From Propionibacteriaceae bacterium (lineage in GTDB: Bacteria > Actinomycetota > Actinomycetes > Propionibacteriales > Propionibacteriaceae), in the NCBI GenBank assembly GCA_031266665.1, contig JAISAO010000032.1:1-64000 (forward strand): a stretch of DNA of 64,000 nt. Direction: 5' to 3'. A model generated the notes under the pieces. The model ran no database searches, was not told the origin of the DNA, and saw only the letters and a program-made list of their open reading frames with translations. Position numbers and translations under genes: made by a program. Each line of letters begins with the position of its first letter. Within the stretch, counting starts at the first letter, position 1. Shown here one piece after another: positions 1-64,000 of the stretch.

Positions 1-1292
1 AGAACACTTAGTAGAACCAGCGACTGGACGATCTGCCCGCCCGGGTTGCCGGATCGCACGACCACGACGTGGGCGATGAGGTTCGTTATGGCGACACAGG
101 ACAGCAGCAGCCCCAGATATCGGGCCGTCAGCCAAATCGAACCGGTGGACGCCGCCACTAGTATGAATGGTGGCAGGTACGCCCCGGCTGACAAGACCAA
201 GGCGATGACGTTCTGACGCAACGCCCACGGTCCTGGACGCAGCCCGATCAGGCGTTGCGACGGAGCCACCGAGTCAAACAGGCCACGCATAGATTGCGCC
301 GCCACACAGCCCAAAACCACGAATAGGGCGAGAGCGCAGGGCGACAATAAAAATTGAGCCTGGGGTGGCGCTTGGACCATACCCACAGCCGCCCCTAGGC
401 TGAAGATCAAGGCGACCATGGCGCTCGCCGTCACCATCGGCTGCCTCAGGGTGTATCGAAATTCCCCCCGGATGAGTGGGGCGCGGCCGGCGGCCGGCCA
501 CGGACAACGGATTGCCCGAGCGTTCAAACCGTAAATCTGAGCCGTCTCGGCGGCGACCATCAAGGCAACCGACACCAGTCCCAGAATTATGAAAAACAGA
601 ACATGGGGCACCACGACCACAGCGTTGAACAAATCCTGGACGAGAATGGGAACAACCATCAAGGCCAGCCACGAGGACCCCCCGTCCAGAACCATTGAGA
701 CCGAGGCCCAGATCTCGCCCACCACTAGGACCAGCCACAGCACCACCACCAGCGGCAGCCGCACGGAATTCCATTGGTCGCCCCGCCACACCACCGCCGC
801 CACCAATTTCGGCACCGCTATGACCATGACGCCGCAGGCGCAGGCCGACGCCACCACCGCGCCGGCTTGGCCGAAACTCTGGCCCAAGCCCACCAGGGCC
901 GAGACGGATGGTGTGGCCACGGCCGCCAGGCCCAGTCCGACGAATAGAGCTGTCGGCAGCCAGGTCAAAATCGACACGTCGCGCTTGGTCAATGGCAGAC
1001 AGAAGAGGGCCGACTCGGTGCGGCCCGACTTGTCCCGCGACAGGTCTCCGAACACCATAACGCCGCCGACGCCCAGCAGATCGAGCAGCGGCACGACGAA
1101 GATGTACAGGCGGGCTTCGCCGGCCGGCGCCATCTGAGATTCAAGGTAGGCCATTCGGGCCAAGAGCCCAATGGCAGTCGCCACCGCGACAACTATGGCC
1201 AGATAGACCGCCCACCGCCCGTGGCGCAGCCTGGAGGTGCCGGTCAGGCGTCTCAGCGCGAGGTCTGTCGTCCTTAAGGCCAGAGCGATCAT
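1..1292 (-). CDS. ABC-2-like exporter membrane subunit, partial (C-terminus outside window)
   Basis: An open frame runs without a stop from an ATG at 1292 down to the window edge, giving about 430 residues with no C-terminus. It is mostly hydrophobic, with a first membrane segment near residues 28-46 (around VYLAIVVAVATAIGLLARM) and many later ones, and no catalytic motif. The start overlaps the stop of the ATPase gene (ATGA), so the two are translationally coupled and almost certainly form one transporter. I infer a membrane subunit of an ABC exporter of the ABC-2 or ECF-like kind. The substrate cannot be told. Compact shadow frames on both strands between 274 and 1192 are not genes. Confidence 0.75.
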   Translation of the reverse strand, partial: MIALALRTTDLALRRLTGTSRLRHGRWAVYLAIVVAVATAIGLLARMAYLESQMAPAGEARLYIFVVPLLDLLGVGGVMVFGDLSRDKSGRTESALFCLPLTKRDVSILTWLPTALFVGLGLAAVATPSVSALVGLGQSFGQAGAVVASACACGVMVIAVPKLVAAVVWRGDQWNSVRLPLVVVLWLVLVVGEIWASVSMVLDGGSSWLALMVVPILVQDLFNAVVVVPHVLFFIILGLVSVALMVAAETAQIYGLNARAIRCPWPAAGRAPLIRGEFRYTLRQPMVTASAMVALIFSLGAAVGMVQAPPQAQFLLSPCALALFVVLGCVAAQSMRGLFDSVAPSQRLIGLRPGPWALRQNVIALVLSAGAYLPPFILVAASTGSIWLTARYLGLLLSCVAITNLIAHVVVVRSGNPGGQIVQSLVLLSV

Positions 1293-2050
1293 CGGGCGCC
1301 TGCTCTAGCGGCTCTCAGGGCCTGCTCGATATGCGACTCAAGCCTGGCCTGGCCCCCCAGGGCGACGACCGGCTGGTCGATCAAAACCCGCCCGTCGTGC
1401 AGTAGCATCACCCGGTCGGCCAGGCGCGAGGCGATGTCGAGGTCATGGCCGGCCACGATGCAAGTGTGACCCTGCTGTTTGAGGTCGGCCATCAGGCCTT
1501 CCAGCGCCCGGGCGGCGATGAAGTCCAAACCTATGAACGGCTCGTCCAAAATGATTAGCGCGGGGTCCGCCAGGAGCGCCGCGACGATCTGCGCCTTGCG
1601 CCGCGTGCCGAGGCTCAGGGCGGCCAGCGGGCGGCGCTGCGCCAGCGGCAGGTCGAGGGTCGAGGCCAGGTCCGCCACCCGGCCGTCGAATCCCGTCAGC
1701 CGTTCGCCGGCCGCCCGCTCGTGGGCCAGGCGGCAATAATTGAAATACTCCACGGCGGTGAACTCCAGCAGCAGGTCTTGGCTGGAGTCGGTGACGTAGC
1801 CGATGCCGGCGAAGGCTCCCGGGTCGCGTCGCAACAGATCTATATCCCGGTTCGTCACCGTCCCCGAGCATATATTATTATTGAGCCCCAACAGGGCGCG
1901 GACCAACGTGGTCTTGCCCGAGCCATTCGTGCCGATGAGCGACAAGAATTCGCCGCCTCCCAACTGAAAATCAATGGGGCCGAGGGTGAAGCCGCGATAG
2001 CGGACGGTCAAGTTCGACACCGCTAACAACGGATCACTGGTTTGACGCAC
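1289..2050 (-). CDS. ABC transporter ATP-binding protein
   Basis: ATPase of a two-gene ABC system; the next gene downstream (overlap ATGA) is its membrane partner. It shows Walker A (GTNGSGKTT), a degenerate signature (LSLGTRRKAQ) and Walker B (LIILDEPFIG). I take GTG 2050 as the start: the protein then begins just before the first conserved strand, and a TACAAT box lies six bases before the GTG, as expected for a leaderless mRNA. An upstream GTG/ATG near 2113 would add 21 residues of arginine-rich, family-atypical sequence and has no ribosome site. It is separated from araA by about 100 bases and is probably a separate transcript. Substrate unknown; the short single-domain form resembles drug or peptide exporters. 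Confidence 0.8.
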   Translation of the reverse strand: MRQTSDPLLAVSNLTVRYRGFTLGPIDFQLGGGEFLSLIGTNGSGKTTLVRALLGLNNNICSGTVTNRDIDLLRRDPGAFAGIGYVTDSSQDLLLEFTAVEYFNYCRLAHERAAGERLTGFDGRVADLASTLDLPLAQRRPLAALSLGTRRKAQIVAALLADPALIILDEPFIGLDFIAARALEGLMADLKQQGHTCIVAGHDLDIASRLADRVMLLHDGRVLIDQPVVALGGQARLESHIEQALRAARAGAR

Positions 2051-2154
2051 GGACCGATTGTAGGCGCAACGACCCGACCGCCTCACCGGTCGCGCGCCCT
2101 CCGCCCGGATCACCGGCCACGGCCCGACGACGGTCCGGCGGCCGACCTAACTGG

Positions 2155-3663
2155 TCACAGGCCGCGCTTGAGGCGGTAGTAGGCGGCGTTCCAGCGCAGT
2201 TCCTGGGCGAAGCCCCGCCGGGTGGTGGCGGCGTCGATCAACACCCACTCGACGCCGGCCATGGCGGCGAAACCGGCGAAGTGCTCCGCCGTGGCGGCGG
2301 TCGTCATAACGGTGTGGTGGGCGCCGCCGGCCTCCAACCAGCAGGCCGCCGAGGTGGCCAGGTCGGGGTCGGGCCGCCAGACCGCCCGGCCCACCGGCAG
2401 CCGGGGCATGGGCCCGTCCGCCGCCACCAGCTGGACCGTGTTGGCGGTCAGCCGGAAGCGCTCCCCCAGGTCGGTCAGGGAGACCACCAGGCCGGGGCCG
2501 GGGTCGGCCTCGAAGACCAGCCGGACCGGATCGTGGCGGTTACCGATGCTGAGGGGGTGGATCTCGAGCCTGGGACGGCTGGCGGTCAAGGAGGGGCAGA
2601 CCTCGAGCATGTGGGCCCCCAGGACGCGCTCGCGGCCGGGGACCAGGTTGTAGGTGTAGTCCTCCATCAGCGAGGCCCCGCCCTTGAGACCGTCCCCCAT
2701 GACCTTGGCCGCCCGCACCAGGACGGCGGTCTTCCAGTCGCCCTCGGCCCCGAAGCCGTAGCCGTCGGCCGTCAGCCGTTGCACCGCCAGGCCGGGGAGC
2801 TGTTCCAGCGCCCCCAGGTCCTCGAAGTTGGTGGTGAAGGCCTTCGCCTGGCAGTCCTCTAGGAAGTGGCGCAGGGCGATCTCCTGGCGGGCGGCGTAGA
2901 CCAGGGCGGCGTGACGCTCCCCGCCGGCGCCCAGTTCGGGCGCGACCTGGTAGAGGTCCTGGTACTGGACCGTCAGGTCCTCGGCCTCGGACTCCCCCAC
3001 CTGGGCCACGGCCAGGGCCAGGTCGTGGACGGCCTGGCTGTTGACCGTCACGCCGAAGACGTGCTCGGCCTCGACCTTGTCCCCCTCGGTCACCGCCACG
3101 TCACGCATGTTGTCGCCGAAGCGGACCAGGTTGAGCCGTCGGGTGTCCTGCCAGCCGATGGCCGCCCGCGCCCAGCAGTCGATCTGGGCGACCACCTCCA
3201 GTTGGCCGACGTGGCCCATCACCGTCGCCCGGGACAGGCCCAGCCGGGTGGCCAGGGCGGCGAACTCGCGGTCGCCGTGGGCCGACTGGTGCAGGTTCAT
3301 GAAGTCCATGTCGATGGTCGCCCAGGGCAGTTGGGCCTCGGCCTGGGTGTGGAGGTGGAGCAGCGGCTTGTCCAAGGTGTCCAGGCCGGCGATCCACATC
3401 TTGGCCGGGGAGAAGGTGTGCATCCAGGCGATCACCCCGACCACGGCGTCGTCGGCGTCAGCCTCCAGCATGGTGCGACGGATGGCCGCCTTGTCGGTCA
3501 GCGTCTCCCGCCAGACCACTTGGACGGGCAGCCGGGCCTGGTCCAACTGGCGGGCGATGGCCCGGGAGTCGGCCTCCACCTGGGCCAACACCTCCGGACC
3601 GTAGAGGCCTTGGGAACCGGTCAGGAACCAGACCTGGGGCTGGCCGGAGGTTGGGGCGGACAT
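2155..3663 (-). CDS. araA: L-arabinose isomerase
   Basis: Converts L-arabinose to L-ribulose, the first step of arabinose breakdown, in the cytoplasm with Mn2+. The 502-residue length matches the family (about 500). The metal and catalytic residues are in place: Glu in [11 protein letters not shown], Glu in [10 protein letters not shown], His in [12 protein letters not shown] and a C-terminal His in GGAHHTV. The start is the ATG at 3663, preceded by GGAG eight bases upstream; an open frame continues further but reads as low-complexity proline/arginine sequence. Last gene of the six-gene arabinose operon (chvE-mmsA-mmsB-araB-araD-araA). Opposite-strand open frames here are shadows. Confidence 0.96.
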
Positions 3664-3722
3664 GGTGACTCCGTTCTGTCGGGCGGCCCGGGGGCCGGCG
3701 GCGGCTGGTGGTGGCCGGCGGT

Positions 3723-4442
3723 TCAATCGGCCGGGCGGGCGGTCGCCCCGGGGGCGCTTGGCCCATAGACGTTCTGGTAACGCTCGAACAGCCGGTCGAC
3801 AGCGGCCGGGTCGAGTGGCTTGGGGTCGCCCAGTTGGCGGGACAGGTGGACGACTTTGGCCACCTCCTCGCACATCACGGCCGCTTTCAGCGCCGCCTGA
3901 GCGTCGGTCCCGACGGTGAAGACGCCGTGGTTGGCCATCAGCACGGCCTTGGAGCGCGAGGCCGCCAGGGTCTGGACGATCCCCCGGCCGATCGAGTCGT
4001 CGCCGATCAGGGCGAAGGGGCCCACCGGGATGGCGCCGCCGAACTCGTCGGCCATCATGGTCAAGACGCAGGGGATGGGCTCGCGTCTGGCCGCCCAGGC
4101 GGTGGCGTAGGTCGAATGGGTGTGGACGACGCCGCCGACCTCGGGCATCAGGCGGTAGACGTGGGCGTGGGACAGGGCGTCCGAGCTGGCCGGCCGGTCG
4201 CCTAGCACCAGCCGGCCGTCCAGGTCGGTCACCACCATGGCCTCAGGGGTCAGCTCGTCGTAGGGCACGCCCGACGGCTTGACCACCATCAGGTCGGCCC
4301 CCGGCACCCGGGCGGAGACGTTGCCGGCCGTCCACACCACCAGCCGCCAGCGCAACAGCTCGGCGTGCAGCCGGGCCACCTCCTGGCGCAGCCGGTCGAT
4401 GGCGACGGCCACCTCGGGGGTGATGTCGGTCTTGTCGGTCAT
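3723..4442 (-). CDS. araD: L-ribulose-5-phosphate 4-epimerase
   Basis: Converts L-ribulose-5-phosphate to D-xylulose-5-phosphate, linking arabinose to the pentose phosphate pathway. Class II aldolase/adducin fold: TAGNVSARV near the N-terminus, phosphate-binding [10 protein letters not shown], metal ligands in [11 protein letters not shown] and the later histidine in [11 protein letters not shown]. The chosen ATG 4442 has AGGA eleven bases upstream and gives 239 residues, close to the E. coli enzyme. A longer frame to 4535 would only add charged sequence derived from a 15-bp tandem repeat. It lies between araB and araA, 59 bases before araA. Confidence 0.95.
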
Positions 4443-4516
4443 AGTGGTTGTCGTCCTTCCCGGGCCGGCCGGTGGCGCCTGGTCCCTTCGCCTCTTCGTC
4501 CAACGGTCCTCATCTG

Positions 4517-4546
4517 TCACTTCTCTGTCGCTCACTTCTCGGTCGC
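4517..4546. repeat. 15-bp tandem repeat in araB-araD spacer
   Basis: Two adjacent 15-base units (4517-4531 and 4532-4546) differ at one base (TCACTTCTCTGTCGC and TCACTTCTCGGTCGC). They sit in the 159-base spacer between araB and araD. No role is evident; the repeat may simply be slippage-derived. Confidence 0.7.
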
Positions 4547-4601
4547 TCCGGCCGGCGGTCGATCACGGCCTCAGCCCCAGACCTCAGTCGCTGTCCCACG
4601 G

Positions 4602-6212
4602 TCAGGTGTGCTCGACGGCGGCCCGCTCGACCGGCAGGGCGCGGCCGTGACGCTCCAAGAAGCTGGCGAAACCGGCCACGTCCGCCGCCTGGGGCGCGAC
4701 CGTCACCACCTCCCGGGAGGCGAAGACGCGGTCCAAGAAATCGGCCAGCGCCTGGTCGTCGCCGCCCGCCGCCAGCCGGCGGTACTGGGCCAGCAGGGCC
4801 ATGCCCCAGGCGCCGCCCTCGCCGGCCGCCCGGGCCACGGCCACCGGCCGGTCGAGGGCCGCCGCCACCAGTCGCTGGGCCACGTCGGCGGTCCTGAACA
4901 ACCCGCCCTGGGCTGTCCAGCGGTCGATCTCCACCCCCTCGGCCGCCATCCGGTCCAGCCCCAGGCGCAGCGTGGCCAAGGCGGCGTAGACCTGGACGCG
5001 CATGAAGTCGGCCAGCTCGAAGCGGCTGCCCGGGGTGCGCAGGAAGACCGGCCGGCCCTCGGCCAAACCGGCCAGGGGCTCGCCCGACAGGTAGTTGAAG
5101 GCCATCAGCCCGCCGCCGTCCGGAGCGCCCTCCAGGGCCTGCCCCAACAAGATGGCGAAAACCTTGTCCTGGTCCTGGTCGGCCCCGCCGGCGGCGGCGA
5201 ATTGGGCGAATAGCCGGCACCAGGCGTTCAACTCCGAGGCCCCGTTGTTGCAATGGGCCATGGCCGCCGGGTGGCCCTGGGGCGTCACCACCACGTCGAT
5301 GGCCTCGTCGGTGGTCACCAGCTCGCGTTCCAGCACCGCCGTGGCGAAGATGCTGGTGCCGATCGACAGGCTGCCCGTCCTAGGCGCGGTGGCGTTGGTC
5401 GCCACCAGGCCGGTCTGGGCGTCGCCCTCGGGCGGGCAGCACTCGATCCCGGGCTGGAGCCCGCCCGTCGGGTCGAGCCAGGCCGCCCCCTCGGCCGTCA
5501 GCCGCCCGGCCGGGGCCCCGGCCGGCAACACCTGGGGCAAGATGTCGGCCAACTCCCAGCCCGGCCGCGCCGGCCCCGCCAGCTCGGCGAAGCGGCGCAG
5601 GCAGCCCTGGTCCCAAGCCCCCCTCAGATCGAGCGGGAACATGCCCGAGGCGTCGCCCATCCCCAACACCCGCCGGCCGGTCAGGCGCTGGTGGACGTGG
5701 CCGGCCAAGGTGGTCAGGCAGTCGATCTGGGGAACGTGGTCCTCGCCGTCCAGGATGGCCTGGTAGAGATGGGCCACGCTCCAGCGCTGGGGGATGTGGC
5801 GGCCGAAGGCGGCGCTCAACTGGGCGGCGGCCCGGGCGGCGGTGGTGTTGCGCCAGGTCCTAAAGCCGACCAGTTGGCGGCCCTGACGGTCGAAGACCAG
5901 GTAGCCGTGCATCATGGCCGACACCCCGATGGCGCCGACCGTGGTCACCGCTTGGCCCCAGCGGCCGGCGACGTCTTGGGCCAGGTCGGCCTGGCAGGCG
6001 GCCAGCCGGTCCCACACCAGCTCCAGGGGGTAGGTCCAATAGCCGTCGACCAACTGGTTGTCCCACTCGGCCGCGCCGATCCCCCAGACCTGGCCCGACG
6101 GCCCGGCCAGGACGGCTTTGACCCTGGTCGAGCCCAATTCGATGCCCAGGGCGGTGTCCCCGGCGGCGATGGCTTGGGCCGGGTCCACCGGCTGCGTCTG
6201 ATGGTTCAACAT
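4602..6212 (-). CDS. araB: Ribulokinase (FGGY family)
   Basis: Phosphorylates L-ribulose with ATP. FGGY-kinase layout: N-terminal phosphate motif GIELGSTRVKAVLAG (about residues 23-37), central MMHGYLVFD region, TGSLSIGTSIF, and the C-terminal ATP-binding signature around QGGLFRTADVAQRLVAAAL followed by GEGGAWGMALLAQY. At 536 residues it belongs to the xylulokinase-like branch found with araA/araD in actinobacteria. The substrate is assigned from its place between the transporter genes and araD-araA; by sequence alone a xylulokinase could not be excluded. ATG 6212 is preceded by GAGGGAG. Confidence 0.9.
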   Translation of the reverse strand: MLNHQTQPVDPAQAIAAGDTALGIELGSTRVKAVLAGPSGQVWGIGAAEWDNQLVDGYWTYPLELVWDRLAACQADLAQDVAGRWGQAVTTVGAIGVSAMMHGYLVFDRQGRQLVGFRTWRNTTAARAAAQLSAAFGRHIPQRWSVAHLYQAILDGEDHVPQIDCLTTLAGHVHQRLTGRRVLGMGDASGMFPLDLRGAWDQGCLRRFAELAGPARPGWELADILPQVLPAGAPAGRLTAEGAAWLDPTGGLQPGIECCPPEGDAQTGLVATNATAPRTGSLSIGTSIFATAVLERELVTTDEAIDVVVTPQGHPAAMAHCNNGASELNAWCRLFAQFAAAGGADQDQDKVFAILLGQALEGAPDGGGLMAFNYLSGEPLAGLAEGRPVFLRTPGSRFELADFMRVQVYAALATLRLGLDRMAAEGVEIDRWTAQGGLFRTADVAQRLVAAALDRPVAVARAAGEGGAWGMALLAQYRRLAAGGDDQALADFLDRVFASREVVTVAPQAADVAGFASFLERHGRALPVERAAVEHT

Positions 6213-6247
6213 GGTTCGCTCCCTCTCATTGGCCCACTGTCACTGAC

Positions 6248-7465
6248 TCACTGGCCGCCGGCCGCCCGGCGTTTGTTGAATAGGTCGAAGGCCACGGCCA
6301 ACAGCAGGATGCCGCCTTTGACCACCGGCTGGATGCCTTGGGAGACGCCCATCAGCTGCATGCCGTTGGACATCACGGCCATGATAAGTCCGCCCACCAT
6401 GGCCCCGCCGATGCGGCCGATGCCGCCGGTGGTGGAGGCCCCGCCGATGAAGCAGGCGGCGATGGCGTCCAACTCGAAGCCGTTGCCGGCCGCCGGCTGG
6501 GCGGCGTTCATGCGTGAGGAGTAGACCACCCCGGCCACCGCCGACAGGAAACCCATATTGACGAAGCACCAGAAGGTGACCCACTTGACCTTGACCCCGG
6601 ACAGCCGGGCGGCGGCGACGTTGCCGCCGATGGCGTAGATGTGGCGTCCGAAGGCGGTCTTGGACATGACCAGGCCGTAGACCATGATCAAGACGGCCAG
6701 CAGGATGAGGATGACGGGCAGGCCGCGATAGGTCGAGATCTGCCAGGCGAAGGCCATCGCCAGCACCGCCACCAAGACGATCTGGCCGATGAAGACCGGC
6801 AGCGGGGCGACCTCCTGGCCGTACTTCAACTGGCCCTGGCGCGAGCGCCACTGGGCGAAGGCGAAGCCGACGGCGGCCAGGCCGAAGACCACCAAGGTGA
6901 AGACGTCGCGGCCGTGGCCGCCCAGCAGGCCGTTGAGGAAGCCGTTGGCGATCTTGTAGTAGGTGCCGCCGAAGGGGCCCAAGGAGATGTAGTTCAAGGT
7001 CAGCTGGGCCAGGCCGCGGAAGATCAACATGCCGCCCAGCGAGACGATGAACCCGGGGATGCCGACCACGGCCACCCAGAAGCCCTGCCAGGCGCCGACC
7101 AGCAGGCCGACCAGCAGCGCCCCCAGCACGGCCACCCACCAGGGGAAGCCCTGGCGGGCCACCAGCACGGCGGCCACGGCCCCGGTCAAGGCGATGACCG
7201 AGCCGACGGACAAGTCGATCTGGGCCAGCACGATGACCATCAACATGCCGATGGCCAAGATCAAGACGTAGGAGTATTGCAGCACCAGGTTGGTCAGGTT
7301 GGCCGGCGATAGGAAACTAGAGTTGATGGCGGCGAAGACCACCACGACGACGCCGAAGGCCAGCAGGATTCCATTGGTCCTCAGATTGTCGAGGAAGTAG
7401 CGGCCCAGGCCCTGCCGCGTGGAGGCCGCTGCGACGGCTGGGGCCGGGACGGTTGACTGGCTCAT
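6248..7465 (-). CDS. mmsB: Monosaccharide ABC transporter permease
   Basis: Membrane subunit of a CUT2 monosaccharide importer (GguB/MmsB/XylH type), 405 residues with about ten hydrophobic segments. Family signatures include [42 protein letters not shown] and [20 protein letters not shown]. The ATG at 7465 overlaps the mmsA stop (ATGA), which fixes the start; the longer open frame to 7753 lies inside mmsA and is not used. With mmsA and chvE it should import L-arabinose, to judge from the araBDA genes downstream. Confidence 0.94.
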
Positions 7466-9066
7466 CGGAGGGTTTCTTTCTCTTCGGTCATGCGTTCCAT
7501 GAGGCTTTCCTGGGTGGCTTGGTCGGCCGACACTTGGCCGGTGATCCGGCCGAAGGACAAGGTGTAGACGCGGTCGCACAGCCCGATGATCTCGGGCAGT
7601 TCGGACGAGATCACGATCACGGCCTTGCCCTCGGCCGCCAATTGATTGATCAGGCTGTAGATCTCGAACTTGGCCCCGACGTCGATCCCCCGGGTGGGCT
7701 CGTCCAAGATGAGCACGTCCGGGCCCGTGAACAACCACTTCGATAGAACACATTTCTGTTGGTTGCCGCCGGACAACTTGTTGACGTTGTACAACACCGA
7801 GGGGGTGCGGATGTTGAGCTTGGCGCGATACTCCTCGGCCACTTTGAGTTGTTCGTTGCCGTTGATCCAGCCCAGTTTGGACATCAGCTTGCCCAGGCCG
7901 GCCGCCGTGATGTTGTCGGAGATGGTGGCCAACAGGTTGAGGCCGTACCGTTTGCGGTCCTCGGAGACGTAGGCCAGGCCGTGTCCGATGGCGTCGGCCA
8001 CGGTTTTGAGCTCGACTTCTTGGCCGTCCTTGAACACCCGTCCCGAGATGTCGCGGCCGTAGGACTGGCCGAATAGGCTCATGGCCAGTTCGGTCCGCCC
8101 GGCCCCCATCAGCCCGGCGATGCCGACCACCTCGCCGGCGCGGACGTTGAGGCTGGCGTGGTCCACGATCACCCGGCCGGGCTGGGTGGGGTGGTGGACG
8201 GTCCAGTCCTCGACCCGTAGGACCTCGCGGCCGATGACGGCCTGGCGGGGCGGGAAGCGGGCCTCCAGGTCGCGGCCGACCATGCCCCGGATGAGGCGTT
8301 CCTGGGTGGCCTGGGGGTCGGACATGTCCAGGGTCTCGATGGTCTGGCCGTCGCGCAGCACAGTGGTGGTGTCGGCGCTGGCCATGATCTCGCCCAGCTT
8401 GTGCGAGATCATGATGCAGGTGATGCCCTGGGCTTGGAGTTGGCGCATCAGGTCTAGCAGGTGGGCCGAGTCGGTGTCGTTGAGGGCGGCCGTGGGCTCG
8501 TCCAAGATCAACAGCTTGACCTCTTTGGACAAGGCCTTGGCGATCTCCACCAGTTGCTGCTTGCCGACGCCGATCTGGTTGATCGGCGTGGTCGGGTTCT
8601 CGTGCAGCCCGACCCGGCGCATCAGGGCGGCGGCCTCGGCGTTGGTCCGGTTCCAGTCGATCAGCCGGCTCTGGCTCAAACGCTCATTGCCCAAGAAGAT
8701 GTTCTCGGCGATGGACAGGAAGGGTGACAGGGCCAGTTCCTGGTGGATGATGACGATGCCCAGCCGCTCGCTGTCGTTGATGGAGTGGAAGCGGGCCTCG
8801 TGGCCGTCGAAGACGATCTGGCCCTCGTAGCTGCCGGCCGGGTGGACGCCGGACAAAACCTTCATCAGGGTTGACTTACCGGCCCCGTTCTCGCCGCAGA
8901 TGGCGTGGATTTCACCTAGGCTAACGGTCAGGTTGACGTCGCGCAGGGCGACCACGCCGGGGAATCGTTTGGTGATGGCGCGCATCTCCAAGATGGGGCC
9001 TGCGGCCACTTCGCCGTCGGCCGGGGGCCGGCCGGACGGCAGCGGGGCCAAGTCTGTCTCCAGCAC
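7462..9066 (-). CDS. mmsA: Monosaccharide ABC transporter ATP-binding protein
   Basis: Double-domain ATPase of a CUT2 sugar importer, about 534 residues. The first ABC domain has Walker [10 protein letters not shown] (residues 58-66) and [11 protein letters not shown]. The second has a degenerate nucleotide loop ([10 protein letters not shown]), the signature LSGGNQQK and [14 protein letters not shown], typical of GguA/MmsA/XylG. I prefer GTG 9066 because GGAGAG lies five bases before it; the ATG at 9084 has no good ribosome site. It overlaps mmsB by four bases. Confidence 0.93.
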
Positions 9067-9195
9067 TTGATCTCTCCAAACCATTCGTCGTGATGAGTCG
9101 TCCTCGGGCCGCCCGGCCGGGTCCGGGGTGGGGCCGCCTCGAGGGCGCCGCCCCTCTCCCGTGCCCCGCCCCGGACCAGCTAGGCGGCCGGTTGG

Positions 9196-10353
9196 TCACT
9201 GACCGGCTTCGACCTGGGCCGCGGTGTAGTAGCCGGATTCAACCAGCAAAGGTGTGATGTCTTCCTTGTTGACCGTGTCGACTTCCAGCAGGTAGCTGGG
9301 CACGACCTTGACGCCGTTCTCATAGGTCTCGGTGTCGTTGGCGGTCGGCTGCTTGTCCTCCAGGTAGGCCTGGGCGGCGATGACAGCCTGGTCGGCCAGT
9401 TTGCGAGTGTCCTTGAAGACGGTCGAGAACTGGACGTCGTCGTTGATCAGCTTGACCGAGGCGATCTCGGCGTCCTGGCCGGTGACGACCGGCAGGCCCT
9501 GGGCCAGATTGGGACCCAGACCGACGCCCTGGAGGGCCGTGATGATGCCGCGCGAGATGCCGTCGAAGGGGCTGAGGACGCCGGCCAGGCCCTCGCCGTT
9601 GCCGCCGTAGGTAGAAGTCAGCAGGTTCTCCATCCGAGTCTGGGCGCCCTCCTGGGACCAGCGCATGATGGCGCAGGTGGCGAAATCGGTCTGGCCCGAC
9701 TTGACCTGCAAGGTGCCGGCGTCGATGTAGGGCTGGAGGGTGTCCATGGCGCCGTTGAAGAAGAAGGTGGCGTTGTTGTCGTCGGCCGAGCCGGCGAACA
9801 ACTCGATGTTGAAGGGGCCGGCCGGGGCGTCGGCCGCCGGCTTACCCTCTTTGTCGGTCAGTTTGAGGCCGTAGAGCAAGGAGTTGGCCTGGGCCACGCC
9901 GACCTTGTAGTTGTCGAAGGTGACATAGAAATCGACGTTGGCGGAGTTGCGGATCAGGCGGTCGTAGGCGATCACCTTGATGCCGGCGGCGGCCGCCGCC
10001 TCCAACTGGCTGGTCAGGGCCGTGCCGTCGATCGAGGCGATAATGAGCAGCTTCTCGCCCTGGGTGATCATCTGGTCGATCTGCTGGGTCTGGGTCGGGA
10101 TGTCGTCGTTGGCGAACTGCAGGTCGACCGTGTAGCCGAGGGCTTCCAAACCCTCCTTGACGGCCTGGCCGTCGGCGATCCAACGCTCGGAGGTTTGGGT
10201 CGGCATGGCCACGCCGATGGTGATGGACTCGGCGTCGCCGGCCGGGACGGACTCGGCGTCGTCGCCGGATCCCGCGCCGGAGCCGCCGCAGGCGGCCATG
10301 GACAAGGTCAGCGCCGCGCCCAAGGCGATGCTGGCGAGCGAGCGGAACTTCAT
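9196..10353 (-). CDS. chvE: Sugar-binding lipoprotein of monosaccharide ABC transporter
   Basis: Periplasmic-type binding protein (ChvE/XylF family) anchored as a lipoprotein. The signal peptide ends in the lipobox LSMAAC, with Cys22 as the lipidated residue. The mature chain shows the type I fold: TIGVAMPTQTSERW, repeated segments with DG/ID sugar-contact positions, and VTGQDAEIASVKLI near the hinge. ATG 10353 has AGGAG eight bases upstream; the longer open frame to 10458 would run through the promoter and operator and is rejected. First and probably most expressed gene of the arabinose operon. Confidence 0.94.
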   Translation of the reverse strand: MKFRSLASIALGAALTLSMAACGGSGAGSGDDAESVPAGDAESITIGVAMPTQTSERWIADGQAVKEGLEALGYTVDLQFANDDIPTQTQQIDQMITQGEKLLIIASIDGTALTSQLEAAAAAGIKVIAYDRLIRNSANVDFYVTFDNYKVGVAQANSLLYGLKLTDKEGKPAADAPAGPFNIELFAGSADDNNATFFFNGAMDTLQPYIDAGTLQVKSGQTDFATCAIMRWSQEGAQTRMENLLTSTYGGNGEGLAGVLSPFDGISRGIITALQGVGLGPNLAQGLPVVTGQDAEIASVKLINDDVQFSTVFKDTRKLADQAVIAAQAYLEDKQPTANDTETYENGVKVVPSYLLEVDTVNKEDITPLLVESGYYTAAQVEAGQ

Positions 10354-10444
10354 TCGGATTCTCCTGTTCTGAGACGTCTGAGACAGGCGCCGTTGCCCTG
10401 GACGGCTGTCGCCGCCAAAACACTGCACCGTGTCGGCGGTCTTT

Positions 10445-10472
10445 ATGTTAGCGCTCACATCGCTGCCGTCAA
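10445..10472 (-). promoter_or_regulatory. chvE promoter with overlapping LacI-type operator
   Basis: On the minus strand TTGACG (10467-10472) and TAACAT (10445-10450) are separated by 16 bases, a plausible -35/-10 pair. The 16-base near-palindrome ATGTTAGCGCTCACAT (10445-10460) covers the -10 and part of the spacer. Its centre AGCGCT and outer ATGT/ACAT arms match the usual LacI/GalR-family operator shape. A bound repressor would block RNA polymerase, so sugar induction of chvE-mmsAB-araBDA is likely. The regulator is unknown; the LacI-family gene at 59771 is a candidate, but it sits beside another transporter. Confidence 0.75.
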
Positions 10473-10601
10473 ACCCCTCCCCCGGCCCTTTCCGATCACG
10501 ATTTGCTAACGCCTCGCCGGCGGCCGGGCGGGGGCGGCGACCGAACCGGCGCCGACGCGGGGCGGCGGCCGGAAGCGGGGCGCAGCGGTTAGGCTGAGGC
10601 C

Positions 10602-11876
10602 GTGAACGCCCCGACCAGTGTCTTCATCTCCCGGCTCAAGGGGATGCCGGTGGTCGACTCGTCCGGCGACTCGATGGGGGAACTGCACGACGTGGTGGCT
10701 CAGACCCGTGGCCCGACCCGGGCGCCGCTGGTCAAAGGCATCGTCATCGGGCTGTTCGCCCGGCGGCGGGTCTACGTGCCGATGGAGCGGGTCTACGCCA
10801 TCGACCCCAGCCAGCTAGTCATCTCCGGGGCCGTCAACGCCCGTCGCTTCCACCGCCGCGAGGGCGAGTCGCTGGTCTTCGAGGACTTGATCGACCGCCG
10901 CACCGTGCGCCGGGGCCAGACCGTCCCGACCACCATCTACGACCTCTCGATGGCCCCGGGGCGGGCCGGCCACTGGGAGATCAACCAGGCCGCCCTGGCC
11001 CCGCTGCAGCGCCCCCGCTTCGGCGGCCGGCCCAGTCTGACCGTGGTGCGCTGGAACGAGGTCCCCGACCTGTCGCCCGACGCCCGCGACACGCCCTCCG
11101 CCCAAATCTCCCAGCTGCTCGACATGCGCCCGGCCGACGTCGCCCGCCAGTTGCACGACATGGCGGCCGACCGCCGCCTGGAGGTGGCCCAGGCCCTGGA
11201 CGACCGGCTGCTGGCCGAGGCCCTGGAGGAGCTGCCCGAGGACGAGCAGGTGGCGCTGATCTCGGTGCTCGACCCGGAGAGGGCGGCCGACGTGCTGGAG
11301 GCCATGGACCCGGCCGACGCCGCCGACCTGGTGGCCGACCTGCCGGACGACCAGGCCGAGATCCTGCTCACCCGGATGCGGCCCGAGGACGCCCAGGACG
11401 TGCGCGACCTGCTGCTCTACGACGAGGCCACGGCCGGCGGCATGATGACCCCGGAACCGGTCATCGTGCCGCCCGACGCCACTGTGGCCGACGCCTTGTC
11501 CCGGGTGCGGGACGAGGACCTGCCGCCGGCCCTGGCCGCCATGGTGTTCGTCTGCCGGCCGCCCCTGGACGCCCCCACCGGCCGTTTCCTGGGGGCCGTC
11601 CACTTCCAACGCCTATTGCGCGAGCCGCCCAGCGCGATGGTCTCCGAGCTGATCGACGGCGAGTTGGAGCCGTTGTCGCCCCAGGCGCCGCTGGCCCTGG
11701 TGTCGCGTTATTTCGCCACCTACGACATGGTGGCGGCCCCGGTGGTGGACGAGCAGTCGCGGCTGGTCGGCGCGGTCACCGTGGACGACGTCTTGGACCA
11801 CATGCTGCCGGAGGACTGGCGCGGCGCTCAACTGGACCAGCCGGCCCGGCCGGATGACGACCCGGCGGCGGGCTGA
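10602..11876 (+). CDS. MgtE N-terminal/CBS domain protein with PRC-barrel-like N-terminus
   Basis: A soluble 424-residue protein. Residues 1-100 resemble a PRC-barrel (VVDSSGDSMGELHDVV, VYVPMERVYAID). About 165-285 are the helical MgtE N-terminal domain with repeated LEELPEDEQV / LEAMDPADAADLVADL motifs. The rest is a CBS pair (TAGGMMTPEPVIVPPDATVADAL; VVDEQSRLVGAVTVDDVLDHML). It lacks the MgtE membrane domain, so it is not a transporter by itself and more likely senses Mg2+ or nucleotides. The start is GTG 10602, six bases after TAGGCT (leaderless). The order with DUF1003 and mrp is conserved in actinobacteria. Confidence 0.9.
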   Translation: MNAPTSVFISRLKGMPVVDSSGDSMGELHDVVAQTRGPTRAPLVKGIVIGLFARRRVYVPMERVYAIDPSQLVISGAVNARRFHRREGESLVFEDLIDRRTVRRGQTVPTTIYDLSMAPGRAGHWEINQAALAPLQRPRFGGRPSLTVVRWNEVPDLSPDARDTPSAQISQLLDMRPADVARQLHDMAADRRLEVAQALDDRLLAEALEELPEDEQVALISVLDPERAADVLEAMDPADAADLVADLPDDQAEILLTRMRPEDAQDVRDLLLYDEATAGGMMTPEPVIVPPDATVADALSRVRDEDLPPALAAMVFVCRPPLDAPTGRFLGAVHFQRLLREPPSAMVSELIDGELEPLSPQAPLALVSRYFATYDMVAAPVVDEQSRLVGAVTVDDVLDHMLPEDWRGAQLDQPARPDDDPAAG

Positions 11877-12142
11877 CCCCGGGACCGCCCCTCCCGCCCC
11901 GCCGGGGACGGTCGAGCTCTGACCCGGCCCTCCCCCCACCACCGTCAGCCCGCCCCGTCAAGGATGGACCGGGACGCGGCCCGGCGCTCATCCGCCACCG
12001 GCCGCCCGCCCCGGCGGGGATAAGCTGGGCCGGCCGCCAGGGCCGCGGCGCCAACGTCCGGCGACTGAATCGACGCGGCCCGGCACGTCGGCTGGCGGTC
12101 CTGTCGCCAGGCGTTTTCCCGACCCGATCCAGGAGGTGACCA

Positions 12143-12682
12143 ATGGCCCGGCCGCGCAAGCAAGTCAACCAGCGTCTAGACACCCCCGGCCTGCGACGGC
12201 GCGGCTTCCTGCCCCGGCCCAAGGCCGACCCGGACCGTTTCGGCCGTTTCGCCGAGGCCTTCGCCCGGCGCATGGGCACGGCCAACTTCATTTTCTGGAT
12301 GACCCTGCTGGTGATCGTCTGGATCACGGCCAACCTGCTGATGGGGCGCGACTTGGCCTGGGATTGGTACCCCTTCATCCTGCTCAACCTGTTCTTCTCC
12401 GTCCAAGCCTCCTACGCCTCGCCCCTGATCCTGCTGGCCACCAACCGGCAGGAGGCCCGGGACCGCATCGGCATGGAGGCCGACCGCCAGCAGGCCGCCC
12501 AGTCGAGGGCCGACATGGACTTCCTGGCCCGGGAGATCGCCGGCCTCAGGACCCGCATGGGCGAGATGGCGACCCGTGACTTCATCCGCTCGGAGTTGCG
12601 CGACCTGCTGGACGAGTTGGACCGGCACGATCAAACACCGGCCGCCCAGACGGCTGGCGCTACCCTTGACCACCGTGACTGA
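12143..12682 (+). CDS. DUF1003 membrane protein
   Basis: A 179-residue protein with two membrane segments (about 51-66 and 76-95) separated by the WDWYPFILLNLFFS signature of DUF1003, then NRQEARDR and a charged, probably coiled-coil C-terminus. Function unknown in the family. A strong ribosome site AGGAGGTGA precedes the ATG. Its 3' end overlaps the mrp start by eight bases and it follows the MgtE_N/CBS gene, so the three are a conserved unit. The 266-base gap before it holds only GC-rich sequence with weak hairpins. Confidence 0.92.
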   Translation: MARPRKQVNQRLDTPGLRRRGFLPRPKADPDRFGRFAEAFARRMGTANFIFWMTLLVIVWITANLLMGRDLAWDWYPFILLNLFFSVQASYASPLILLATNRQEARDRIGMEADRQQAAQSRADMDFLAREIAGLRTRMGEMATRDFIRSELRDLLDELDRHDQTPAAQTAGATLDHRD

Positions 12683-13841
12683 ACCTTCCGTCGATCGCCT
12701 GACGGCGCTGCGGGCCGCTCTGGCCCAAGTCTTCGACCCCGAGCTGGGACGCCCCATCACCGACTTGGGGATGGTGGGCGACATCGCCTGGGCCGACGAC
12801 GGCCGGGTGACCGTCCAGCTCCGGCTGACGACAGCCATCTGCCCCTTGCGCGACCGCTTGGCGGCCGATATCGAGGCGGCGGCGGCGACCGTCGACGGCG
12901 TCACCGGCGTGACCGTGGAGACGGGCGTGATGGACGACCAGCAGCGCCAGGGGCTGCGCCGCTCCCTGGGCCACGGCCCGGCCCGCGACATCCCCTTCGC
13001 CCGCCCCGACAGCCCCACCCGGGTGATCGCCGTCGCCTCCGGCAAGGGCGGCGTCGGCAAATCCTCCATCACGGCCAATCTGACTTGTGCCCTGACGGCT
13101 TTGGGCCAGTCGGTCGGCCTGATCGACGCCGATGTCTACGGCCACTCCATCCCCGACCTGCTGGGGGCCGGCCCGGCGGACGGTCCGACCCAGTTGGAGG
13201 ACCTGGGACTGGTCCTGCCGGCCGAGTTGCGCGGCGTCAAGGTGATGTCGATCGCCATGATGAAGCCGGAGCGGGACCAGGTGGTGGCCTGGCGCGGCCC
13301 GATCGTGTCGCGCTCCTTGGAGCAATTCCTGACCGACGTCCACTGGGGCGACCTCGACTTCCTGCTGATCGATCTGCCCCCGGGCACCGGCGATGTCGCC
13401 TTGTCCGTCGGCCAACTGCTGCCCCGCGCCGAGGTGGTAGTCGTGACCACGCCCCAGGCGGCCGCCACCGAGGTGGCGGAGCGGGCCGGCACGATGGCCG
13501 CGATGCTGCGCCAACCGGTCATCGGCGTGGTCGAGAACATGAGTTATCTGGACTACCGCTGCCCCGACTGCGGCCAGACCCACCGGCTCGACCTCTTCGG
13601 CTCCGGCGGCGGCCAAGCGGTGGCCCAGAGCCTGACCCGCCGACTGGGCCACGAGGTGCCGCTGCTGGCCCAGATCCCGCTCGACCCCGACTGGCGCCAA
13701 GCTTCGGACGCCGGCGACCCGTCAGCCCTGCTGAACACGTCGCGCCCCTCGGCCCAGGCCGTCAAGGCCTTGGCCCAACGCTTGATCGCCACCCGCCCCG
13801 CCCCGGCCGGCGCCCCCATCTCCTTGGCCCAGCCCCGCTGA
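12675..13841 (+). CDS. mrp: Mrp/NBP35-family P-loop iron-sulfur cluster carrier
   Basis: Iron-sulfur cluster scaffold/carrier ATPase. It has an N-terminal MIP18-like domain (residues 1-95: FDPELGRPITDLGMV, Cys in TAICPLR), the deviant Walker A GKGGVGKS (123-130), Walker B DFLLIDLPPGTGD, and the C-terminal CPDC pair that binds the cluster. The start is GTG 12675, which overlaps the DUF1003 stop and lies eight bases after TACCCT; upstream frame is unrelated sequence. Its 3' end is the left boundary of the accessory island: the last 41 coding bases and the following 34 bases are duplicated near 18243. Confidence 0.95.
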   Translation: MTEPSVDRLTALRAALAQVFDPELGRPITDLGMVGDIAWADDGRVTVQLRLTTAICPLRDRLAADIEAAAATVDGVTGVTVETGVMDDQQRQGLRRSLGHGPARDIPFARPDSPTRVIAVASGKGGVGKSSITANLTCALTALGQSVGLIDADVYGHSIPDLLGAGPADGPTQLEDLGLVLPAELRGVKVMSIAMMKPERDQVVAWRGPIVSRSLEQFLTDVHWGDLDFLLIDLPPGTGDVALSVGQLLPRAEVVVVTTPQAAATEVAERAGTMAAMLRQPVIGVVENMSYLDYRCPDCGQTHRLDLFGSGGGQAVAQSLTRRLGHEVPLLAQIPLDPDWRQASDAGDPSALLNTSRPSAQAVKALAQRLIATRPAPAGAPISLAQPR

Positions 13842-13918
13842 GGATTCACCCGAGAAACAACTTATTCACCTTGCTGCTGGGTTGAGTATCATGTCACTGA
13901 TTCCGGTAGCAAGTTACT
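13801..13918. repeat. Left 118-bp direct repeat (3' end of mrp)
   Basis: This stretch aligns without gaps to 18243-18360 (offset exactly 4442). The first 75 bases, covering the last codons and stop of mrp plus 34 bases beyond, differ at two positions. The following 43 bases are about 70 percent identical. Between the copies lies cassette 1. The arrangement looks like an integrated element whose attachment site is the mrp 3' end, leaving mrp intact. No integrase gene is visible inside. Confidence 0.85.
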
Positions 13919-13938
13919 CGACGGAGTAGCAAGTCACT
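13885..13938. repeat. Three palindromic 14-mers at exact 20-bp period
   Basis: Units at 13885, 13905 and 13925 (AGTATCATGTCACT, GGTAGCAAGTTACT, AGTAGCAAGTCACT) share the near-palindromic form AGTANCAWGTYACT and are spaced 20 bases apart, about two helical turns. Matching units occur at 18327 and 18347 beside the right repeat. They look like an array of protein-binding sites (recombinase, accessory factor or repressor) rather than coding sequence. Confidence 0.75.
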
Positions 13939-13993
13939 GCGGCGTCCCCCACAACTCGCCCCACCCGTCCACTGGCAAGGGGTCTGGATCGTT

Positions 13994-14042
13994 CCACAAC
14001 GGTGCTGTAGGTTGACGGCAAGGTGAAGCGAAAGGACGTGCC
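13994..14042 (+). promoter_or_regulatory. Conserved cassette promoter and ribosome site (cassette 1)
   Basis: CACAACGGTGCTGTAGGTT contains a likely -10 box TAGGTT (14008-14013). AAAGGA (14031-14036) lies six bases before the ATG of the Trypco2 gene. The same elements precede cassette 2 (20369-20418) with few changes, although the sequence further upstream differs, so the promoter was duplicated with the genes. Confidence 0.65.
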
Positions 14043-14348
14043 ATGGCGAGCACCATTCCCGTGTCCGAGGCCATCGAAGCGTTACTCGACGAAGTGGAGA
14101 AATCCGTCAAAGCCGGACAAGACCACGACCTGCGCTTCCTAGTGGACGAGGTCAAACTAGAACTACAGGTCACGGCCACCACCGAGGGACCGGTCGACGC
14201 GAAAGTCAAATGGCTCATCTTCGAGGCCGGCGACGAGGCCTCACACCAATCCGCCCACGTCCAAACCATCACCTTGACCCTCAAAGCCGTCACCCAAAGC
14301 CCAGACGGCCAAACCACCCCGCTCCTGCTGTCCTCGCCCGAGGGCTGA
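14043..14348 (+). CDS. Trypco2-type (trypsin-co-occurring) small protein, cassette 1
   Basis: A 101-residue protein with IPVSEAIEALLDEVEKSVK, DLRFLVDEVKLELQV and TITLTLKAV segments, the pattern I recognise as Trypco2. That small alpha+beta domain is repeatedly encoded beside trypsin-like/STAND proteins in predicted conflict systems. Its biochemical role is not known; it may regulate or gate the partner protease. It is 21 bases upstream of the giant partner gene. Bases 14095-14182 are identical to 20471-20558 in the second cassette, so the two copies are recent duplicates or have undergone gene conversion. Confidence 0.8.
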   Translation: MASTIPVSEAIEALLDEVEKSVKAGQDHDLRFLVDEVKLELQVTATTEGPVDAKVKWLIFEAGDEASHQSAHVQTITLTLKAVTQSPDGQTTPLLLSSPEG

Positions 14349-14369
14349 GCCCGAAGACGAGGGCGTGAC

Positions 14370-17300
14370 ATGAACGCCACTCCCGGCCTCGAGTTGACAG
14401 ACCGGGCCGTCCAGTTGACACACCCGGGCGGGACCGGTTCCGGGTGGCGTCTGGGCCGCGGGTTGGTCCTGGCCGCCAGACGCTGTTCCACGGCCGACGC
14501 GCCACAGCGTCAAGTCAGCGATCTGGCCGGGCGGCGCCATTGGGCCGAGGTGGTCTGGTTCAGCCCCAGCGCCGAGGTCGACTTGGCCCTGTGGCGGGTG
14601 GCCGATTTCCGAGACGACCCCCCGATACCTCTGGCCTTGATAGACCGGACCTGTGGCGGGGACCTGCCGGCGACCGGTTACGGCTTTCCCGCGTTCTTCC
14701 AGCCGTCCCACCGGCCGGTCGGCGGCCCCGGACCGGCCTGGCGGCCCAGACCGACGCCCGACGGCGGCCATCGGTTGGAGCGGCTGACCGGGCGTATAGC
14801 GCCGGCCCAGGGACCGGGAGCGGGAGTCCCCCTGCCCCCGGTCCTCTTCACGGCCGACGCCAACCAGACGGTCGGGCCGAAAGCCGAACGGCCGGAGCCG
14901 GCGAGGGCCGGGGCTGGGGCCGAAGAACCGGGCCCGGTGAAGCTGGATTGGGAATCCCTCGTCGGGGCGCCCATCCTGGTAGGCCAGGCCGGGGAGCACC
15001 ATTGCGTCGGCCTGGCGCGCGACTTCGGCCTGGAGTGTCAAAGCGGGACCCTCGAGGTGGCCGGGTTCGACAGCCTCGCCCGGCCCGGAGCGGACGCCGC
15101 CGGTTTTTGGGATCAGGTCGCCTGGGTCCGGCCGGACACCATGCCCGTCTTGCGAGGCGACGGCCGGGAGCGTCTGATTTGGACGCGCCTGTGCCCGGCC
15201 GAGGCCCCCCACCACATTTCCCGCCGAGCCTCCCGGGAACTGGAGCAGGCCCTGCTCAAGCACCATCGGGCGACCTTGTGGGGGCTCCCGGGAAAAGGCC
15301 AGTCCCAGATCGCCGCCGCCCTCGTCAGGCGGTGCCGGGCGGAGGGCTGGCTGGAGGTCTTCTGGGTCGACGCCGGCAGCCGCGACGCCCTGCTGTGGGA
15401 GTTGAGACTAATCGCGCAGAGCCGCCGCTTGGCCCATCCCCACCAGGATCCGGAGAGCGCCGCCGCCAGTCTGGTCGGCCATTGGAACCGCCATCCCCAG
15501 CGCCGCCTGATCGTCTTCGACAACTTGACCGACCGGAAACACCTATCCGACCTCCGGTTGAGGCCGGCCGCCGCCACCGTCGTGGTCACCGCCGCCGACC
15601 AGGCCGCCGTCCCCTTCCCCCGGTCGGCCCCCCGGATCGAGGTCGGAGCCCTCACCGAACAACAAGCCCAGGACTATCTGACTGCCGGCGCCAGGCTGGA
15701 CGACCAAGCCGCGCCCGGGGCCGCCCGAGTCGCGGAACGCCTGGGCCGCCTACCGCTGGCCCTGGCCCAAGCCGCTGGCGTGGTCCGGCTGCGCCGTGGC
15801 GACGACCCGGGCTACGACTACGCCGCCTACCTGGCCGACCTCGACACCCCGCCCCAGGACCGCGCCCCGGTTTTTGAACTGGGCGCGGGCTATCCCCCAG
15901 ACGCCGCCCGCGCCATCCTCCTAGCCCACGACACCGCCATCGAGGCCGCCGCCGACCGCCGCCGGTTGGTCGCCGACATCATCACCGCGCTGGCCTTCCT
16001 CGACCCGGCCGGCGTCCACCGCACCCACCTGGCCGCGCTGACGGCCGACGGCCCAGCCGGCGACGACGACCTGGCCTGGGCACTGGGATTGTTGGAGGGC
16101 GTCTGTCTGGTCGCCCGCCGCCAAGACGGTCAGACCGTCGTCATGCACCGCCTGGTCTCCCGGGTCATCCGCCACCGCCTCAGCCACGGCTCCGACGGCG
16201 CGACCGCCGTGGACCCGACGCCCGAGCCCATCGTCAAAGTCCTAGACGTCATGACCGCGGCCCCGACCGACGGCTACGCCGAGCAGCGGCGAACGGCCGG
16301 CGAACTGGCCGCCCACCTGTCCTGGCTGCTGCGGCGCCGCCCCACCACCGACCAAGACCGGACCGTCCTCGCCTGCGCCCGCGCCCTGGTGGAGTTGAAC
16401 GATCCCTTCAGCGCCATAGCCGTCTTGACCATCGCCCACGACAACGACGCCTTGCTGCTCGGCTTGGACCACCTAGACACGCTCACCACCTGCGGCGACC
16501 TGGCCGACGCCCACCTGGCCGCCGCCCACATGACTGTCGGTTGTCTGGCCACCGGCCAGTTGGACGCCGGACACGCCGACCAAGCCATCGCCCTGCTGGA
16601 GCGCAACCTGGCCGACTACGAGCGCCTGCTCGGGCCCGACCACCCCAAGACACGCGCCGCCCGCGACAAATTGGCCAATGCCCACTGGTCGGCCGGAAAC
16701 TTCAGCCAGGCCATTGTCATGCGCCAGCGCGGCTTGGCCGACAGCGAACGCCTGCTCGGGCCCGACCACCCCAAGACGCGCGCCGCCCGCGGCAGCCTGG
16801 CCTCGGCCCACTGGGACGCCGGCCAGACCGACCAGGCCATCGCTCTGCTGGAGCTCAACCTGGCCGACCGCGAACGCCTGCTCGGACCCGACCACCCCGA
16901 CACGATCCACTACCTCGGCATCGTGGCCGCCGCCCACCAGCAGGCCGGGGACCTTGACCGGGCCATCGCCCTGCTGGAGCGCGCCCTGACCGCCCGCGAA
17001 CGCCTCTCCGGGCCGGACCACATCCAAACACTCGTCGCCCGCGACAACCTGGCCGCCGCCCACCAAGCCGCCGGACAGGCCGGCCAAGCCATCGACCTGC
17101 TGGAACGCAACCTGGCCGCAGACGAACGCCGCCTCGGACCCGACCACCCCACCACGCTCCGCGTCTGCGACCGGCTGGCCTTCGCCCACTGGTCCGCCGG
17201 ACACCACGACCAAGCCATCGCCTTGTACCAACGCCTGTTGGCAGCCCACGAGCGTCTCTCAGGGCTCGACCGCCCCGACACGATCCGGTCCCGCCACAAT

Positions 17301-18203
17301 CTGGCCGAGGCCCGTCGGAGCGCCGGACAGACCGACCAAGCCATCGACCTGCTCGAGCGCGTCCTGACCGACAGCCAACGTGTCCTCGGACCCGACCACC
17401 CCTTCACCATCCTCTACCGCAGCAACCTGGCCGCCGCCCACCAAACCGCTGGACACCTCGATCGGGCCATCACCCTGCTCAAACGCAACCTGACAGACAA
17501 CGAACGCATCCTCGGGTCGAACCACCCCGACACGGTCTCTTCCCGCCACAGCCTCACCGCCGCCCACCAAACCGCCGGACACTCCGACCAAGCCATTGCC
17601 CTGCTTAAACGCGACCTGACAGACAGCCAACGCCTGCTCGGATCCGACCACCCCGACACCCTCATCGCCCGCAACAAACTGGCCGAGGTTCAGCGGGAGG
17701 CCGGACAGGCCGACCAGGCCATCGCCCTGCAGGAGCGCAACCTGGCCGACAGCGAACGCCTTTTCGGACCCGACCACCCCAACACGCTCGCCTTCCGCAA
17801 CAATCTCGCCTTGGCCCACCAGGGGGCCGGACACCTCGACCAAGCCATCGACCTGTATCAACGCAACTTGGCAGACAGCGAACGTGTCCTGGGGCCGGAT
17901 CACCCCGACACCCTCATCTATCGCAACAACCTGGCCGCCGCCCACCAGGGCGCCGGCCACCTTGACCGAGCCATCGCCATACATGAGCGCAACCTGACAG
18001 ACAGCGAACGTGTCCTCGGACCGGACCACCCCGCAACCCTCACCTCCCGCAATAATCTCGCCAAAGCGCTGTGGGAGGACGGTCAGCGGGACGCGGCCAG
18101 AGAACAGATAACCCGGGCGGAGCGGGACTCAGCCGCTCTCAACCCCGAGCACGAGGTGCGCCAGAAGATCGTGTCCAACCGGGCGGCCATGGAACAGCCA
18201 TGA
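14370..18203 (+). CDS. Trypsin-like/NB-ARC STAND protein with TPR array, catalytically degenerate
   Basis: 1277 residues. Residues about 10-240 are a trypsin-like fold (SGWRLGRGLVLAARRC, EVDLALWRV, ESLVGAPILV). About 300-480 are an NB-ARC/STAND P-loop domain (WGLPGKGQSQ, RRLIVFDNLT, RLPLALAQAA). About 480-730 are helical, and 734-1237 are twelve 42-residue TPRs. Key residues are lost: the protease His is Arg38, the protease Ser is Val198 (Asp71 remains), and the Walker A Lys is Gln311; the second cassette keeps all three. I infer a non-catalytic receptor, adaptor or decoy using its TPRs to bind a ligand. The intact reading frame argues against a simple pseudogene. Base composition is GC-rich like the host. 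Confidence 0.85.
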   Translation: MNATPGLELTDRAVQLTHPGGTGSGWRLGRGLVLAARRCSTADAPQRQVSDLAGRRHWAEVVWFSPSAEVDLALWRVADFRDDPPIPLALIDRTCGGDLPATGYGFPAFFQPSHRPVGGPGPAWRPRPTPDGGHRLERLTGRIAPAQGPGAGVPLPPVLFTADANQTVGPKAERPEPARAGAGAEEPGPVKLDWESLVGAPILVGQAGEHHCVGLARDFGLECQSGTLEVAGFDSLARPGADAAGFWDQVAWVRPDTMPVLRGDGRERLIWTRLCPAEAPHHISRRASRELEQALLKHHRATLWGLPGKGQSQIAAALVRRCRAEGWLEVFWVDAGSRDALLWELRLIAQSRRLAHPHQDPESAAASLVGHWNRHPQRRLIVFDNLTDRKHLSDLRLRPAAATVVVTAADQAAVPFPRSAPRIEVGALTEQQAQDYLTAGARLDDQAAPGAARVAERLGRLPLALAQAAGVVRLRRGDDPGYDYAAYLADLDTPPQDRAPVFELGAGYPPDAARAILLAHDTAIEAAADRRRLVADIITALAFLDPAGVHRTHLAALTADGPAGDDDLAWALGLLEGVCLVARRQDGQTVVMHRLVSRVIRHRLSHGSDGATAVDPTPEPIVKVLDVMTAAPTDGYAEQRRTAGELAAHLSWLLRRRPTTDQDRTVLACARALVELNDPFSAIAVLTIAHDNDALLLGLDHLDTLTTCGDLADAHLAAAHMTVGCLATGQLDAGHADQAIALLERNLADYERLLGPDHPKTRAARDKLANAHWSAGNFSQAIVMRQRGLADSERLLGPDHPKTRAARGSLASAHWDAGQTDQAIALLELNLADRERLLGPDHPDTIHYLGIVAAAHQQAGDLDRAIALLERALTARERLSGPDHIQTLVARDNLAAAHQAAGQAGQAIDLLERNLAADERRLGPDHPTTLRVCDRLAFAHWSAGHHDQAIALYQRLLAAHERLSGLDRPDTIRSRHNLAEARRSAGQTDQAIDLLERVLTDSQRVLGPDHPFTILYRSNLAAAHQTAGHLDRAITLLKRNLTDNERILGSNHPDTVSSRHSLTAAHQTAGHSDQAIALLKRDLTDSQRLLGSDHPDTLIARNKLAEVQREAGQADQAIALQERNLADSERLFGPDHPNTLAFRNNLALAHQGAGHLDQAIDLYQRNLADSERVLGPDHPDTLIYRNNLAAAHQGAGHLDRAIAIHERNLTDSERVLGPDHPATLTSRNNLAKALWEDGQRDAAREQITRAERDSAALNPEHEVRQKIVSNRAAMEQP
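16569..18080 (+). repeat. Twelve 126-bp (42-residue) TPR-coding units
   Basis: Each unit encodes a TPR of the kinesin-light-chain/NB-ARC type built on AIxLxxRxLxxxERxLGPDHPxTxxxRxxLAxAHxxAG. Twelve complete units follow one another without gaps and a degenerate cap ends the protein. Units 10-12 are most alike, pointing to recent unit duplication. Variation is concentrated at a few surface positions and at the inter-unit XDXA residues, as expected for a ligand-binding superhelix. Confidence 0.85.
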
Positions 18204-18242
18204 CGGAATGCCCGCCTGGTGGCGACTTGATCATGCGTCCCA

Positions 18243-18360
18243 CCCCGGCCGACGCCCCCATCTCCTTGGCCCAACCCCGCTGAGGATTCACCCGAGAAAC
18301 AACTTATTCACCTTGCTATTGCGTCCAGTAACATGTTACTGAATAAAGTAGCAAGTCACA
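18243..18360. repeat. Right 118-bp direct repeat (copy of mrp 3' end) with two 20-bp-spaced palindromes
   Basis: Copy of 13801-13918, still readable as the Mrp C-terminus (APISLAQPR and stop). It contains the perfect 14-base palindrome AGTAACATGTTACT (18327-18340) and a second unit AGTAGCAAGTCACA (18347-18360). Recombination between the two repeats would release a 4442-base circle holding exactly the Trypco2 gene and its giant partner. Confidence 0.85.
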
Positions 18361-18462
18361 GAAGTTGTGAGTGCTGACCGGAAACCGGCACAACCCCAAT
18401 GTCAGGTGGACCCTGGCCCAGCCACAGTGATTCACATCTTGGAGAGCAGAGCGACTGACACT

Positions 18463-19032
18463 ATGAAACCTGACACGCAGGAGTTGGTGTTCGCCTCCCG
18501 CGGCTTGTTCCGGGAATGGCTGACCACTCACGGCGGGTCGAGCAACGGGGTGCGGCTCGTGTTCGACAAGACAAAGGAACGCACGACCCTGACTGCCCAC
18601 GAGGCGCTGGAGGAAGCCCTGTGCTTCGGTTGGATCGACGGCCAGATGCGCAGCATCGACGACGCCAAGTACGCCAAGTACTTCGCCCGCCGCCGCCCCG
18701 CGAGCGTGTGGTCCCAGAGGAACAAAACACTTGTGACCGACCTTCGTGACCGGGGCTTGATGACCGCCGCCGGAGAGGAAGCCGTCCGGGTCGCAGTCGA
18801 AAACGGCCAGTGGGACGCGGCCAAGCCGGAGTCGGCGACCGATCAGCAGGTGGCGCAACTGGGCGAACGGCTCCGTGGCCACTCTCCGGCGTTTGAGCAC
18901 TTCTGCGCCATGTCACCCTCGGTGCGACGGACCTACGCCCGCCGCTACCTGTCGTTCAAGAGCGACGAGGCCCGCGAGCGTGATCTCGCCAGAATCATCG
19001 ACCGGCTCGACCAGAACCTGAAACCGATGTGA
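18463..19032 (+). CDS. YdeI/OmpD-associated family protein
   Basis: 189 residues with the family hallmarks LVFASRGLFREWL, HEALEEALCFGWIDGQMRSID and ARRRPASVWSQRNK, ending in a basic helical region. Members are small cytoplasmic proteins sometimes called bacteriocin-protection proteins; the true activity is unclear. I chose ATG 18463, where family similarity begins; an in-frame GTG at 18367 would add 32 unrelated residues. It lies between the right mrp-end repeat and the toxin-like pair, inside the island. The 175 bases after it hold nothing recognisable. Confidence 0.8.
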   Translation: MKPDTQELVFASRGLFREWLTTHGGSSNGVRLVFDKTKERTTLTAHEALEEALCFGWIDGQMRSIDDAKYAKYFARRRPASVWSQRNKTLVTDLRDRGLMTAAGEEAVRVAVENGQWDAAKPESATDQQVAQLGERLRGHSPAFEHFCAMSPSVRRTYARRYLSFKSDEARERDLARIIDRLDQNLKPM

Positions 19033-19207
19033 CCACACCTCTTCCTCCGATCTTCCTCCGAGTCGGCGCTGTGGGCCCACTCCGAGACCAGCAGGGCCGT
19101 ACCTGTAGGTGTCCTGCAAAGCCGGCTCGCCGTGCTCGCCTCAAGGCCGCGCTCATCAGTGCGGGATCGACGACTGGAAGCTGACTTAAGGTTGCGGCGG
19201 TTGGATG

Positions 19208-19665
19208 TCAGCGGAAGAGGCCGAGTGTGGGCAGAAGCCTCGTGGCCGCGTCAACGATCCGTTGGGCGTCCGCCAGGGCCTCCGCCAACTCCTCCGGCGA
19301 CACCTGGTCGCCGGGCATATCCGGGTACTCCAACTCGTTACGCCGGCGGCGCAACGCGCCGAAGACCCTCATCCCCGGGCCGAACTGCTCCCTCAGCGCC
19401 CGTTCCACCACGTAATGGCCCCCAGCCGTGGTCGGACGCAAACCCTGCTGGGCCAACAAGGCCGTCCCGGCCTGACGGGCGGCGTCATAGGCCAAGACGA
19501 ACGACGAATCGGGATCGCTCCCAGCGACGCCGCGCGCGGTCGCGAGCGTGCGCCCGGCCTTGGCCAAAAGACTCCCCCGTCGGCGGCCTCGCCCGTGATC
19601 GCCTGGAGGGTCCCCTGGGCCAGGGCCGCCTCAATGTCGGCGGCGCCGCGCTGCCACTGACTCAC
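19208..19665 (-). pseudogene. HEPN-domain protein, frameshifted at a homopolymer
   Basis: Two frames together encode one HEPN-like protein. The first (GTG 19665, MSQWQRGAADIEAAL...GEAADGG) and the second (LLAKAGRTLATARG ... LRRRRNELEYP ... TLGLFR, stop 19208) join if one base is added to the C5 run at 19574-19578. The second part carries the RxxxxN/EY motif of SAV_6107-like HEPN domains, putative RNA-acting partners of MNT nucleotidyltransferases. The start overlaps the MNT stop (GTGA). The shift could be real inactivation, phase variation or a sequencing error. A shorter product from 19567 might still be made. Confidence 0.7.
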
Positions 19666-20261
19666 GGCTCATCGCCCCCCAAGACCACATCCCCCAGAAC
19701 CACGACGAACGGCGACCGGTGGATCTGGGCGACCAACTTGTCCTGGCCGGCCGCCCACTGGGTCTCCGTCCGGACAACAGGATTGACGGGCAGACCGATC
19801 CTCGCCTGGGCGGCGTCGGCGGCGTCGTAGACCTCCGACCGGGCAGGCCGCCCGACGACCAGGACGTCGATGTCGTTCGGGGGCGGGCCGGGCTGACCGT
19901 GGTAGCGAGCGGCCCACGACCCGAAGATCAAGACCGCCGCCGCCCCCAGATCGGCGAAGGCCTCGGCCACGACGACCGCCGGGCCGAAGGTCAACTCCAT
20001 GACCCGGCGCAACGGCTCGAAGGCCGGATGGCCCTGGTCGGCCCGGACCATCCGATTGCGCCCGACAGTCCGCGTGGCCACCAGCCGGGCCTCCGTCAGA
20101 TGGCCGACGTCCCGCTGAGCGGTCGTCAAATTCACGCCGACAACCCGCGACAACTCGCTGACGCTGTACTCACAGTCGGGATGGATGAGCAGCCAAGCCA
20201 ACAACTCGCCCAACGTCCGGCTGCGCATGATCGGCAACAGACTCGGCGGCTCGCTCCTCAT
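19662..20261 (-). CDS. Winged-helix/MNT nucleotidyltransferase (antitoxin-like)
   Basis: 199 residues: an N-terminal winged helix (about 10-70, LGELLAWLLIHPDCEYSVSE), then a minimal nucleotidyltransferase with GSWAARYHG and the metal pair in NDIDVLVV (GSx..DxD). MNT proteins paired with HEPN toxins can AMPylate or silence them (MntA-HepT type), which fits the overlapping downstream HEPN gene. ATG 20261 lies eight bases after TATATT, again a leaderless arrangement. The HTH suggests autoregulation. Confidence 0.85.
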   Translation of the reverse strand: MRSEPPSLLPIMRSRTLGELLAWLLIHPDCEYSVSELSRVVGVNLTTAQRDVGHLTEARLVATRTVGRNRMVRADQGHPAFEPLRRVMELTFGPAVVVAEAFADLGAAAVLIFGSWAARYHGQPGPPPNDIDVLVVGRPARSEVYDAADAAQARIGLPVNPVVRTETQWAAGQDKLVAQIHRSPFVVVLGDVVLGGDEP

Positions 20262-20368
20262 AGACGACTAATATAACCCATCTAAGGGGTAGAACGGTCA
20301 TCGCCGCCGAGGCCACCCGTTAGAAGGTCTGCCCCCCGCCACTCATCTAGCACCGGACTACGGCCACC

Positions 20369-20418
20369 CCGCAACGGTGTTGTAGGTTTGGTGTCAACGG
20401 TGAAAGAAAGGACGTGCC
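20369..20418 (+). promoter_or_regulatory. Conserved cassette promoter and ribosome site (cassette 2)
   Basis: CGCAACGGTGTTGTAGGTT with TAGGTT at 20383-20388, and AAAGGA six bases before ATG 20419, copy the element in front of cassette 1. Conservation of promoter and leader suggests both cassettes respond to the same control. Confidence 0.65.
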
Positions 20419-20724
20419 ATGGCGAGCACCATCCCCGTGTCCGAGGCCATCGAGGCGCTGCGCGGCGAACTGGAGAAATCCGTCAAAGCCGGACAAGACC
20501 ACGACCTGCGCTTCCTAGTGGACGAGGTCAAACTAGAACTACAGGTCACGGCCACCACTACGGGAACGGGCAAAGCCGGCATCAAGTGGCTCCTCTTCGA
20601 GGCCGGCGGCGAGGCCTCGCACCAGTCCGCCCGCGCCCAGACCATCACCTTGACCCTCAAAGCCGTCGCCCAAGGCCAAGACGGCCAAACCGGCCCGCTC
20701 CTGCTGTCCGCGCCCGAGGACTGA
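20419..20724 (+). CDS. Trypco2-type small protein, cassette 2
   Basis: A 101-residue paralogue of the protein at 14043, with identical EKSVKAGQDHDLRFLVDEV and similar TITLTLKAV strands. The middle (TGTGKAGIKWLLFEAGGEASHQSARAQ) differs. It is followed after 17 bases by the giant partner gene. The family is known as a companion of trypsin-like STAND proteins; direct regulation of the partner is inference. Confidence 0.8.
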   Translation: MASTIPVSEAIEALRGELEKSVKAGQDHDLRFLVDEVKLELQVTATTTGTGKAGIKWLLFEAGGEASHQSARAQTITLTLKAVAQGQDGQTGPLLLSAPED

Positions 20725-20741
20725 CCTGAGGCGGGTGTGCC

Positions 20742-23700
20742 ATGGTCGCCCGTCGCGCCGTCAAACTGACCTACCAGGCCCCTGACACGCGCCCCGACAG
20801 CAGCGTCCAGGGGAGGATCGTCCTCTGGGGCGGCTCCGGTTGGCGCTTAGGCCGTGGCCTGATCCTGACCGCCGGACACTGCTCCGGGGCCGGCACCACC
20901 AACCACCAGGTCAAGACCACAGACGGAACCGTCCACGACGCCCAGGTGGTCTGGACCAGCCCCCGCGCCGACGTGGACCTGGCCCTATGGCGAGTGGAAG
21001 CCCTGGCCGAGGACGAGACGACTCCCCTGGTCTTGCTGGATCGGCACTCAGCCGATCTGGTGAACGCGACCGGCTTCGGCTACCCCGCCTTCCTCCGCCA
21101 ACCCGCCGCAGGACAGCCCACCGCCCCTCAACGGGAACAGCTGAACGGCACCATATCGCCCGCCCACGGTGAGGCCCTGGGAGCAACCGCCTCACCGCTC
21201 TACTTCGTCACCGACCCCACTAACACCGTCATGTCCAGCGGCGGGCCGGGAGACTGGCAAGCCCTCTCCGGCGCCTCTGTCCTGGTCGACCACGAAGGTG
21301 AGCACCATTGTGTCGGCGTGGTGCGCAGCCACCACCGCGAGCACGCCGCCAACGTCTTCGAACTGACCGGTTTCGACAGTCTGCTGCGCCTGCTTAGCAC
21401 CACAGAGGCGGCCGGCTTCTGGGAACATGTCACCTGGGTCAAACCAGACACCATGCCCGTCCTGAAGGGCAACCACCGGGAACAACGTCTGATCTGGACC
21501 CACCTATGCCCGGCCGAGGCCCCCCACTACGTCACCCGCCAAGCCTTGACGGAGTTGAAGGACGCCTTGCGCGACTTCCACCGGGCAACCCTGTGGGGCC
21601 TCAAAGGAGCCGGCAAATCCCAGATCGCCGCCGCCCTCGTCCGACAATGCGAGAACGAAGGCTGGTCAGAAGTCCTCTGGGTCAACGCCGAAGACCGCAC
21701 CTCCCTGCTGAGTGACCTTAAACATATCGCGATGATAATCGACCAAGGCAACAACGACTTGGAACCTGAAAAAGCCGCCGCCTGGCTGATCAGCCACTGG
21801 AACAGCAACCAAAGCCGACGCCGCCTGATCGTCTTCGACGATTTGACCAACCTAGACGACCTGACCGGCCACATCCCGGAACCAGCCGCCGCCACAGTCA
21901 TCATCACCATCGCCGAACATAGCGCCGCCCCCGACGAGAACCAAATCCCCCTAATCGAAGTCGAGCCATTCACCGAGTCAGAGGCCCGAAACTACCTGGG
22001 GAACCGCACCAACCTAGGCGACCTAGAAGGAGCTAACCAAGTGGCGGAACGCCTCAGCCGACTACCACTGGCCCTCTCCAAAGCCGCCGACGTGATCAAC
22101 CTCCGCAATGAGTACGACCCTAACTATGGCTACTCAGAATACCTGGATGACCTCGCCGCCCAGCCCATGGAAACGGCTCCACTCCGGCACAAAAGAGACT
22201 ATATAATAACCGATTCAACTATCCCTCCAACACTTTCAAAACTCTTAAAAGCATTATTCCCATATTTTACAAGCGCCTCGATGGGCGTGGAATATTTTAC
22301 ATGCGTATTCTTAGATGCTATAACAAACTGGAGATATTTCTATTACGATGATCACCTCGAGAAAGGTGGCTCAGAGTTCAAAGAACTCATGCATGAACTT
22401 TTTTTCGGGACAACCGACCCGCCGCCTTTGCTTACTAGACAAATTCAACTGGCAATGAAAAATGAGTATGTCATTGATTTTATAAACAACTTCTTCGACG
22501 CAAAACGAGACGAACTATTACAACATTTTAATTTTAGCAAAGAGGATCCGCCTGATGCATTTCACGAATTTCTGAGTTCAACCCTCCATGCTATTTTTAA
22601 TCAACAATCTAAATTGAAATTAACCGGCGGAAGCTACGAAGATCTCCTACTTGGTAAAGACGGTATCCCGTATGTATCAGAATTATCTCCTAGCACTCTC
22701 TGGATAAATTTTTCAGACAACTCTAATCGCGCAACGTCTGAACAACAGAATCGCTTTAACGAGAAAAACCGGACTGCTAGTCTATGCGGCAGGTTTAACG
22801 AACTTAATTGCCTCATTGATTTTTGTAATGTGCGAGTTCCAAATCAGCATTTCCTATGGTTTGCTATTTCCGGAGTGGGAGGAAGTGGAAAGTCTCGACT
22901 TTCGCGTGAGCTAATGGAATGGATTACATACACTGAAAGTGATTGGAAAGCGGCGATACTCCGCGAGCCGGATATTGAGCAAATAACTAACGCAAGATCG
23001 CAAATAGCGAACGGAAATAAGACGATCATCATATTAGATCATTACAAGTGGTATATGAATCAGCTGAAAGAAATCACAAACTGGCTCTTTAATGATAGCG
23101 AAACGTATGCCACCGAAGTGAGGCTTCTTCTTATTGAACGCGATCCCGTAGATAAAGATCGCCTGCCTTGGGATCGGGACGTGAAGTCCACACAGTTCAT
23201 TCCTCGCATTAATTCAGCGGCGTACTTAGATCATTCTGGATTAATGATAATGCTGCCACTCGATGATATCGTTCTCTCTGAGTTAATTGACAGCTATGCC
23301 CGCGGTGTAGGCGCGAATCAGACAGTCGATGAGACGACGGTCCTAAAGCTACTGCAAGACTTCGATAAAGGGTTTAAGATACCATTATTCGTACAATTCA
23401 TTGCAGATGCAGTAATAAACGGTAGTGAGGTCAGGGGCTGGAATCGTGAAAGAGCTTTGGAATACGCTTTGGACTCTGAATTCGACTATCTTCGCCACAA
23501 TTGTGAGAGCTATGGCACTCTTACGGGACCTGAACTAGAAAGCCTCGTGCGACTATGCCGAACGCTTCTGATAGTTGCTTCACTGGCTGGCTCACTTCCC
23601 TGGAAACATGTGCTGACTCTATTCCCTGACGAGTACAATAGACTTAACAGATTCTCCGCGATGGTTGAACTCAACAGTCCGCGTGCATTGCTGTCAGAAT

Positions 23701-25013
23701 GTCTGGGATATTCTGTGATCGAAGAGATTTTACCAATTCAACCAGACCTTATCGGAGAATACTATATTCTCACTGCATTTCGAAAAATGAATACGGAAGA
23801 ACGACGACACACCATTCGCGTTGCTGCTGAAGTTGACTTCAATAAGTTATTCGAGCGCTGCAATCGAATTCGAAGCGATTTTTGGCACCTCCTTGACCGC
23901 CTCGGACTACTCGAACACTTCTTGGAAAAATCTCTCATAGACGCCCGTATGGGCGATCCATTCCTCGTGCTAGATGGTCACGCCTGGGATAGAATTGATA
24001 AGGATAATTCACGCCGCAACGACTACCCCGCGTTGTTAATTAGTCGCTATATAATACTCCGAGAAAGGTATCACTCGAGTGAACACAGCGGCGTCAGCTG
24101 GGAAACTAGCTATCTTCGCACGTTATTGAATGGACCAGTGCGTGAGCGGTTGGAAAAATCTCTAAGTGAAAGTTATCCAGATCTATTTTTAATGGAAGGA
24201 TATGACTCAAGTGGAGTAAACGACAAAGTTTTCATACTCAACCAAAATGAAATTCGGAGGTATTATGACTTACCACTCGATTCGATGGATTCACCGGAGC
24301 CAGGGAGCAATACACTAGTGGCAATAGACGTCAGCCCTGAAGGAGATGAGAGGCCGCGTCGATGGTGGCTCCGGTCGGAAGGATATGCATTCATAATTTC
24401 CAATTACGGTTCTATCTATAACTATGATCATTATTTCGATGATGCAGACACGGGTGTCCGACCTGTTTTCTGGGTTGATAGACGCAAGACTCTAGGAGAA
24501 ATTTGTATAATGAACAATACGTCAGTAAACGATACCCGGATCCAGGTTCGCGCAGGAATCATCTGGTCGACCCAAAACCGGACTCGTAAAATACAGCTTA
24601 GAAAGATGCTTGAACCAAGGTTCGCCATCGCTAAGCATTACCTAATAGAATTATGGGATTCAGATACTGATTCACTCGCCGGGCTGCCAGCAGATCAGTA
24701 TCTGAACGAATTAGCTGCGTCTCATATTATAATATTACTTGTCTCGCCTGATATGCTGGCGTCCAAAGTGGTGCAGAACCTCGAACTGAAAATTGCCGCT
24801 AATAAGATCCGGATTCCCGTGGGCCTAGTCCGCGTGCCACTCACGCCGGGGGCTCTGTGGGACTCTCGCGTCACTACTGATCAATTAGTGCTTGATAACG
24901 GGAAATTTTTCGCCGAACTCAGAGGTACTAGCGCCAAGGAGACCTTCGCTGACCAGGTGGTCAGGCAGACTCTCCGTCGTCTTGACGAGGAAAATCTGAA
25001 GGCTTATTCATAA
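20742..25013 (+). CDS. Chimeric trypsin-STAND-STAND-DUF6273-TIR-like protein
   Basis: 1423 residues in one frame. Residues 25-220: trypsin-like domain with an intact triad (His46 in LTAGHC, Asp79 in DVDLALW, Ser176 in LSGAS). 280-470: NB-ARC/STAND (Walker A GLKGAGKS 286-293, Walker B RLIVFDDL near 366, RLPLAL). At about residue 483 (nt 22190) the DNA turns abruptly AT-rich. Then follow a helical region, a second P-loop NTPase (GVGGSGKS 711-718; IIILDH, Asp766), a DUF6273-like domain (WWLRSEGYAF ... GVRPVFWVD, about 1205-1250), and a TIR-like C-terminus (ELWDSD ... IIILLVSPDMLASK, candidate catalytic Glu1348). The first TIR strand is atypical. Likely a conflict-system sensor/effector with both protease and NADase-type modules; function inferred. 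Confidence 0.8.
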   Translation: MVARRAVKLTYQAPDTRPDSSVQGRIVLWGGSGWRLGRGLILTAGHCSGAGTTNHQVKTTDGTVHDAQVVWTSPRADVDLALWRVEALAEDETTPLVLLDRHSADLVNATGFGYPAFLRQPAAGQPTAPQREQLNGTISPAHGEALGATASPLYFVTDPTNTVMSSGGPGDWQALSGASVLVDHEGEHHCVGVVRSHHREHAANVFELTGFDSLLRLLSTTEAAGFWEHVTWVKPDTMPVLKGNHREQRLIWTHLCPAEAPHYVTRQALTELKDALRDFHRATLWGLKGAGKSQIAAALVRQCENEGWSEVLWVNAEDRTSLLSDLKHIAMIIDQGNNDLEPEKAAAWLISHWNSNQSRRRLIVFDDLTNLDDLTGHIPEPAAATVIITIAEHSAAPDENQIPLIEVEPFTESEARNYLGNRTNLGDLEGANQVAERLSRLPLALSKAADVINLRNEYDPNYGYSEYLDDLAAQPMETAPLRHKRDYIITDSTIPPTLSKLLKALFPYFTSASMGVEYFTCVFLDAITNWRYFYYDDHLEKGGSEFKELMHELFFGTTDPPPLLTRQIQLAMKNEYVIDFINNFFDAKRDELLQHFNFSKEDPPDAFHEFLSSTLHAIFNQQSKLKLTGGSYEDLLLGKDGIPYVSELSPSTLWINFSDNSNRATSEQQNRFNEKNRTASLCGRFNELNCLIDFCNVRVPNQHFLWFAISGVGGSGKSRLSRELMEWITYTESDWKAAILREPDIEQITNARSQIANGNKTIIILDHYKWYMNQLKEITNWLFNDSETYATEVRLLLIERDPVDKDRLPWDRDVKSTQFIPRINSAAYLDHSGLMIMLPLDDIVLSELIDSYARGVGANQTVDETTVLKLLQDFDKGFKIPLFVQFIADAVINGSEVRGWNRERALEYALDSEFDYLRHNCESYGTLTGPELESLVRLCRTLLIVASLAGSLPWKHVLTLFPDEYNRLNRFSAMVELNSPRALLSECLGYSVIEEILPIQPDLIGEYYILTAFRKMNTEERRHTIRVAAEVDFNKLFERCNRIRSDFWHLLDRLGLLEHFLEKSLIDARMGDPFLVLDGHAWDRIDKDNSRRNDYPALLISRYIILRERYHSSEHSGVSWETSYLRTLLNGPVRERLEKSLSESYPDLFLMEGYDSSGVNDKVFILNQNEIRRYYDLPLDSMDSPEPGSNTLVAIDVSPEGDERPRRWWLRSEGYAFIISNYGSIYNYDHYFDDADTGVRPVFWVDRRKTLGEICIMNNTSVNDTRIQVRAGIIWSTQNRTRKIQLRKMLEPRFAIAKHYLIELWDSDTDSLAGLPADQYLNELAASHIIILLVSPDMLASKVVQNLELKIAANKIRIPVGLVRVPLTPGALWDSRVTTDQLVLDNGKFFAELRGTSAKETFADQVVRQTLRRLDEENLKAYS

Positions 25014-25865
25014 CGTCCTGAGGTGTCCTGAAGAATTCGAACACACGGTCTCCAGATCTGCGTTCGCTCCCATCTGCACCGGAAACACCCACCCGAGGGC
25101 ACCTCGCATGGCGGCGACGTAGTCCCGCACCACCGGCACCGCCGCTCGCCCGTGCTCGGCCACCAGACGGACGATGGCCGAGCCGACGATGACGCCGTCG
25201 GCGAAGCGGGCCACCGCCTTGGCCTGGTCCGGGGTGGCGATGCCGAAGCCGACGGCGCAGGGGATCTTCGTGGCCGGCCGCGCCTGGGCCACCAGTTGGG
25301 CGGCCTGGTCGCCCAGGGAGTCGCGCACCCCGGTGACGCCGAGGGATGAGACGCAATAGAGGAAGCCCTCGGCCTGGGCGGCGATGGCGGCCACCCGGCC
25401 GGCCGAGGTCGGGGCCACCAGCGAGATCAGGCTGAGGCCGTGTCGACGGCAGGGGTCGGCCAGCTCGGCCCGCTCCTCGAAGGGCAGGTCGGGCACGATC
25501 AGGCCGTCCAGGCCGACGGCGGCGGCCCGCTCCAGGAAAGACTCAACGCCGTGGGCGAAGATCGGGTTGTAGTAGGTCATGAAGACCAGCGGCACATCCA
25601 GGTCGGCCCGCAGCCGGGCCACCAATTCGAAGTGGTGCTCCAGTTTGACGCCACCGGCCAGAGCCCGGGCGCTGGCGGCCTCGATCACCGGCCCCTCGGC
25701 CACCGGGTCGGAGAAGGGCAGGCCGAGTTCGACCAGATCGGCTCCGGCCGCCACCATGGCCCGGACCAGGGCCTCAGTAGTGGCCAGATCGGGGTCGCCG
25801 GAGGTGACGAAGGGGATGAAGGCCTTGCCCCGGGCGAAGGCCCGGGAGATGCGATTGTCAGTCAT
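25008..25865 (-). CDS. trpA: Tryptophan synthase alpha subunit with atypical C-terminal tail
   Basis: Cleaves indole-3-glycerol phosphate to indole and glyceraldehyde-3-phosphate, working with TrpB. Catalytic Glu in [13 protein letters not shown] and Asp in [10 protein letters not shown] are present, as are the phosphate-binding GFGIATP and GSAIV loops. The family normally ends near VAAMRGAL; here a further 28 residues (from GWVFPVQ to GHLRTL) follow, coded by sequence at the island junction. The stop lies within the last codons of the convergent island gene. ATG 25865 overlaps the trpB end by eight bases. Confidence 0.95.
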
Positions 25866-27048
25866 GCAGTCCGACCCCCTTGAGGCGGGCGATGGCCGCC
25901 ACGTCCTTGTCGCCCCGGCCGGACAGGGTGACCACCATGATCTGGTCCGGTCGCATGGTCGGGGCCAGGCGGTAGGCCTGGGCCAGGGCGTGGGCCGATT
26001 CGATCGCCGGGATGATGCCCTCTGTGCGCGACAGGTCCTCGAAGGCGGCCACCGCCTCGGCGTCGGTCGCCGGCAGGTATTCGGCCCGCCCTCGGTCGTG
26101 CAGGGCGGCGTGCTCGGGGCCGACGCCGGGGTAGTCCAGGCCGGCCGAGATGGAGTAGACCGGCGCGATCTGGCCGTCCTGGTCCTGGAAGAAATAAGAC
26201 TTCATACCGTGGAAGACGCCTGTCCGGCCGGTGGCGATGGTGGCGGCGGTTCGCGGGGTGTCGATCCCCAGCCCGGCCGCCTCGACCCCGATCAGGCGCA
26301 CCGCCGGGTCGTCGACGAAGGCGTGGAAGCTGCCGATGGCGTTCGAGCCGCCGCCGACACAGGCGATGACGACATCCGGCCCCCGGCCCACCAGTTGGTC
26401 CAACTGGCTTTTGATCTCGCGGCCGATGACGGCCTGGAAGTCGCGCACGATGGTCGGGAAGGGGTGCGGCCCCATGACCGAGCCGAGACAGTAATGGGTG
26501 TCGGCCGAGCGGGCGGACCATTCCCGCAAGGTGGCGTTGACGGCGTCTTTCAGGGTCTGGGTGCCGCTGACGACCGGGTGGACGCGGGCTCCCAGCAGTT
26601 CCATCCGGAAGACGTTCAGGGCTTGGCGCTCGGTGTCCTCCCGGCCCATGTAGATGTCGCACTCCAGCCCCAGCAGGGCCGCCGCCGTGGCCGTGGCCAC
26701 GCCGTGCTGGCCGGCCCCGGTCTCGGCTATCAAACGCTTCTTGCCCATCCGCTGGGCCAAGAGGGCTTGCCCCAGGACGTTGTTGATCTTGTGCGAGCCG
26801 GTGTGGTTCAGGTCCTCCCGTTTGAGGTAGAGCTGGGCCCCGCCCAGCCGCTGGCTGGTGCGGCGGGCGTGGTACAGGCGCGAGGGCCGGCCGGCGTAGT
26901 CCGCCAGCAATTGGTCCAACTGCCGCTGGAAGCCGGGGTCGGCCTTCGCCTGGTCGTAGGCCTGCTCCAACTCCAGCACGGCGCTCATCAGGGTCTCGGG
27001 GATGTACTGGCCGCCGTAGGGGCCGAAACGTCCCGGTCGCTCTCTCAC
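25858..27048 (-). CDS. trpB: Tryptophan synthase beta subunit
   Basis: PLP enzyme joining indole and serine. Conserved [17 protein letters not shown] lysine in [23 protein letters not shown], and the phosphate loop [11 protein letters not shown] choose GTG 27048: the conserved part begins ten residues later, and TACGAT lies eight bases upstream (leaderless pattern). The longer frame to 27159 includes a degenerate dispersed hairpin (27122-27143) and no family sequence. trpBA stand alone here, without trpE, trpD or trpC. Confidence 0.95.
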
Positions 27049-27257
27049 AGGCAGCCATCGTAGCCACGGCCCAGGGCGGCGCCGGGAACCATCCCGCCCG
27101 GCGGGCACGGATCGACCCAACTCCAGGACCGAGTCCGGGATGACGTGGACCGGCCTCATCGCGGGCGGGACCCGTCCGGCGTGAACCGATCCCCCGAACC
27201 GACGACCCGGCCCAAGTCCACCGCTGGTCGGCCAGGCGAGCGGCGGCGGACCTGGGC

Positions 27258-29786
27258 TCAGCCGGTCAAACTGCGCAAGCAGTCGTCCAGGTCCTCGGGC
27301 TTGACCAAGACCTCGCGCGGCTTCGAGCCCTCGCTGGGGCCGACCACGCCCCGGGTCTCGAGGATGTCCATCAGCCGGCCGGCCTTGGCGAAGCCGACCC
27401 GCAGTTTGCGCTGCAGCATCGAGGTCGAGCCCAGTTGCAGGTTGACCACCAGCCGGGCGGCCTCGACCACCAGCTCCAAGTCGTCGCCGATGTCCTCGGC
27501 CGCCTTGGCCGCCGCTGTGGCCGCCACCGCCACATCGGCCCGGTAGTCGGGCGGCGACTGGGACGACACCTGGGCCACGACGGCGTGGATCTCCTGCTCC
27601 GTCACCCAGGCGCCCTGCACCCGGACCGGCTTCGAGGCCCCCATGGGCAAGAACAGGCCGTCGCCCTGGCCGACCAGTTTCTCGGCCCCGGGCTGGTCCA
27701 AGATGACCCGGGAGTCCGTCATCGAACTGGTGGCGAAGGACAGCCGGGAGGGGATGTTGGCCTTGATCAGCCCGGTGACGACATCGGTCGAGGGCCGTTG
27801 GGTGGCCAGGACCAGGTGGATGCCGGCCGCCCTGGCCAGCTGGGTGATGCGGACGACCGAGTCCTCGACGTCGCGCGGCGCCACCATCATCAGGTCGGAC
27901 AGCTCGTCCACCACCACCACCAGGTAGGGGTAGGGCTCCAGCACCCGCTGGGAGCCCGGCGGCGGCTTCAACGTCCGGTTGCGGACGGCCTGGTTGAAGT
28001 TGTCGACGTGGCGGAAGCCGAAGGCCGCCAGATCGTCGTAGCGCTGGTCCATCTCCCGCACCACCCAGGCGAGGGCGTCGGCCGCCTTCTTGGGGCTGGT
28101 GATGATGGGCGTGATGAGGTGGGGGATGCCCTCGTAGTGGTTCAGCTCGACCCGCTTGGGGTCCACCAGCATCATCCTGACCTCGTCCGGCGAGGCCCGC
28201 AGCAGCAGCGAGGTGATCATCGAGTTGACGAAGCTCGACTTGCCCGAGCCGGTGGCCCCGGCCACCAGCAGGTGGGGCATCTTGGCCAGGTTGGCCAGCA
28301 GGAAGCCGCCCTCGACGTCCTTGCCCAAACCGACCGTCAGGGGGTGGCGGTCGCGGCGGGCGGCGGCCGAGCGCAGCACATCGCCCAGGGAGACGACCTC
28401 CTTGTCCTGGTTGGGGACCTCGATGCCGATGGCCGACTTACCCGGGATGGGCGAGATGATGCGCACGTCGGGCGAGGCCACGGCGTAAGCGATATTGCGC
28501 GACAGGGCGGTCACTTTCTCCACCTTGACGCCCGGCCCCAGCTCGACCTCGTAGCGCGTCACGGTCGGCCCCCGGGTGTAGCCGGTGACGGCGGCGTCGA
28601 CCTCGAACTGGCCAAAGACGCCGGTCAGCTGCGCCACCACCTTCTGCGAGCCCTGAGTCCGGGCCTTAGGCGCTGAGCCGGGCTGGAGCAACTCCAGGTC
28701 GGGCAGGTTGTAGGCCACGTCGCTGGGCAGGGCGGGCTGGGGCTCGTCCGCGACCGTCGGGCGCGAGCGGGCGCGACGTCGGCCGGGCGTGGCCGGTGTT
28801 TGATCCTCGAGGCCGACGACGATCAACGGCGCCACATCCTCGGAGCCATCGCCGAGCTGGTCTTGGAAACGGTCGGGGAGACCGGCTGGGAAGCCGTCCT
28901 GGGAGTCGTCCGCCCAGTCCTCCCCGGTCTCGTCCTCCCCGGTCTCATCCTGGCCCGTCTCGGCCTGGCCAGTCAGTGGCACGGCGGCCTCCGAGTCGTC
29001 CTCGCCCGTGGCTTGCCGCGGCCGGGCCGCCCAGAGCCGCTCCGTCAACCCGCTGGCGGCCTCCCAGACCCGCCGCCAGGGCAGGCCGCAGACCAACAGC
29101 GCCCCCCAGACGACTAGCAGCAGCAGGACCGGCACGGCCCCCCAGACGGTCAGCAGCGACTCCCAGGCGGAGCTGGACAGCAGGCCGATCAGGCCGCCGG
29201 CCCGGCGCACGGCCTCCGGCTGGGACGACCGGGGCAGGCCCTTGACGATGTGAAGCAGGCCCAGCCCGCCGAGGGCCAGGACGGTCCAGCCCAGGGCCGG
29301 CCGGCCCCAGGGGCGGCCCACCGGTTTGCGGAAGAGCCAGCCGGCCACCGCCAGGCAGGCCAGCGGCCAGAGATAGGCCCCGAGGCCGAACAAATTGGTC
29401 AGCCCGGCCAGCGCCAGCCGGCCCAGCGGGCCGCCCCAGGAGAGGTAGCAGGCCAGCCCCGAGGCGATCCCGAGCAGCAGCAGGAAACAGGCGAAACCGT
29501 CCCGGGCGGCGCTGGCTTCGATCTGGCTGGCCGACGTCCCCGGAGCCCGGAACAGTCGTCCGGCCCCCCGCGCCAGCCCGCGCCAGGCCGCCGCCAGGCC
29601 CCGGGCCAGACGCCGTGCCCGGCTGGGGCCGGGCGGGCGGGGCGGTGGGGCGGGAGGCTGGTTCCGGGACGGGGTCTTAGACCCCGGAGGTCGCCGGGCC
29701 GCCGGGGGCCGTGGGGCCGCCGGCCGGCCGGCCGTGGTCCGGCTCGGGGAGCGGGTCCGCGATGGGGAAGCGGTGCGGGTCGCCAT
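27258..29786 (-). CDS. ftsK: FtsK/SpoIIIE-family DNA translocase
   Basis: Septum-located motor that pumps chromosome ends during division. An N-terminal Ser/Pro/Arg-rich tail is followed by four to five membrane segments between about residues 85 and 240, an acidic Gly/Glu/Asp-rich linker ([15 protein letters not shown]), the alpha/beta motor (Walker [10 protein letters not shown], Walker [14 protein letters not shown]) and the C-terminal gamma winged helix ([21 protein letters not shown]). ATG 29786 follows TACGGT by seven bases; a GTG three codons earlier is less likely. About 840 residues, normal for actinobacteria. Confidence 0.95.
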
Positions 29787-30139
29787 GGGGGCCACCGTAG
29801 CCGCCTTCGACCCCGGACTGGGACTGCCACGCCGCCCGCCGGAGCGGGCCGGGTGGATGAGGCGGACGAGAGCGGTCGCCCGCCCCGCCCCGTCTCAGCC
29901 CTGATGTGGAACAAAGGCCCGGCCACGGCCGGGCGGAGAGCCACGAAGACGTGTTCCCCGCCCCATGGGCGGCCGACCGGTCGCGGGTAGCTGATCCACC
30001 GCTTCCCGACCGCCGGGCGACCCCATCCGGGCACGCCGGCGACGTGGCCGACGCTGGACGAACCTCCGGTCCGCCTTCGCACTGGCCCCACCGCCATAAC
30101 ACTCGTCTAGGGCCGCTCGCCACGGGGACCAGCGGCGGA
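29787..30139. other. 353-bp intergenic region, ftsK promoter and hairpins
   Basis: Contains the ftsK -10 box (TACGGT on the minus strand, 29794-29799), an eight-base-arm hairpin GCCCGGCC/GGCCGGGC at 29917-29934 that could end sortase transcription, and one copy of a dispersed repeat (29992-30014, TGATCCACCGCTTCCCGACC). No gene is supported. Confidence 0.6.
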
Positions 30140-30979
30140 TCAGGGCTCGCCGGTCTCGGCCAGCCTGGCCACCAGCACCGTCCGGGCATCCTCGAACTCG
30201 TCCGAGCAGGTCGACAGCAGCAGTAGACGGTCCCGCCCGGGGTCGAGGTCGAGGGGGCGCCAGTGGATGGCGTCGGCCCGCAACCGGGCGAGGTGATCGG
30301 ACCGGTCGCCCCGGGAGGGGAAGGCCTGGCGGTAGTGGTCGCCGGTCGCGGCGACGACGGCGACGGCGAAGAACTCCAGCCGGTACCAGGCTCCCAGGGT
30401 TTGGAGACGGCCAAAGGGGTGGGCCTCGAAGAAGGCTTGGTCTTTGAACCGGATCAGCGGGGCGAACATCTCCCCGCTCAACAGGTTGTGGCCGTACAAG
30501 ACATTGTTGAAGTCGGAGAAGTCCGGCCGCTGGCGGAAGTCCAAGAAGATGGCCCCCCGGCCGGAGGGCGTCCCCTCGGCCGTGCGCGTCAAATAATATT
30601 GATTGTCGACCGACTGCACCACCGGGTAGTCGATGGCGGTGTCGAAGACGGTCAGCCAGCCCCGGATGTCGCCGTTGCGGGAGGCCAGGGCGGCCAGGTC
30701 GGCCCCGGCGACGGTCGCCGCTTCTCCGGTCTCAGATCCGCCCGGCGGACCGGCAGAGGGATGCCCCGCGCCGGACGACTCGACCGCTGGCGAGCCGTTC
30801 CCGGGAGCCGTCGCCCCGGACCAGCCGACGGCCGCCGCCAACGCCAGGGCCAGCCCGGGCGCCAGGAGGCGGCGGGCCAGGCCCCGCGGGGTCAGCCGCC
30901 ATCGTCGGGGCGCCCCGCCGTCGCGCCCCGGCCCGGCGAGCGGCGACCCTTCGACTAGGGGATGGGGGTTCGGCCTCAT
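30140..30979 (-). CDS. Class B-type sortase
   Basis: Membrane-anchored transpeptidase, 279 residues, with a signal-anchor at about 39-52. Class B features: DIRGWLTVFDTAIDYPVVQ, NQYYLTRTAEG, catalytic His in YGHN, Cys in LSTCSDE, and an Arg in EDARTVLVARL. A likely substrate is the protein at 33670-34401, which ends in PPKTG, a membrane segment and an arginine. It is downstream of the fibre genes but separated from them by 185 bases holding two hairpins, so it may be partly independently expressed. ATG 30979 follows GGGGAAG. Confidence 0.9.
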   Translation of the reverse strand: MRPNPHPLVEGSPLAGPGRDGGAPRRWRLTPRGLARRLLAPGLALALAAAVGWSGATAPGNGSPAVESSGAGHPSAGPPGGSETGEAATVAGADLAALASRNGDIRGWLTVFDTAIDYPVVQSVDNQYYLTRTAEGTPSGRGAIFLDFRQRPDFSDFNNVLYGHNLLSGEMFAPLIRFKDQAFFEAHPFGRLQTLGAWYRLEFFAVAVVAATGDHYRQAFPSRGDRSDHLARLRADAIHWRPLDLDPGRDRLLLLSTCSDEFEDARTVLVARLAETGEP

Positions 30980-31004
30980 CGCAGCGGCTTCCCCGCACCC
31001 TTAA

Positions 31005-31060
31005 ATGGTTGATTCCAAGCCATGGGCTCGTCCTCACGCTCAGCCCTTGGAATCAACCAT
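31005..31060. repeat. Perfect 15-bp inverted repeat upstream of the sortase gene
   Basis: ATGGTTGATTCCAAG (31005-31019) and CTTGGAATCAACCAT (31046-31060) pair perfectly over a 26-base loop. The arms are AT-rich for this genome. A second hairpin (CGAAGT/ACTTCG arms, about 31074-31119) lies towards the preceding gene. The pair may be a terminator/attenuator between the vWA gene and the sortase, or the remains of a small mobile element. Confidence 0.7.
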
Positions 31061-31164
31061 CTAGCCACCCCACGAAGTGTCCTCCCTCCGCTGCGCTCCG
31101 GTCCGGTACTTCGCGGGGACCCCGAGGTGATGAAAACTCGGCTCATTCGTCTAAGTTCTGATCT

Positions 31165-32925
31165 CTAGGCGATCATGCCGAAGTCATTGTGGTGGACGTC
31201 CCACGAGTATTCGCCCAGCGTGACGGCCGCCGGCCTGAGGTAGATCGTCAACCAGTACTCCCGCTCCCGGCCGTAGTCCAAGGCGATCAGGCCGTGCTGG
31301 ATGTCGGCCGGGTCGTGGTCCGCCGACGTCGTGGTGACGACATAGCCGACGTAGTCGTAGTACTGGGGGACGACGACGCTGAGGTTGTGGATCGGGTCGT
31401 CGCCGTCGGTCAAGGCGTGGTCGGTGAAGTCGGTCTGACCCACCTGGTGGACGCCCGAATTGGTGGTGATGTGGTGGGGCACGCCCAGGTCGGCCACTTG
31501 TAGATGGCCGGCCGACGGCAATTGGACCGGGCTGAGGCTCCGCTCGACCACAATCTGGCGCAGGTGCAAGCTGGGCCCGACCGGCTCCAGACCCGTCCGG
31601 TGATAGGTGGTGTTGCTCGAGAAAGTGGCCGGGAATTGACCTGTCAGTCTCAGCTCCACCCGGTTGTCGAAAATGCCCTCACCGATCACATAGGCGCGGA
31701 ACCTGACCGTTATCCGACCGGGCCGCAGACTGGGGTAGCGCCACGACAGCTGGTCGCGGCCGTCGACGTTCTCTAAATACACGCCCGGCTCGGTGCGGAT
31801 ATACATCAGACCGGCCGGCAACAAATCCACCAGAACGCCCGAATAAACTGGCGGCGGAGCCTTGGCCTGAATCAAGTCGCGCAACACACTCTCGTGCTTG
31901 GACGGGGTTTGCCCCGGCTTGAACTGGGCCCAGCCCCAAGCCCGCACCGGTTCGCCGATCGGGTCGAAGGTGTCGTACATCTTCTCGTCGTGCGTCCGAC
32001 TGGTGATCAGCGCCGGGAACTCGTCGCGCTCCACCGCGGGGTCCATGCGCAGGCCCAGCAGGACCCCGTCCGGGAAGTTCTGCCTGAAGACTTCGGCCTG
32101 GGCGTTGACGGTCGCCCAGTCGCCGCCGGCGACGGGGGGGTGGGGGAAGTCGCCCAGCCCGATCTGGAAGTCGGACATGACGACCATCACCGGGATGCGG
32201 CTGCGGTCCGTCCGCGGTTTGACCGTGCGGACTGGGGGGGAGCCGTACCCGGGCTGTTTCGGCTGGGAGCCGCCATAGGTCGTGCTGGCGCCGGCCAACT
32301 TGTCGTTGCCGGCCCGCATGAAGACCGAGACGTCGTCGAAGAGCAGATCCGGAGCCTCGTCGAAAGCCGCGTCGATCACGCCGCCCATCGCCTCGGCCCA
32401 GACGAAGTCGGTGTCGATCTGGATATAAGTGTCGGCGGGGTCGGAGCTGTTGCGGGCGTTGCTGCTCAGAGCCATGAGGGCGATCCGGCTGTCGGGGTAA
32501 TTCTGGGACATCCATAGGCTCAAACCCCGTATCGTGTCGCCCGCCCGCCAGCGGGCGGTCTGGTGGTTGTCTTTGTCCGCCTGCCTGTCCTCCCACTCGT
32601 AGCCCCATTCGAGCGAGTCCGACCAGTCCAGCACGAATAAAACGTCATAACTCGGCCTACCGACCGCGGCCGGCGGGATGTCGACTGTGAGGGTGTAGTC
32701 GATCTGATCGTGGACATTGACCGGTATGGGATGGCCGGGACTGCCCTCGCCGGCGGGCCCGTCGGCCACCTGGGCCGTCTGGGTCAAAACCGGCTCCGCC
32801 GCCGCCAAAACCGGCTCCGCCGCCGTCGGGATCGGGGCGGGGGCGACGGCCGCCGCCAAGGCCGCCACCAGCGTCCAGACGGCGGCCGGCCGAAGCCGGC
32901 GGATCTGGGGATATGAGTTCTTCAT
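31165..32925 (-). CDS. Secreted von Willebrand factor A domain protein
   Basis: 586 residues with a Sec signal (hydrophobic 14-29, Ala-rich cleavage region) and the internal repeat AEPVLAAAEPVL. A vWA domain starts near residue 92 with the metal site DWSDS; the later part is beta-rich (TVRFRAYVIGEGIFDNRVELRLTG). No LPXTG-like motif or membrane tail is present at the C-terminus, unlike most pilus-tip adhesins. Fifth gene of the SipW/TasA-like fibre cluster, so a tip or matrix-binding role is inferred. AAGGAG lies nine bases before ATG 32925. Confidence 0.8.
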   Translation of the reverse strand: MKNSYPQIRRLRPAAVWTLVAALAAAVAPAPIPTAAEPVLAAAEPVLTQTAQVADGPAGEGSPGHPIPVNVHDQIDYTLTVDIPPAAVGRPSYDVLFVLDWSDSLEWGYEWEDRQADKDNHQTARWRAGDTIRGLSLWMSQNYPDSRIALMALSSNARNSSDPADTYIQIDTDFVWAEAMGGVIDAAFDEAPDLLFDDVSVFMRAGNDKLAGASTTYGGSQPKQPGYGSPPVRTVKPRTDRSRIPVMVVMSDFQIGLGDFPHPPVAGGDWATVNAQAEVFRQNFPDGVLLGLRMDPAVERDEFPALITSRTHDEKMYDTFDPIGEPVRAWGWAQFKPGQTPSKHESVLRDLIQAKAPPPVYSGVLVDLLPAGLMYIRTEPGVYLENVDGRDQLSWRYPSLRPGRITVRFRAYVIGEGIFDNRVELRLTGQFPATFSSNTTYHRTGLEPVGPSLHLRQIVVERSLSPVQLPSAGHLQVADLGVPHHITTNSGVHQVGQTDFTDHALTDGDDPIHNLSVVVPQYYDYVGYVVTTTSADHDPADIQHGLIALDYGREREYWLTIYLRPAAVTLGEYSWDVHHNDFGMIA

Positions 32926-33022
32926 CCGACTTATCTCCTTGTCCGAGTTGTCCAGCGGGGCCTCATCCGGGCGCCGCCGGTTCGGCGGCCGGCCGGGCCG
33001 AGGCCTGGCCGCGGGGAACGAA

Positions 33023-33676
33023 TCATTGGGCCAAGAGGCTCAGCCTCTGGTCGATCAGCAGCAATTTCGGGAGTGAGGGCGCGTGTTCCGAGCCCCACCA
33101 GCTCAGGCGGTAGTGCCAGCCCTTGGCCTCTACGGCCTCGGCTTTAACCTCGATCTTGAGGCTGGAGCCGCTGTAGCGCTCGTCCAATCCAGCGCTCAAG
33201 GTCACTCGGGTGAAGAGGCTGGTGGTGGTTTGTCCGGGGTCCAACCGGTCTAAGTAATAGTAATAATATCTATCATCTTCGTCGTCATCCCCGCCCAGGT
33301 GGTCATCGTCTTCGCCCTCTCTCCAGGCGACCGTGTTCAGGTCCAGCTTGATCTCTTGGCCGATCCGGGCCGGCAGGGCGGTGAGGCCGTCGGCCGCCAC
33401 CACCGTGGGCCAGATCAGCAGACGGACGAAGCCGGACAGGTCACCGTTGTTGACCGCTCCGACTTGGTTGGCGATCGCCTCTCCCGCTCGGATCGAGGCC
33501 GTCGGCGGCGTGAAAACGTTGACCGCCGAGATCTCGAAGCGGTATTGCGGCACGGCCAGCTGATAATCGGCCGAGTCGGCGGCCGACAGCCAGGCGAAGG
33601 CGCTGTCCAGCGACAGCGCCGCCAAGGCCAACCAGGACAAGGCCACGGGGCGTAGCCATTTTCTCAACCTCACCAT
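33023..33676 (-). CDS. Secreted fibre-cluster protein with SipW-type signal region
   Basis: 217 residues. After basic residues comes a hydrophobic stretch ending SAFAWLSAADSADYQLAV, resembling signal peptides cut by SipW-like peptidases (…AWF/L-x…). The mature chain is beta-rich with an acidic/tyrosine run (EGEDDDHLGGDDDEDDRYYYYY), possibly a Ca2+-binding loop. The start is ATG 33676, which overlaps the previous gene's stop (ATGGTGA). The 44-residue upstream extension is just the overlapping gene in another frame. Not recognised as a named family; probably a minor fibre subunit. Confidence 0.75.
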   Translation of the reverse strand: MVRLRKWLRPVALSWLALAALSLDSAFAWLSAADSADYQLAVPQYRFEISAVNVFTPPTASIRAGEAIANQVGAVNNGDLSGFVRLLIWPTVVAADGLTALPARIGQEIKLDLNTVAWREGEDDDHLGGDDDEDDRYYYYYLDRLDPGQTTTSLFTRVTLSAGLDERYSGSSLKIEVKAEAVEAKGWHYRLSWWGSEHAPSLPKLLLIDQRLSLLAQ

Positions 33677-34401
33677 GGCCGTTCGCCCCTCTCGGAAAGA
33701 CGGTCCCCGGCGGGATCGCCGCTGGCCGCGGCCGAGGGCTGGACCATCGGCCGGAGGCGGTTGGCCGCCAGCATCAGGGCGGCCCCCAGCAGGAGGGGGA
33801 TGGACCATTTGAGGAAGGGGTGGTCGAAGGACTGGCCGGTTTTAGGCGGCACGGCGGAGTTGTCTTTGACGGCGTAAAAATGCCAGATTATCTGGGCCCG
33901 GCTCTTGACGGGAAAGATTTCCAGGTCGGCGGCGACGGTCAACCTGATGGTCATGACCCGGCTGTCGCCGGCGGCGTAGACGCCGAGGTTGAGCGCCCGC
34001 TCGATCATATTGACGTCCTCGTCGCCCCGGATGCGTCCGTGGTAGAGCCGACGCCCCTCCAAAAATAGGTCCAGCTCGACCACGTCCAATGGATCGACTG
34101 GTCCGGAGCTGTCCACGGGCTCGGCCGTCATGAACAGTTCGAAGGGGATGTCGCGCTCCAGGTTGCGAATGGTCAAAGTGGTGACCCTGACCTCGCCCGG
34201 GCGCAAGTCGCGGGCGTCGATGAGATAGTCGCCGGCGGTCTCGACCCGGATACCGTCCTGGTCGCTGATCAACAAACCGGGAGGCATGTCGTCGGCCGCC
34301 GCGCCCGGGGCCGGCCCGGCCCAGCCGACGACAGCCGCCAACAGGGCCGCCGCGGCGCGTCGCAACCGACCGCCGACCACCCGCTGGCCCGCTGCTGCCA
34401 T
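33670..34401 (-). CDS. Sortase-anchored surface protein (PPKTG)
   Basis: 243 residues: signal peptide (about 13-36), a beta-sandwich-like region (GDYLIDARDLRPGEVRVTTLTIRN, a common layout in TasA/camelysin-like proteins), then VPPKTGQ, a membrane helix (WSIPLLLGAALMLAANRLR) and a cytoplasmic tail. The LPXTG-like motif and tail order indicate covalent attachment by a sortase, most simply the class B enzyme at 30140. It lies between the TasA-like gene and the next secreted protein. Confidence 0.8.
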   Translation of the reverse strand: MAAAGQRVVGGRLRRAAAALLAAVVGWAGPAPGAAADDMPPGLLISDQDGIRVETAGDYLIDARDLRPGEVRVTTLTIRNLERDIPFELFMTAEPVDSSGPVDPLDVVELDLFLEGRRLYHGRIRGDEDVNMIERALNLGVYAAGDSRVMTIRLTVAADLEIFPVKSRAQIIWHFYAVKDNSAVPPKTGQSFDHPFLKWSIPLLLGAALMLAANRLRPMVQPSAAASGDPAGDRLSERGERPW

Positions 34402-34431
34402 GGCTCTTCTCTCTTCAGAACGGGGCTAGCC

Positions 34432-34458
34432 CGGGGTGGGGCACGCGGTCCCACCCCG
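34432..34458. terminator. Hairpin between TasA-like subunit gene and next gene
   Basis: CGGGGTGGG and CCCACCCCG pair perfectly (nine bases) around a nine-base loop, in the 80-base spacer directly after the TasA-like gene. No T run follows. In fibre operons such a hairpin can cut transcription after the major subunit, so that it is made in excess over downstream parts. Confidence 0.6.
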
Positions 34459-34481
34459 CCGGTTCGCCGGGTCTCCCCCGA

Positions 34482-35516
34482 TCAGTCGCAGTGCGGCTCC
34501 AGAGCCGTCAGCAAGGTGGTGTCCTTCAGCCCCCAGCCGGAGTCGGCGGTGATGGCCTCCTTGGTGTTCTGGATGGCTTCCAGATTGACGATCAGATCGA
34601 GCCTCAGACCCGAGTACCCGCTGTCGGCCGTGACGTCCAGGCTCAAGCTGTTCAGCAGCTGGGGCGTGACGAGGCCCGGTCCGACCCGGCCGATGTAGTA
34701 GAAGAAGCCGTCCCCGGCGTTGTAATACCACTGGTCGTTGGCCGGCTGTGACAGAGCGGCCTTGTCGGTGTAGTTCAGCGTGATCTTCTGGCCGTCCTTG
34801 TCGGTCGCCGGGTAGCCGATCTCGGCCAGCGGCCGGACCGCCGCCGCCGCGCCGGTCATCGGCTGGGTGAATTCAGCCCAGGCGGCCTGCGTCGTGGCCT
34901 GGCCGTCGAAGGCCCAGTACTTGATATTGGAAACGATCAGCTTGCCATTTTGCCAGCCGAAGTCGGCCGTCACCCGCTGATACTTGCCGGCGTTGGCGCC
35001 GTCCAAGGCGTGGAGGGGGACGAAGGTGTAAGAGGTCTGGTCGCTGATGACGACCTTATGCATCTTCAGACTCAACCCCGCGGGCAGGCCGTCGTTCTCG
35101 ACGCCGCTGCTGTTGATATAGGCTATCTGCAGATCTTTCGGATCCTCATAGGGATCGATCAGGTAGCGGTCAGCCTGGAAGAACTGCGGGATCTGAGAGC
35201 CGCTGAGCGGCGCGTCGTTGGCCTTGGCCGGAGCGTCGAGCTTGGTCATGACCTCCTCGAAAGAGACCCGGGCCAGCACGTTGCCGGAGCCGTTGTTGGC
35301 CACGGCCACCTGCCTGGGGACCTCCTGGCCCGGGAGCCACTCGGCCGGCGGGGGTGAGTCTTTGACCAGGCTGACCGAGCCGTCGGCGATCTGGGCGATC
35401 TCGAGCGAGTTGGTCACTGAGTCATGGGCCGTGAACCAGGCGAAAGTCGCCGCCACGGCCATCACGGCCGCCAGCGCTCCGGCGGCGCAGACCGACACAG
35501 TCTGACGCTTTGTCAT
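34482..35516 (-). CDS. TasA/camelysin-like SipW-dependent secreted subunit
   Basis: 344 residues. The signal region (AALAAVMAVAATFAWFTAHDSVTNSLEIA) has the xAWFT...N pattern of SipW substrates. The mature chain alternates beta strands (QVAVANNGSGNVLARVSFEEV, SYTFVPLHALDG). It directly follows the SipW-like peptidase gene, with AGGAG ten bases before ATG 35516. Its position as first substrate and the downstream hairpin suggest the main fibre subunit. Two cysteines only, one in the signal and one at the very end. Confidence 0.8.
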   Translation of the reverse strand: MTKRQTVSVCAAGALAAVMAVAATFAWFTAHDSVTNSLEIAQIADGSVSLVKDSPPPAEWLPGQEVPRQVAVANNGSGNVLARVSFEEVMTKLDAPAKANDAPLSGSQIPQFFQADRYLIDPYEDPKDLQIAYINSSGVENDGLPAGLSLKMHKVVISDQTSYTFVPLHALDGANAGKYQRVTADFGWQNGKLIVSNIKYWAFDGQATTQAAWAEFTQPMTGAAAAVRPLAEIGYPATDKDGQKITLNYTDKAALSQPANDQWYYNAGDGFFYYIGRVGPGLVTPQLLNSLSLDVTADSGYSGLRLDLIVNLEAIQNTKEAITADSGWGLKDTTLLTALEPHCD

Positions 35517-35520
35517 TATG

Positions 35521-36678
35521 CTATTTCTCCTTTATTTCTCTACTGGGATGGGAAGGAATGGGTCGTCGCCTAGACGGCGCGCGGCGGGCCGGGGAGCGCG
35601 AGCCCGACCGCCGAGGTCGGCCCGGGCCAAACGTGGGGGATCGACGGGAGCCGAAACTGGCTCGCAGGGCGATGACGAAGCCGACCGCCGCCAGGAAGAA
35701 GATCGTCGCCGACACCGGGTGGTCGCGGGCGTCTTGGATCAGCCCGCCCACTTTGGGCAGCGCCAACACCTTCCGGCCGAAGACCAGTTCGGCCGCCACC
35801 GGCGGGTCGTCGGCGTTGTTGGCGTCGCCCCGGGTGACGAACCAGAGGCCTTGACGGCCGTCCAGCTCGGTCTTGACCTCCATCACCCGATGGGTCAGGA
35901 AAACCTCGCTGTCCGGCCCGGTCTGAAAGGTGATGATGTCGCCGGCCGTGATCGTCTCCGGAGCGGCCCGGCGCACCAAGATCAGGTCCCCGGCCGAGAA
36001 ACCGCCGGGCGGGCTGTCCGGCCCCGGAGCCATCGAGGCGGTCAAGACGCCGTAGACGCGGAAGCCGAAGAGCGACCGGTTGGGATGGTGGCTGAGGAAG
36101 AACAGGACCGAGCCGACCACCAGCGCCAAGCAGAGGGCGGCCAGGAGGACGTCGGCGGCGATGGCCGCAGCCGGGCGCAGCCGGGCGGCGGGCGGGCGGG
36201 CCGACTGGGACCGGTCAGCGGCTGGCAGGCCGGCGACCGGCCGGGCCGGCGACGCCCCGACCCCGAGCAGTTGGTCGAGTTGGTGGTTGATATCGGTCAG
36301 ACGGCGGGCGATCTGATCCAACCGGACCGTTAGAGCGGGCGCCATCGCGGTGGCCACGAAACGGCCGGGGGAATCGTCCGGACGGGCCGGCGGCGAAGCG
36401 GTTCCCAGCAGATGATCGGCGGTCGCGGCGATGCGATCTGGGACGGGCAAAGGTCCAGCCCCCGCCGTCTCGGCCGGGCTGTCGGGGCCAGGCCCGGCCA
36501 CGGAGTGGGCGGTGGTCGCGCCGACGGCCTCCACCCTCGGTCCCACGACATCGGGGCCACGCCCGGTCACGGCCTGGACGGTGGTCGCGCCGGCCTCTGC
36601 CCCCGCTCCCACAACATCGGGACCACGCCCGGTCACGGCCTGGACGGTGATCGTGCCGGCCTCTGCCCTCGGTTCCAC
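35521..36678 (-). CDS. SipW-like (ER-type) signal peptidase I with repeat-bearing N-terminus
   Basis: 385 residues. The first 70 carry an imperfect 22-residue tandem repeat (TVQAVTGRGPDVVG twice). A membrane helix lies near 180-200, then the peptidase core: catalytic Ser in LTASMAPG, GDLILVRR, GDIITFQTG and His in FLTHRVMEV, so a Ser/His dyad rather than Ser/Lys. A second helix is near the C-terminus (ATIFFLAAVGFVIAL) with a basic tail. It would release the TasA-like and related proteins. GTG 36678 has GGAGG eight bases upstream. Confidence 0.85.
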   Translation of the reverse strand: MEPRAEAGTITVQAVTGRGPDVVGAGAEAGATTVQAVTGRGPDVVGPRVEAVGATTAHSVAGPGPDSPAETAGAGPLPVPDRIAATADHLLGTASPPARPDDSPGRFVATAMAPALTVRLDQIARRLTDINHQLDQLLGVGASPARPVAGLPAADRSQSARPPAARLRPAAAIAADVLLAALCLALVVGSVLFFLSHHPNRSLFGFRVYGVLTASMAPGPDSPPGGFSAGDLILVRRAAPETITAGDIITFQTGPDSEVFLTHRVMEVKTELDGRQGLWFVTRGDANNADDPPVAAELVFGRKVLALPKVGGLIQDARDHPVSATIFFLAAVGFVIALRASFGSRRSPTFGPGRPRRSGSRSPARRAPSRRRPIPSHPSREIKEK

Positions 36679-37132
36679 CTTGGGCCACCTCCCGTCCTCG
36701 TCGTCAGGGGCCGCCCTCCCGGGGAGCCGGGAGCGGCGGCGGCCGATATTTCTCAGGCCGGATGCGTCCGCCCCTGGGCGACCCGTCCCGTCCGTCTCTG
36801 GCGGCCGGGCGACCGGCCCGCCGGAGCGGACGAGTCCATGTTTGGACGGCTAGGCGGGCGATAGGTACGCCGGGCCGACGGAAAGGGGACGGCAGCCGGG
36901 GATTAGTCCCGGCGACGACCGGGCCTGAGCCCTGATCCACCGCTGGTCGGCGGGGCGACCGGCCTCAGACGGGTGTGATGGTGTCGGCGGCGCGAAGACG
37001 GACTGGACGTCCGTTGAGCGCTGGCCAGGCCACCAGCGCGCCCGAATGAGGCCGCTCGGCAGTCGGGAAGCGGTGGAACACAGGTTGAACGTCGGACGGG
37101 TGTGAGGGAGGCGGCGCGCGGGCGGACCGGAG
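36679..37132. other. 454-bp intergenic region before the fibre operon
   Basis: Separates the fibre operon from the 3' end of the LuxR-type gene, both on the minus strand. It should contain the sipW promoter, but I see no convincing -35/-10 pair. It holds two dispersed-repeat copies: 36925-36941 (CTGAGCCCTGATCCACC) and 37058-37080 (inverted copy of the 29992 repeat). No open frame looks real. Confidence 0.5.
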
Positions 37133-39817
37133 TCAGTCTCGCGGGACGACGCCGGTCAGCCCGGACAGCCAGCCTCCCAAAGCCTGGCACAGTTGCCCGC
37201 GGGAGCTGACTTTGGCCTTGCGGTAGACGCTGGCGATGTGGTTCTCGACCGTGCGGACGCTGAGGGACAGTTCTAGGGCGATCTCGGTCGGCAGCCGGCC
37301 CGAGGCGATCAGGCCGGCGACCTCGCGCTCGCGCTGTGACAAGTCGATGGCCTCAAGCACCGGCTCGAAGGCCACCCGCTTGGCCGTCGGGTCGGCCGGG
37401 AGGCCGTGCCAGGTCTCGTCGGTCAGACGCCGGAAGGCGGCGTCGTCGCCCCGGGCGCGCGCCGCCAGGGCCAGTCGCACCCCGGCGCGCAGGGCGAACA
37501 AACCCCAGCCGGCCCGCCGCATGCGGTCGAAGACCTGGCCCAGCCCGGCCTCGTCCCCGGTCGAGACCGCCAGGGCGTATCGCCCCAGGGTGCGCAGCAG
37601 GTCGCTCTGCGTGGCCCGGGCCACCCGCTCGGCCCGTCGACAGCGCTCGACGTCGGGGTGAATCTCCACCGCCAAGGCGGCGGCCAGCACCCCCACCAGG
37701 TCGTAGCCCCGATCCAAACGGTCGTCCACCACGGCCCACAGCGCCCGGGGGGCCTGGGGGTCGCGGCGGCGCACCAGACCTGGGGCCAACTGGGCCAGCA
37801 TCCCGGGATAGGTCCCCTCCCCGGCCAGGCCCCGGGACTGGTCGGCCAGCCGGGCGGCGTGGTCGTCGCGGCCCTGCCAACTGGCGGCGATGGCGGCCAG
37901 GGCCAGCAGGCTGCCGTGATAGGACTCCGGGGCGCTGTCGCCCACCACCAAGATGAGGGCCGACGCGGCCAGAGCCGCCGCCTGGCGGAAGCGGCCCGCC
38001 AACAGCCGGGCGAAGGCCGAGACGAAGGCGTGAGCCCCGATCAGGTCCGGCTCCAGCGCCTGCCGGGCGGCGGCCAGAGCTGGGTCCGACCAGCTCACGG
38101 CCTCGTCCAAGCGGCCGGCGAAGAGCAGGGCCAGCCCCCGGTGGACCGAGGCCCGCCCGTCCTGGCCGACGGCTGCCGGGAGCACGGCCCTCCCGGGCGT
38201 CGGGCGGTCGAGCCCGACTGGGGCCCGCTCCCCCTGGGCGGGCGCCGGGACCAGTTCGGGCGCCGCAGCCACTCGTTCAGACGCCGAGCGATCGAGTTCA
38301 GACGCCGGGCGGTCGAGTTCGGCCAAGACGTCCTCCACCCGGCCCTGGACGATGGCGACCTCGATCCGGGCGACGCCCAATAGCACCGCCGTGGCCGGGT
38401 CCGGCCGCGCCGGCAAGTCGATGGCCGACAGGTCCGGCGGGCCCTGGCGTAGCAGTTGGCACCTGGCCCGGGTCAGCCGGAAGAGGGGGGCGAAGTCCGG
38501 CAGGGCGGCGGCGGCCGACTCCAGCCCGGCGGCGGCCGCGGCCGGGTCGCCCTGGTCGACGGCCTGGTCCAAGGCCCGCCCGATCAGCAGGCGGGCCTGC
38601 CCCAGGTCGCCTGTCGCGCTGGTCTGGTCCCAGACCGCCCGGCGTTGCTCCGCCGCCTCGCCGGCCGCCCTCAGGGCGTGGATCAGGGGCAAGGCCCGCC
38701 CCGGCGTCGGGTCGGCCTCCCAGGCGGCGCGCAGCCGCCGGCTCTCGGCCCGCCAGTGCTGGCGCACCCGGTCGGACAAGACCACCGCGTCAACCTCCGA
38801 CAGGCCGTCGGCCCAAGCCGGGTCGAGGCGCGGCCCCGGCTGGCCGGGCTCCGGGGCCGGCGCCCGCCCCGGCCACTGGATCGGCTGGCGGCGGGCGCCG
38901 CCGGCCTCGTCCGTCAAGTGTTCGGCCAGGGCCGGCGGGAACACCCTCAGCCCGGGGTGGTCGAGGCCGTCGATCCGCCGCAACAGGCCGAAAGCCATCA
39001 GGCGGCGGACCTGGCGCGCTCCGATCAAGGTCGCGGCCTCCGTCTCCAAGACCTCGCCGGTCACGGCCAGCTCGGTCAAGCCGACGCGGGCGGACTCGTC
39101 CAGACCCCGCAGCAGAGGCTCGATCTCGGCCGCCAGGCGGGGGTGGTGGAGCGGGGCGACGACCTGCCAGACCCCCTGGCGCCGGACCAGGGCGCCGTGG
39201 CGGATCCCCTGGCGAACGCTGGCCGTCACCAGGGCCGGCAGCCCGCCGCTGAAGACGGCCAGCCGGGCGACGGCGTCCGCGCCCACCCCGCCCGGTAGCA
39301 GGCGGTGAATCAAGGCGTGCGACTGGTCGAAGCCCATCGGTTCGAGCCGCAGCCTCACGCAGGGGCACAGGCCGTCGACCAGAGCGGCGCCGGGTTCGGC
39401 TGACCACGGCCGGCGGCGCGAGACGGCCAGGACGGCACAACCGACCCGGGCCTGGGCGGCGGCGATGGCGCCGGCGCTGGTGCGGTCCAACTGGTCGGCG
39501 TCGTCCACCGCCAAGACGACCTTCGGGCCCAATAATTTGACCAGCGCCGCCACCGTCTGGCCCAGGACGGCACCGCCGCCGGTCTCGATCCCGGCCGCCG
39601 CCAAGGCCCCCAGCGGCCGGTCGGCCAACAGCCCCAACCCGGCCACCCGCTCGACCCTCAGCCCCGCCAGGGACAACTGTCGCGCCGCCGCCGCCAGCAC
39701 CAGGCTGCGGCCGGAACGGGGCAGGCCCACCAGGCTGACGCTGATGCCGTCCGCCAGCAGCCCCGCCACCTCGTGGCTGATCGTCTCCCAGCCGGTGTCC
39801 GGCGGAGCTAGCGTCAT
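37133..39817 (-). CDS. LuxR-family ATPase transcriptional regulator
   Basis: 894 residues in the large-ATPase (MalT/LAL-like) layout: an N-terminal NTPase domain, a long helical middle and a C-terminal LuxR HTH (LSQREREVAGLIASGRLPTEIALELSLSVRTVENHIASVYRKAKV). Walker B is present (KVVLAVDDADQLD), but the Walker A loop reads GLPRSGRS with Arg for Lys, so nucleotide use may be altered. Divergent from the HlyD-MacB exporter operon, which it likely controls through the AT-rich repeats at 39901-39940. Opposite-strand frames here are shadows. Confidence 0.88.
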   Translation of the reverse strand: MTLAPPDTGWETISHEVAGLLADGISVSLVGLPRSGRSLVLAAAARQLSLAGLRVERVAGLGLLADRPLGALAAAGIETGGGAVLGQTVAALVKLLGPKVVLAVDDADQLDRTSAGAIAAAQARVGCAVLAVSRRRPWSAEPGAALVDGLCPCVRLRLEPMGFDQSHALIHRLLPGGVGADAVARLAVFSGGLPALVTASVRQGIRHGALVRRQGVWQVVAPLHHPRLAAEIEPLLRGLDESARVGLTELAVTGEVLETEAATLIGARQVRRLMAFGLLRRIDGLDHPGLRVFPPALAEHLTDEAGGARRQPIQWPGRAPAPEPGQPGPRLDPAWADGLSEVDAVVLSDRVRQHWRAESRRLRAAWEADPTPGRALPLIHALRAAGEAAEQRRAVWDQTSATGDLGQARLLIGRALDQAVDQGDPAAAAAGLESAAAALPDFAPLFRLTRARCQLLRQGPPDLSAIDLPARPDPATAVLLGVARIEVAIVQGRVEDVLAELDRPASELDRSASERVAAAPELVPAPAQGERAPVGLDRPTPGRAVLPAAVGQDGRASVHRGLALLFAGRLDEAVSWSDPALAAARQALEPDLIGAHAFVSAFARLLAGRFRQAAALAASALILVVGDSAPESYHGSLLALAAIAASWQGRDDHAARLADQSRGLAGEGTYPGMLAQLAPGLVRRRDPQAPRALWAVVDDRLDRGYDLVGVLAAALAVEIHPDVERCRRAERVARATQSDLLRTLGRYALAVSTGDEAGLGQVFDRMRRAGWGLFALRAGVRLALAARARGDDAAFRRLTDETWHGLPADPTAKRVAFEPVLEAIDLSQREREVAGLIASGRLPTEIALELSLSVRTVENHIASVYRKAKVSSRGQLCQALGGWLSGLTGVVPRD

Positions 39818-39900
39818 CTTCTGGTCCGTTCGCCCTGGGGGATGCCGGGCCGAGTGGGGGTAGGCCCGGGCCGGCAGTCGCGGCCGTGTTAGATAAAAAA

Positions 39901-39940
39901 TCTACCTAATAAGTTCAAAGTTTACCTGATAAGTCCAAAT
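39901..39940. repeat. Two 20-bp direct repeats in the LuxR/HlyD intergenic region
   Basis: TCTACCTAATAAGTTCAAAG (39901-39920) and TTTACCTGATAAGTCCAAAT (39921-39940) are adjacent and share 15 of 20 bases. They are preceded by AGATAAAAAA and form an AT-rich island in very GC-rich DNA, midway between divergent starts at 39817 and 40109. Likely activator-binding sites, with the LuxR-type protein as first candidate. Confidence 0.7.
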
Positions 39941-40108
39941 CGGGCTTCGCCGGGCCGCCGCCGCGCCTGGATGGGGTCGCCCGGTAGTCGAGAATCGGTG
40001 GATCGGGGGTGAGGTGCGATACCGTTGCATCCATGGGTTCGATCATGCCCGGCGGCGGGTGGTCTCGGCCCAGGCGGTCGGAACAACCTCACAATCCCGG
40101 GAGCGGGC

Positions 40109-41527
40109 GTGCGCAATAAATCCCTCAAGCCGTTGGCGGTGGTGCTGGCGGCGGTGGTGCTGTTGGCCGGCGGGGCCGTCCTGGCCTGGTGGCTGGGACA
40201 CCGCTCGACCGACCAGGACACGGTCTCCGAGCTGCGCACCACGGCCGTCCAGCGGACCTCGCTGACGGCCGGCTTCAACCTCTCCGGCACCTTGGGCTAC
40301 GGCCAGGCCACAGCCCTGGCCGGGGCCACCGGGGCCGTCGTCACCAAGCTGCCCCAGGCCGGGGAGATGATCTCGGCCGGCCAGGTCGTGATGGAGGTCG
40401 AGGGGGCGCCCGTCTTCCTGCTGCAGGGCGACCTGCCACTGTGGCGCGACCTCAAACCCGGCGTCACCGGCCTGGACGTCCAGAACCTGCGCCAGGCGCT
40501 GGAGCGGATCGGCATCGGGGCCGGCCAGGGTCAGACCTACGACGCCACCTTGTCCGCCGCCATCGCCAGTCTCTACAGCGGGGCCGGCTACGCCGAGCCG
40601 GTGGCCATGGCCGAGGACAAAGCCGTTCAGGAGGCGGCCCAGCGCGCCCTGGACCAGGCCAACGACGCCCTGGCCGAGGCCCAGGCCCAGCTGACCGCCG
40701 CCGCCAACGTCAAACCGCCCCAGTCGTCGTTGATCTCGGCCCAGGCGGCGCTGGAGCAGGCCCGGCTGGAGCACGAGGCCGCCCAGCGGGGGAATTGCTC
40801 GGTCGGCGGGGCGCCGGTGGCTTGCACGGCCGAGGTGGTGGCCGCCGCCGCCAGCGCTTACGCCTTGGCCCAGGCCCAGTACAACGAGTTGACCGCCCCG
40901 CCCGACACCACGGCCCAGCAGAGGGCCGTCGAGCAGGCCCGCAAAACCGTCGCCGAGGCTCAGAAGGCCTACAACGAGAGCCTGCAGAACACGGTCGGCC
41001 CGAAGAACATCTTGATCGTGCCCGAGCCCCAGATCCGGGTGGACCAGGTCTCGGCCACCCTCGGCGCCCCGGTCCAAGGGACCATTTTGACCTGGACCAA
41101 GACGATCCTCTACGGCCAAGCCGAGCTGACCTCCGCCCAGCAGCGCATGCTGACCACCGGCATGGCGGCGACCCTGCGCTGGAGCGACGGCAGCGAGCTG
41201 TCCGGGACGGTGGCCGCCATCAACGAGGCCCGGATGGACCCCCAGACCTATGCCCAAACCCCGGCCAGCGTCCGGGTCGACGTGGCCGACCAGGCGGCCC
41301 TGGCCCAGCGGGGGCCGTCCGCCGTCACCATCTCCTTCGTCCAAGAGGAGGCCGACAACACCTTGGTGGTACCGGTCAACGCCTTGGTGGTGCCGGCCGA
41401 GGGCGGTTATTGCGTCGAACTGCCGGACGGCCGTTTCGTCCGGGTCGAGCTGGGCCTGATCGCCGACACCCGGGTCCAGATCTTCTCGGACGAGTTGTCC
41501 GAGGGCGACCTGGTGGTGGTGCCGTGA
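40109..41527 (+). CDS. HlyD-like adaptor with peptidoglycan-binding-like domain
   Basis: 472 residues: one N-terminal membrane helix (LAVVLAAVVLLAGGAVLAWWLG), a beta-barrel start, a putative peptidoglycan-binding-like segment (DLKPGVTGLDVQNLRQALERIG), a long Ala/Gln/Glu-rich coiled coil (about 175-300) and a second beta part (NTLVVPVNALVV). Such proteins couple MacB-type ABC pumps to the cell envelope. I prefer GTG 40109 with GGGAG upstream over the longer frame from 40025. Its stop overlaps the ATPase start (GTGA). Confidence 0.85.
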   Translation: MRNKSLKPLAVVLAAVVLLAGGAVLAWWLGHRSTDQDTVSELRTTAVQRTSLTAGFNLSGTLGYGQATALAGATGAVVTKLPQAGEMISAGQVVMEVEGAPVFLLQGDLPLWRDLKPGVTGLDVQNLRQALERIGIGAGQGQTYDATLSAAIASLYSGAGYAEPVAMAEDKAVQEAAQRALDQANDALAEAQAQLTAAANVKPPQSSLISAQAALEQARLEHEAAQRGNCSVGGAPVACTAEVVAAAASAYALAQAQYNELTAPPDTTAQQRAVEQARKTVAEAQKAYNESLQNTVGPKNILIVPEPQIRVDQVSATLGAPVQGTILTWTKTILYGQAELTSAQQRMLTTGMAATLRWSDGSELSGTVAAINEARMDPQTYAQTPASVRVDVADQAALAQRGPSAVTISFVQEEADNTLVVPVNALVVPAEGGYCVELPDGRFVRVELGLIADTRVQIFSDELSEGDLVVVP

Positions 41528-42252
41528 CCCTCGCCCCCCAGCTCGCCCTGCGCAAGGTGGACAAGGTTTATCCCGGACACCCGCCGCTCCACGTTCTGAA
41601 GGACATCGACTTGTCCATCCAGGCGGGTGAGTTCGTGGCCGTGGTCGGCCCGTCCGGTTCCGGTAAGACCACGATGTTGTCGATCATGGGGACCTTGGAC
41701 CAGCCCACCGCGGGGGAGGTTTGGATCGGCGGCGTCAACGCCGCCGCCATCGGCGAGGTCGAGCGGTCGGTCCTGCGCTCGGATGTCATCGGCTTCGTCT
41801 TCCAGCAGTTTTTCTTGTTGCCGTCTCTGACCGCCTTGGACAATGTGGCCGAGGGCATGTTGTACCAGCGCCGCCGCCGGGCCGAGCGCCGCCGCCTGGC
41901 GATGGCGGCCTTGGAGCAGGTCGGCCTGGCCTCACGGGCGCGCCACCGTCCGGGCGAGTTGTCCGGCGGCGAGCAGCAGCGCGTCGCCATCGCCCGGGCC
42001 ATCGCCGGCCAGCCGGGCATCCTCTTCGCCGACGAGCCCACCGGGGCGCTGGACCAGACCAGCGGCCATTTGATCGTGGACTATCTGCGCACCATCGCCG
42101 ACGCCGGCACCACGGTGGTCGTCATCACCCACGACCAAGCCTTGGCGGCCCGGTTCGACCGCAAGGTGTCGCTGCTGGACGGCGCCATTGTGCGCGACCA
42201 GCGCCGCCGCGCCAGCCTCCGCCCGCCCAGCCCGGTGGGAGCCTCCCGATGA
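41524..42252 (+). CDS. MacB-type ABC transporter ATP-binding protein
   Basis: 242 residues of a LolD/MacB ATPase: Walker A GPSGSGKTT, Q-loop FQQFFLLPSLTALDNV, signature LSGGEQQRVAIARAI, Walker B GILFADEPTGALD and switch His in VVITHD. GTG 41524 overlaps the adaptor stop, and its own stop overlaps the permease ATG, so the three are translationally coupled. The long open frame that starts earlier is the adaptor gene read in another frame. Confidence 0.93.
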   Translation: MTLAPQLALRKVDKVYPGHPPLHVLKDIDLSIQAGEFVAVVGPSGSGKTTMLSIMGTLDQPTAGEVWIGGVNAAAIGEVERSVLRSDVIGFVFQQFFLLPSLTALDNVAEGMLYQRRRRAERRRLAMAALEQVGLASRARHRPGELSGGEQQRVAIARAIAGQPGILFADEPTGALDQTSGHLIVDYLRTIADAGTTVVVITHDQALAARFDRKVSLLDGAIVRDQRRRASLRPPSPVGASR

Positions 42253-43736
42253 CTTCGGCCGACCACTCCCCCCCGCCCGACGACGCCACCCGGGTCTGGC
42301 CGGCGGCCGAGGCCTCCACCCTCCAATTCGACCCGACCGCTCCCGACGCCTTGGCCTCCCCCGACGCCCTGGCCTCCCCCGACGCCCTGACCGGCCCCGG
42401 CGCCTTGACCCCCCCGGGCGCTCTCGTCCCCGTCATCCCACCCGCCCCCTCCCGGCGAGGTGGCGCCACCCGTCTGCGGCCCGCCGCCCGCCCCCGGTCG
42501 GGTTCGGGCGGCCGGTTGGGACGGTGGCTCTCCCGCCGGGGGAAGACACGGCGGCGGATGTTCTTGTCCGACGTCGTGGCCACCGCCACCCTGGGGCCGC
42601 GCAGCCGCCCGCTGCGAGCCATCCTCTCGGCCGTCGGCATCGGCGTCGGCGTCACCGCCCTAGTGGCCGTGCTCGGCATCCCAGCCTCTCAACAGGCCCA
42701 ACTCCAGGCCGAGTACGACGCCTGGGGGGCCAATGTCATTGTCGTCACCCCGGGCCAGGAGCGCCAGACCGGCGAGACCACCGCCCTGCCCGACACGGCC
42801 CCGGCCATGGTGGGGCGCGTCCGACTGGTCTCGTCCGTCTTCACCGTCCGCTCGACCCCGGCCGAGACCTACGCCTACCGCAACGACCAGGTGCCGGCCG
42901 GCGAGACCGGCGGCGTCACCGTCTGGGTCGGCCAGGGCGACCCCGTCGGCGCCCTCCACGCCGAACTGGCCTCCGGCCACTGGTTCGACGCCGCCAACAA
43001 CGACCTGCCGACGGTGGTGCTGGGGGCGACGGCGGCCGACCGCCTGCGGGTCGGCGTCGGCCAGCGGGTCTGGATCGCCCGCTCCTGGTGGGTCGTGGTC
43101 GGCGTCTTCGACCGTCTGCCGCGCTACTCGGCCGAGTTCGACTCGGCCGCCTTCTTGTCCCCCGGCTGGTCCGCCCGCCTGTTCGAGGCCGACCAGACGC
43201 CGATCGCGTCGATCCACGTCAACGCCCGGCCCGGCCAGGCCGCCCGGGTGCGGTCGGTCATGGCGGCCACGGTCAACCCGGCCCGCCCCAGCGGCGTCCA
43301 GGTGTCCGACCTGTCGATGCTGGCCTATTCCCAGACCTCGGTCATGGAGACCTTCGGCATGTTGGCGCTCGGCCTGGGCGCGGTCGCCCTGCTGGTGGGC
43401 GGTATCGGCATCGCCAACACCATGGTGGTGGCGGTGATGGAGCGCCGGGGCGAGATCGGTCTGCGCCGCTCCCTGGGGGCGCGCACCGGCCAGATCGGCC
43501 TGCAGTTCGTCCTGGAGGCCACGGTGATGGGTTTCCTGGGCGGCCTGATCGGCATCGGTCTGGGGGCCTACGCCGTCTTCTGCTACACCGCCTACCAGGG
43601 CATCGTCTTCGCCGTCCCGTTGTGGACCTTGGCCGCCGGCCCGGCGGTGGCGGCGGCGGTCGGCGTCCTAGCCGGGCTCTACCCTTCTCTCAAGGCGGCC
43701 CGTCAGCCGCCGACCACCGCCTTGCGCGTAGTCTGA
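42249..43736 (+). CDS. MacB/FtsX-type ABC transporter permease
   Basis: 495 residues. A proline/alanine-rich cytoplasmic N-terminus with a short repeat (DALASPDALASPDALTGPGAL) precedes the MacB layout: first helix near 125-145 (AILSAVGIGVGVTALVAVLG), a large extracellular domain, then three C-terminal helices (MLALGLGAVALLVGGIGIAN; LEATVMGFLGGLIGIGLGAY; PAVAAAVGVLAGLYPSLKAA). With the adaptor and ATPase it forms a tripartite pump for an unknown substrate, possibly connected with the lipoproteins that follow. Confidence 0.9.
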   Translation: MTSADHSPPPDDATRVWPAAEASTLQFDPTAPDALASPDALASPDALTGPGALTPPGALVPVIPPAPSRRGGATRLRPAARPRSGSGGRLGRWLSRRGKTRRRMFLSDVVATATLGPRSRPLRAILSAVGIGVGVTALVAVLGIPASQQAQLQAEYDAWGANVIVVTPGQERQTGETTALPDTAPAMVGRVRLVSSVFTVRSTPAETYAYRNDQVPAGETGGVTVWVGQGDPVGALHAELASGHWFDAANNDLPTVVLGATAADRLRVGVGQRVWIARSWWVVVGVFDRLPRYSAEFDSAAFLSPGWSARLFEADQTPIASIHVNARPGQAARVRSVMAATVNPARPSGVQVSDLSMLAYSQTSVMETFGMLALGLGAVALLVGGIGIANTMVVAVMERRGEIGLRRSLGARTGQIGLQFVLEATVMGFLGGLIGIGLGAYAVFCYTAYQGIVFAVPLWTLAAGPAVAAAVGVLAGLYPSLKAARQPPTTALRVV

Positions 43737-43757
43737 CCCCTAACCCGAGGAGACGCC

Positions 43758-44714
43758 ATGACTGCTGAACCCACGAGGCGATGGGCCAGACGATGCGCCT
43801 TGGTTTTGGCGGCGGCCGTCGCGGCCGGGGGTCTGGTGGCTTGCTCCGGCGACTCGCCCGACCTGCCCCAGGTGGGCGACGCCACCTTGAGCGCCAGCGC
43901 CGACACCTCCGACACGGTGGCCCAGGCCAAGGCCTTCCACGACTGTCTGAGCGACGCCGGCCTCGAGGTCGGCTACCAGAACGACACCAACGGCGCCCCC
44001 ACCATCGTCATCTTCACGGGCGCGGCCAAGGTCTTGGGAATCGACCCCGACGGCATCCCCTACACCAGCCAGGCGGTCAGCGAGAGCGAGTTCCAGGATT
44101 ACCTGGCACAGCTACCAGACGACTCGGACCAGGTGGCCGACCTGCGGGTGGACGGCCAGGACTACACCGATGTCTGGGTGAGCTGTCACCAGTCCAGCGG
44201 CTACTCGACCATGAACGCCATCAACGGCATCCTGAACAGCCCCTTCGGCACTGACATGTTTCAAAAACTAGTGTTGGCCTCCAACGACTGGGCGGCCTGC
44301 GCCCGGGAGAACGGCTTCCCCGAGGTCCAGGACGCCCACCTGCCCCAGGCCCGGGACCTGACCCAAGTCCCGACGGCCTTGTTACCGGCCTCTATCACCG
44401 AGGCCCAGTTGCGCGCCCTGCTGGAGACCTGCCCCAACTTCGACGCCGCCCGCATGAAGGCCAACGACTTGTTGGCGCTCCAGATGAACCAGTCCGACCA
44501 GCTGGACCAGTTGCCCGAGGGCTTCTACCTGCCGCCCAGTATCGGCTTCGACTATCCCGGCTTCAACGGCGAGGGCGGCGACATCAGCGGCGCCTCGGTC
44601 GCACCCGGCGATCAGACGGCCCAGCGCCTGACCGGACTGTTGGACGTCTTGAACGAGGCCTTGATGGACTATTACAGCCAGTACGGCCTGCCGGGCCTGG
44701 CCCAGCCCTCCTGA
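43758..44714 (+). CDS. Lipoprotein of the four-Cys exporter-linked family, paralogue 1
   Basis: 318 residues, lipobox GLVAC with Cys29 lipidated. The extracellular part has four spaced cysteines (FHDCLSDAGL, VSCHQSSGY, WAACARENGFP, LETCPNFD) that could form two disulfides, and ends YYSQYGLPGLAQPS. Function unknown; similar lipoproteins are seen beside HlyD/MacB pumps in actinobacteria. It is 21 bases after the permease, preceded by GAGGAGA, and is the most divergent of four tandem copies. Its 3' end recurs as decayed remnants further on. Confidence 0.8.
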   Translation: MTAEPTRRWARRCALVLAAAVAAGGLVACSGDSPDLPQVGDATLSASADTSDTVAQAKAFHDCLSDAGLEVGYQNDTNGAPTIVIFTGAAKVLGIDPDGIPYTSQAVSESEFQDYLAQLPDDSDQVADLRVDGQDYTDVWVSCHQSSGYSTMNAINGILNSPFGTDMFQKLVLASNDWAACARENGFPEVQDAHLPQARDLTQVPTALLPASITEAQLRALLETCPNFDAARMKANDLLALQMNQSDQLDQLPEGFYLPPSIGFDYPGFNGEGGDISGASVAPGDQTAQRLTGLLDVLNEALMDYYSQYGLPGLAQPS

Positions 44715-44744
44715 CCCGGAGACCGACTCGACCGAGGAATTGCC

Positions 44745-45767
44745 ATGACGACATCTCTGACCGCTTCGACCGCCCGCTGCCGCTGGGGCGTTTGGGCCGT
44801 CGGGGCCTGCCTGGTCTGGGCCCTGGGGGCCTGCACCGGCGGCAACCCCCAGTTGCCCAGCGTCGGCGGCAGCACCCTGAGCGGCGACAGCACCGACCTG
44901 GAGGCCGTGGCCCGGAACTTCCACGACTGTCTGACCGACACCGGCCTGCCGGCTGTCTACGAGTCAGGCCCGGACGGCCGCTCGACCCTGGTCCGCTTCG
45001 ACGAGCAACGGGCCGTCATCTGGATCTCGACCTCCACCTCCGGCTACACCGAGGCCATGCCGGAGGACCAGGCGATCACCATCTTCAACCACGCCTACTC
45101 GGACACGGAGGTCGTCTCGGACGTCTCGGACGACGTCACCATGATCGCCTACGAGCCCGAACCCTTCCTCCAAGTCGACGGCGTCGACCAGACCGCGACC
45201 TGGACGGCCTGCCTGGCGTCGTCCGGCTACGACGAGGCCCAGATTTGGGCCTCCGTCGACTACGGGCCGCAGATGGACACCATCTACCAGTTGACGGTGG
45301 AGGCCTCCAACCAGTGGGCCCGTTGCGCCCGCGACAACGGCTACCCCGCCGTCATCGACGCCCACATGCCCCAGACCGAAAACCAGTACCCGACGGCTTT
45401 ATTGCCGCCCTCGATCACGGCCGAACAGTTGGAACAGCTCCTGACGGCCTGCCCGGCCTTCGACCCGGCCGTCGAGGAGGCCAATGAGGCCCTGATGGGC
45501 GACGACTTCAATTACGTCGACTGGCCGCCGGCGGGCTACCAGGTCCAGCCCAGCATCGGTTTCGACTTTCCCGGCCTCGACGGCGACTACAACACCACCA
45601 CTGATGCCTTGACCCCGGAGCAGCAAGCCACCGCTGAACGCCTGGCGGAATTGAGTGAGATCCTGTACCAGGCGCAGATGGAGTATTACAACAACCTGGC
45701 GGGCGACGACGGCATCGTCTTAGAGCAGGCAGACGGCCAAGGCGGCGTCGTCATCTTCAACGATTGA
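44745..45767 (+). CDS. Lipoprotein of the four-Cys family, paralogue 2
   Basis: 340 residues with lipobox ALGAC (Cys30) and the same four-cysteine pattern (FHDCLTDTGL, TACLASSGY, WARCARDNGYP, LTACPAFDP). The segment from INDAHMPQTENQ-like sequence (IDAHMPQTENQYPTALLPPS) to the C-terminal third is nearly identical in paralogues 3 and 4; the middle (EMPEDQ.. to QTATW) varies. GAGGA lies before ATG 44745, 30 bases after paralogue 1. Role unknown. Confidence 0.8.
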   Translation: MTTSLTASTARCRWGVWAVGACLVWALGACTGGNPQLPSVGGSTLSGDSTDLEAVARNFHDCLTDTGLPAVYESGPDGRSTLVRFDEQRAVIWISTSTSGYTEAMPEDQAITIFNHAYSDTEVVSDVSDDVTMIAYEPEPFLQVDGVDQTATWTACLASSGYDEAQIWASVDYGPQMDTIYQLTVEASNQWARCARDNGYPAVIDAHMPQTENQYPTALLPPSITAEQLEQLLTACPAFDPAVEEANEALMGDDFNYVDWPPAGYQVQPSIGFDFPGLDGDYNTTTDALTPEQQATAERLAELSEILYQAQMEYYNNLAGDDGIVLEQADGQGGVVIFND

Positions 45768-45775
45768 CGCCTCCG

Positions 45776-45907
45776 GCGAGGCGACGGTCCAGCGTCTGAC
45801 CGAACTGTGGGCCTCTTGGACCAGGCCTTGCTGGACTACTAATTGTTGCTGGACTGCTACAGTTATTGTTGGACTGTTACAGTCAAAACGGTCTGCCGGG
45901 TATGGCC
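45776..45907 (+). pseudogene. Decayed 3'-end remnant of paralogue 1
   Basis: The spacer after paralogue 2 resembles the 3' end of paralogue 1: GGCGA-GACGGTCCAGCG-CTGACCG-ACTG, then TTACAGTCAAAACGG and CTGCCGGGTATGGCCCAGTC matching the codons for YYSQYGLPGLAQ. Frames are broken and the original TGA has become TGG. The remnant shows that the duplicated block once included that gene's end. Confidence 0.75.
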
Positions 45908-45949
45908 CAGTCCTCCTGGCCCGGAGACCGACTCGACCGAGGAATTACC

Positions 45950-46945
45950 ATGACGACATCTCTGACCGCCTCAACCCGCCGCCGCTGGGGCGTTTGGGCC
46001 GTCGGGGCCTGCCTGGTCTGGGCCCTGGGGGCCTGCACCGGCGGCGACTCCCAATTGCCCAGCGTCGGCGGCAGCACCCTGAGCGGCGACGGCGCGACCG
46101 ATTTGGAGGCCGTGGTCCGGAACTTCCACGACTGTCTGACCGACGCCGGCCTGCCAGCCACCTACGAGCCGGGGCCGGACGGCCGCTCGACCCTGGTCCG
46201 CTTCGACGACCAACGGGCCGTCATCTGGATCTCGACCTCCACCTTCGGCCACACCGAGGCTTTCCCGGAGGATCAGGCGATCACTATATTCGACAACCTC
46301 TACGCGGACGCGGCGGTCAACTCGGACGGCGCCGTGGTCGCCGTTGAGCCCGAGCCCTTCCTCCAGGTCGACGGCGTCGACCAGACCGCGACCTGGACGG
46401 CCTGCCTGGCGTCGTCCGGCTACGACGAGAACAAGGTCTGGGACTCGATTGACCGCACGCAGACGACGGACACTATCCTCCAGTTGATGGTGGAGGCCTC
46501 CAACCAGTGGGCCCGTTGCGCCCGCGACAACGGCTACCCCGCCGTCATCGACGCCCACATGCCCCAGACCGAAAACCAGTACCCGACGGCTTTGTTGCCG
46601 CCCTCGATCACGGCCGAACAACTGGAACAACTCTTAACGGCCTGCCCGGCCTTCGACCCGGCCGTCGAGGAGGCCAACGAGGCCCTGCTGGGCGACGACT
46701 TCAATTACGTCGACTGGCCGCCGGCGGGCTACCAGGTCCAGCCCAGCATCGGCTTCGACTTCCCCGGCCTCAACGGCGACTACAACCCCACCAAGGATGA
46801 CTCCTTGACCCCGGAACAGCAGGCCACCGAAGAGCGCTTTGGGCAACTGTACGAGATCATCTACCGGGCGCAGCAGGAGTATTACAACAACCTGAGCGGC
46901 GGCATCGTCCCCCTGCCGGCAACGGTGGACGCCATCCCGGACTGA
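45950..46945 (+). CDS. Lipoprotein of the four-Cys family, paralogue 3
   Basis: 331 residues; lipobox ALGAC, then GGDSQLPSVGGSTLSGDGATD shared almost exactly with paralogue 4. Four conserved cysteines are present. ATG 45950 has GAGGA seven bases before it; the open frame continuing upstream to 45866 is the remnant of paralogue 1 fused by loss of its stop and is not considered coding. The end (GGIVPLPATVDAIPD) is unlike its relatives. Confidence 0.8.
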   Translation: MTTSLTASTRRRWGVWAVGACLVWALGACTGGDSQLPSVGGSTLSGDGATDLEAVVRNFHDCLTDAGLPATYEPGPDGRSTLVRFDDQRAVIWISTSTFGHTEAFPEDQAITIFDNLYADAAVNSDGAVVAVEPEPFLQVDGVDQTATWTACLASSGYDENKVWDSIDRTQTTDTILQLMVEASNQWARCARDNGYPAVIDAHMPQTENQYPTALLPPSITAEQLEQLLTACPAFDPAVEEANEALLGDDFNYVDWPPAGYQVQPSIGFDFPGLNGDYNPTKDDSLTPEQQATEERFGQLYEIIYRAQQEYYNNLSGGIVPLPATVDAIPD

Positions 46946-47060
46946 CACTCGGCCAATCCCGACGGCCCGTGACGGGCGGGGAACACACCCAGCGCCGCCC
47001 CGTCCGGCCGCAGTTCGGCCCGCGTCCCCCAGGAGAACAGCGGCGGCGTCTATAACGATT

Positions 47061-47196
47061 GACGCGTCCGGCGATGCGACGGTCCAGCGCCAGACCGAAC
47101 TGTGGCAGTCTTGAACGAGGCCTTACTGGACTAGCCTGGCTGGACTACTACAGTCAAAACGGCCTGCCGGGTATGACCCAGTCCTCCTGGCCCGGA
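47061..47196 (+). pseudogene. Second remnant of paralogue 1 3' end
   Basis: After paralogue 3, the words AACGATTGACGC, GACGGTCCAGCG, TTGAACGAGGCCTTACTGGA and TACTACAGTCAAAACGGCCT repeat the remnant found after paralogue 2 and the end of paralogue 1. It contains an in-frame stop and deletions. The preceding 110 bases (46946-47060) hold no recognisable gene. Confidence 0.75.
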
Positions 47197-47220
47197 GACC
47201 GACTCGACCGAGGATCTGCC

Positions 47221-48246
47221 ATGACGACATCTCTGACCGCCTCAACCCGCCGCCGCTGGGGCGTCGGGGCCGTCGGGGCCTGCCTGGTCTGGGCCCTGGG
47301 GGCCTGCACCGGCGGCGACTCCCAAGTGCCCAGCGTCGGCGGCAGCACCCTGAGCGGCGATGGCGCGACCGATTTGGAGGCCGTGGCCCGGAACTTCCAC
47401 GACTGTCTGACCGACGCCGGCCTGCCAGCCACCTACGAGCCGGGGCCGGACGGCCGCTCGACCCTGGTCCGCTTCGACGACCAACGGGCCGTCATCTGGA
47501 TCTCGGCCAACAGCGCCGGCGTCACCGCGGCCGTGCCGGATGATCAGGCGAACGCCATTTTAAGCGACGCCTATCCGGACCAAGCGCTGGACTCGAACGG
47601 CGTCATGACCTTCGTCGAGCCCGAGCCCTTCCTCCAAGTCGACGGCGTCGACCAGACCGAGGCCTGGACGACTTGCCTGGCGTCGTCCGGCTATGAAGAG
47701 TCCAAGGTCTGGCAGAGCATCGACAAAGGACCGGAGCTGGAGGTCATCAGTCAGTTGACGGTGGAGGCCTCCAACCTTTGGGCCCGCTGCGCCCGCGACA
47801 ACGGCTACCCCTCCGTCATCGACGCCCACATGCCCCAGACCGAAAACCAGTACCCGACGGCTTTATTGCCGCCCTCGATCACGGCCGAACAGCTGGAACA
47901 ACTCTTGACGGCCTGCCCGGCCTTCGACCCGGCCGTCGAGGAGGCCAACAACGCCCTGCTGGGCGAGAACTACAACTACGCCGACTGGCCGCCGGCGGGC
48001 TACCAGGTCCAGCCCAGCATCGGCTTCGACTTCCCCGGCCACAACGGCGAATACAGCGCCACCACTGATGCCTTGACCCCGGAGCAGCAGGCCACCGCTG
48101 AACGCCTGGGGCAACTGTACGAGATCATTTACCAAGCGCAGATGGAGTATTACCCCAGTCTGGCGGGCGACAACGGCATCAACATCACGCCGGAAAACGG
48201 TCAAGGCGGCAGCGTCGTCTACTATTGGGGTCAATCGGGGGTTTAG
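47221..48246 (+). CDS. Lipoprotein of the four-Cys family, paralogue 4
   Basis: 341 residues, lipobox ALGAC and four conserved cysteines (FHDCL, TTCLASSGY, WARCARDNGYP, LTACPAF). Its middle (SANSAGVTAAVPDDQANAIL) differs from the other copies, while the last third is nearly the same as in paralogue 2. ATG 47221 follows GAGGA as in the other copies; a longer frame from 47059 runs through remnant DNA. Last gene of the exporter/lipoprotein operon. Confidence 0.8.
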   Translation: MTTSLTASTRRRWGVGAVGACLVWALGACTGGDSQVPSVGGSTLSGDGATDLEAVARNFHDCLTDAGLPATYEPGPDGRSTLVRFDDQRAVIWISANSAGVTAAVPDDQANAILSDAYPDQALDSNGVMTFVEPEPFLQVDGVDQTEAWTTCLASSGYEESKVWQSIDKGPELEVISQLTVEASNLWARCARDNGYPSVIDAHMPQTENQYPTALLPPSITAEQLEQLLTACPAFDPAVEEANNALLGENYNYADWPPAGYQVQPSIGFDFPGHNGEYSATTDALTPEQQATAERLGQLYEIIYQAQMEYYPSLAGDNGINITPENGQGGSVVYYWGQSGV

Positions 48247-48356
48247 GAACGGTGGATCAGGGCTCAGTGCCGTCGCCAGGCGGCCGGGCGACAATCCACT
48301 AGCGCTCGTTCACGACGCCATCGCGGCTTCGTCCGCCGGGCCGCCAGCGGTTGTCG

Positions 48357-48375
48357 TCCCGGACTCGATCCGGGA
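48357..48375. repeat. Dispersed palindromic hairpin (TCCCGGA/TCCGGGA)
   Basis: TCCCGGACTCGATCCGGGA is palindromic with a five-base centre. The same core with longer arms occurs at 60846-60870, and a degraded copy at 27122-27143. It lies between the convergent ends of the lipoprotein operon and the LiaF-like gene and may act as a terminator. A different repeat (48251-48267) matches 36925-36941 in inverted orientation. Confidence 0.65.
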
Positions 48376-48398
48376 TCTGGGTCAGCCCGTGAACAGTC

Positions 48399-49001
48399 TC
48401 ACAGTTGGCCGGCCGCGCCCAACTGGCGGCTGGCCTCCCGAGCCAGCCGCCGCCGCAGCCGCCAACGCTCCCAGCGGCTGGGATGGCGGACGACCAGCGA
48501 CCCCAGCCCCAGCCGGCCGGAGAAGACCAGCAGCGGCTGGCCCTCGTCCGGTTGGGAGTCCACCTTGGAGGTGGCGCTCTGACCGCCCAAACCGGGGACG
48601 AGGCGGTCCATGGTGGCGCCCCAACCCGGGGGCAGGATGATGAGGATGGAGCCGAGCGAGCCGATCACGTCCAGGTTGACCACCGGCCCGGCGGCTTGAG
48701 CTAAGCGACAGTCCAGCCGGATCGAGCCCATGCCGCCCTCCAGCAGGAGGTGGGGCGGCACGGTCCAGCGGCCGTCCTTCTTGGCCGACCCCACCCCGGC
48801 CGCGATCACCAGCGGGTCGTCCGCCCGGTAGCCCGGAGGCACATAGTCGGTCGGCGCCGCCGGCCACGACATCGCCGCCCAGTCCGTCCGCCCGGCCGTC
48901 GGCTCCAAACCGCCGGCCGCCGACGGATCGGCCGCCAGCGGGTAGGTCCGCCACGAGGTGGGCGGGGTGCCCGGGGAGGACGGGGCGCTCGGCTGAGACA
49001 C
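48399..49001 (-). CDS. LiaF-like C-terminal domain protein
   Basis: 200 residues, no clear membrane segment. The core [32 protein letters not shown] ... [19 protein letters not shown] matches the C-terminal beta-helix domain of LiaF/DUF1707-associated proteins, which report envelope stress in actinobacteria and Firmicutes. The N-terminus is Pro/Ser-rich. GTG 49001 lies exactly six bases after TAAAAT (minus strand), a leaderless start. Divergent from the rpsP block. The role here is inferred from family only. Confidence 0.75.
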
Positions 49002-49313
49002 AGCGTCATTTTAGACGACCCGGCCGGCCCCGGCCGTCGCCCTGACGCGGGCCTTCGACTGGTCGGCGCCGCGCCGCCGTGCCGCCGCGCCGACCGCCCC
49101 GGCCGAATCGCTGGGTCGGCCCGGCGCGACCGAGGCTTTAGGCCGCCTGGGATATCCGTGGCACAATATGCGGCGGACCTCTCAGACGGCGCCCTCTCAC
49201 CGCTGTCCGGGGGGCTGATTCAGAGACCGGGCCGGGCCCCACAACGTCACGTCGGTCTCGGCCAACTGGCCCGGAGGAGTTCCGGGCGTCGTCTACGAGG
49301 AGAAACCACAGCT
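49002..49313. promoter_or_regulatory. 312-bp divergent region with LiaF-like and rpsP promoters
   Basis: TAAAAT on the minus strand (49008-49013) drives the LiaF-like gene. On the plus strand TTAGGC (49138-49143) and CACAAT (49162-49167) are 18 bases apart and resemble the rplS promoter (GTGGCAGAAT), so this is the likely rpsP promoter. The remaining roughly 145 bases would be an rpsP leader; no clear structure was identified in it. Confidence 0.6.
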
Positions 49314-50003
49314 GTGGCCGTCAAAATTCGTCTCAAGCGATTCGGCAAGATCCGGTCGCCCCACTACCGCATAGTCGTCATGGACGCCCGGGTCAAGCGC
49401 GACGGGCGGGCCATCGAGGAGATCGGTATCTACCACCCCAAGAACGACCCCTCGGTCATCCGGGTCGACTCCGAGCGGGCCCAGCATTGGCTCGGCGTCG
49501 GGGCCCAGCCGACGGAGGCCGTCGTGGCCCTGTTCAAGCGGACCGGCGATTGGCAACGCTTCAGCGGCGACAGCTCGCCCTCCGGCGTCGATCCTCAACC
49601 CGCCAAGGCCGACAAACTGGCCCGCTACACCGCTCTGGCGGGCGAGGCCCTGGCCGAGGGCGAGGCCATCTCGAAGTCGAAGCGCCAGACCAAGCGGTCC
49701 GGCGACGACGACGCCCCCAAGGCCAAGGCTAAAGCCGAGCCCGAGACCAAGGCTGAGCCTGAGGCTGAGGCTAAAGCCGAGCCCGAGACCAAAGCCGAGC
49801 CCGAGGCTGAGGCCAAAGCCGAGCCTGAGGCCAAAGCCGAGCCTGAGCCCGAGTCCAAGGCCGAGACCAAGACCAAGCCTGAGGCCAAAGCCAAGGCCGA
49901 GCCCGAGGCCAAGGCCAAGGCCGAGGCCGAGCCTGAGGCCAAGGCTGACGAGCCGGCCGCCACCACCGCCGTCCCCGCCGGGGACGCCCCGTCCGAGGAC
50001 TGA
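49314..50003 (+). CDS. rpsP: Ribosomal protein bS16 with long charged C-terminal extension
   Basis: Small-subunit protein S16; the first 80 residues ([31 protein letters not shown] ... [13 protein letters not shown]) are canonical. The usual length is 80-160; here 229. After residue about 120 comes a Lys/Glu/Pro/Ala repeat ([11 protein letters not shown]-like, about 90 residues) ending DAPSED. Similar but shorter tails occur in other actinobacteria. GTG 49314 has GAGGAG eleven bases upstream. First gene of the rpsP-KH-rimM-trmD operon. Confidence 0.95.
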
Positions 50004-50005
50004 AG

Positions 50006-50272
50006 ATGATCGCCGACGCATTGGAACACCTGGTCCGAGGCCTAGTGGCCAACCCGGACGATGTCCAGGTCGAGGATTTGAACCTGCGCCGGGGGCGGAT
50101 GCTCGAGGTCCGAGTCAGCCCCCAGGACGTGGGCAAGGTCATCGGCCGGCAGGGGCGCACCGCCCAGGCCCTACGCACCGTCACCGCCGCCCTGGCCGGC
50201 CACGACCAGGTGCGGATCGATTTCGTCGACGTCGACCGGTGCCCGACCCGGGGCGGCGGCCGGCGCCGCTGA
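50006..50272 (+). CDS. khpA: KH-domain RNA-binding protein
   Basis: 88 residues, KhpA type: DALEHLVRGLVANPDDVQVE followed by the KH motif VGKVIGRQGRTAQALRTV. It binds RNA, often with KhpB, and affects cell division and translation. It starts two bases after the rpsP stop and ends three bases before rimM, the standard order in this operon. The Arg/Gly-rich end (RGGGRRR) is short. Confidence 0.92.
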   Translation: MIADALEHLVRGLVANPDDVQVEDLNLRRGRMLEVRVSPQDVGKVIGRQGRTAQALRTVTAALAGHDQVRIDFVDVDRCPTRGGGRRR

Positions 50273-50275
50273 GCG

Positions 50276-50803
50276 GTGCCCGAAGTCGTCGTCGGCCTGG
50301 TCCGCCAGGCCCACGGCCTGCGCGGCGAGGTCGCGGTCGAGGTGCGCAGCGATTGGCCCCAACGCCGCTTCGCCCCGGGCGCGGTCCTGAGCTTGGACCC
50401 GGGCCCCGGCGAGTTGACGGTGGCCTCCCACCGCTGGCACCGGGAGCGTTTGTTGGTGGCCTTCGAGCAGATCGGCGACCGCGATGCCGCCGCCGCCCTG
50501 GCCGGCCGGCGGCTGGTCGTGAACCTCGACCCAAACGAGTCCACCGGCGACCCGGAGGAGTTCTTCGACCATCAATTGGTCGGGCTGCGGGCCCAGTCGG
50601 TGGCCGGCGCCGACCTGGGTCCGGTGACCGGCGTCGTCCATCTGCCCGGCCAAGACTTGTTGGCCTTGGCCACCGTCCGGGGCGAACGGCTGGTGCCCTT
50701 CGTCGCCGCCTTGGTGCCGGAGGTCGACTTGGCCCGGGGCCGAGTCGTCATCGCGCCGCCCGCCGGCCTGCTGGACGAGGCCGAGGCCGCGACCGAGGCT
50801 TAA
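50276..50803 (+). CDS. rimM: Ribosome maturation factor RimM
   Basis: 175 residues with an N-terminal RimM domain (VGLVRQAHGLRGEVAVEVRSDWPQRRF) and a C-terminal PRC-barrel (DHQLVGLRAQSV ... LVPFVAALVPEVDLARGRVVIAPPAGLLD). It assists 30S maturation with S19 and fits between khpA and trmD. GTG 50276 starts three bases after the previous stop. Confidence 0.95.
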   Translation: MPEVVVGLVRQAHGLRGEVAVEVRSDWPQRRFAPGAVLSLDPGPGELTVASHRWHRERLLVAFEQIGDRDAAAALAGRRLVVNLDPNESTGDPEEFFDHQLVGLRAQSVAGADLGPVTGVVHLPGQDLLALATVRGERLVPFVAALVPEVDLARGRVVIAPPAGLLDEAEAATEA

Positions 50804-50906
50804 ACGGAGGCGACGGCCGGCCCCCGGCACAACCCGACGCGACGCCCGGGCCAACGCCCCGGGACACGACCAGTCCCGATCCGAGAACCCGATCTGAGGA
50901 GGCCCC

Positions 50907-51626
50907 ATGCGGATCGACGTGGTGACGATCTTCCCCGACTACCTGTCCCCCCTGCGCCTGTCCCTGGTGGGCAAGGCGGTGGCCTCCGGACTGGTCGAGT
51001 TGGGGGTCCACGACCTGCGCCGTTGGACCCATGACATCCACCGCACGGTCGACGACACGCCCTGCGGCGGCGGCCCCGGCCTGGTGATGCGCCCGGAGCC
51101 GTGGGGCGAGGCGCTGGACGAGTTGTTGGCCGACCCGACGGACGACACCCTGGTGGTCTTCCCCAGCCCCTCCGGGGAGCGCTTCAGCCAGCGCCTGGCC
51201 CGCCAATGGGCCCAGCGCGGGCGGCTGCTGTTCGCCTGCGGCCGTTACGAGGGCATCGACGCCCGGGTGCCGCTCCACGCCGCCAGCCGCGCCGCCGTGG
51301 CCGAGGTGTCGCTGGGCGATTACGTCCTCAACGGCGGCGAGGCCGCCGCCCTGGCCATGATCGAGGCCGTCGTCCGCCTCGTCCCCGGCGTCGTCGGCAA
51401 CCCCGAGTCGCTGGTCGAGGAGTCCCACGCCCCGGACTGGGGGCTGTTGGAGTATCCCGTCTACACCAAGCCGACCCAATGGCGCGGCCTCGACGTGCCC
51501 GAGGTTTTGTTGTCCGGCCACCACGCCCGGGTGGCCCAGTGGCGGCGCGACCAAGCTGAGGCCCTGACCCGGCGGCGGCGCCCAGACCTGCTGGTCGACC
51601 AGCCGGCGGCCAACCCGTCGGACTGA
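50907..51626 (+). CDS. trmD: tRNA (guanine37-N1)-methyltransferase
   Basis: 239 residues, SPOUT fold: [30 protein letters not shown], the AdoMet knot region [11 protein letters not shown] and [21 protein letters not shown]. Methylates G37 of tRNAs to prevent frameshifting. GGAGG precedes ATG 50907. In most actinobacteria rplS follows closely; here sdhCAB come next. Confidence 0.96.
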
Positions 51627-51662
51627 CCCCGGGAAACACTCTCCGAGCTAGACCCCTAAGGG

Positions 51663-51699
51663 TTGCCTAATCGGGCCGTCGGACCGCTAGGGTTACCTC
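51663..51699 (+). promoter_or_regulatory. Leaderless promoter of sdhCAB
   Basis: TTGCCT (51663-51668) and TAGGGT (51688-51693) are 19 bases apart, and the GTG start of sdhC lies six bases after the -10 box. The transcript would begin at or next to the start codon. No ribosome site is present. Confidence 0.65.
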
Positions 51700-52428
51700 G
51701 TGGCGACTACAACACTCACGGTGCACGCCAGGGCGCTCCACTCATTGGTCGTGAAGAAGGTCATCATGGCCGTCACCGGCCTGATGCTGATCTGCTTCCT
51801 GCTGATGCACATGTTCGGCAATCTCAAAGTCTTCATCGGCCCCGAGGCGTACAACCACTACGCCGAGTGGCTGCAGCGAGACATCCTCTACCCCCTGCTG
51901 CCGCATGGCTGGTTCATCTGGATCTTCCGCGCCGTCATGCTGGCCGCCCTGGTGCTCCACATCTACTGCGCGGCCAAGGTCTGGGCGGCCTCGATCCGCG
52001 GCCGGGGCTCCAGCCAGGGCCTGAAGTACACCCGGGTGAACCGCCCGGAGCGCACCTTGTCGTCCAAGCTGATGCGCTGGGGCGGTATCACCTTGGGCGC
52101 ACTGTTGCTCTTCCACCTGCTGATGTTCACCACCAAGTCGATCACCTTCGGGGTTTTCGACGCCGAGTCGACCCCCTACGACATGTTCCGGGCCAGCTTC
52201 GACCCTCAGCTGTGGTACATCTTCGTCATCTATCTGGTCTTCATGGTGGCCGTCTGCTTCCACGTCCGGCACGGCTTCTACTCGGCCTTCACCACCTTGG
52301 GGGCGAATGTCTCCCCCGCCGCCCGCGGCGTCCTCAACGCCCTGGCCTATTTCGTGGCCACCTTGATCTTCGTCGGCTTCATCCTGCCGCCGGCGGCGTC
52401 CGTTCTCGGCCTTTTGGAGGCGATCTAG
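51700..52428 (+). CDS. sdhC: Succinate dehydrogenase/fumarate reductase cytochrome b subunit
   Basis: 242 residues with five hydrophobic segments (about 19-36, 69-88, 129-146, 167-188, 205-225). Several histidines lie in or beside them (HMFGNLKV, LHIYC, LFHLLMF, CFHVRHGF), the layout of the di-haem type B subunit as in Bacillus SdhC. It anchors SdhAB and passes electrons to menaquinone. GTG start without a ribosome site, six bases after TAGGGT. Confidence 0.92.
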   Translation: MATTTLTVHARALHSLVVKKVIMAVTGLMLICFLLMHMFGNLKVFIGPEAYNHYAEWLQRDILYPLLPHGWFIWIFRAVMLAALVLHIYCAAKVWAASIRGRGSSQGLKYTRVNRPERTLSSKLMRWGGITLGALLLFHLLMFTTKSITFGVFDAESTPYDMFRASFDPQLWYIFVIYLVFMVAVCFHVRHGFYSAFTTLGANVSPAARGVLNALAYFVATLIFVGFILPPAASVLGLLEAI

Positions 52429-54497
<2,069 letters not shown>

Positions 54498-54501
<4 letters not shown>

Positions 54502-55259
54502 GGATCACGCTGCGCGTCTGGCGCCAGGCCGACCGGAACTCGCCCGGCGGACTCAAGACCTATCAGTTGACCGACGTCGACTCGTCGATGAGCTTCTTGG
54601 AGATGCTCGACTTGTTGAACGAGGAGCTGACGGCCCGCGACGAGGAGCCGGTGGCCTTCGACAACGACTGTCGCGAGGGCATCTGCGGCATGTGCGGCAT
54701 CGTCATCAACGGCGCCCCCCACGGCCGCTACAACTCGCCCGTGGCCACCACCACCTGCCAGCTACACATGCGTAGCTTCCACGACGGCGACGTCATCGAC
54801 ATCGAGCCTTGGAAGGCCGGAGCCTTCCCGGTGATCAAAGACCTGGTGGTCGACCGCTCGGCCTTCGACCGCATCATCCAGGCCGGCGGCTATATCTCGG
54901 TCAACACCGGCGCCGCGCCCGAGGCCCATTCCACGCCGGCCCCCAAGCGCCAGGCCGACCAGGCCTTCGACAACGCCACTTGTATCGGCTGCGGCGCCTG
55001 TGTGGCGGCCTGCCCCAACGGGGCCGGGATGCTGTTCACGGCCGCCAAGATCACCCATCTGGCCCGGCTACCCCAGGGCCAGCCGGAGCGGCTGCGGCGG
55101 GTCAAGGCGATGGTGGCGGCCCACGACGAGGCCGGCTTCGGCGGCTGCACCAATATCGGCGAGTGCGCCGCGGTCTGCCCCAAGTCGATCCCACTGGCCT
55201 CCATCGGCCAGCTCAACCGCGACCTGATCCACTCCCTGTTCACCGGCGAGGGTAAGTAG
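54498..55259 (+). CDS. sdhB: Succinate dehydrogenase/fumarate reductase iron-sulfur subunit
   Basis: 253 residues. [2Fe-2S] ligands in [10 protein letters not shown] plus the later Cys of TTTCQLHM; [4Fe-4S] and [3Fe-4S] ligands in [12 protein letters not shown] and [16 protein letters not shown]. Transfers electrons from SdhA flavin to the SdhC haems/quinone. GTG 54498 overlaps the sdhA stop (GTGA). Confidence 0.96.
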
Positions 55260-55406
55260 CGGTCACCACCGCCGGGCGGAAGCGTCGCGCGACGCTGACG
55301 GTCCCCGCCGTCGCTCTGCGACCAGTCGGCGACGGCCGGGCGGAGTGGTCGGGAGCGGAACTCGGACGGTCGCCGCGCCGCTTGGCGACGGGGCGGGCCG
55401 GCGATA

Positions 55407-55476
55407 TTGGCTTCAGGAGCGCCCCTGTGGCAGAATCTCTGACTGCTGTCTGGCGTGGGGGCCCCTGCCACAGGGG
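55407..55476 (+). promoter_or_regulatory. rplS promoter with 12-bp perfect inverted repeat
   Basis: TTGGCT (55407-55412) and CAGAAT (55431-55436) form a likely promoter. CCCCTGTGGCAG (55422-55433), overlapping the -10, pairs perfectly with CTGCCACAGGGG (55465-55476). As the left arm is mostly upstream of the start of transcription, this is more likely a DNA-level control site than a leader RNA hairpin. The rest of the 289-base gap after sdhB shows nothing else. Confidence 0.65.
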
Positions 55477-55548
55477 GTCGGCCGCCGCGACCGAGGCTGA
55501 AAAGGCTATCGACCTTTGGCGACCTGTGGCGCCTGGTGAGGATTTCCC

Positions 55549-55923
55549 GTGACCCATCCCTTGATTCAGGCGCTCGACGCCGACTCCCTGCGCGACAAGA
55601 TTCCCGATTTCCGCCCCGGCGACACGGTCCGTGTCCACGTCAAAGTGGTGGAGGGCAACAAATCCCGCGTCCAGGTCTTCGCCGGCGTGGTCATCGCCCG
55701 GGCCGGCGCCGGGGTGGGCCAGACCTTCACCGTGCGCAAAGTCTCCTACGGGGTCGGGGTGGAGCGGACCTTCCCCCTCCACTCCCCCATCATCGACCAG
55801 ATCGAGGTCGCCCGTCGCGGCGACGTCCGCCGGGCCAAGATCTACTACCTGCGCGACCTGCGCGGCAAAGCCGCCAAGATCAAGGAGAAGCGCGACCAAA
55901 TCAAGGACAAGCGCGGCTCCTAG
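55549..55923 (+). CDS. rplS: Ribosomal protein bL19
   Basis: 124 residues, normal length: [60 protein letters not shown] and [21 protein letters not shown]. Lies at the subunit interface of the ribosome. GTG 55549, with GAGGA nine bases upstream. Followed by lepB, the standard order. Confidence 0.96.
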
Positions 55924-55928
55924 TGAAT

Positions 55929-55959
55929 ACGGCATCCCGGGTCAAGCCCTGAATGCCGT
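55929..55959. terminator. Probable rplS terminator hairpin
   Basis: ACGGCAT (55929-55935) and ATGCCGT (55953-55959) pair over seven bases, with partial pairing of the inner CCCGGG/GCCCTG. It begins five bases after the rplS stop and has no T tract, as is common in actinobacteria. Confidence 0.5.
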
Positions 55960-55985
55960 CAACGGTCGCCATCCCGGGCTTGGCC

Positions 55986-56045
55986 TAGGAGTTGGGCCAG
56001 CCAATGAGCGCGGCTGAGGAGTTGGGCCAGCCCATGAGTGCGGCT
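55986..56045. repeat. Two 30-bp tandem repeats between rplS and lepB
   Basis: Units 55986-56015 and 56016-56045 share the core GGAGTTGGGCCAGCC-ATGAG-GCGGCT and differ at three bases. Each looks like a ribosome site followed by ATG-AGY-GCG-GCT. They may be a decoy or regulatory leader, or simple slippage. Confidence 0.75.
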
Positions 56046-56084
56046 GACGCCGTGATCACAGTCCAACGACCCCGGAACGGCTAA
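56004..56084 (+). CDS. Possible 26-residue small ORF in the tandem repeat
   Basis: ATG 56004 to TAA 56084 encodes MSAAEELGQPMSAADAVITV followed by QRPRNG. The repeat supplies AGGAG twelve bases before the ATG, which is far. The TAA lies within a TAAACT box that may be the lepB -10. No homologue is recognised; coding status is doubtful. Confidence 0.2.
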   Translation: MSAAEELGQPMSAADAVITVQRPRNG

Positions 56085-56131
56085 ACTGAAACCAGTTGTT
56101 TTGGCGTTCGCGCCCACCCGGAGGAGTTTCA

Positions 56132-57064
56132 TTGTCCGCGCTGGAACCAGCCATAGGGTTCGCGGTGGCCTCGGGTCACAAGCTCCGGGCCGAATCGGCC
56201 GGCCCCCGCCGCGCCCTGGCCGATAAGCCGGTCAAGTCCAAGAAGGCCGGGTCCAACCCCCGCCGCGGCCTGGTGACGGACGGCCAGCCGTCGACCAAGC
56301 CGCCTCCGTCGGCGGGCCGGAGATTTGCCCGACTGGTCTGGGACTGCTGCGTTATCTTGGTGATCGCTCTGGTCATATCGTCGCTGATCCGCAACTTCGC
56401 CTTCGAGCAGTTCAGGGTGCCGACCGGATCTATGGAGCAAACCCTCTACGGCGAGCGCGACGAGGACGGTCGCCCCCGGACGGGCGACCGCATCCTGGTC
56501 TCCAAGCTGGGCAGTTTCCACCGTGGCGACATCATCGTTTTCGAGGACAACCTCGGCTGGTTGGCGCAGTCGCCCGAGCCATCCTCCTGGCTGCTGCGCT
56601 CGCTCGGCTTCGTCGGCCTGATCCCGGACTCGTCCAAGGGCTACCTGGTGAAGCGGCTGATCGGCCTGCCGGGCGACCATGTGACCTGCTGCAACGCCGC
56701 CGGCCAGATCGAGATCAACGGCCAGCCGTTGGACGAGCCCTATCTCCACGTCGACGAGAACGGCGTCCTGGCGGCCCCCTCGGCCCAGGAGTTCGACCTA
56801 GTGGTGCCGGCCGACCACGTTTTCGTCCTGGGCGACAACCGGCCCAACTCGGCCGACTCGCGCTACCACCTCTGTGTCGGCACCCAGCGCACCCCGGAGT
56901 TGGCCTTCCCCCACGTCAACGACATCGTCGGGCCGGTGGTGGCCATCGCCTGGCCCCTCAACCGGGCGACCCTCTTCCACACTCCGGCGAGCTTCGCCGA
57001 TGTGCCGCCCCAATCCTCCGCCGGTCCGCCCGAGGCCGTGGTGTCCGTCTACCCGGTATGTTGA
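56132..57064 (+). CDS. lepB: Type I signal peptidase
   Basis: 310 residues. A cytoplasmic N-terminal part of about 60 residues precedes a membrane helix (CVILVIALVISSLI), catalytic Ser in VPTGSMEQTL, Lys in YLVKRLIGLPGD, and GDNRPNSADSRYH. Removes Sec signal peptides. The start is TTG 56132, six bases after GGAGGAG; the frame from 56096 is not preceded by a ribosome site. TAAACT (56082-56087) may be its -10. The end overlaps rnhB. Confidence 0.94.
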   Translation: MSALEPAIGFAVASGHKLRAESAGPRRALADKPVKSKKAGSNPRRGLVTDGQPSTKPPPSAGRRFARLVWDCCVILVIALVISSLIRNFAFEQFRVPTGSMEQTLYGERDEDGRPRTGDRILVSKLGSFHRGDIIVFEDNLGWLAQSPEPSSWLLRSLGFVGLIPDSSKGYLVKRLIGLPGDHVTCCNAAGQIEINGQPLDEPYLHVDENGVLAAPSAQEFDLVVPADHVFVLGDNRPNSADSRYHLCVGTQRTPELAFPHVNDIVGPVVAIAWPLNRATLFHTPASFADVPPQSSAGPPEAVVSVYPVC

Positions 57065-58023
57065 CGGCGCCGACCGCCAGCGCCCCCAGGCCGCCGACGA
57101 CCAGTCGGATCGCTCCCTCTCAGGCCACTGTCCCCGCGCCCCCGACGCCTACCCGAACCGCCCCCTCCCACCCCCAAGACGCCTGGACCACATCCCCGAC
57201 GACCGCCCGAACCGCCCCCTCTCAAAACAGCGGGAGCACAGCGACCGACGCCGGCCGGACGGCCCGCCACATCCCCGCTATCCCGTCACCCGACCGGCCC
57301 ACCCCATCAGAGACTGGCCGGACCACGACAGTCGGCGCCGGCCGTCTCACGACCACGCCACCTAAGGACTACGAGGACCGTCTGCGCCAAGCCGGTCTGG
57401 GTCCGGTGGCGGGGGCCGACGAGGCCGGGAGGGGGGCCTGCGCCGGCCCCCTGGTGGCGGCGGCCGTGATCTTGTCCGACCGGCCCGGCGACCACATTGT
57501 CGGCCTGGCAGACTCCAAGACCTTGACCGCCAAGGCCCGCCAGCGGCTCTACCAGGCCATCTGGGAGCGTGCCCGGGCGGTCGCCTGGGTCCAGGTCGAG
57601 GCCGCCCAGTGCGACGCCTGGGGCATCCAGGAGGCCAACCTGCAAGCCCTGCGGCGGGCGGTCTGGCGGCTGTCGCCTCGGCCCGGTTTCGTCATCACCG
57701 ACGGTTTCGCCGTCGACGGCCTGCCAGAGGCGGGGCTGGGGATGTGGAAGGGCGATCAGGTGGCCCCATCGGTGGCGGCGGCCTCCATCGTGGCCAAGGT
57801 CGTCCGGGACCGGTTAATGGTCCAACTCGACGCCCTCCACCCCGGCTACGGCTTCGCCCAGCACAAGGGTTATTGCACCCAGGCGCACCAGTCGGCGCTG
57901 GCCCGGCTGGGGCCGTGTCCCCAACACCGCTTGACCTACGCCAACGTCGCCCGCGCCGCCGACCGCCCCCCACCGGTCGCAACGCCTCGGCGGTCCGGGT
58001 TCGCTAGAGTGAGGACACCATGA
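57058..58023 (+). CDS. rnhB: Ribonuclease HII with long Thr/Pro-rich N-terminus
   Basis: Removes RNA from RNA-DNA hybrids. The catalytic domain begins near residue 105 (YEDRLRQAGLGPVAGADEAGRG) and has DSKTLTAKARQRLY, ITDGFAVDG and ASIVAKVVRDRLM. The first 100 residues are Thr/Pro/Ser-rich with RTAPS repeats coded by similar DNA words 57 bases apart, not seen in most RNases HII. ATG 57058 overlaps the lepB stop; an internal start cannot be excluded. Overlaps the next gene (ATGA). Confidence 0.92.
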   Translation: MLTAPTASAPRPPTTSRIAPSQATVPAPPTPTRTAPSHPQDAWTTSPTTARTAPSQNSGSTATDAGRTARHIPAIPSPDRPTPSETGRTTTVGAGRLTTTPPKDYEDRLRQAGLGPVAGADEAGRGACAGPLVAAAVILSDRPGDHIVGLADSKTLTAKARQRLYQAIWERARAVAWVQVEAAQCDAWGIQEANLQALRRAVWRLSPRPGFVITDGFAVDGLPEAGLGMWKGDQVAPSVAAASIVAKVVRDRLMVQLDALHPGYGFAQHKGYCTQAHQSALARLGPCPQHRLTYANVARAADRPPPVATPRRSGFARVRTP

Positions 58024-58331
58024 GCGCAGAAGACCTGGAGCAGTATGAGACCGAGTTGGAGCTCAGCCTCTACCGTGAATATAAGGACGTCGTCGGCATC
58101 TTCACCTTCGCCGTCGAGACCGAGCGCCGCTTCTATCTCTGCAACGCCGTCGACTTGAAGGTGCGGACCGAGGGCGGCGACGTCTACTACGAGGTCTCGA
58201 TGACCGACGCCTGGGTCTGGGACATGTACCGCCCGGCCCGCTTCGTCAAAGCCGCCAAGGTCCTGACCTTCCGCGACGTCTCGGTCGAAGAGATCGCCCA
58301 CTCCGACCTCCAGGTGCCCGAGTCCAAGTGA
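58020..58331 (+). CDS. DUF2469 protein (Rv2901c family)
   Basis: 103 residues: MSAEDLEQYETELELSLYREYKDVVGIF and ETERRFYLCNAVDLKV are family signatures. Always next to rnhB in actinobacteria; function unknown. ATGA overlap with rnhB. Ends 14 bases from the convergent toxin gene. Confidence 0.95.
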   Translation: MSAEDLEQYETELELSLYREYKDVVGIFTFAVETERRFYLCNAVDLKVRTEGGDVYYEVSMTDAWVWDMYRPARFVKAAKVLTFRDVSVEEIAHSDLQVPESK

Positions 58332-58344
58332 CCCCGGCGCCTCG

Positions 58345-58605
58345 CTAACCGTACAGCTCAAAGTGGCTGCCGATGAGTTGGTAGACCACGGTCTCGTCCC
58401 CCACCAACTCGTAGAGGGCGCGGACATCGCCGGTGATGTCGATGCTCCAGAGGTGGCGCAGCCGGCCTTGGAGGCGGTGGCGGCGCAGCAGCGGGTCGTC
58501 CGGGTGGGCCAGCATCAAGTCGATCCGGGCCAGGGCGGTCGCCTGGGTCGAGCGGGGCAGGCGGGCCAATTGTTTGACGAAAGGTTTGGCGAAACGCACC
58601 CTCAT
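58345..58605 (-). CDS. RelE/YafQ-like toxin
   Basis: 86 residues: basic N-terminal helix (FVKQLARLPRSTQATAL), central HRLQGRLRHLWSIDITGDVRALYEL and C-terminal VVYQLIGSHFELYG, the RelE/YafQ mRNA-interferase pattern with a final His/Glu/Tyr group. Lies downstream of an RHH antitoxin gene on the same strand, with a 93-base gap holding a short repeat (CGGCCTNACACGTCC twice). Activity not shown. Confidence 0.82.
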   Translation of the reverse strand: MRVRFAKPFVKQLARLPRSTQATALARIDLMLAHPDDPLLRRHRLQGRLRHLWSIDITGDVRALYELVGDETVVYQLIGSHFELYG

Positions 58606-58698
58606 CGGCCGACCCCCCTAGCCGGCCTCACACGTCCCTCCGGCCTAACACGTCCTGCCGGCACCACAGGCACCGTCGGTCTTAGTGGCTCCACGGTC

Positions 58699-59001
58699 TC
58701 ACCGGCCCTCCGCCGCCACCGCCTGGCGCAGCCAGGACAGGGCCTCTTCGCCGCCCTCGAGGGCGGGCGAGAAATCGTCCCAATCCCCGGCTCGGGCACT
58801 GGCCGACAGCTCCAGCAGCTCGGCCTCGACCTCGGGGCGCAGCCGCTCCTCGGCCCGGAAGGTGATCTCGCCCGAGACCACGAAGGCCCGCAGCGAACTC
58901 GACACCACCGCGCTCAGGGGCAGGCCCAGACTCTTGGCCAACTCTTGGGCCGCCCGCTTGAGGTCGGCGTCCAGCTTGACGTTCAACACCGTACTACCCA
59001 T
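58699..59001 (-). CDS. RelB/DinJ-like ribbon-helix-helix antitoxin
   Basis: 100 residues: an RHH domain (STVLNVKLDADLKRAAQELAKSLGLPLSAVVSSSLRAFV) and an acidic C-terminal tail that would wrap the toxin. The start is ATG 59001, exactly six bases after TATATT on the minus strand (leaderless); the ATG at 59016 would lie inside the promoter. A seven-base inverted repeat spans the promoter, as expected for autoregulation. Confidence 0.85.
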   Translation of the reverse strand: MGSTVLNVKLDADLKRAAQELAKSLGLPLSAVVSSSLRAFVVSGEITFRAEERLRPEVEAELLELSASARAGDWDDFSPALEGGEEALSWLRQAVAAEGR

Positions 59002-59025
59002 AACCCAAATATACACCAGGGTTAT
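59000..59025 (-). promoter_or_regulatory. Antitoxin promoter/operator
   Basis: TATATT (minus strand, 59008-59013) is flanked by ATAACCC (59000-59006) and GGGTTAT (59019-59025), a perfect seven-base inverted repeat overlapping the start codon. Likely bound by the RHH antitoxin. Confidence 0.6.
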
Positions 59026-59085
59026 ATGACTCCAGGCGAAGCGGCGGCCGGCGGCTGACCCTCCCGGGTTGTAGGGTCAGCGGTC

Positions 59086-59157
59086 GTGAGTACCCAGTAC
59101 CCTTCCAGCGCCGAGCGAGCCCCGACCTCGGGCGATGTCGGGGCGCCACGCCGGTGA
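59086..59157 (+). CDS. Short upstream ORF coupled to the NUDIX gene
   Basis: GTG 59086 lies eight bases after TAGGGT (59072-59077), the same geometry as the LacI gene promoter. It encodes 23 residues (VSTQYPSSAERAPTSGDVGA, then PRR) and its TGA overlaps the NUDIX GTG (GTGA). It could be a leader peptide enabling translation of the NUDIX gene, which has no ribosome site; or a one-base error might have split a longer NUDIX N-terminus. Confidence 0.45.
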   Translation: MSTQYPSSAERAPTSGDVGAPRR

Positions 59158-59657
59158 GCGGGAACGGCGACGCCGACCTCCGGCTCGACCTGCCGGGCGG
59201 CCGGTTCATCTTCCGAGTGGCCGCCGTCATCAGTCGCGGCGACGACTTGTTGATGGTGTCGAACCCGGCCGACGACCACCTCTACACGGTGGGCGGGGCG
59301 GTCTGGGGCGAGACGACCGAGGCCGCCCTGGCGCGCGAGGTCGAGGAGGAGACGGGCCTACAGGTGGCCCGGGCCGAGTTGTGCGCCGTGGCCGAGGACT
59401 TCTTCCACGAGCGGGGCGCCGACCAGCACGAGGTCTGCTTCTACTACCGGGTCGCCCTCGAGCCGGGGCGAGAGCCGACGGCGCGATCTGTCAACCTGCT
59501 GGGCCAGCCCGAGTCCCTGCTCTGGGCGCCGCGCCACAGCTTCGGGCGCGACCGGCCGGCCTATCCCCCATTCCTGCCCGAGCTGGTCGACGGCGGCCCC
59601 ATCCGCCACTACGTCACCCGTTCTGACGCTCCCGGGCTTGAAACAAAGCCGATTTGA
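59154..59657 (+). CDS. NUDIX hydrolase
   Basis: 167 residues with a full Nudix box (GGAVWGETTEAALAREVEEE then TGL: Gx5Ex7REVxEExGL), RVAAVISRGDDLLMVSN at the start and LLWAPRHSF near the end. Hydrolyses a nucleoside diphosphate derivative; substrate unknown. GTG 59154 overlaps the end of a short upstream frame. Confidence 0.9.
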   Translation: MSGNGDADLRLDLPGGRFIFRVAAVISRGDDLLMVSNPADDHLYTVGGAVWGETTEAALAREVEEETGLQVARAELCAVAEDFFHERGADQHEVCFYYRVALEPGREPTARSVNLLGQPESLLWAPRHSFGRDRPAYPPFLPELVDGGPIRHYVTRSDAPGLETKPI

Positions 59658-59770
59658 TATACGGGCGCCACTGCCTCATCCAACCCGACGACGCGTTGAC
59701 AGAAGCGAGCGAGACGTCCGGCGAAGCTCCGCTTGGGGTGGGGCCGGGGCGGGTTGTAAAGTCAGCTGTC

Positions 59771-60793
59771 ATGAGCCTTGAGGCCTCGAGCGTTGGTCGG
59801 GGGCCGACCTTGGACGAGGTCGCCCGGCTGGCCGGCGTCTCCCGCTCCACCGCCTCGCGCGCCCTCAACGGCGGCGTGGCCTCGCCCCAGACGGTCGAGG
59901 CGGTCGAGCGGGCTCGGGCCGAGCTGGGCTTCGTGCCCAACCGGGCGGCCCGCGACCTGGCTCGGCGGCGGACCGACTCAGTGGCCATCGTCATCCAGGA
60001 GACGCCGGCGGCCATCTTCCACAACCCTTTCCACGCCTTGGTCACCACCGCCTTGGCGACCCGTTTCTGGGAGGCCGGGCTACAACCCCTATTGGCCCTG
60101 ATGGACCCCTTCGAACCGGAGCCGACGGTCGGCCGCATCCTCCACCGGGGCCACGTCGACGGCGTGGTGGTGTCGGCCTTCCAAGAGTCGCCGCCGGTCG
60201 AGAACCTGTTGACCGGCTCCGGGCTGCCGACCGTCTTCATCGGCCGGCCGCCCCGGCCGGACAGCCTCCCCTACGTCGATGTTGACAACCGCCGGGGGGC
60301 CCACCTGGCCACCCGCCACCTGTTGGAACGGGGTCGCCGCCGGATCGCCTGTCTGGGCGGCCCCGCCACCTTGAGCAGCGGCGTCGACCGCCGCCAGGGC
60401 TGGCTCGACGCCCACCACGAGGCCGGCATCGCCCCCGGACCCTACCTGGGCGGGGCCGCCGACACCGCCTCGGCCCGGGACCAGGCCCAGCGCCTCTTGC
60501 GCCAGCACCCGGCCATCGACGCCATCGTGGCCTACTCCGACGCCGTCGCCGCCGGCGCCATCCAAGCGCTGCGGGCGGCCGGGCGGGCCATCCCGGACGA
60601 CATCGCCCTGACCGGCGTCGACAACTTCGCCACCGCCACCGAGGTCTGTCCCAATCTCACCACCGTGGCCCAGCCGGTGCCCGAGTTGGCCCGGGCCGCC
60701 GCCGACCTGCTGATCGGCTACCTCCAGAACGGCGCCTGGCCCGCCTGGCCCCGCATCCTGGCCACCGAGTTGATCGTTCGCGACTCGACCTGA
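59771..60793 (+). CDS. LacI-family transcriptional regulator
   Basis: 340 residues: N-terminal HTH and hinge (TLDEVARLAGVSRSTASRAL, NRAARDLARRRTDSVAIVI) and a sugar-binding effector domain (DGVVVSAFQESP, DNRRGAHLATRHLLERG, IPDDIALTGVDNFATATEVCPNLTTV). Start ATG 59771, eight bases after TAAAGT. Convergent with a CUT1 sugar transporter it probably controls; it could also act on the LacI-type operator before chvE. Confidence 0.93.
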   Translation: MSLEASSVGRGPTLDEVARLAGVSRSTASRALNGGVASPQTVEAVERARAELGFVPNRAARDLARRRTDSVAIVIQETPAAIFHNPFHALVTTALATRFWEAGLQPLLALMDPFEPEPTVGRILHRGHVDGVVVSAFQESPPVENLLTGSGLPTVFIGRPPRPDSLPYVDVDNRRGAHLATRHLLERGRRRIACLGGPATLSSGVDRRQGWLDAHHEAGIAPGPYLGGAADTASARDQAQRLLRQHPAIDAIVAYSDAVAAGAIQALRAAGRAIPDDIALTGVDNFATATEVCPNLTTVAQPVPELARAAADLLIGYLQNGAWPAWPRILATELIVRDST

Positions 60794-60796
60794 GCC

Positions 60797-60870
60797 CAGA
60801 TCCACCGAATCTCGGTGGATCTGAAGCCCGTCTGCGTACTGGCCGTCATCCCGGATCGAGTCCGGGATGA
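60797..60870. terminator. Two strong hairpins between convergent lacI and permease genes
   Basis: CAGATCCACCGA (60797-60808) pairs with TCGGTGGATCTG (60812-60823), twelve bases around a three-base loop. TCATCCCGGA (60846-60855) pairs with TCCGGGATGA (60861-60870). The first begins right after the lacI stop and suits a bidirectional terminator; the second is a full-length copy of a dispersed palindrome. Confidence 0.7.
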
Positions 60871-60912
60871 GGCGGGCGGCGCTCGGCCGGCCGCGACCGC
60901 CGGACCGTCCGG

Positions 60913-61755
60913 TCAGCCCTTGACAGCGCCGGCGGCCATGCCCTTGATCATCCATTTCTGGACCAGCAGGAACAAGACCAGCGGCGGCAGGAAGGCCATG
61001 GTCGAGGCCGCCAGCATGGCCCCCCAGTCCGTCCGGTCGTAGGTCTGGAAGTTGCGCAGGCCGACCGGGATGGTGTTGCTGGCCTCGTTGGGCAGGAAGG
61101 CCGAGGCCACCATGAACTCGTTGTAGGACTGGAGGAAGGCGAAGATGGCGACGGCGGCCGCGCCCGGCCCGGCCAGGGGCAGCACGATCCTGAGCATGGC
61201 CTGGAAGGATGAGCAGCCGTCGATCCGGGCGGCCTCCTCCAGGTCGCGCGGGATGGAGTCGAAGAAACCCTTGAACATCCAGGTGCAGAAGGGCAGCGAC
61301 ATGACGACGTAGAGGATGGCCACCGGGGCCGGCGTGTTGATCAGATGGAGGACCCGGAAGGTGACGAACAAGGCGATGATCGACAACACCAGCGGGAACA
61401 TCTGGAAGACCATCAGCAACGACGAGTAGACCGAGTTGACGATGGTGCGGTAGCGCGACATCGAGTAGCCGGCGAAACCGGCCGCCACCAACGTGGCCGC
61501 CGTGGTGATGACGGCGATCAGGATCGAATTGCGGAACCAGGCCCAGTATTGGACCTTGCTGCCCGATATGACCGTGGTGTAGTTGGCCAGGGTGACGTTG
61601 TCGGGGAACAGGGTCGTGCCGCCCAGGATGTCATTGGTCGGCCGGAACGAGTTGATGACCGTCAAGATGAGCGGCAGGTCGATGACGAACATGGCCGCCA
61701 GCAAGACCAGGCTGACGATCCAGCGTCCGACGCCGCGGCCGGAGCGGCGCCTCAT
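60913..61755 (-). CDS. CUT1 sugar ABC transporter permease (MalG-like)
   Basis: 280 residues with six membrane segments. The EAA loop reads EEAARIDGCSSFQAMLRIVLPLAGPG, and the pattern VINSFRPTNDI is typical of MalG-type subunits. The ATG overlaps the stop of the other permease (ATGA). No ATPase gene is visible in the window; a shared MsiK-like ATPase is usual for such systems in actinobacteria. Confidence 0.92.
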   Translation of the reverse strand: MRRRSGRGVGRWIVSLVLLAAMFVIDLPLILTVINSFRPTNDILGGTTLFPDNVTLANYTTVISGSKVQYWAWFRNSILIAVITTAATLVAAGFAGYSMSRYRTIVNSVYSSLLMVFQMFPLVLSIIALFVTFRVLHLINTPAPVAILYVVMSLPFCTWMFKGFFDSIPRDLEEAARIDGCSSFQAMLRIVLPLAGPGAAAVAIFAFLQSYNEFMVASAFLPNEASNTIPVGLRNFQTYDRTDWGAMLAASTMAFLPPLVLFLLVQKWMIKGMAAGAVKG

Positions 61756-62678
61756 TGCTGATCACCGGCCCGGCGCTGCAGCCGCAGCATGAAATAGGAC
61801 AGCACGGCCAAGACGATCAAGGTGAGGACGGCCGAGGCCGCCCCCCGGCCCAGGTCGTGGTAAATGGCGTTGTCGAAGGAGTAGATCATCAGCGTCCTGG
61901 CGTTGGCCGAGTTGTTGGTCAGCAGATAGGTCGTCTCGTAGTCGTTGACCGACCAGATCGTCATCAAGACCCACAAGATGGAGCTCATGGGCAGGATCTG
62001 GGGGAAGGTGATGTGCCAGAAGCGCTGCCAGGCGTTGGCCCCGTCGACCTCGGCCGCCTCCTGCAAAACGTCGTCCAGCGATTGCAGGGTCGCCATCAAG
62101 GAGACCAGCATGAAGGGGAAGCTGCGCCAGGCCTTGGCCACGATCGCCGCCACGGCCGTCCAAGTGGGCGAGTTGAAGAAGTAAATGGTGTCGATGCCGA
62201 ACCAATTCAGCACCTGGTTGACCGCCCCGTACTGGTCTTGCAGCATCCAGCGCAGGGCCGTCATGCCGACGATGGTGGGAATGACCCAGGGAACGATGAA
62301 ACCGACCCGCAGGAAGCCGCGCCCAGGGATGTCGCGCACCAGTAGCAGGGCCAGTCCGAGGCCCAGCAGATAGGACAAGACGACGCCGCCGGCGGCGAAC
62401 AGAACGGAGAACTTGACGGCCGACCAGAACGACGGGTCGGACAGCACCTTGCTGTAGTTGTCCCAGCCGATCCAGCCCTGGCTGGGCTTGGCCACTTTGC
62501 CCTTCTGGAAACTGTAGAGCACGCCCTGGACCATGGGATAGGCCTGGATGGCGCCCAGCAACAGGATGGACGGCAGTGCCAGGTTGAAGCTGAGCCAGCG
62601 GTCTTTCCGGGCCCGACTGTCAGACCGCCTGGGCCGGCCGGCCGCAACCCGGGGGGGGGAATCGACGGCAATGGTCAT
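61752..62678 (-). CDS. CUT1 sugar ABC transporter permease (MalF-like)
   Basis: 308 residues with six membrane segments after a basic N-terminus. The EAA loop reads QEAAEVDGANAWQRFWHITFPQILP. Pairs with the MalG-like permease. ATG 62678 has GGAGG seven bases upstream. The gap to the binding-protein gene (125 bases) shows no gene. Confidence 0.92.
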   Translation of the reverse strand: MTIAVDSPPRVAAGRPRRSDSRARKDRWLSFNLALPSILLLGAIQAYPMVQGVLYSFQKGKVAKPSQGWIGWDNYSKVLSDPSFWSAVKFSVLFAAGGVVLSYLLGLGLALLLVRDIPGRGFLRVGFIVPWVIPTIVGMTALRWMLQDQYGAVNQVLNWFGIDTIYFFNSPTWTAVAAIVAKAWRSFPFMLVSLMATLQSLDDVLQEAAEVDGANAWQRFWHITFPQILPMSSILWVLMTIWSVNDYETTYLLTNNSANARTLMIYSFDNAIYHDLGRGAASAVLTLIVLAVLSYFMLRLQRRAGDQQ

Positions 62679-62803
62679 GGAGCCTCCTTAGCGGGCTGTC
62701 TGGGGCGGGACGGCGTGGGACCGGGACGGTTTAGGCCATGGGCCGGGGACGACGGGGAGGCCGGTCGCGGCGGACGGGCGGGCCCGCCGCGACCGGCGCC
62801 GCC

Positions 62804-64000
62804 TCAGCGGCCCTCGTCGATGAAGCCCTGAACCTTGTCCTGGGCCACCTGGGCCGCCGCCGCGACGTCCGACCCATTGAACAAGGCCCGCTCCAGGTCG
62901 AGCATGGTGTCGTCGCCGTCAATGGTGTTGAGAGCGGCGAAACCGCTCGGCGCCAGGGCGTAGAGCGGCTGGCCCACCGGGGCCCCCCACAGCTCGGCCG
63001 CCTCGCGGTAGAGCGGCATATCGTCGAACATCGAGTCGGACACGATCGACTCCCGGGGGCTGACGCCGGAGGCGCCGCCCTGGAACAGCCCCAGGCCGTT
63101 GGCCGACCAGAACTCGACGAACTTGAGGGCGGCTTCCGCGTGGCCGCGCTCCTCGGCCGCCTTGTAGGCCATGATGCCGTTGACGAAGTAGAGGCCCAGC
63201 TTGTCGCCGTCGGCGTTGGCCAGCGGCGGCAGGACCTTGACGTTGGCCAGCGAACTGGTCAGGCGGGGATAGATGGTGGGCGAGTCCATGACGAAGACGG
63301 CCTTGCCGTCGTCCATCATGGTGATGGCCTCGTCTTGGGAGATGGTGGTGGCCGTCGGGTTGATGCAGCCAGTGCCGCCTTGGCCCATCGAGGAGATGTA
63401 CTCCAGGGCCGCCAACTCTTTCTCACTGGTCAGAGCGGCGTCGCCGTTGGCGTCGAACATGCCGGCGCCGAAGGAGATGCCTTGCATGAAGGTCCAGTGC
63501 GGCGTGCCGCCGTCGGCGATGCCGTAGACGTCGGGGCCGAGGACCTGATGGGCCTGGTCGCAGGCCTGGGCGAACTCTTCCCAGGTGGTGGGCACGGACA
63601 GGCCGGCCTGCTCCAGCAGGTCGGCGCGGTAGAACCAGACCCGGATGTCGGTCGCCCAGGGCACGGCCAGGTAGTCGCCGTTGGCGTCCTTGTAGTAGTC
63701 CAACATGCCCTCGGTGAAGTCGTCGGCCGTGCCGTCGGACTGCCACTGGTCGATCAAGTCGTTCAGGGGCAGGATGGCGTCGGCGTCCTGCTGCAGGCCG
63801 AAGGGCTGGAAGCCGCCGCCGGTGGAGACGTCGGGGGCGGACCCGGCCCCGACGGCCTGGGCGAAGGTCTGGTACCAGTTGTCCCAGCTCTTGTTGGTGT
63901 AGTTGACCTTGATGCCGGGGTTCTCATCCTCGAACTGTTCGACCAGCTTCTGAGCCGCCGCCGGGTAGGTGTCGGCCGGGCCCCAGGCCATGTCCCAGAA
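62804..64000 (-). CDS. CUT1 sugar-binding protein, partial (N-terminus outside window)
   Basis: The frame stays open to the window edge (…FWDMAWGPADTYP at the start), so the ATG at 63991 is internal; the signal peptide and lipobox are missing. The 398 visible residues show the family 1 solute-binding fold (WDNWYQTFAQAVGAGSAPDVSTG, VPTTWEEFAQACDQ, WFYRADLLEQAGL, GCINPTATTISQDEAI). It delivers a carbohydrate to the two permeases downstream; the sugar cannot be told. Confidence 0.92.
   Translation of the reverse strand, partial: FWDMAWGPADTYPAAAQKLVEQFEDENPGIKVNYTNKSWDNWYQTFAQAVGAGSAPDVSTGGGFQPFGLQQDADAILPLNDLIDQWQSDGTADDFTEGMLDYYKDANGDYLAVPWATDIRVWFYRADLLEQAGLSVPTTWEEFAQACDQAHQVLGPDVYGIADGGTPHWTFMQGISFGAGMFDANGDAALTSEKELAALEYISSMGQGGTGCINPTATTISQDEAITMMDDGKAVFVMDSPTIYPRLTSSLANVKVLPPLANADGDKLGLYFVNGIMAYKAAEERGHAEAALKFVEFWSANGLGLFQGGASGVSPRESIVSDSMFDDMPLYREAAELWGAPVGQPLYALAPSGFAALNTIDGDDTMLDLERALFNGSDVAAAAQVAQDKVQGFIDEGR

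Follow-up and report, generated by a model that had tools for sequence, protein, structure and literature searches.

Trypco1 and Trypco2, together with trypsin-like peptidases, belong to the NTP-dependent conflict systems described by Kaur et al. (2020, PMC7159879). In these systems, as at the locus analyzed here, a small Trypco gene neighbors a gene for a trypsin-domain protein, and inactive enzyme domains, such as those of the receptor that we call S1, are a stated theme. Nearly all trypsins in the effector position (vWA fused) are inactive in that account, whereas the inactive trypsin here is linked to an NTPase and has an intact neighbor. Where PMC7159879 and PMC10907252 deal with Trypco2, roles are proposed for it and the protein itself is not assayed. 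The latter report also places Trypco genes at loci of diversity-generating retroelements (DGRs) and describes DGR-linked C-lectin/STAND sensors, in which a STAND protein is combined with a domain of the C-type-lectin-like-fold family, much as in our second receptor, S2. Unlike the DGR systems, the present locus gave no reverse transcriptase match among nine proteins (seven from the island and two flanking).

The nearest functional analogues that we found are LypABC, a CARD-NLR system of Caulobacter, and the paired NLRs of plants. LypABC (PMC13236601) likewise combines a trypsin-ATPase protein with a STAND-TPR protein, and its LypA ATPase lacks the Walker A and B residues, making one member degenerate, as here. 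The LypA protease is active and needed, unlike that of S1; the receptors of LypABC differ from each other as proteins instead of repeating a single architecture; and the paper does not contain the word Trypco2. Plant RGA4/RGA5 and RRS1/RPS4 (PMC9528088) resemble S1 and S2 in being clustered, divergent receptors of which one member tolerates loss of the P-loop and one has an integrated extra domain. S1 and S2, in contrast, are encoded on the same strand and separated by other genes, were not found to recur in the genomes sampled, carry the extra domain on the catalytic member, and are known from sequence alone. A literature search on bacterial sensor/helper NLRs, STAND pseudoenzymes, and TIR, NLR, and trypsin proteins, which covered titles and the beginnings of abstracts of papers other than subscription papers and preprints, gave no pair of degenerate and intact Trypco2 receptors among the matches listed.

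The locus is a predicted conflict system of a known kind, and what is new in it is a pseudo-receptor, a chimeric partner, and homogenized Trypco2 genes. In the explanation that we favor, and regard as an even call, the two cassettes are of separate descent, S2 is a working receptor, and S1 is a dead receptor, with Trypco2 in common with S2, that is kept as a sensor, regulator, or decoy.

Layout and history of the two cassettes

The window (the whole stretch of DNA analyzed, 64,000 nt) comes from contig 44 in a 3.28-Mb assembly of 106 contigs, and its receptor genes have their closest named relatives in Propionibacteriaceae metagenome-assembled genomes. The island between mrp and trpA contains, in order, tc1, S1, a YdeI-like gene, HEPN/MNT genes, tc2, and S2, with the following features.

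12576-13841, + strand: mrp, left flank of the island
13794-13917, + strand: direct repeat copy A, covering the final 48 nt of mrp and the 76 nt that follow
13906-13937, + strand: two 12-nt palindrome-like units, GTAGCAAGT[T/C]AC, 20 nt apart, at repeat copy A
13997-14013, + strand: upstream box of cassette 1, CAACGGTGCTGTAGGTT
14043-18203, + strand: cassette 1 (tc1-S1), Trypco2 plus trypsin-STAND
14043-14348, + strand: tc1, Trypco2, 101 aa (PF19631, 73.3 bits; cutoff, 24.2)
14095-14182, + strand: 88-nt run in tc1 identical to tc2, likely a gene-conversion tract
18236-18359, + strand: direct repeat copy B, 87% identical to copy A, with the double unit at 18328-18359
18463-19032, + strand: YdeI/OmdA-like gene, whose ORF start may be 18367 (PF13376, 30.4 bits; cutoff, 25.6)
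19208-19567, - strand: HEPN-like protein, below the Pfam cutoff, matching PADLOC PDC-M05B
19662-20261, - strand: MNT-like HTH-nucleotidyltransferase (PADLOC PDC-M05A, E = 4.6e-46)
20372-20388, + strand: upstream box of cassette 2, CAACGGTGTTGTAGGTT
20419-25013, + strand: cassette 2 (tc2-S2), Trypco2 plus trypsin-STAND
20419-20724, + strand: tc2, Trypco2, 101 aa (PF19631, 87.5 bits; cutoff, 24.2)
25008-25865, - strand: trpA, right flank, convergent with S2

The initial annotation had placed two Trypco2/trypsin-STAND cassettes between convergent housekeeping genes, and our analysis bears this out: tc1 and tc2 both scored above the Pfam cutoff for Trypco2, each adjoins a trypsin-domain gene (21 nt from the tc1 stop to the start of S1 and 17 nt from the tc2 stop to the start of S2), and the flanking mrp and trpA lie on the plus and minus strands. 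S2 ends with its stop codon at 25011-25013 and overlaps the 3′ end of trpA (25008) by 6 nt. The YdeI-like and MNT/HEPN genes reported between the cassettes were recovered as well, the HEPN and MNT genes as the PADLOC defense candidate pair PDC-M05A/B; no PADLOC model was matched by tc1, tc2, S1, S2, or the YdeI-like protein (E up to 0.01). Profile scans of nine proteins, seven of the island and the two of its flanks, gave no match to a transposase or integrase and none to MoxR ATPase, vWA, or VMAP, which sets the locus apart from the MoxR-vWA-VMAP ternary system. The island is a probable defense island. In one genome (G012), mrp and trpA are spaced by 2.2 kb with no cassette in between; of the 14 further mrp stretches, a number of which are short, none showed trpA.

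As to the matching promoters of the initial annotation, a common box, CAACGGTG[C/T]TGTAGGTT, lies upstream of both cassettes (at 13997 and 20372) and had no further match on either strand of the window. The box region is kept (90% over 50 nt) upstream of a homologous cassette, L021, in another species of the genus. A 124-nt direct repeat, with 87% identity between its copies, is present on both sides of cassette 1. Copy B begins 33 nt past the last base of the S1 stop codon, and the double 12-nt unit occurs in the whole genome at the two repeat copies only. The arrangement fits, but does not prove, insertion of the cassette at the 3′ end of mrp. Part of the repeat element was also found after the L021 receptor gene, so the repeat may belong to the cassette. 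Along with this repeat, the features that go beyond the initial annotation are the lost Walker A Lys of S1, the low-GC half of S2, and the homogenized Trypco2 genes.

The Trypco2 tree joined tc1 with tc2 (support, 99/94), and the trypsin tree joined S1 with L021 (100/99) and placed S2 outside a further relative, L022 (95/79). A single cassette duplicated recently in tandem was rejected as the origin of both: in the N-terminal half, where S1 and S2 can be aligned, they share 51% identity, and the tree partner of S1 is L021. A run of identity equal to or longer than the 88 nt common to tc1 and tc2 arose in 1 of 20,000 shuffles, and the dS between these genes was 0.15, compared with 0.60 to 0.90 in the other five Trypco2 pairs (NG86). 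The two Trypco2 genes look as if they were homogenized by gene conversion, and, on the simplest view, the cassettes were joined from separate lines and homogenization followed. The dN/dS of tc1 and tc2 was 0.76 versus 0.25 to 0.29 in the other five pairs by NG86 and 0.34 versus 0.08 to 0.17 by YN00 among the pairs giving estimates. Lineage changes numbered 23 in tc1 (15 at codon positions 1 and 2 and 8 at position 3) and 8 in tc2. The predicted Trypco2 structure (pLDDT, 47) was too poor for fold comparison.

Lost catalytic residues and selective constraint in S1

The receptor gene of cassette 1 has the following features.

14370-18203, + strand: S1, 1277 aa, with a trypsin-like pseudoprotease, an NB-ARC-like NTPase, a winged-helix-like region, and a TPR array
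14481-14483, + strand: S1 codon 38, Arg (catalytic His in 46 of 46 other trypsin domains)
14961-14963, + strand: S1 codon 198, Val (catalytic Ser in 46 of 46 other trypsin domains)
15282-15305, + strand: degenerate Walker A of S1, GLPGKGQS, with Lys changed to Gln
16545-18056, + strand: TPR array of S1, twelve 42-aa (126-nt) units with a clear consensus kept

In Pfam, the TPRs of S1 scored above the cutoff and its NTPase matches were weak; the trypsin-like N terminus, which had no Pfam match, was recognized by alignment with relatives. S1 also matched NCBIfam NF040586, the FxSxx-COOH system TPR protein (412.7 bits; cutoff, 300), from which it differs by an extra N-terminal trypsin domain. None of the seven island proteins matched any other FxSxx-system model.

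The triad was surveyed in 51 regions covering the 55 class Trypco2 matches outside the window, minus two matches of one genome (G370) on other contigs, together with the window and three loci of the genus. No trypsin match was obtained in six of the 51 regions (L093, L094, L130, L131, L133, and L135). The survey yielded 53 trypsin-like stretches, 5 of which lacked at least one triad column; His-Asp-Ser was present in 47 of the 48 left (including S2 and one unrelated trypsin, L121 3321-4484), the sole exception being S1, with R-D-V. Columns were then compared with L121 3321-4484 and rows of fewer than 150 positions left out, which left 46 domains to set against S1. These 46 are identical (100% conservation) at five columns, of which S1 has lost exactly the His and the Ser while retaining the Asp and two Gly; at the 21 columns conserved in at least 80%, 16 are kept in S1 and 19 in S2.

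In a five-member alignment, S1 was the only sequence with the catalytic His replaced by Arg, the Ser by Val, and the Walker A Lys by Gln, and the Walker A motif was intact in S2 and in the relatives L021, L022, and L023. S1 lacks both the His-Asp-Ser triad of an active trypsin-like serine peptidase and the Walker A GxxxxGK[ST] of a STAND/NB-ARC NTPase. S1 is one of 6 partner proteins, among 44, in which no Walker A motif was found; elsewhere its absence perhaps reflects, in some, a second half that is non-STAND or cut by a contig end. Given the change rate of S1, three hits on six catalytic residues have a P value of ~0.05 (hypergeometric; 18 of 113 columns changed), and the conserved-column comparison is the better argument that the catalytic hits exceed chance. 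From these residues we predict that S1 is a pseudoenzyme with its fold and TPR array kept. The R-D-V triad and twelve TPR units agree with the initial annotation, in which one receptor was noncatalytic and bore TPRs.

S1 might instead have lost its catalytic residues because the receptor was no longer needed, cassette 1 being a decaying pseudogene and S2 alone acting, an alternative that we consider somewhat unlikely. Against it stand the 1277 open codons of S1. Simulated neutral drift at 0.11 and 0.15 changes/site left the S1 frame open in none of the 400 runs of any of the four settings, and at 0.07 changes/site in 0 to 1%; at 0.03 changes/site, 10 to 15% of genes stay open, so a recent loss of S1 function remains compatible with these results. 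The retained trypsin columns (16 of 21) and TPR consensus also speak against decay, as does the S1-L021 dN/dS of about 0.5 (trypsin, 0.54; NTPase, 0.49), which lies inside the range of other pairs, 0.41 to 0.71 (receptor values are from NG86; YN00 gave no estimate for most receptor pairs).

Relaxed constraint in the N-terminal half of S1 and in tc1 is what decay would leave. Lineage changes at the three codon positions of this half were 38:17:18 in S1, 29:28:48 in S2, 23:17:25 in L021, and 45:46:65 in L022, and the excess of S1 at positions 1 and 2 had a Fisher P value of 0.005 versus the others pooled and 0.10 versus L021 alone. The tree branch of S1 (0.46, compared with 0.19 for L021) counts toward a pseudogene too, and so does the even divergence among 11 S1 TPR units (0.31, 0.26, and 0.29 by codon position), which by itself is no argument for purifying selection. 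The excess at codon positions 1 and 2 in S1 and the 23 tc1 versus 8 tc2 changes fit slow decay equally well. S1 nevertheless appears unlike long-neutral DNA, yet more relaxed than its relatives, and constraint on cassette 1 seems relaxed, not absent. Retention of S1 as a dead receptor is the reading that we keep below.

The intact half and the low-GC module of S2

The receptor gene of cassette 2 falls into two parts.

20742-22184, + strand: S2 N-terminal half, trypsin domain plus NB-ARC/nSTAND3 NTPase
22185-25013, + strand: S2 C-terminal low-GC module, with ~190 aa of no assigned type, an nSTAND5-like NTPase, DUF6273, and a TIR-like end
22872-22895, + strand: second P-loop of S2, GVGGSGKS, in the nSTAND5-like NTPase
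24033-24479, + strand: DUF6273 domain (PF19789, 30.3 to 35.5 bits; cutoff, 23.5)
24525-25010, + strand: TIR-like domain, with a Glu invariant in six aligned homologues

S2 (1423 aa) matched Trypsin_2 and nSTAND3 above the Pfam cutoffs. Within its first 480 residues it has the intact triad of a trypsin-like peptidase (His46, Asp79, and Ser176) and, as in STAND proteins, an intact Walker A motif (GLKGAGKS, residues 286 to 293); GVGGSGKS, in the second half, is a second P-loop. A profile of five N-terminal halves matched PDB entries APAF1, NRC1, and Roq1 in the NTPase and HTRA2 in the protease, the latter at an E value of ~0.07. We predict that S2 is a catalytically competent receptor, in line with the earlier claim that one of the two is catalytic, for which the His46, Asp79, and Ser176 residues argue.

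GC content drops from 0.59 to 0.34 at ~22185 to 22200, stays at 0.34 to 0.55 up to the S2 stop, and is 0.71 beyond. The module occupies the place of the winged-helix/TPR half found in other family members, and S2 looks like a chimeric receptor in which that half was replaced. The nSTAND5 match of S2 is weak (22.8 bits; cutoff, 34). The TIR match of S2 by itself reached 14.3 to 14.5 bits, below the cutoff of 28; all six aligned homologues of this end matched TIR_2 at E values up to 0.1 (best, 1.9e-9), and the end weakly matched two distinct PDB TIR sequences (E = 0.015 and 0.045). Since reports assign a C-type-lectin-like fold to DUF6273 and describe it as a DGR target (PMC10743442, PMC11792537), we infer that it may be a ligand-binding sensor. 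The predicted structure of the S2 C terminus (pLDDT, 34) was too poor for fold comparison.

The whole module had no relative in plasmids, phages, viral contigs, 394 class genomes, or 198 family genomes. Matches to it in the searched collections were to single regions only: its NTPase region was matched in four family genomes, and of the 19 genus genomes, 6 had DUF6273, counting that of the window. Another Trypco2 cassette (L085) encodes a trypsin protein with a weak nSTAND5 match (27.6 bits; cutoff, 34). A mobile-element origin was rejected, there being no relative of the module in phages, plasmids, or viral contigs. For the trypsin-NTPase half and Trypco2, no relative was confirmed in viral contigs, and the plasmid matches (10 listed of 19 records) were to the NTPase region only.

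That the chimeric half is an assembly artifact of a metagenome-assembled genome is very improbable. The GC step is sharp and the searches turned up nothing akin to the entire module, as an artifact would have it, but the assembly would have to contain two independent false joins, the first keeping a 1423-codon frame and the second putting the stop 6 nt into the trpA end. The DUF6273 domains in 6 of 19 genus genomes and the weak nSTAND5 match of the L085 trypsin protein argue against an artifact as well.

Recurrence of the pair and its meaning

Trypco2 was found in at least 40 of 394 class genomes, with at most the 13 best candidates scored per genome. Close pairs (two Trypco2 genes within ~7 kb) were present in at least 2 of these 40, namely the window's genome and G395; many assemblies are fragmented and can place members of one pair on different contigs, so pairs may be missed. 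Within the family, 6 of 198 genomes had Trypco2, and the close pair was in the window's genome only. At the G395 locus (L087), an NB-ARC-TPR gene lies next to a Trypco2-trypsin gene pair, and the other Trypco2 gene accompanies a trypsin protein of 1530 aa. Each of the two trypsin proteins has an intact triad, so pairing of a degenerate with an intact receptor was seen once. In a Streptomyces-type genus, at least 253 of 392 genomes had Trypco2 (at most the 14 best candidates scored per genome), and inspection by eye found no two Trypco2 genes within 15 kb among the matches listed, a null result that adds little because the G395 pair itself is absent among the matches listed. The recurrent clustered pairing of a paired sensor/helper NLR was not found in these samples.

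The initial annotation had proposed that the two receptors work as a pair and had tied this to co-occurrence of degenerate and intact cassettes. A degenerate TPR receptor does lie beside an intact one, but working as a pair gains no support from recurrence and, in these samples, fails the refuting condition set in the initial annotation: the combination was seen once, with close pairs in at least 2 of 40 class and 1 of 6 family Trypco2 genomes. The proposed division into sensing by S1 and catalysis by S2 agrees with the TPRs of the former and the triad of the latter, and is incomplete because S2 has a replacement module of its own, with DUF6273 and a TIR-like end.

We consider it unlikely that S1 and S2 form an obligate sensor/executor pair, in which the S1 TPRs would detect and would release or recruit the S2 protease. 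S1 is dead in both active sites and has TPRs, S2 is intact in both and has none, and the Trypco2 genes are homogenized; in plants, moreover, RGA4/RGA5 and RRS1/RPS4 are inactivated by P-loop mutation of the helper and not of the sensor (PMC9528088). Gene conversion, however, can arise from physical proximity alone, S2 has a sensor-like module of its own, the extra domain is on the sensor in plants and on the catalytic member here, and the instance is single, the other close pair among the at least two in 40 class Trypco2 genomes having both triads intact. The more specific proposal that a doubly dead S1 with a TPR sensor controls a catalytic S2 that has itself acquired a foreign NTPase-lectin-TIR module, with coupling through a gene-converted Trypco2 adaptor, as the first such bacterial receptor pair, is quite doubtful. 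Trypco2 gene conversion and the complementary parts still favor some link between S1 and S2, at low probability.

In the favored reading, with S2 as working receptor and S1 as a retained dead one, each functional step is inferred from anatomy, residues lost and kept, the composition break, and Trypco2 likeness. Binding of a ligand by the new half of S2 would lead to NTP-dependent assembly, and assembly would activate the trypsin domain, Trypco2 serving as adaptor or substrate. The TIR-like end would perhaps add an NAD-consuming activity, and activation would stop the infected cell. S1 probably persists as a noncatalytic sensor, regulator, or decoy with Trypco2 in common with S2.

The locus is a natural experiment in which the Trypco2 copies were kept alike as the receptors diverged, one by loss of catalysis and the other by a swap of its sensor half. 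If S1 does not modulate S2, the locus would be a record of receptor decay and of a module swap at a sharp boundary just after the NTPase domain. If S1 does modulate S2, bacteria would have a pseudo-receptor layer resembling those of plants and animals, and if S1 in fact controls S2, sensor/executor logic would have arisen independently of the paired NLRs of plants.

Palindrome-like units at the repeats

An array of palindrome-like units was found at two places, the only two that a pattern search detected in the genome of the window, and a related array lies in a region from another species of the genus (L021).

Window 13906-13937 and 18328-18359: array of 12-nt palindrome-like units (GTARCAWGTYAC), spaced 20 nt
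L021 5087-5169: related array of degenerate units, after the related receptor gene

The motif ACAACTT...AAGTTGT flanks the array in copy B of the direct repeat and in L021. The array may be an operator or a recombination site.

Copy A includes the 3′ end of mrp. The mrp matches of four congeners (G009, G006, G002, and G011; regions L027, L028, L029, and L031) each align with one internal stop codon, possibly reflecting pseudogenes, assembly errors, or alignment ends.

Relatives of the S2 module

Besides S2 itself, a search of the window's genome matched the low-GC C-terminal module of S2 at one gene only, in surroundings of higher GC.

G000 contig 35, 2745-3215 (L003 1492-1989): a short gene standing on its own, with a product of 166 aa

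Its product is 32% identical to the TIR-like end of S2.

DUF6273, also part of the module, had 19 matches in a single genome, G004 (contig 62 [L172] and elsewhere), and 11 among the matches listed share one contig. They appear to form an expanded family whose members may bind ligands.

A second two-cassette Trypco2 locus

Another Trypco2 locus with two cassettes is present in G395.

L087 5546-18022, one strand: Trypco2, stand-alone trypsin, and NB-ARC-TPR genes; opposite strand: Trypco2 and a trypsin protein of 1530 aa
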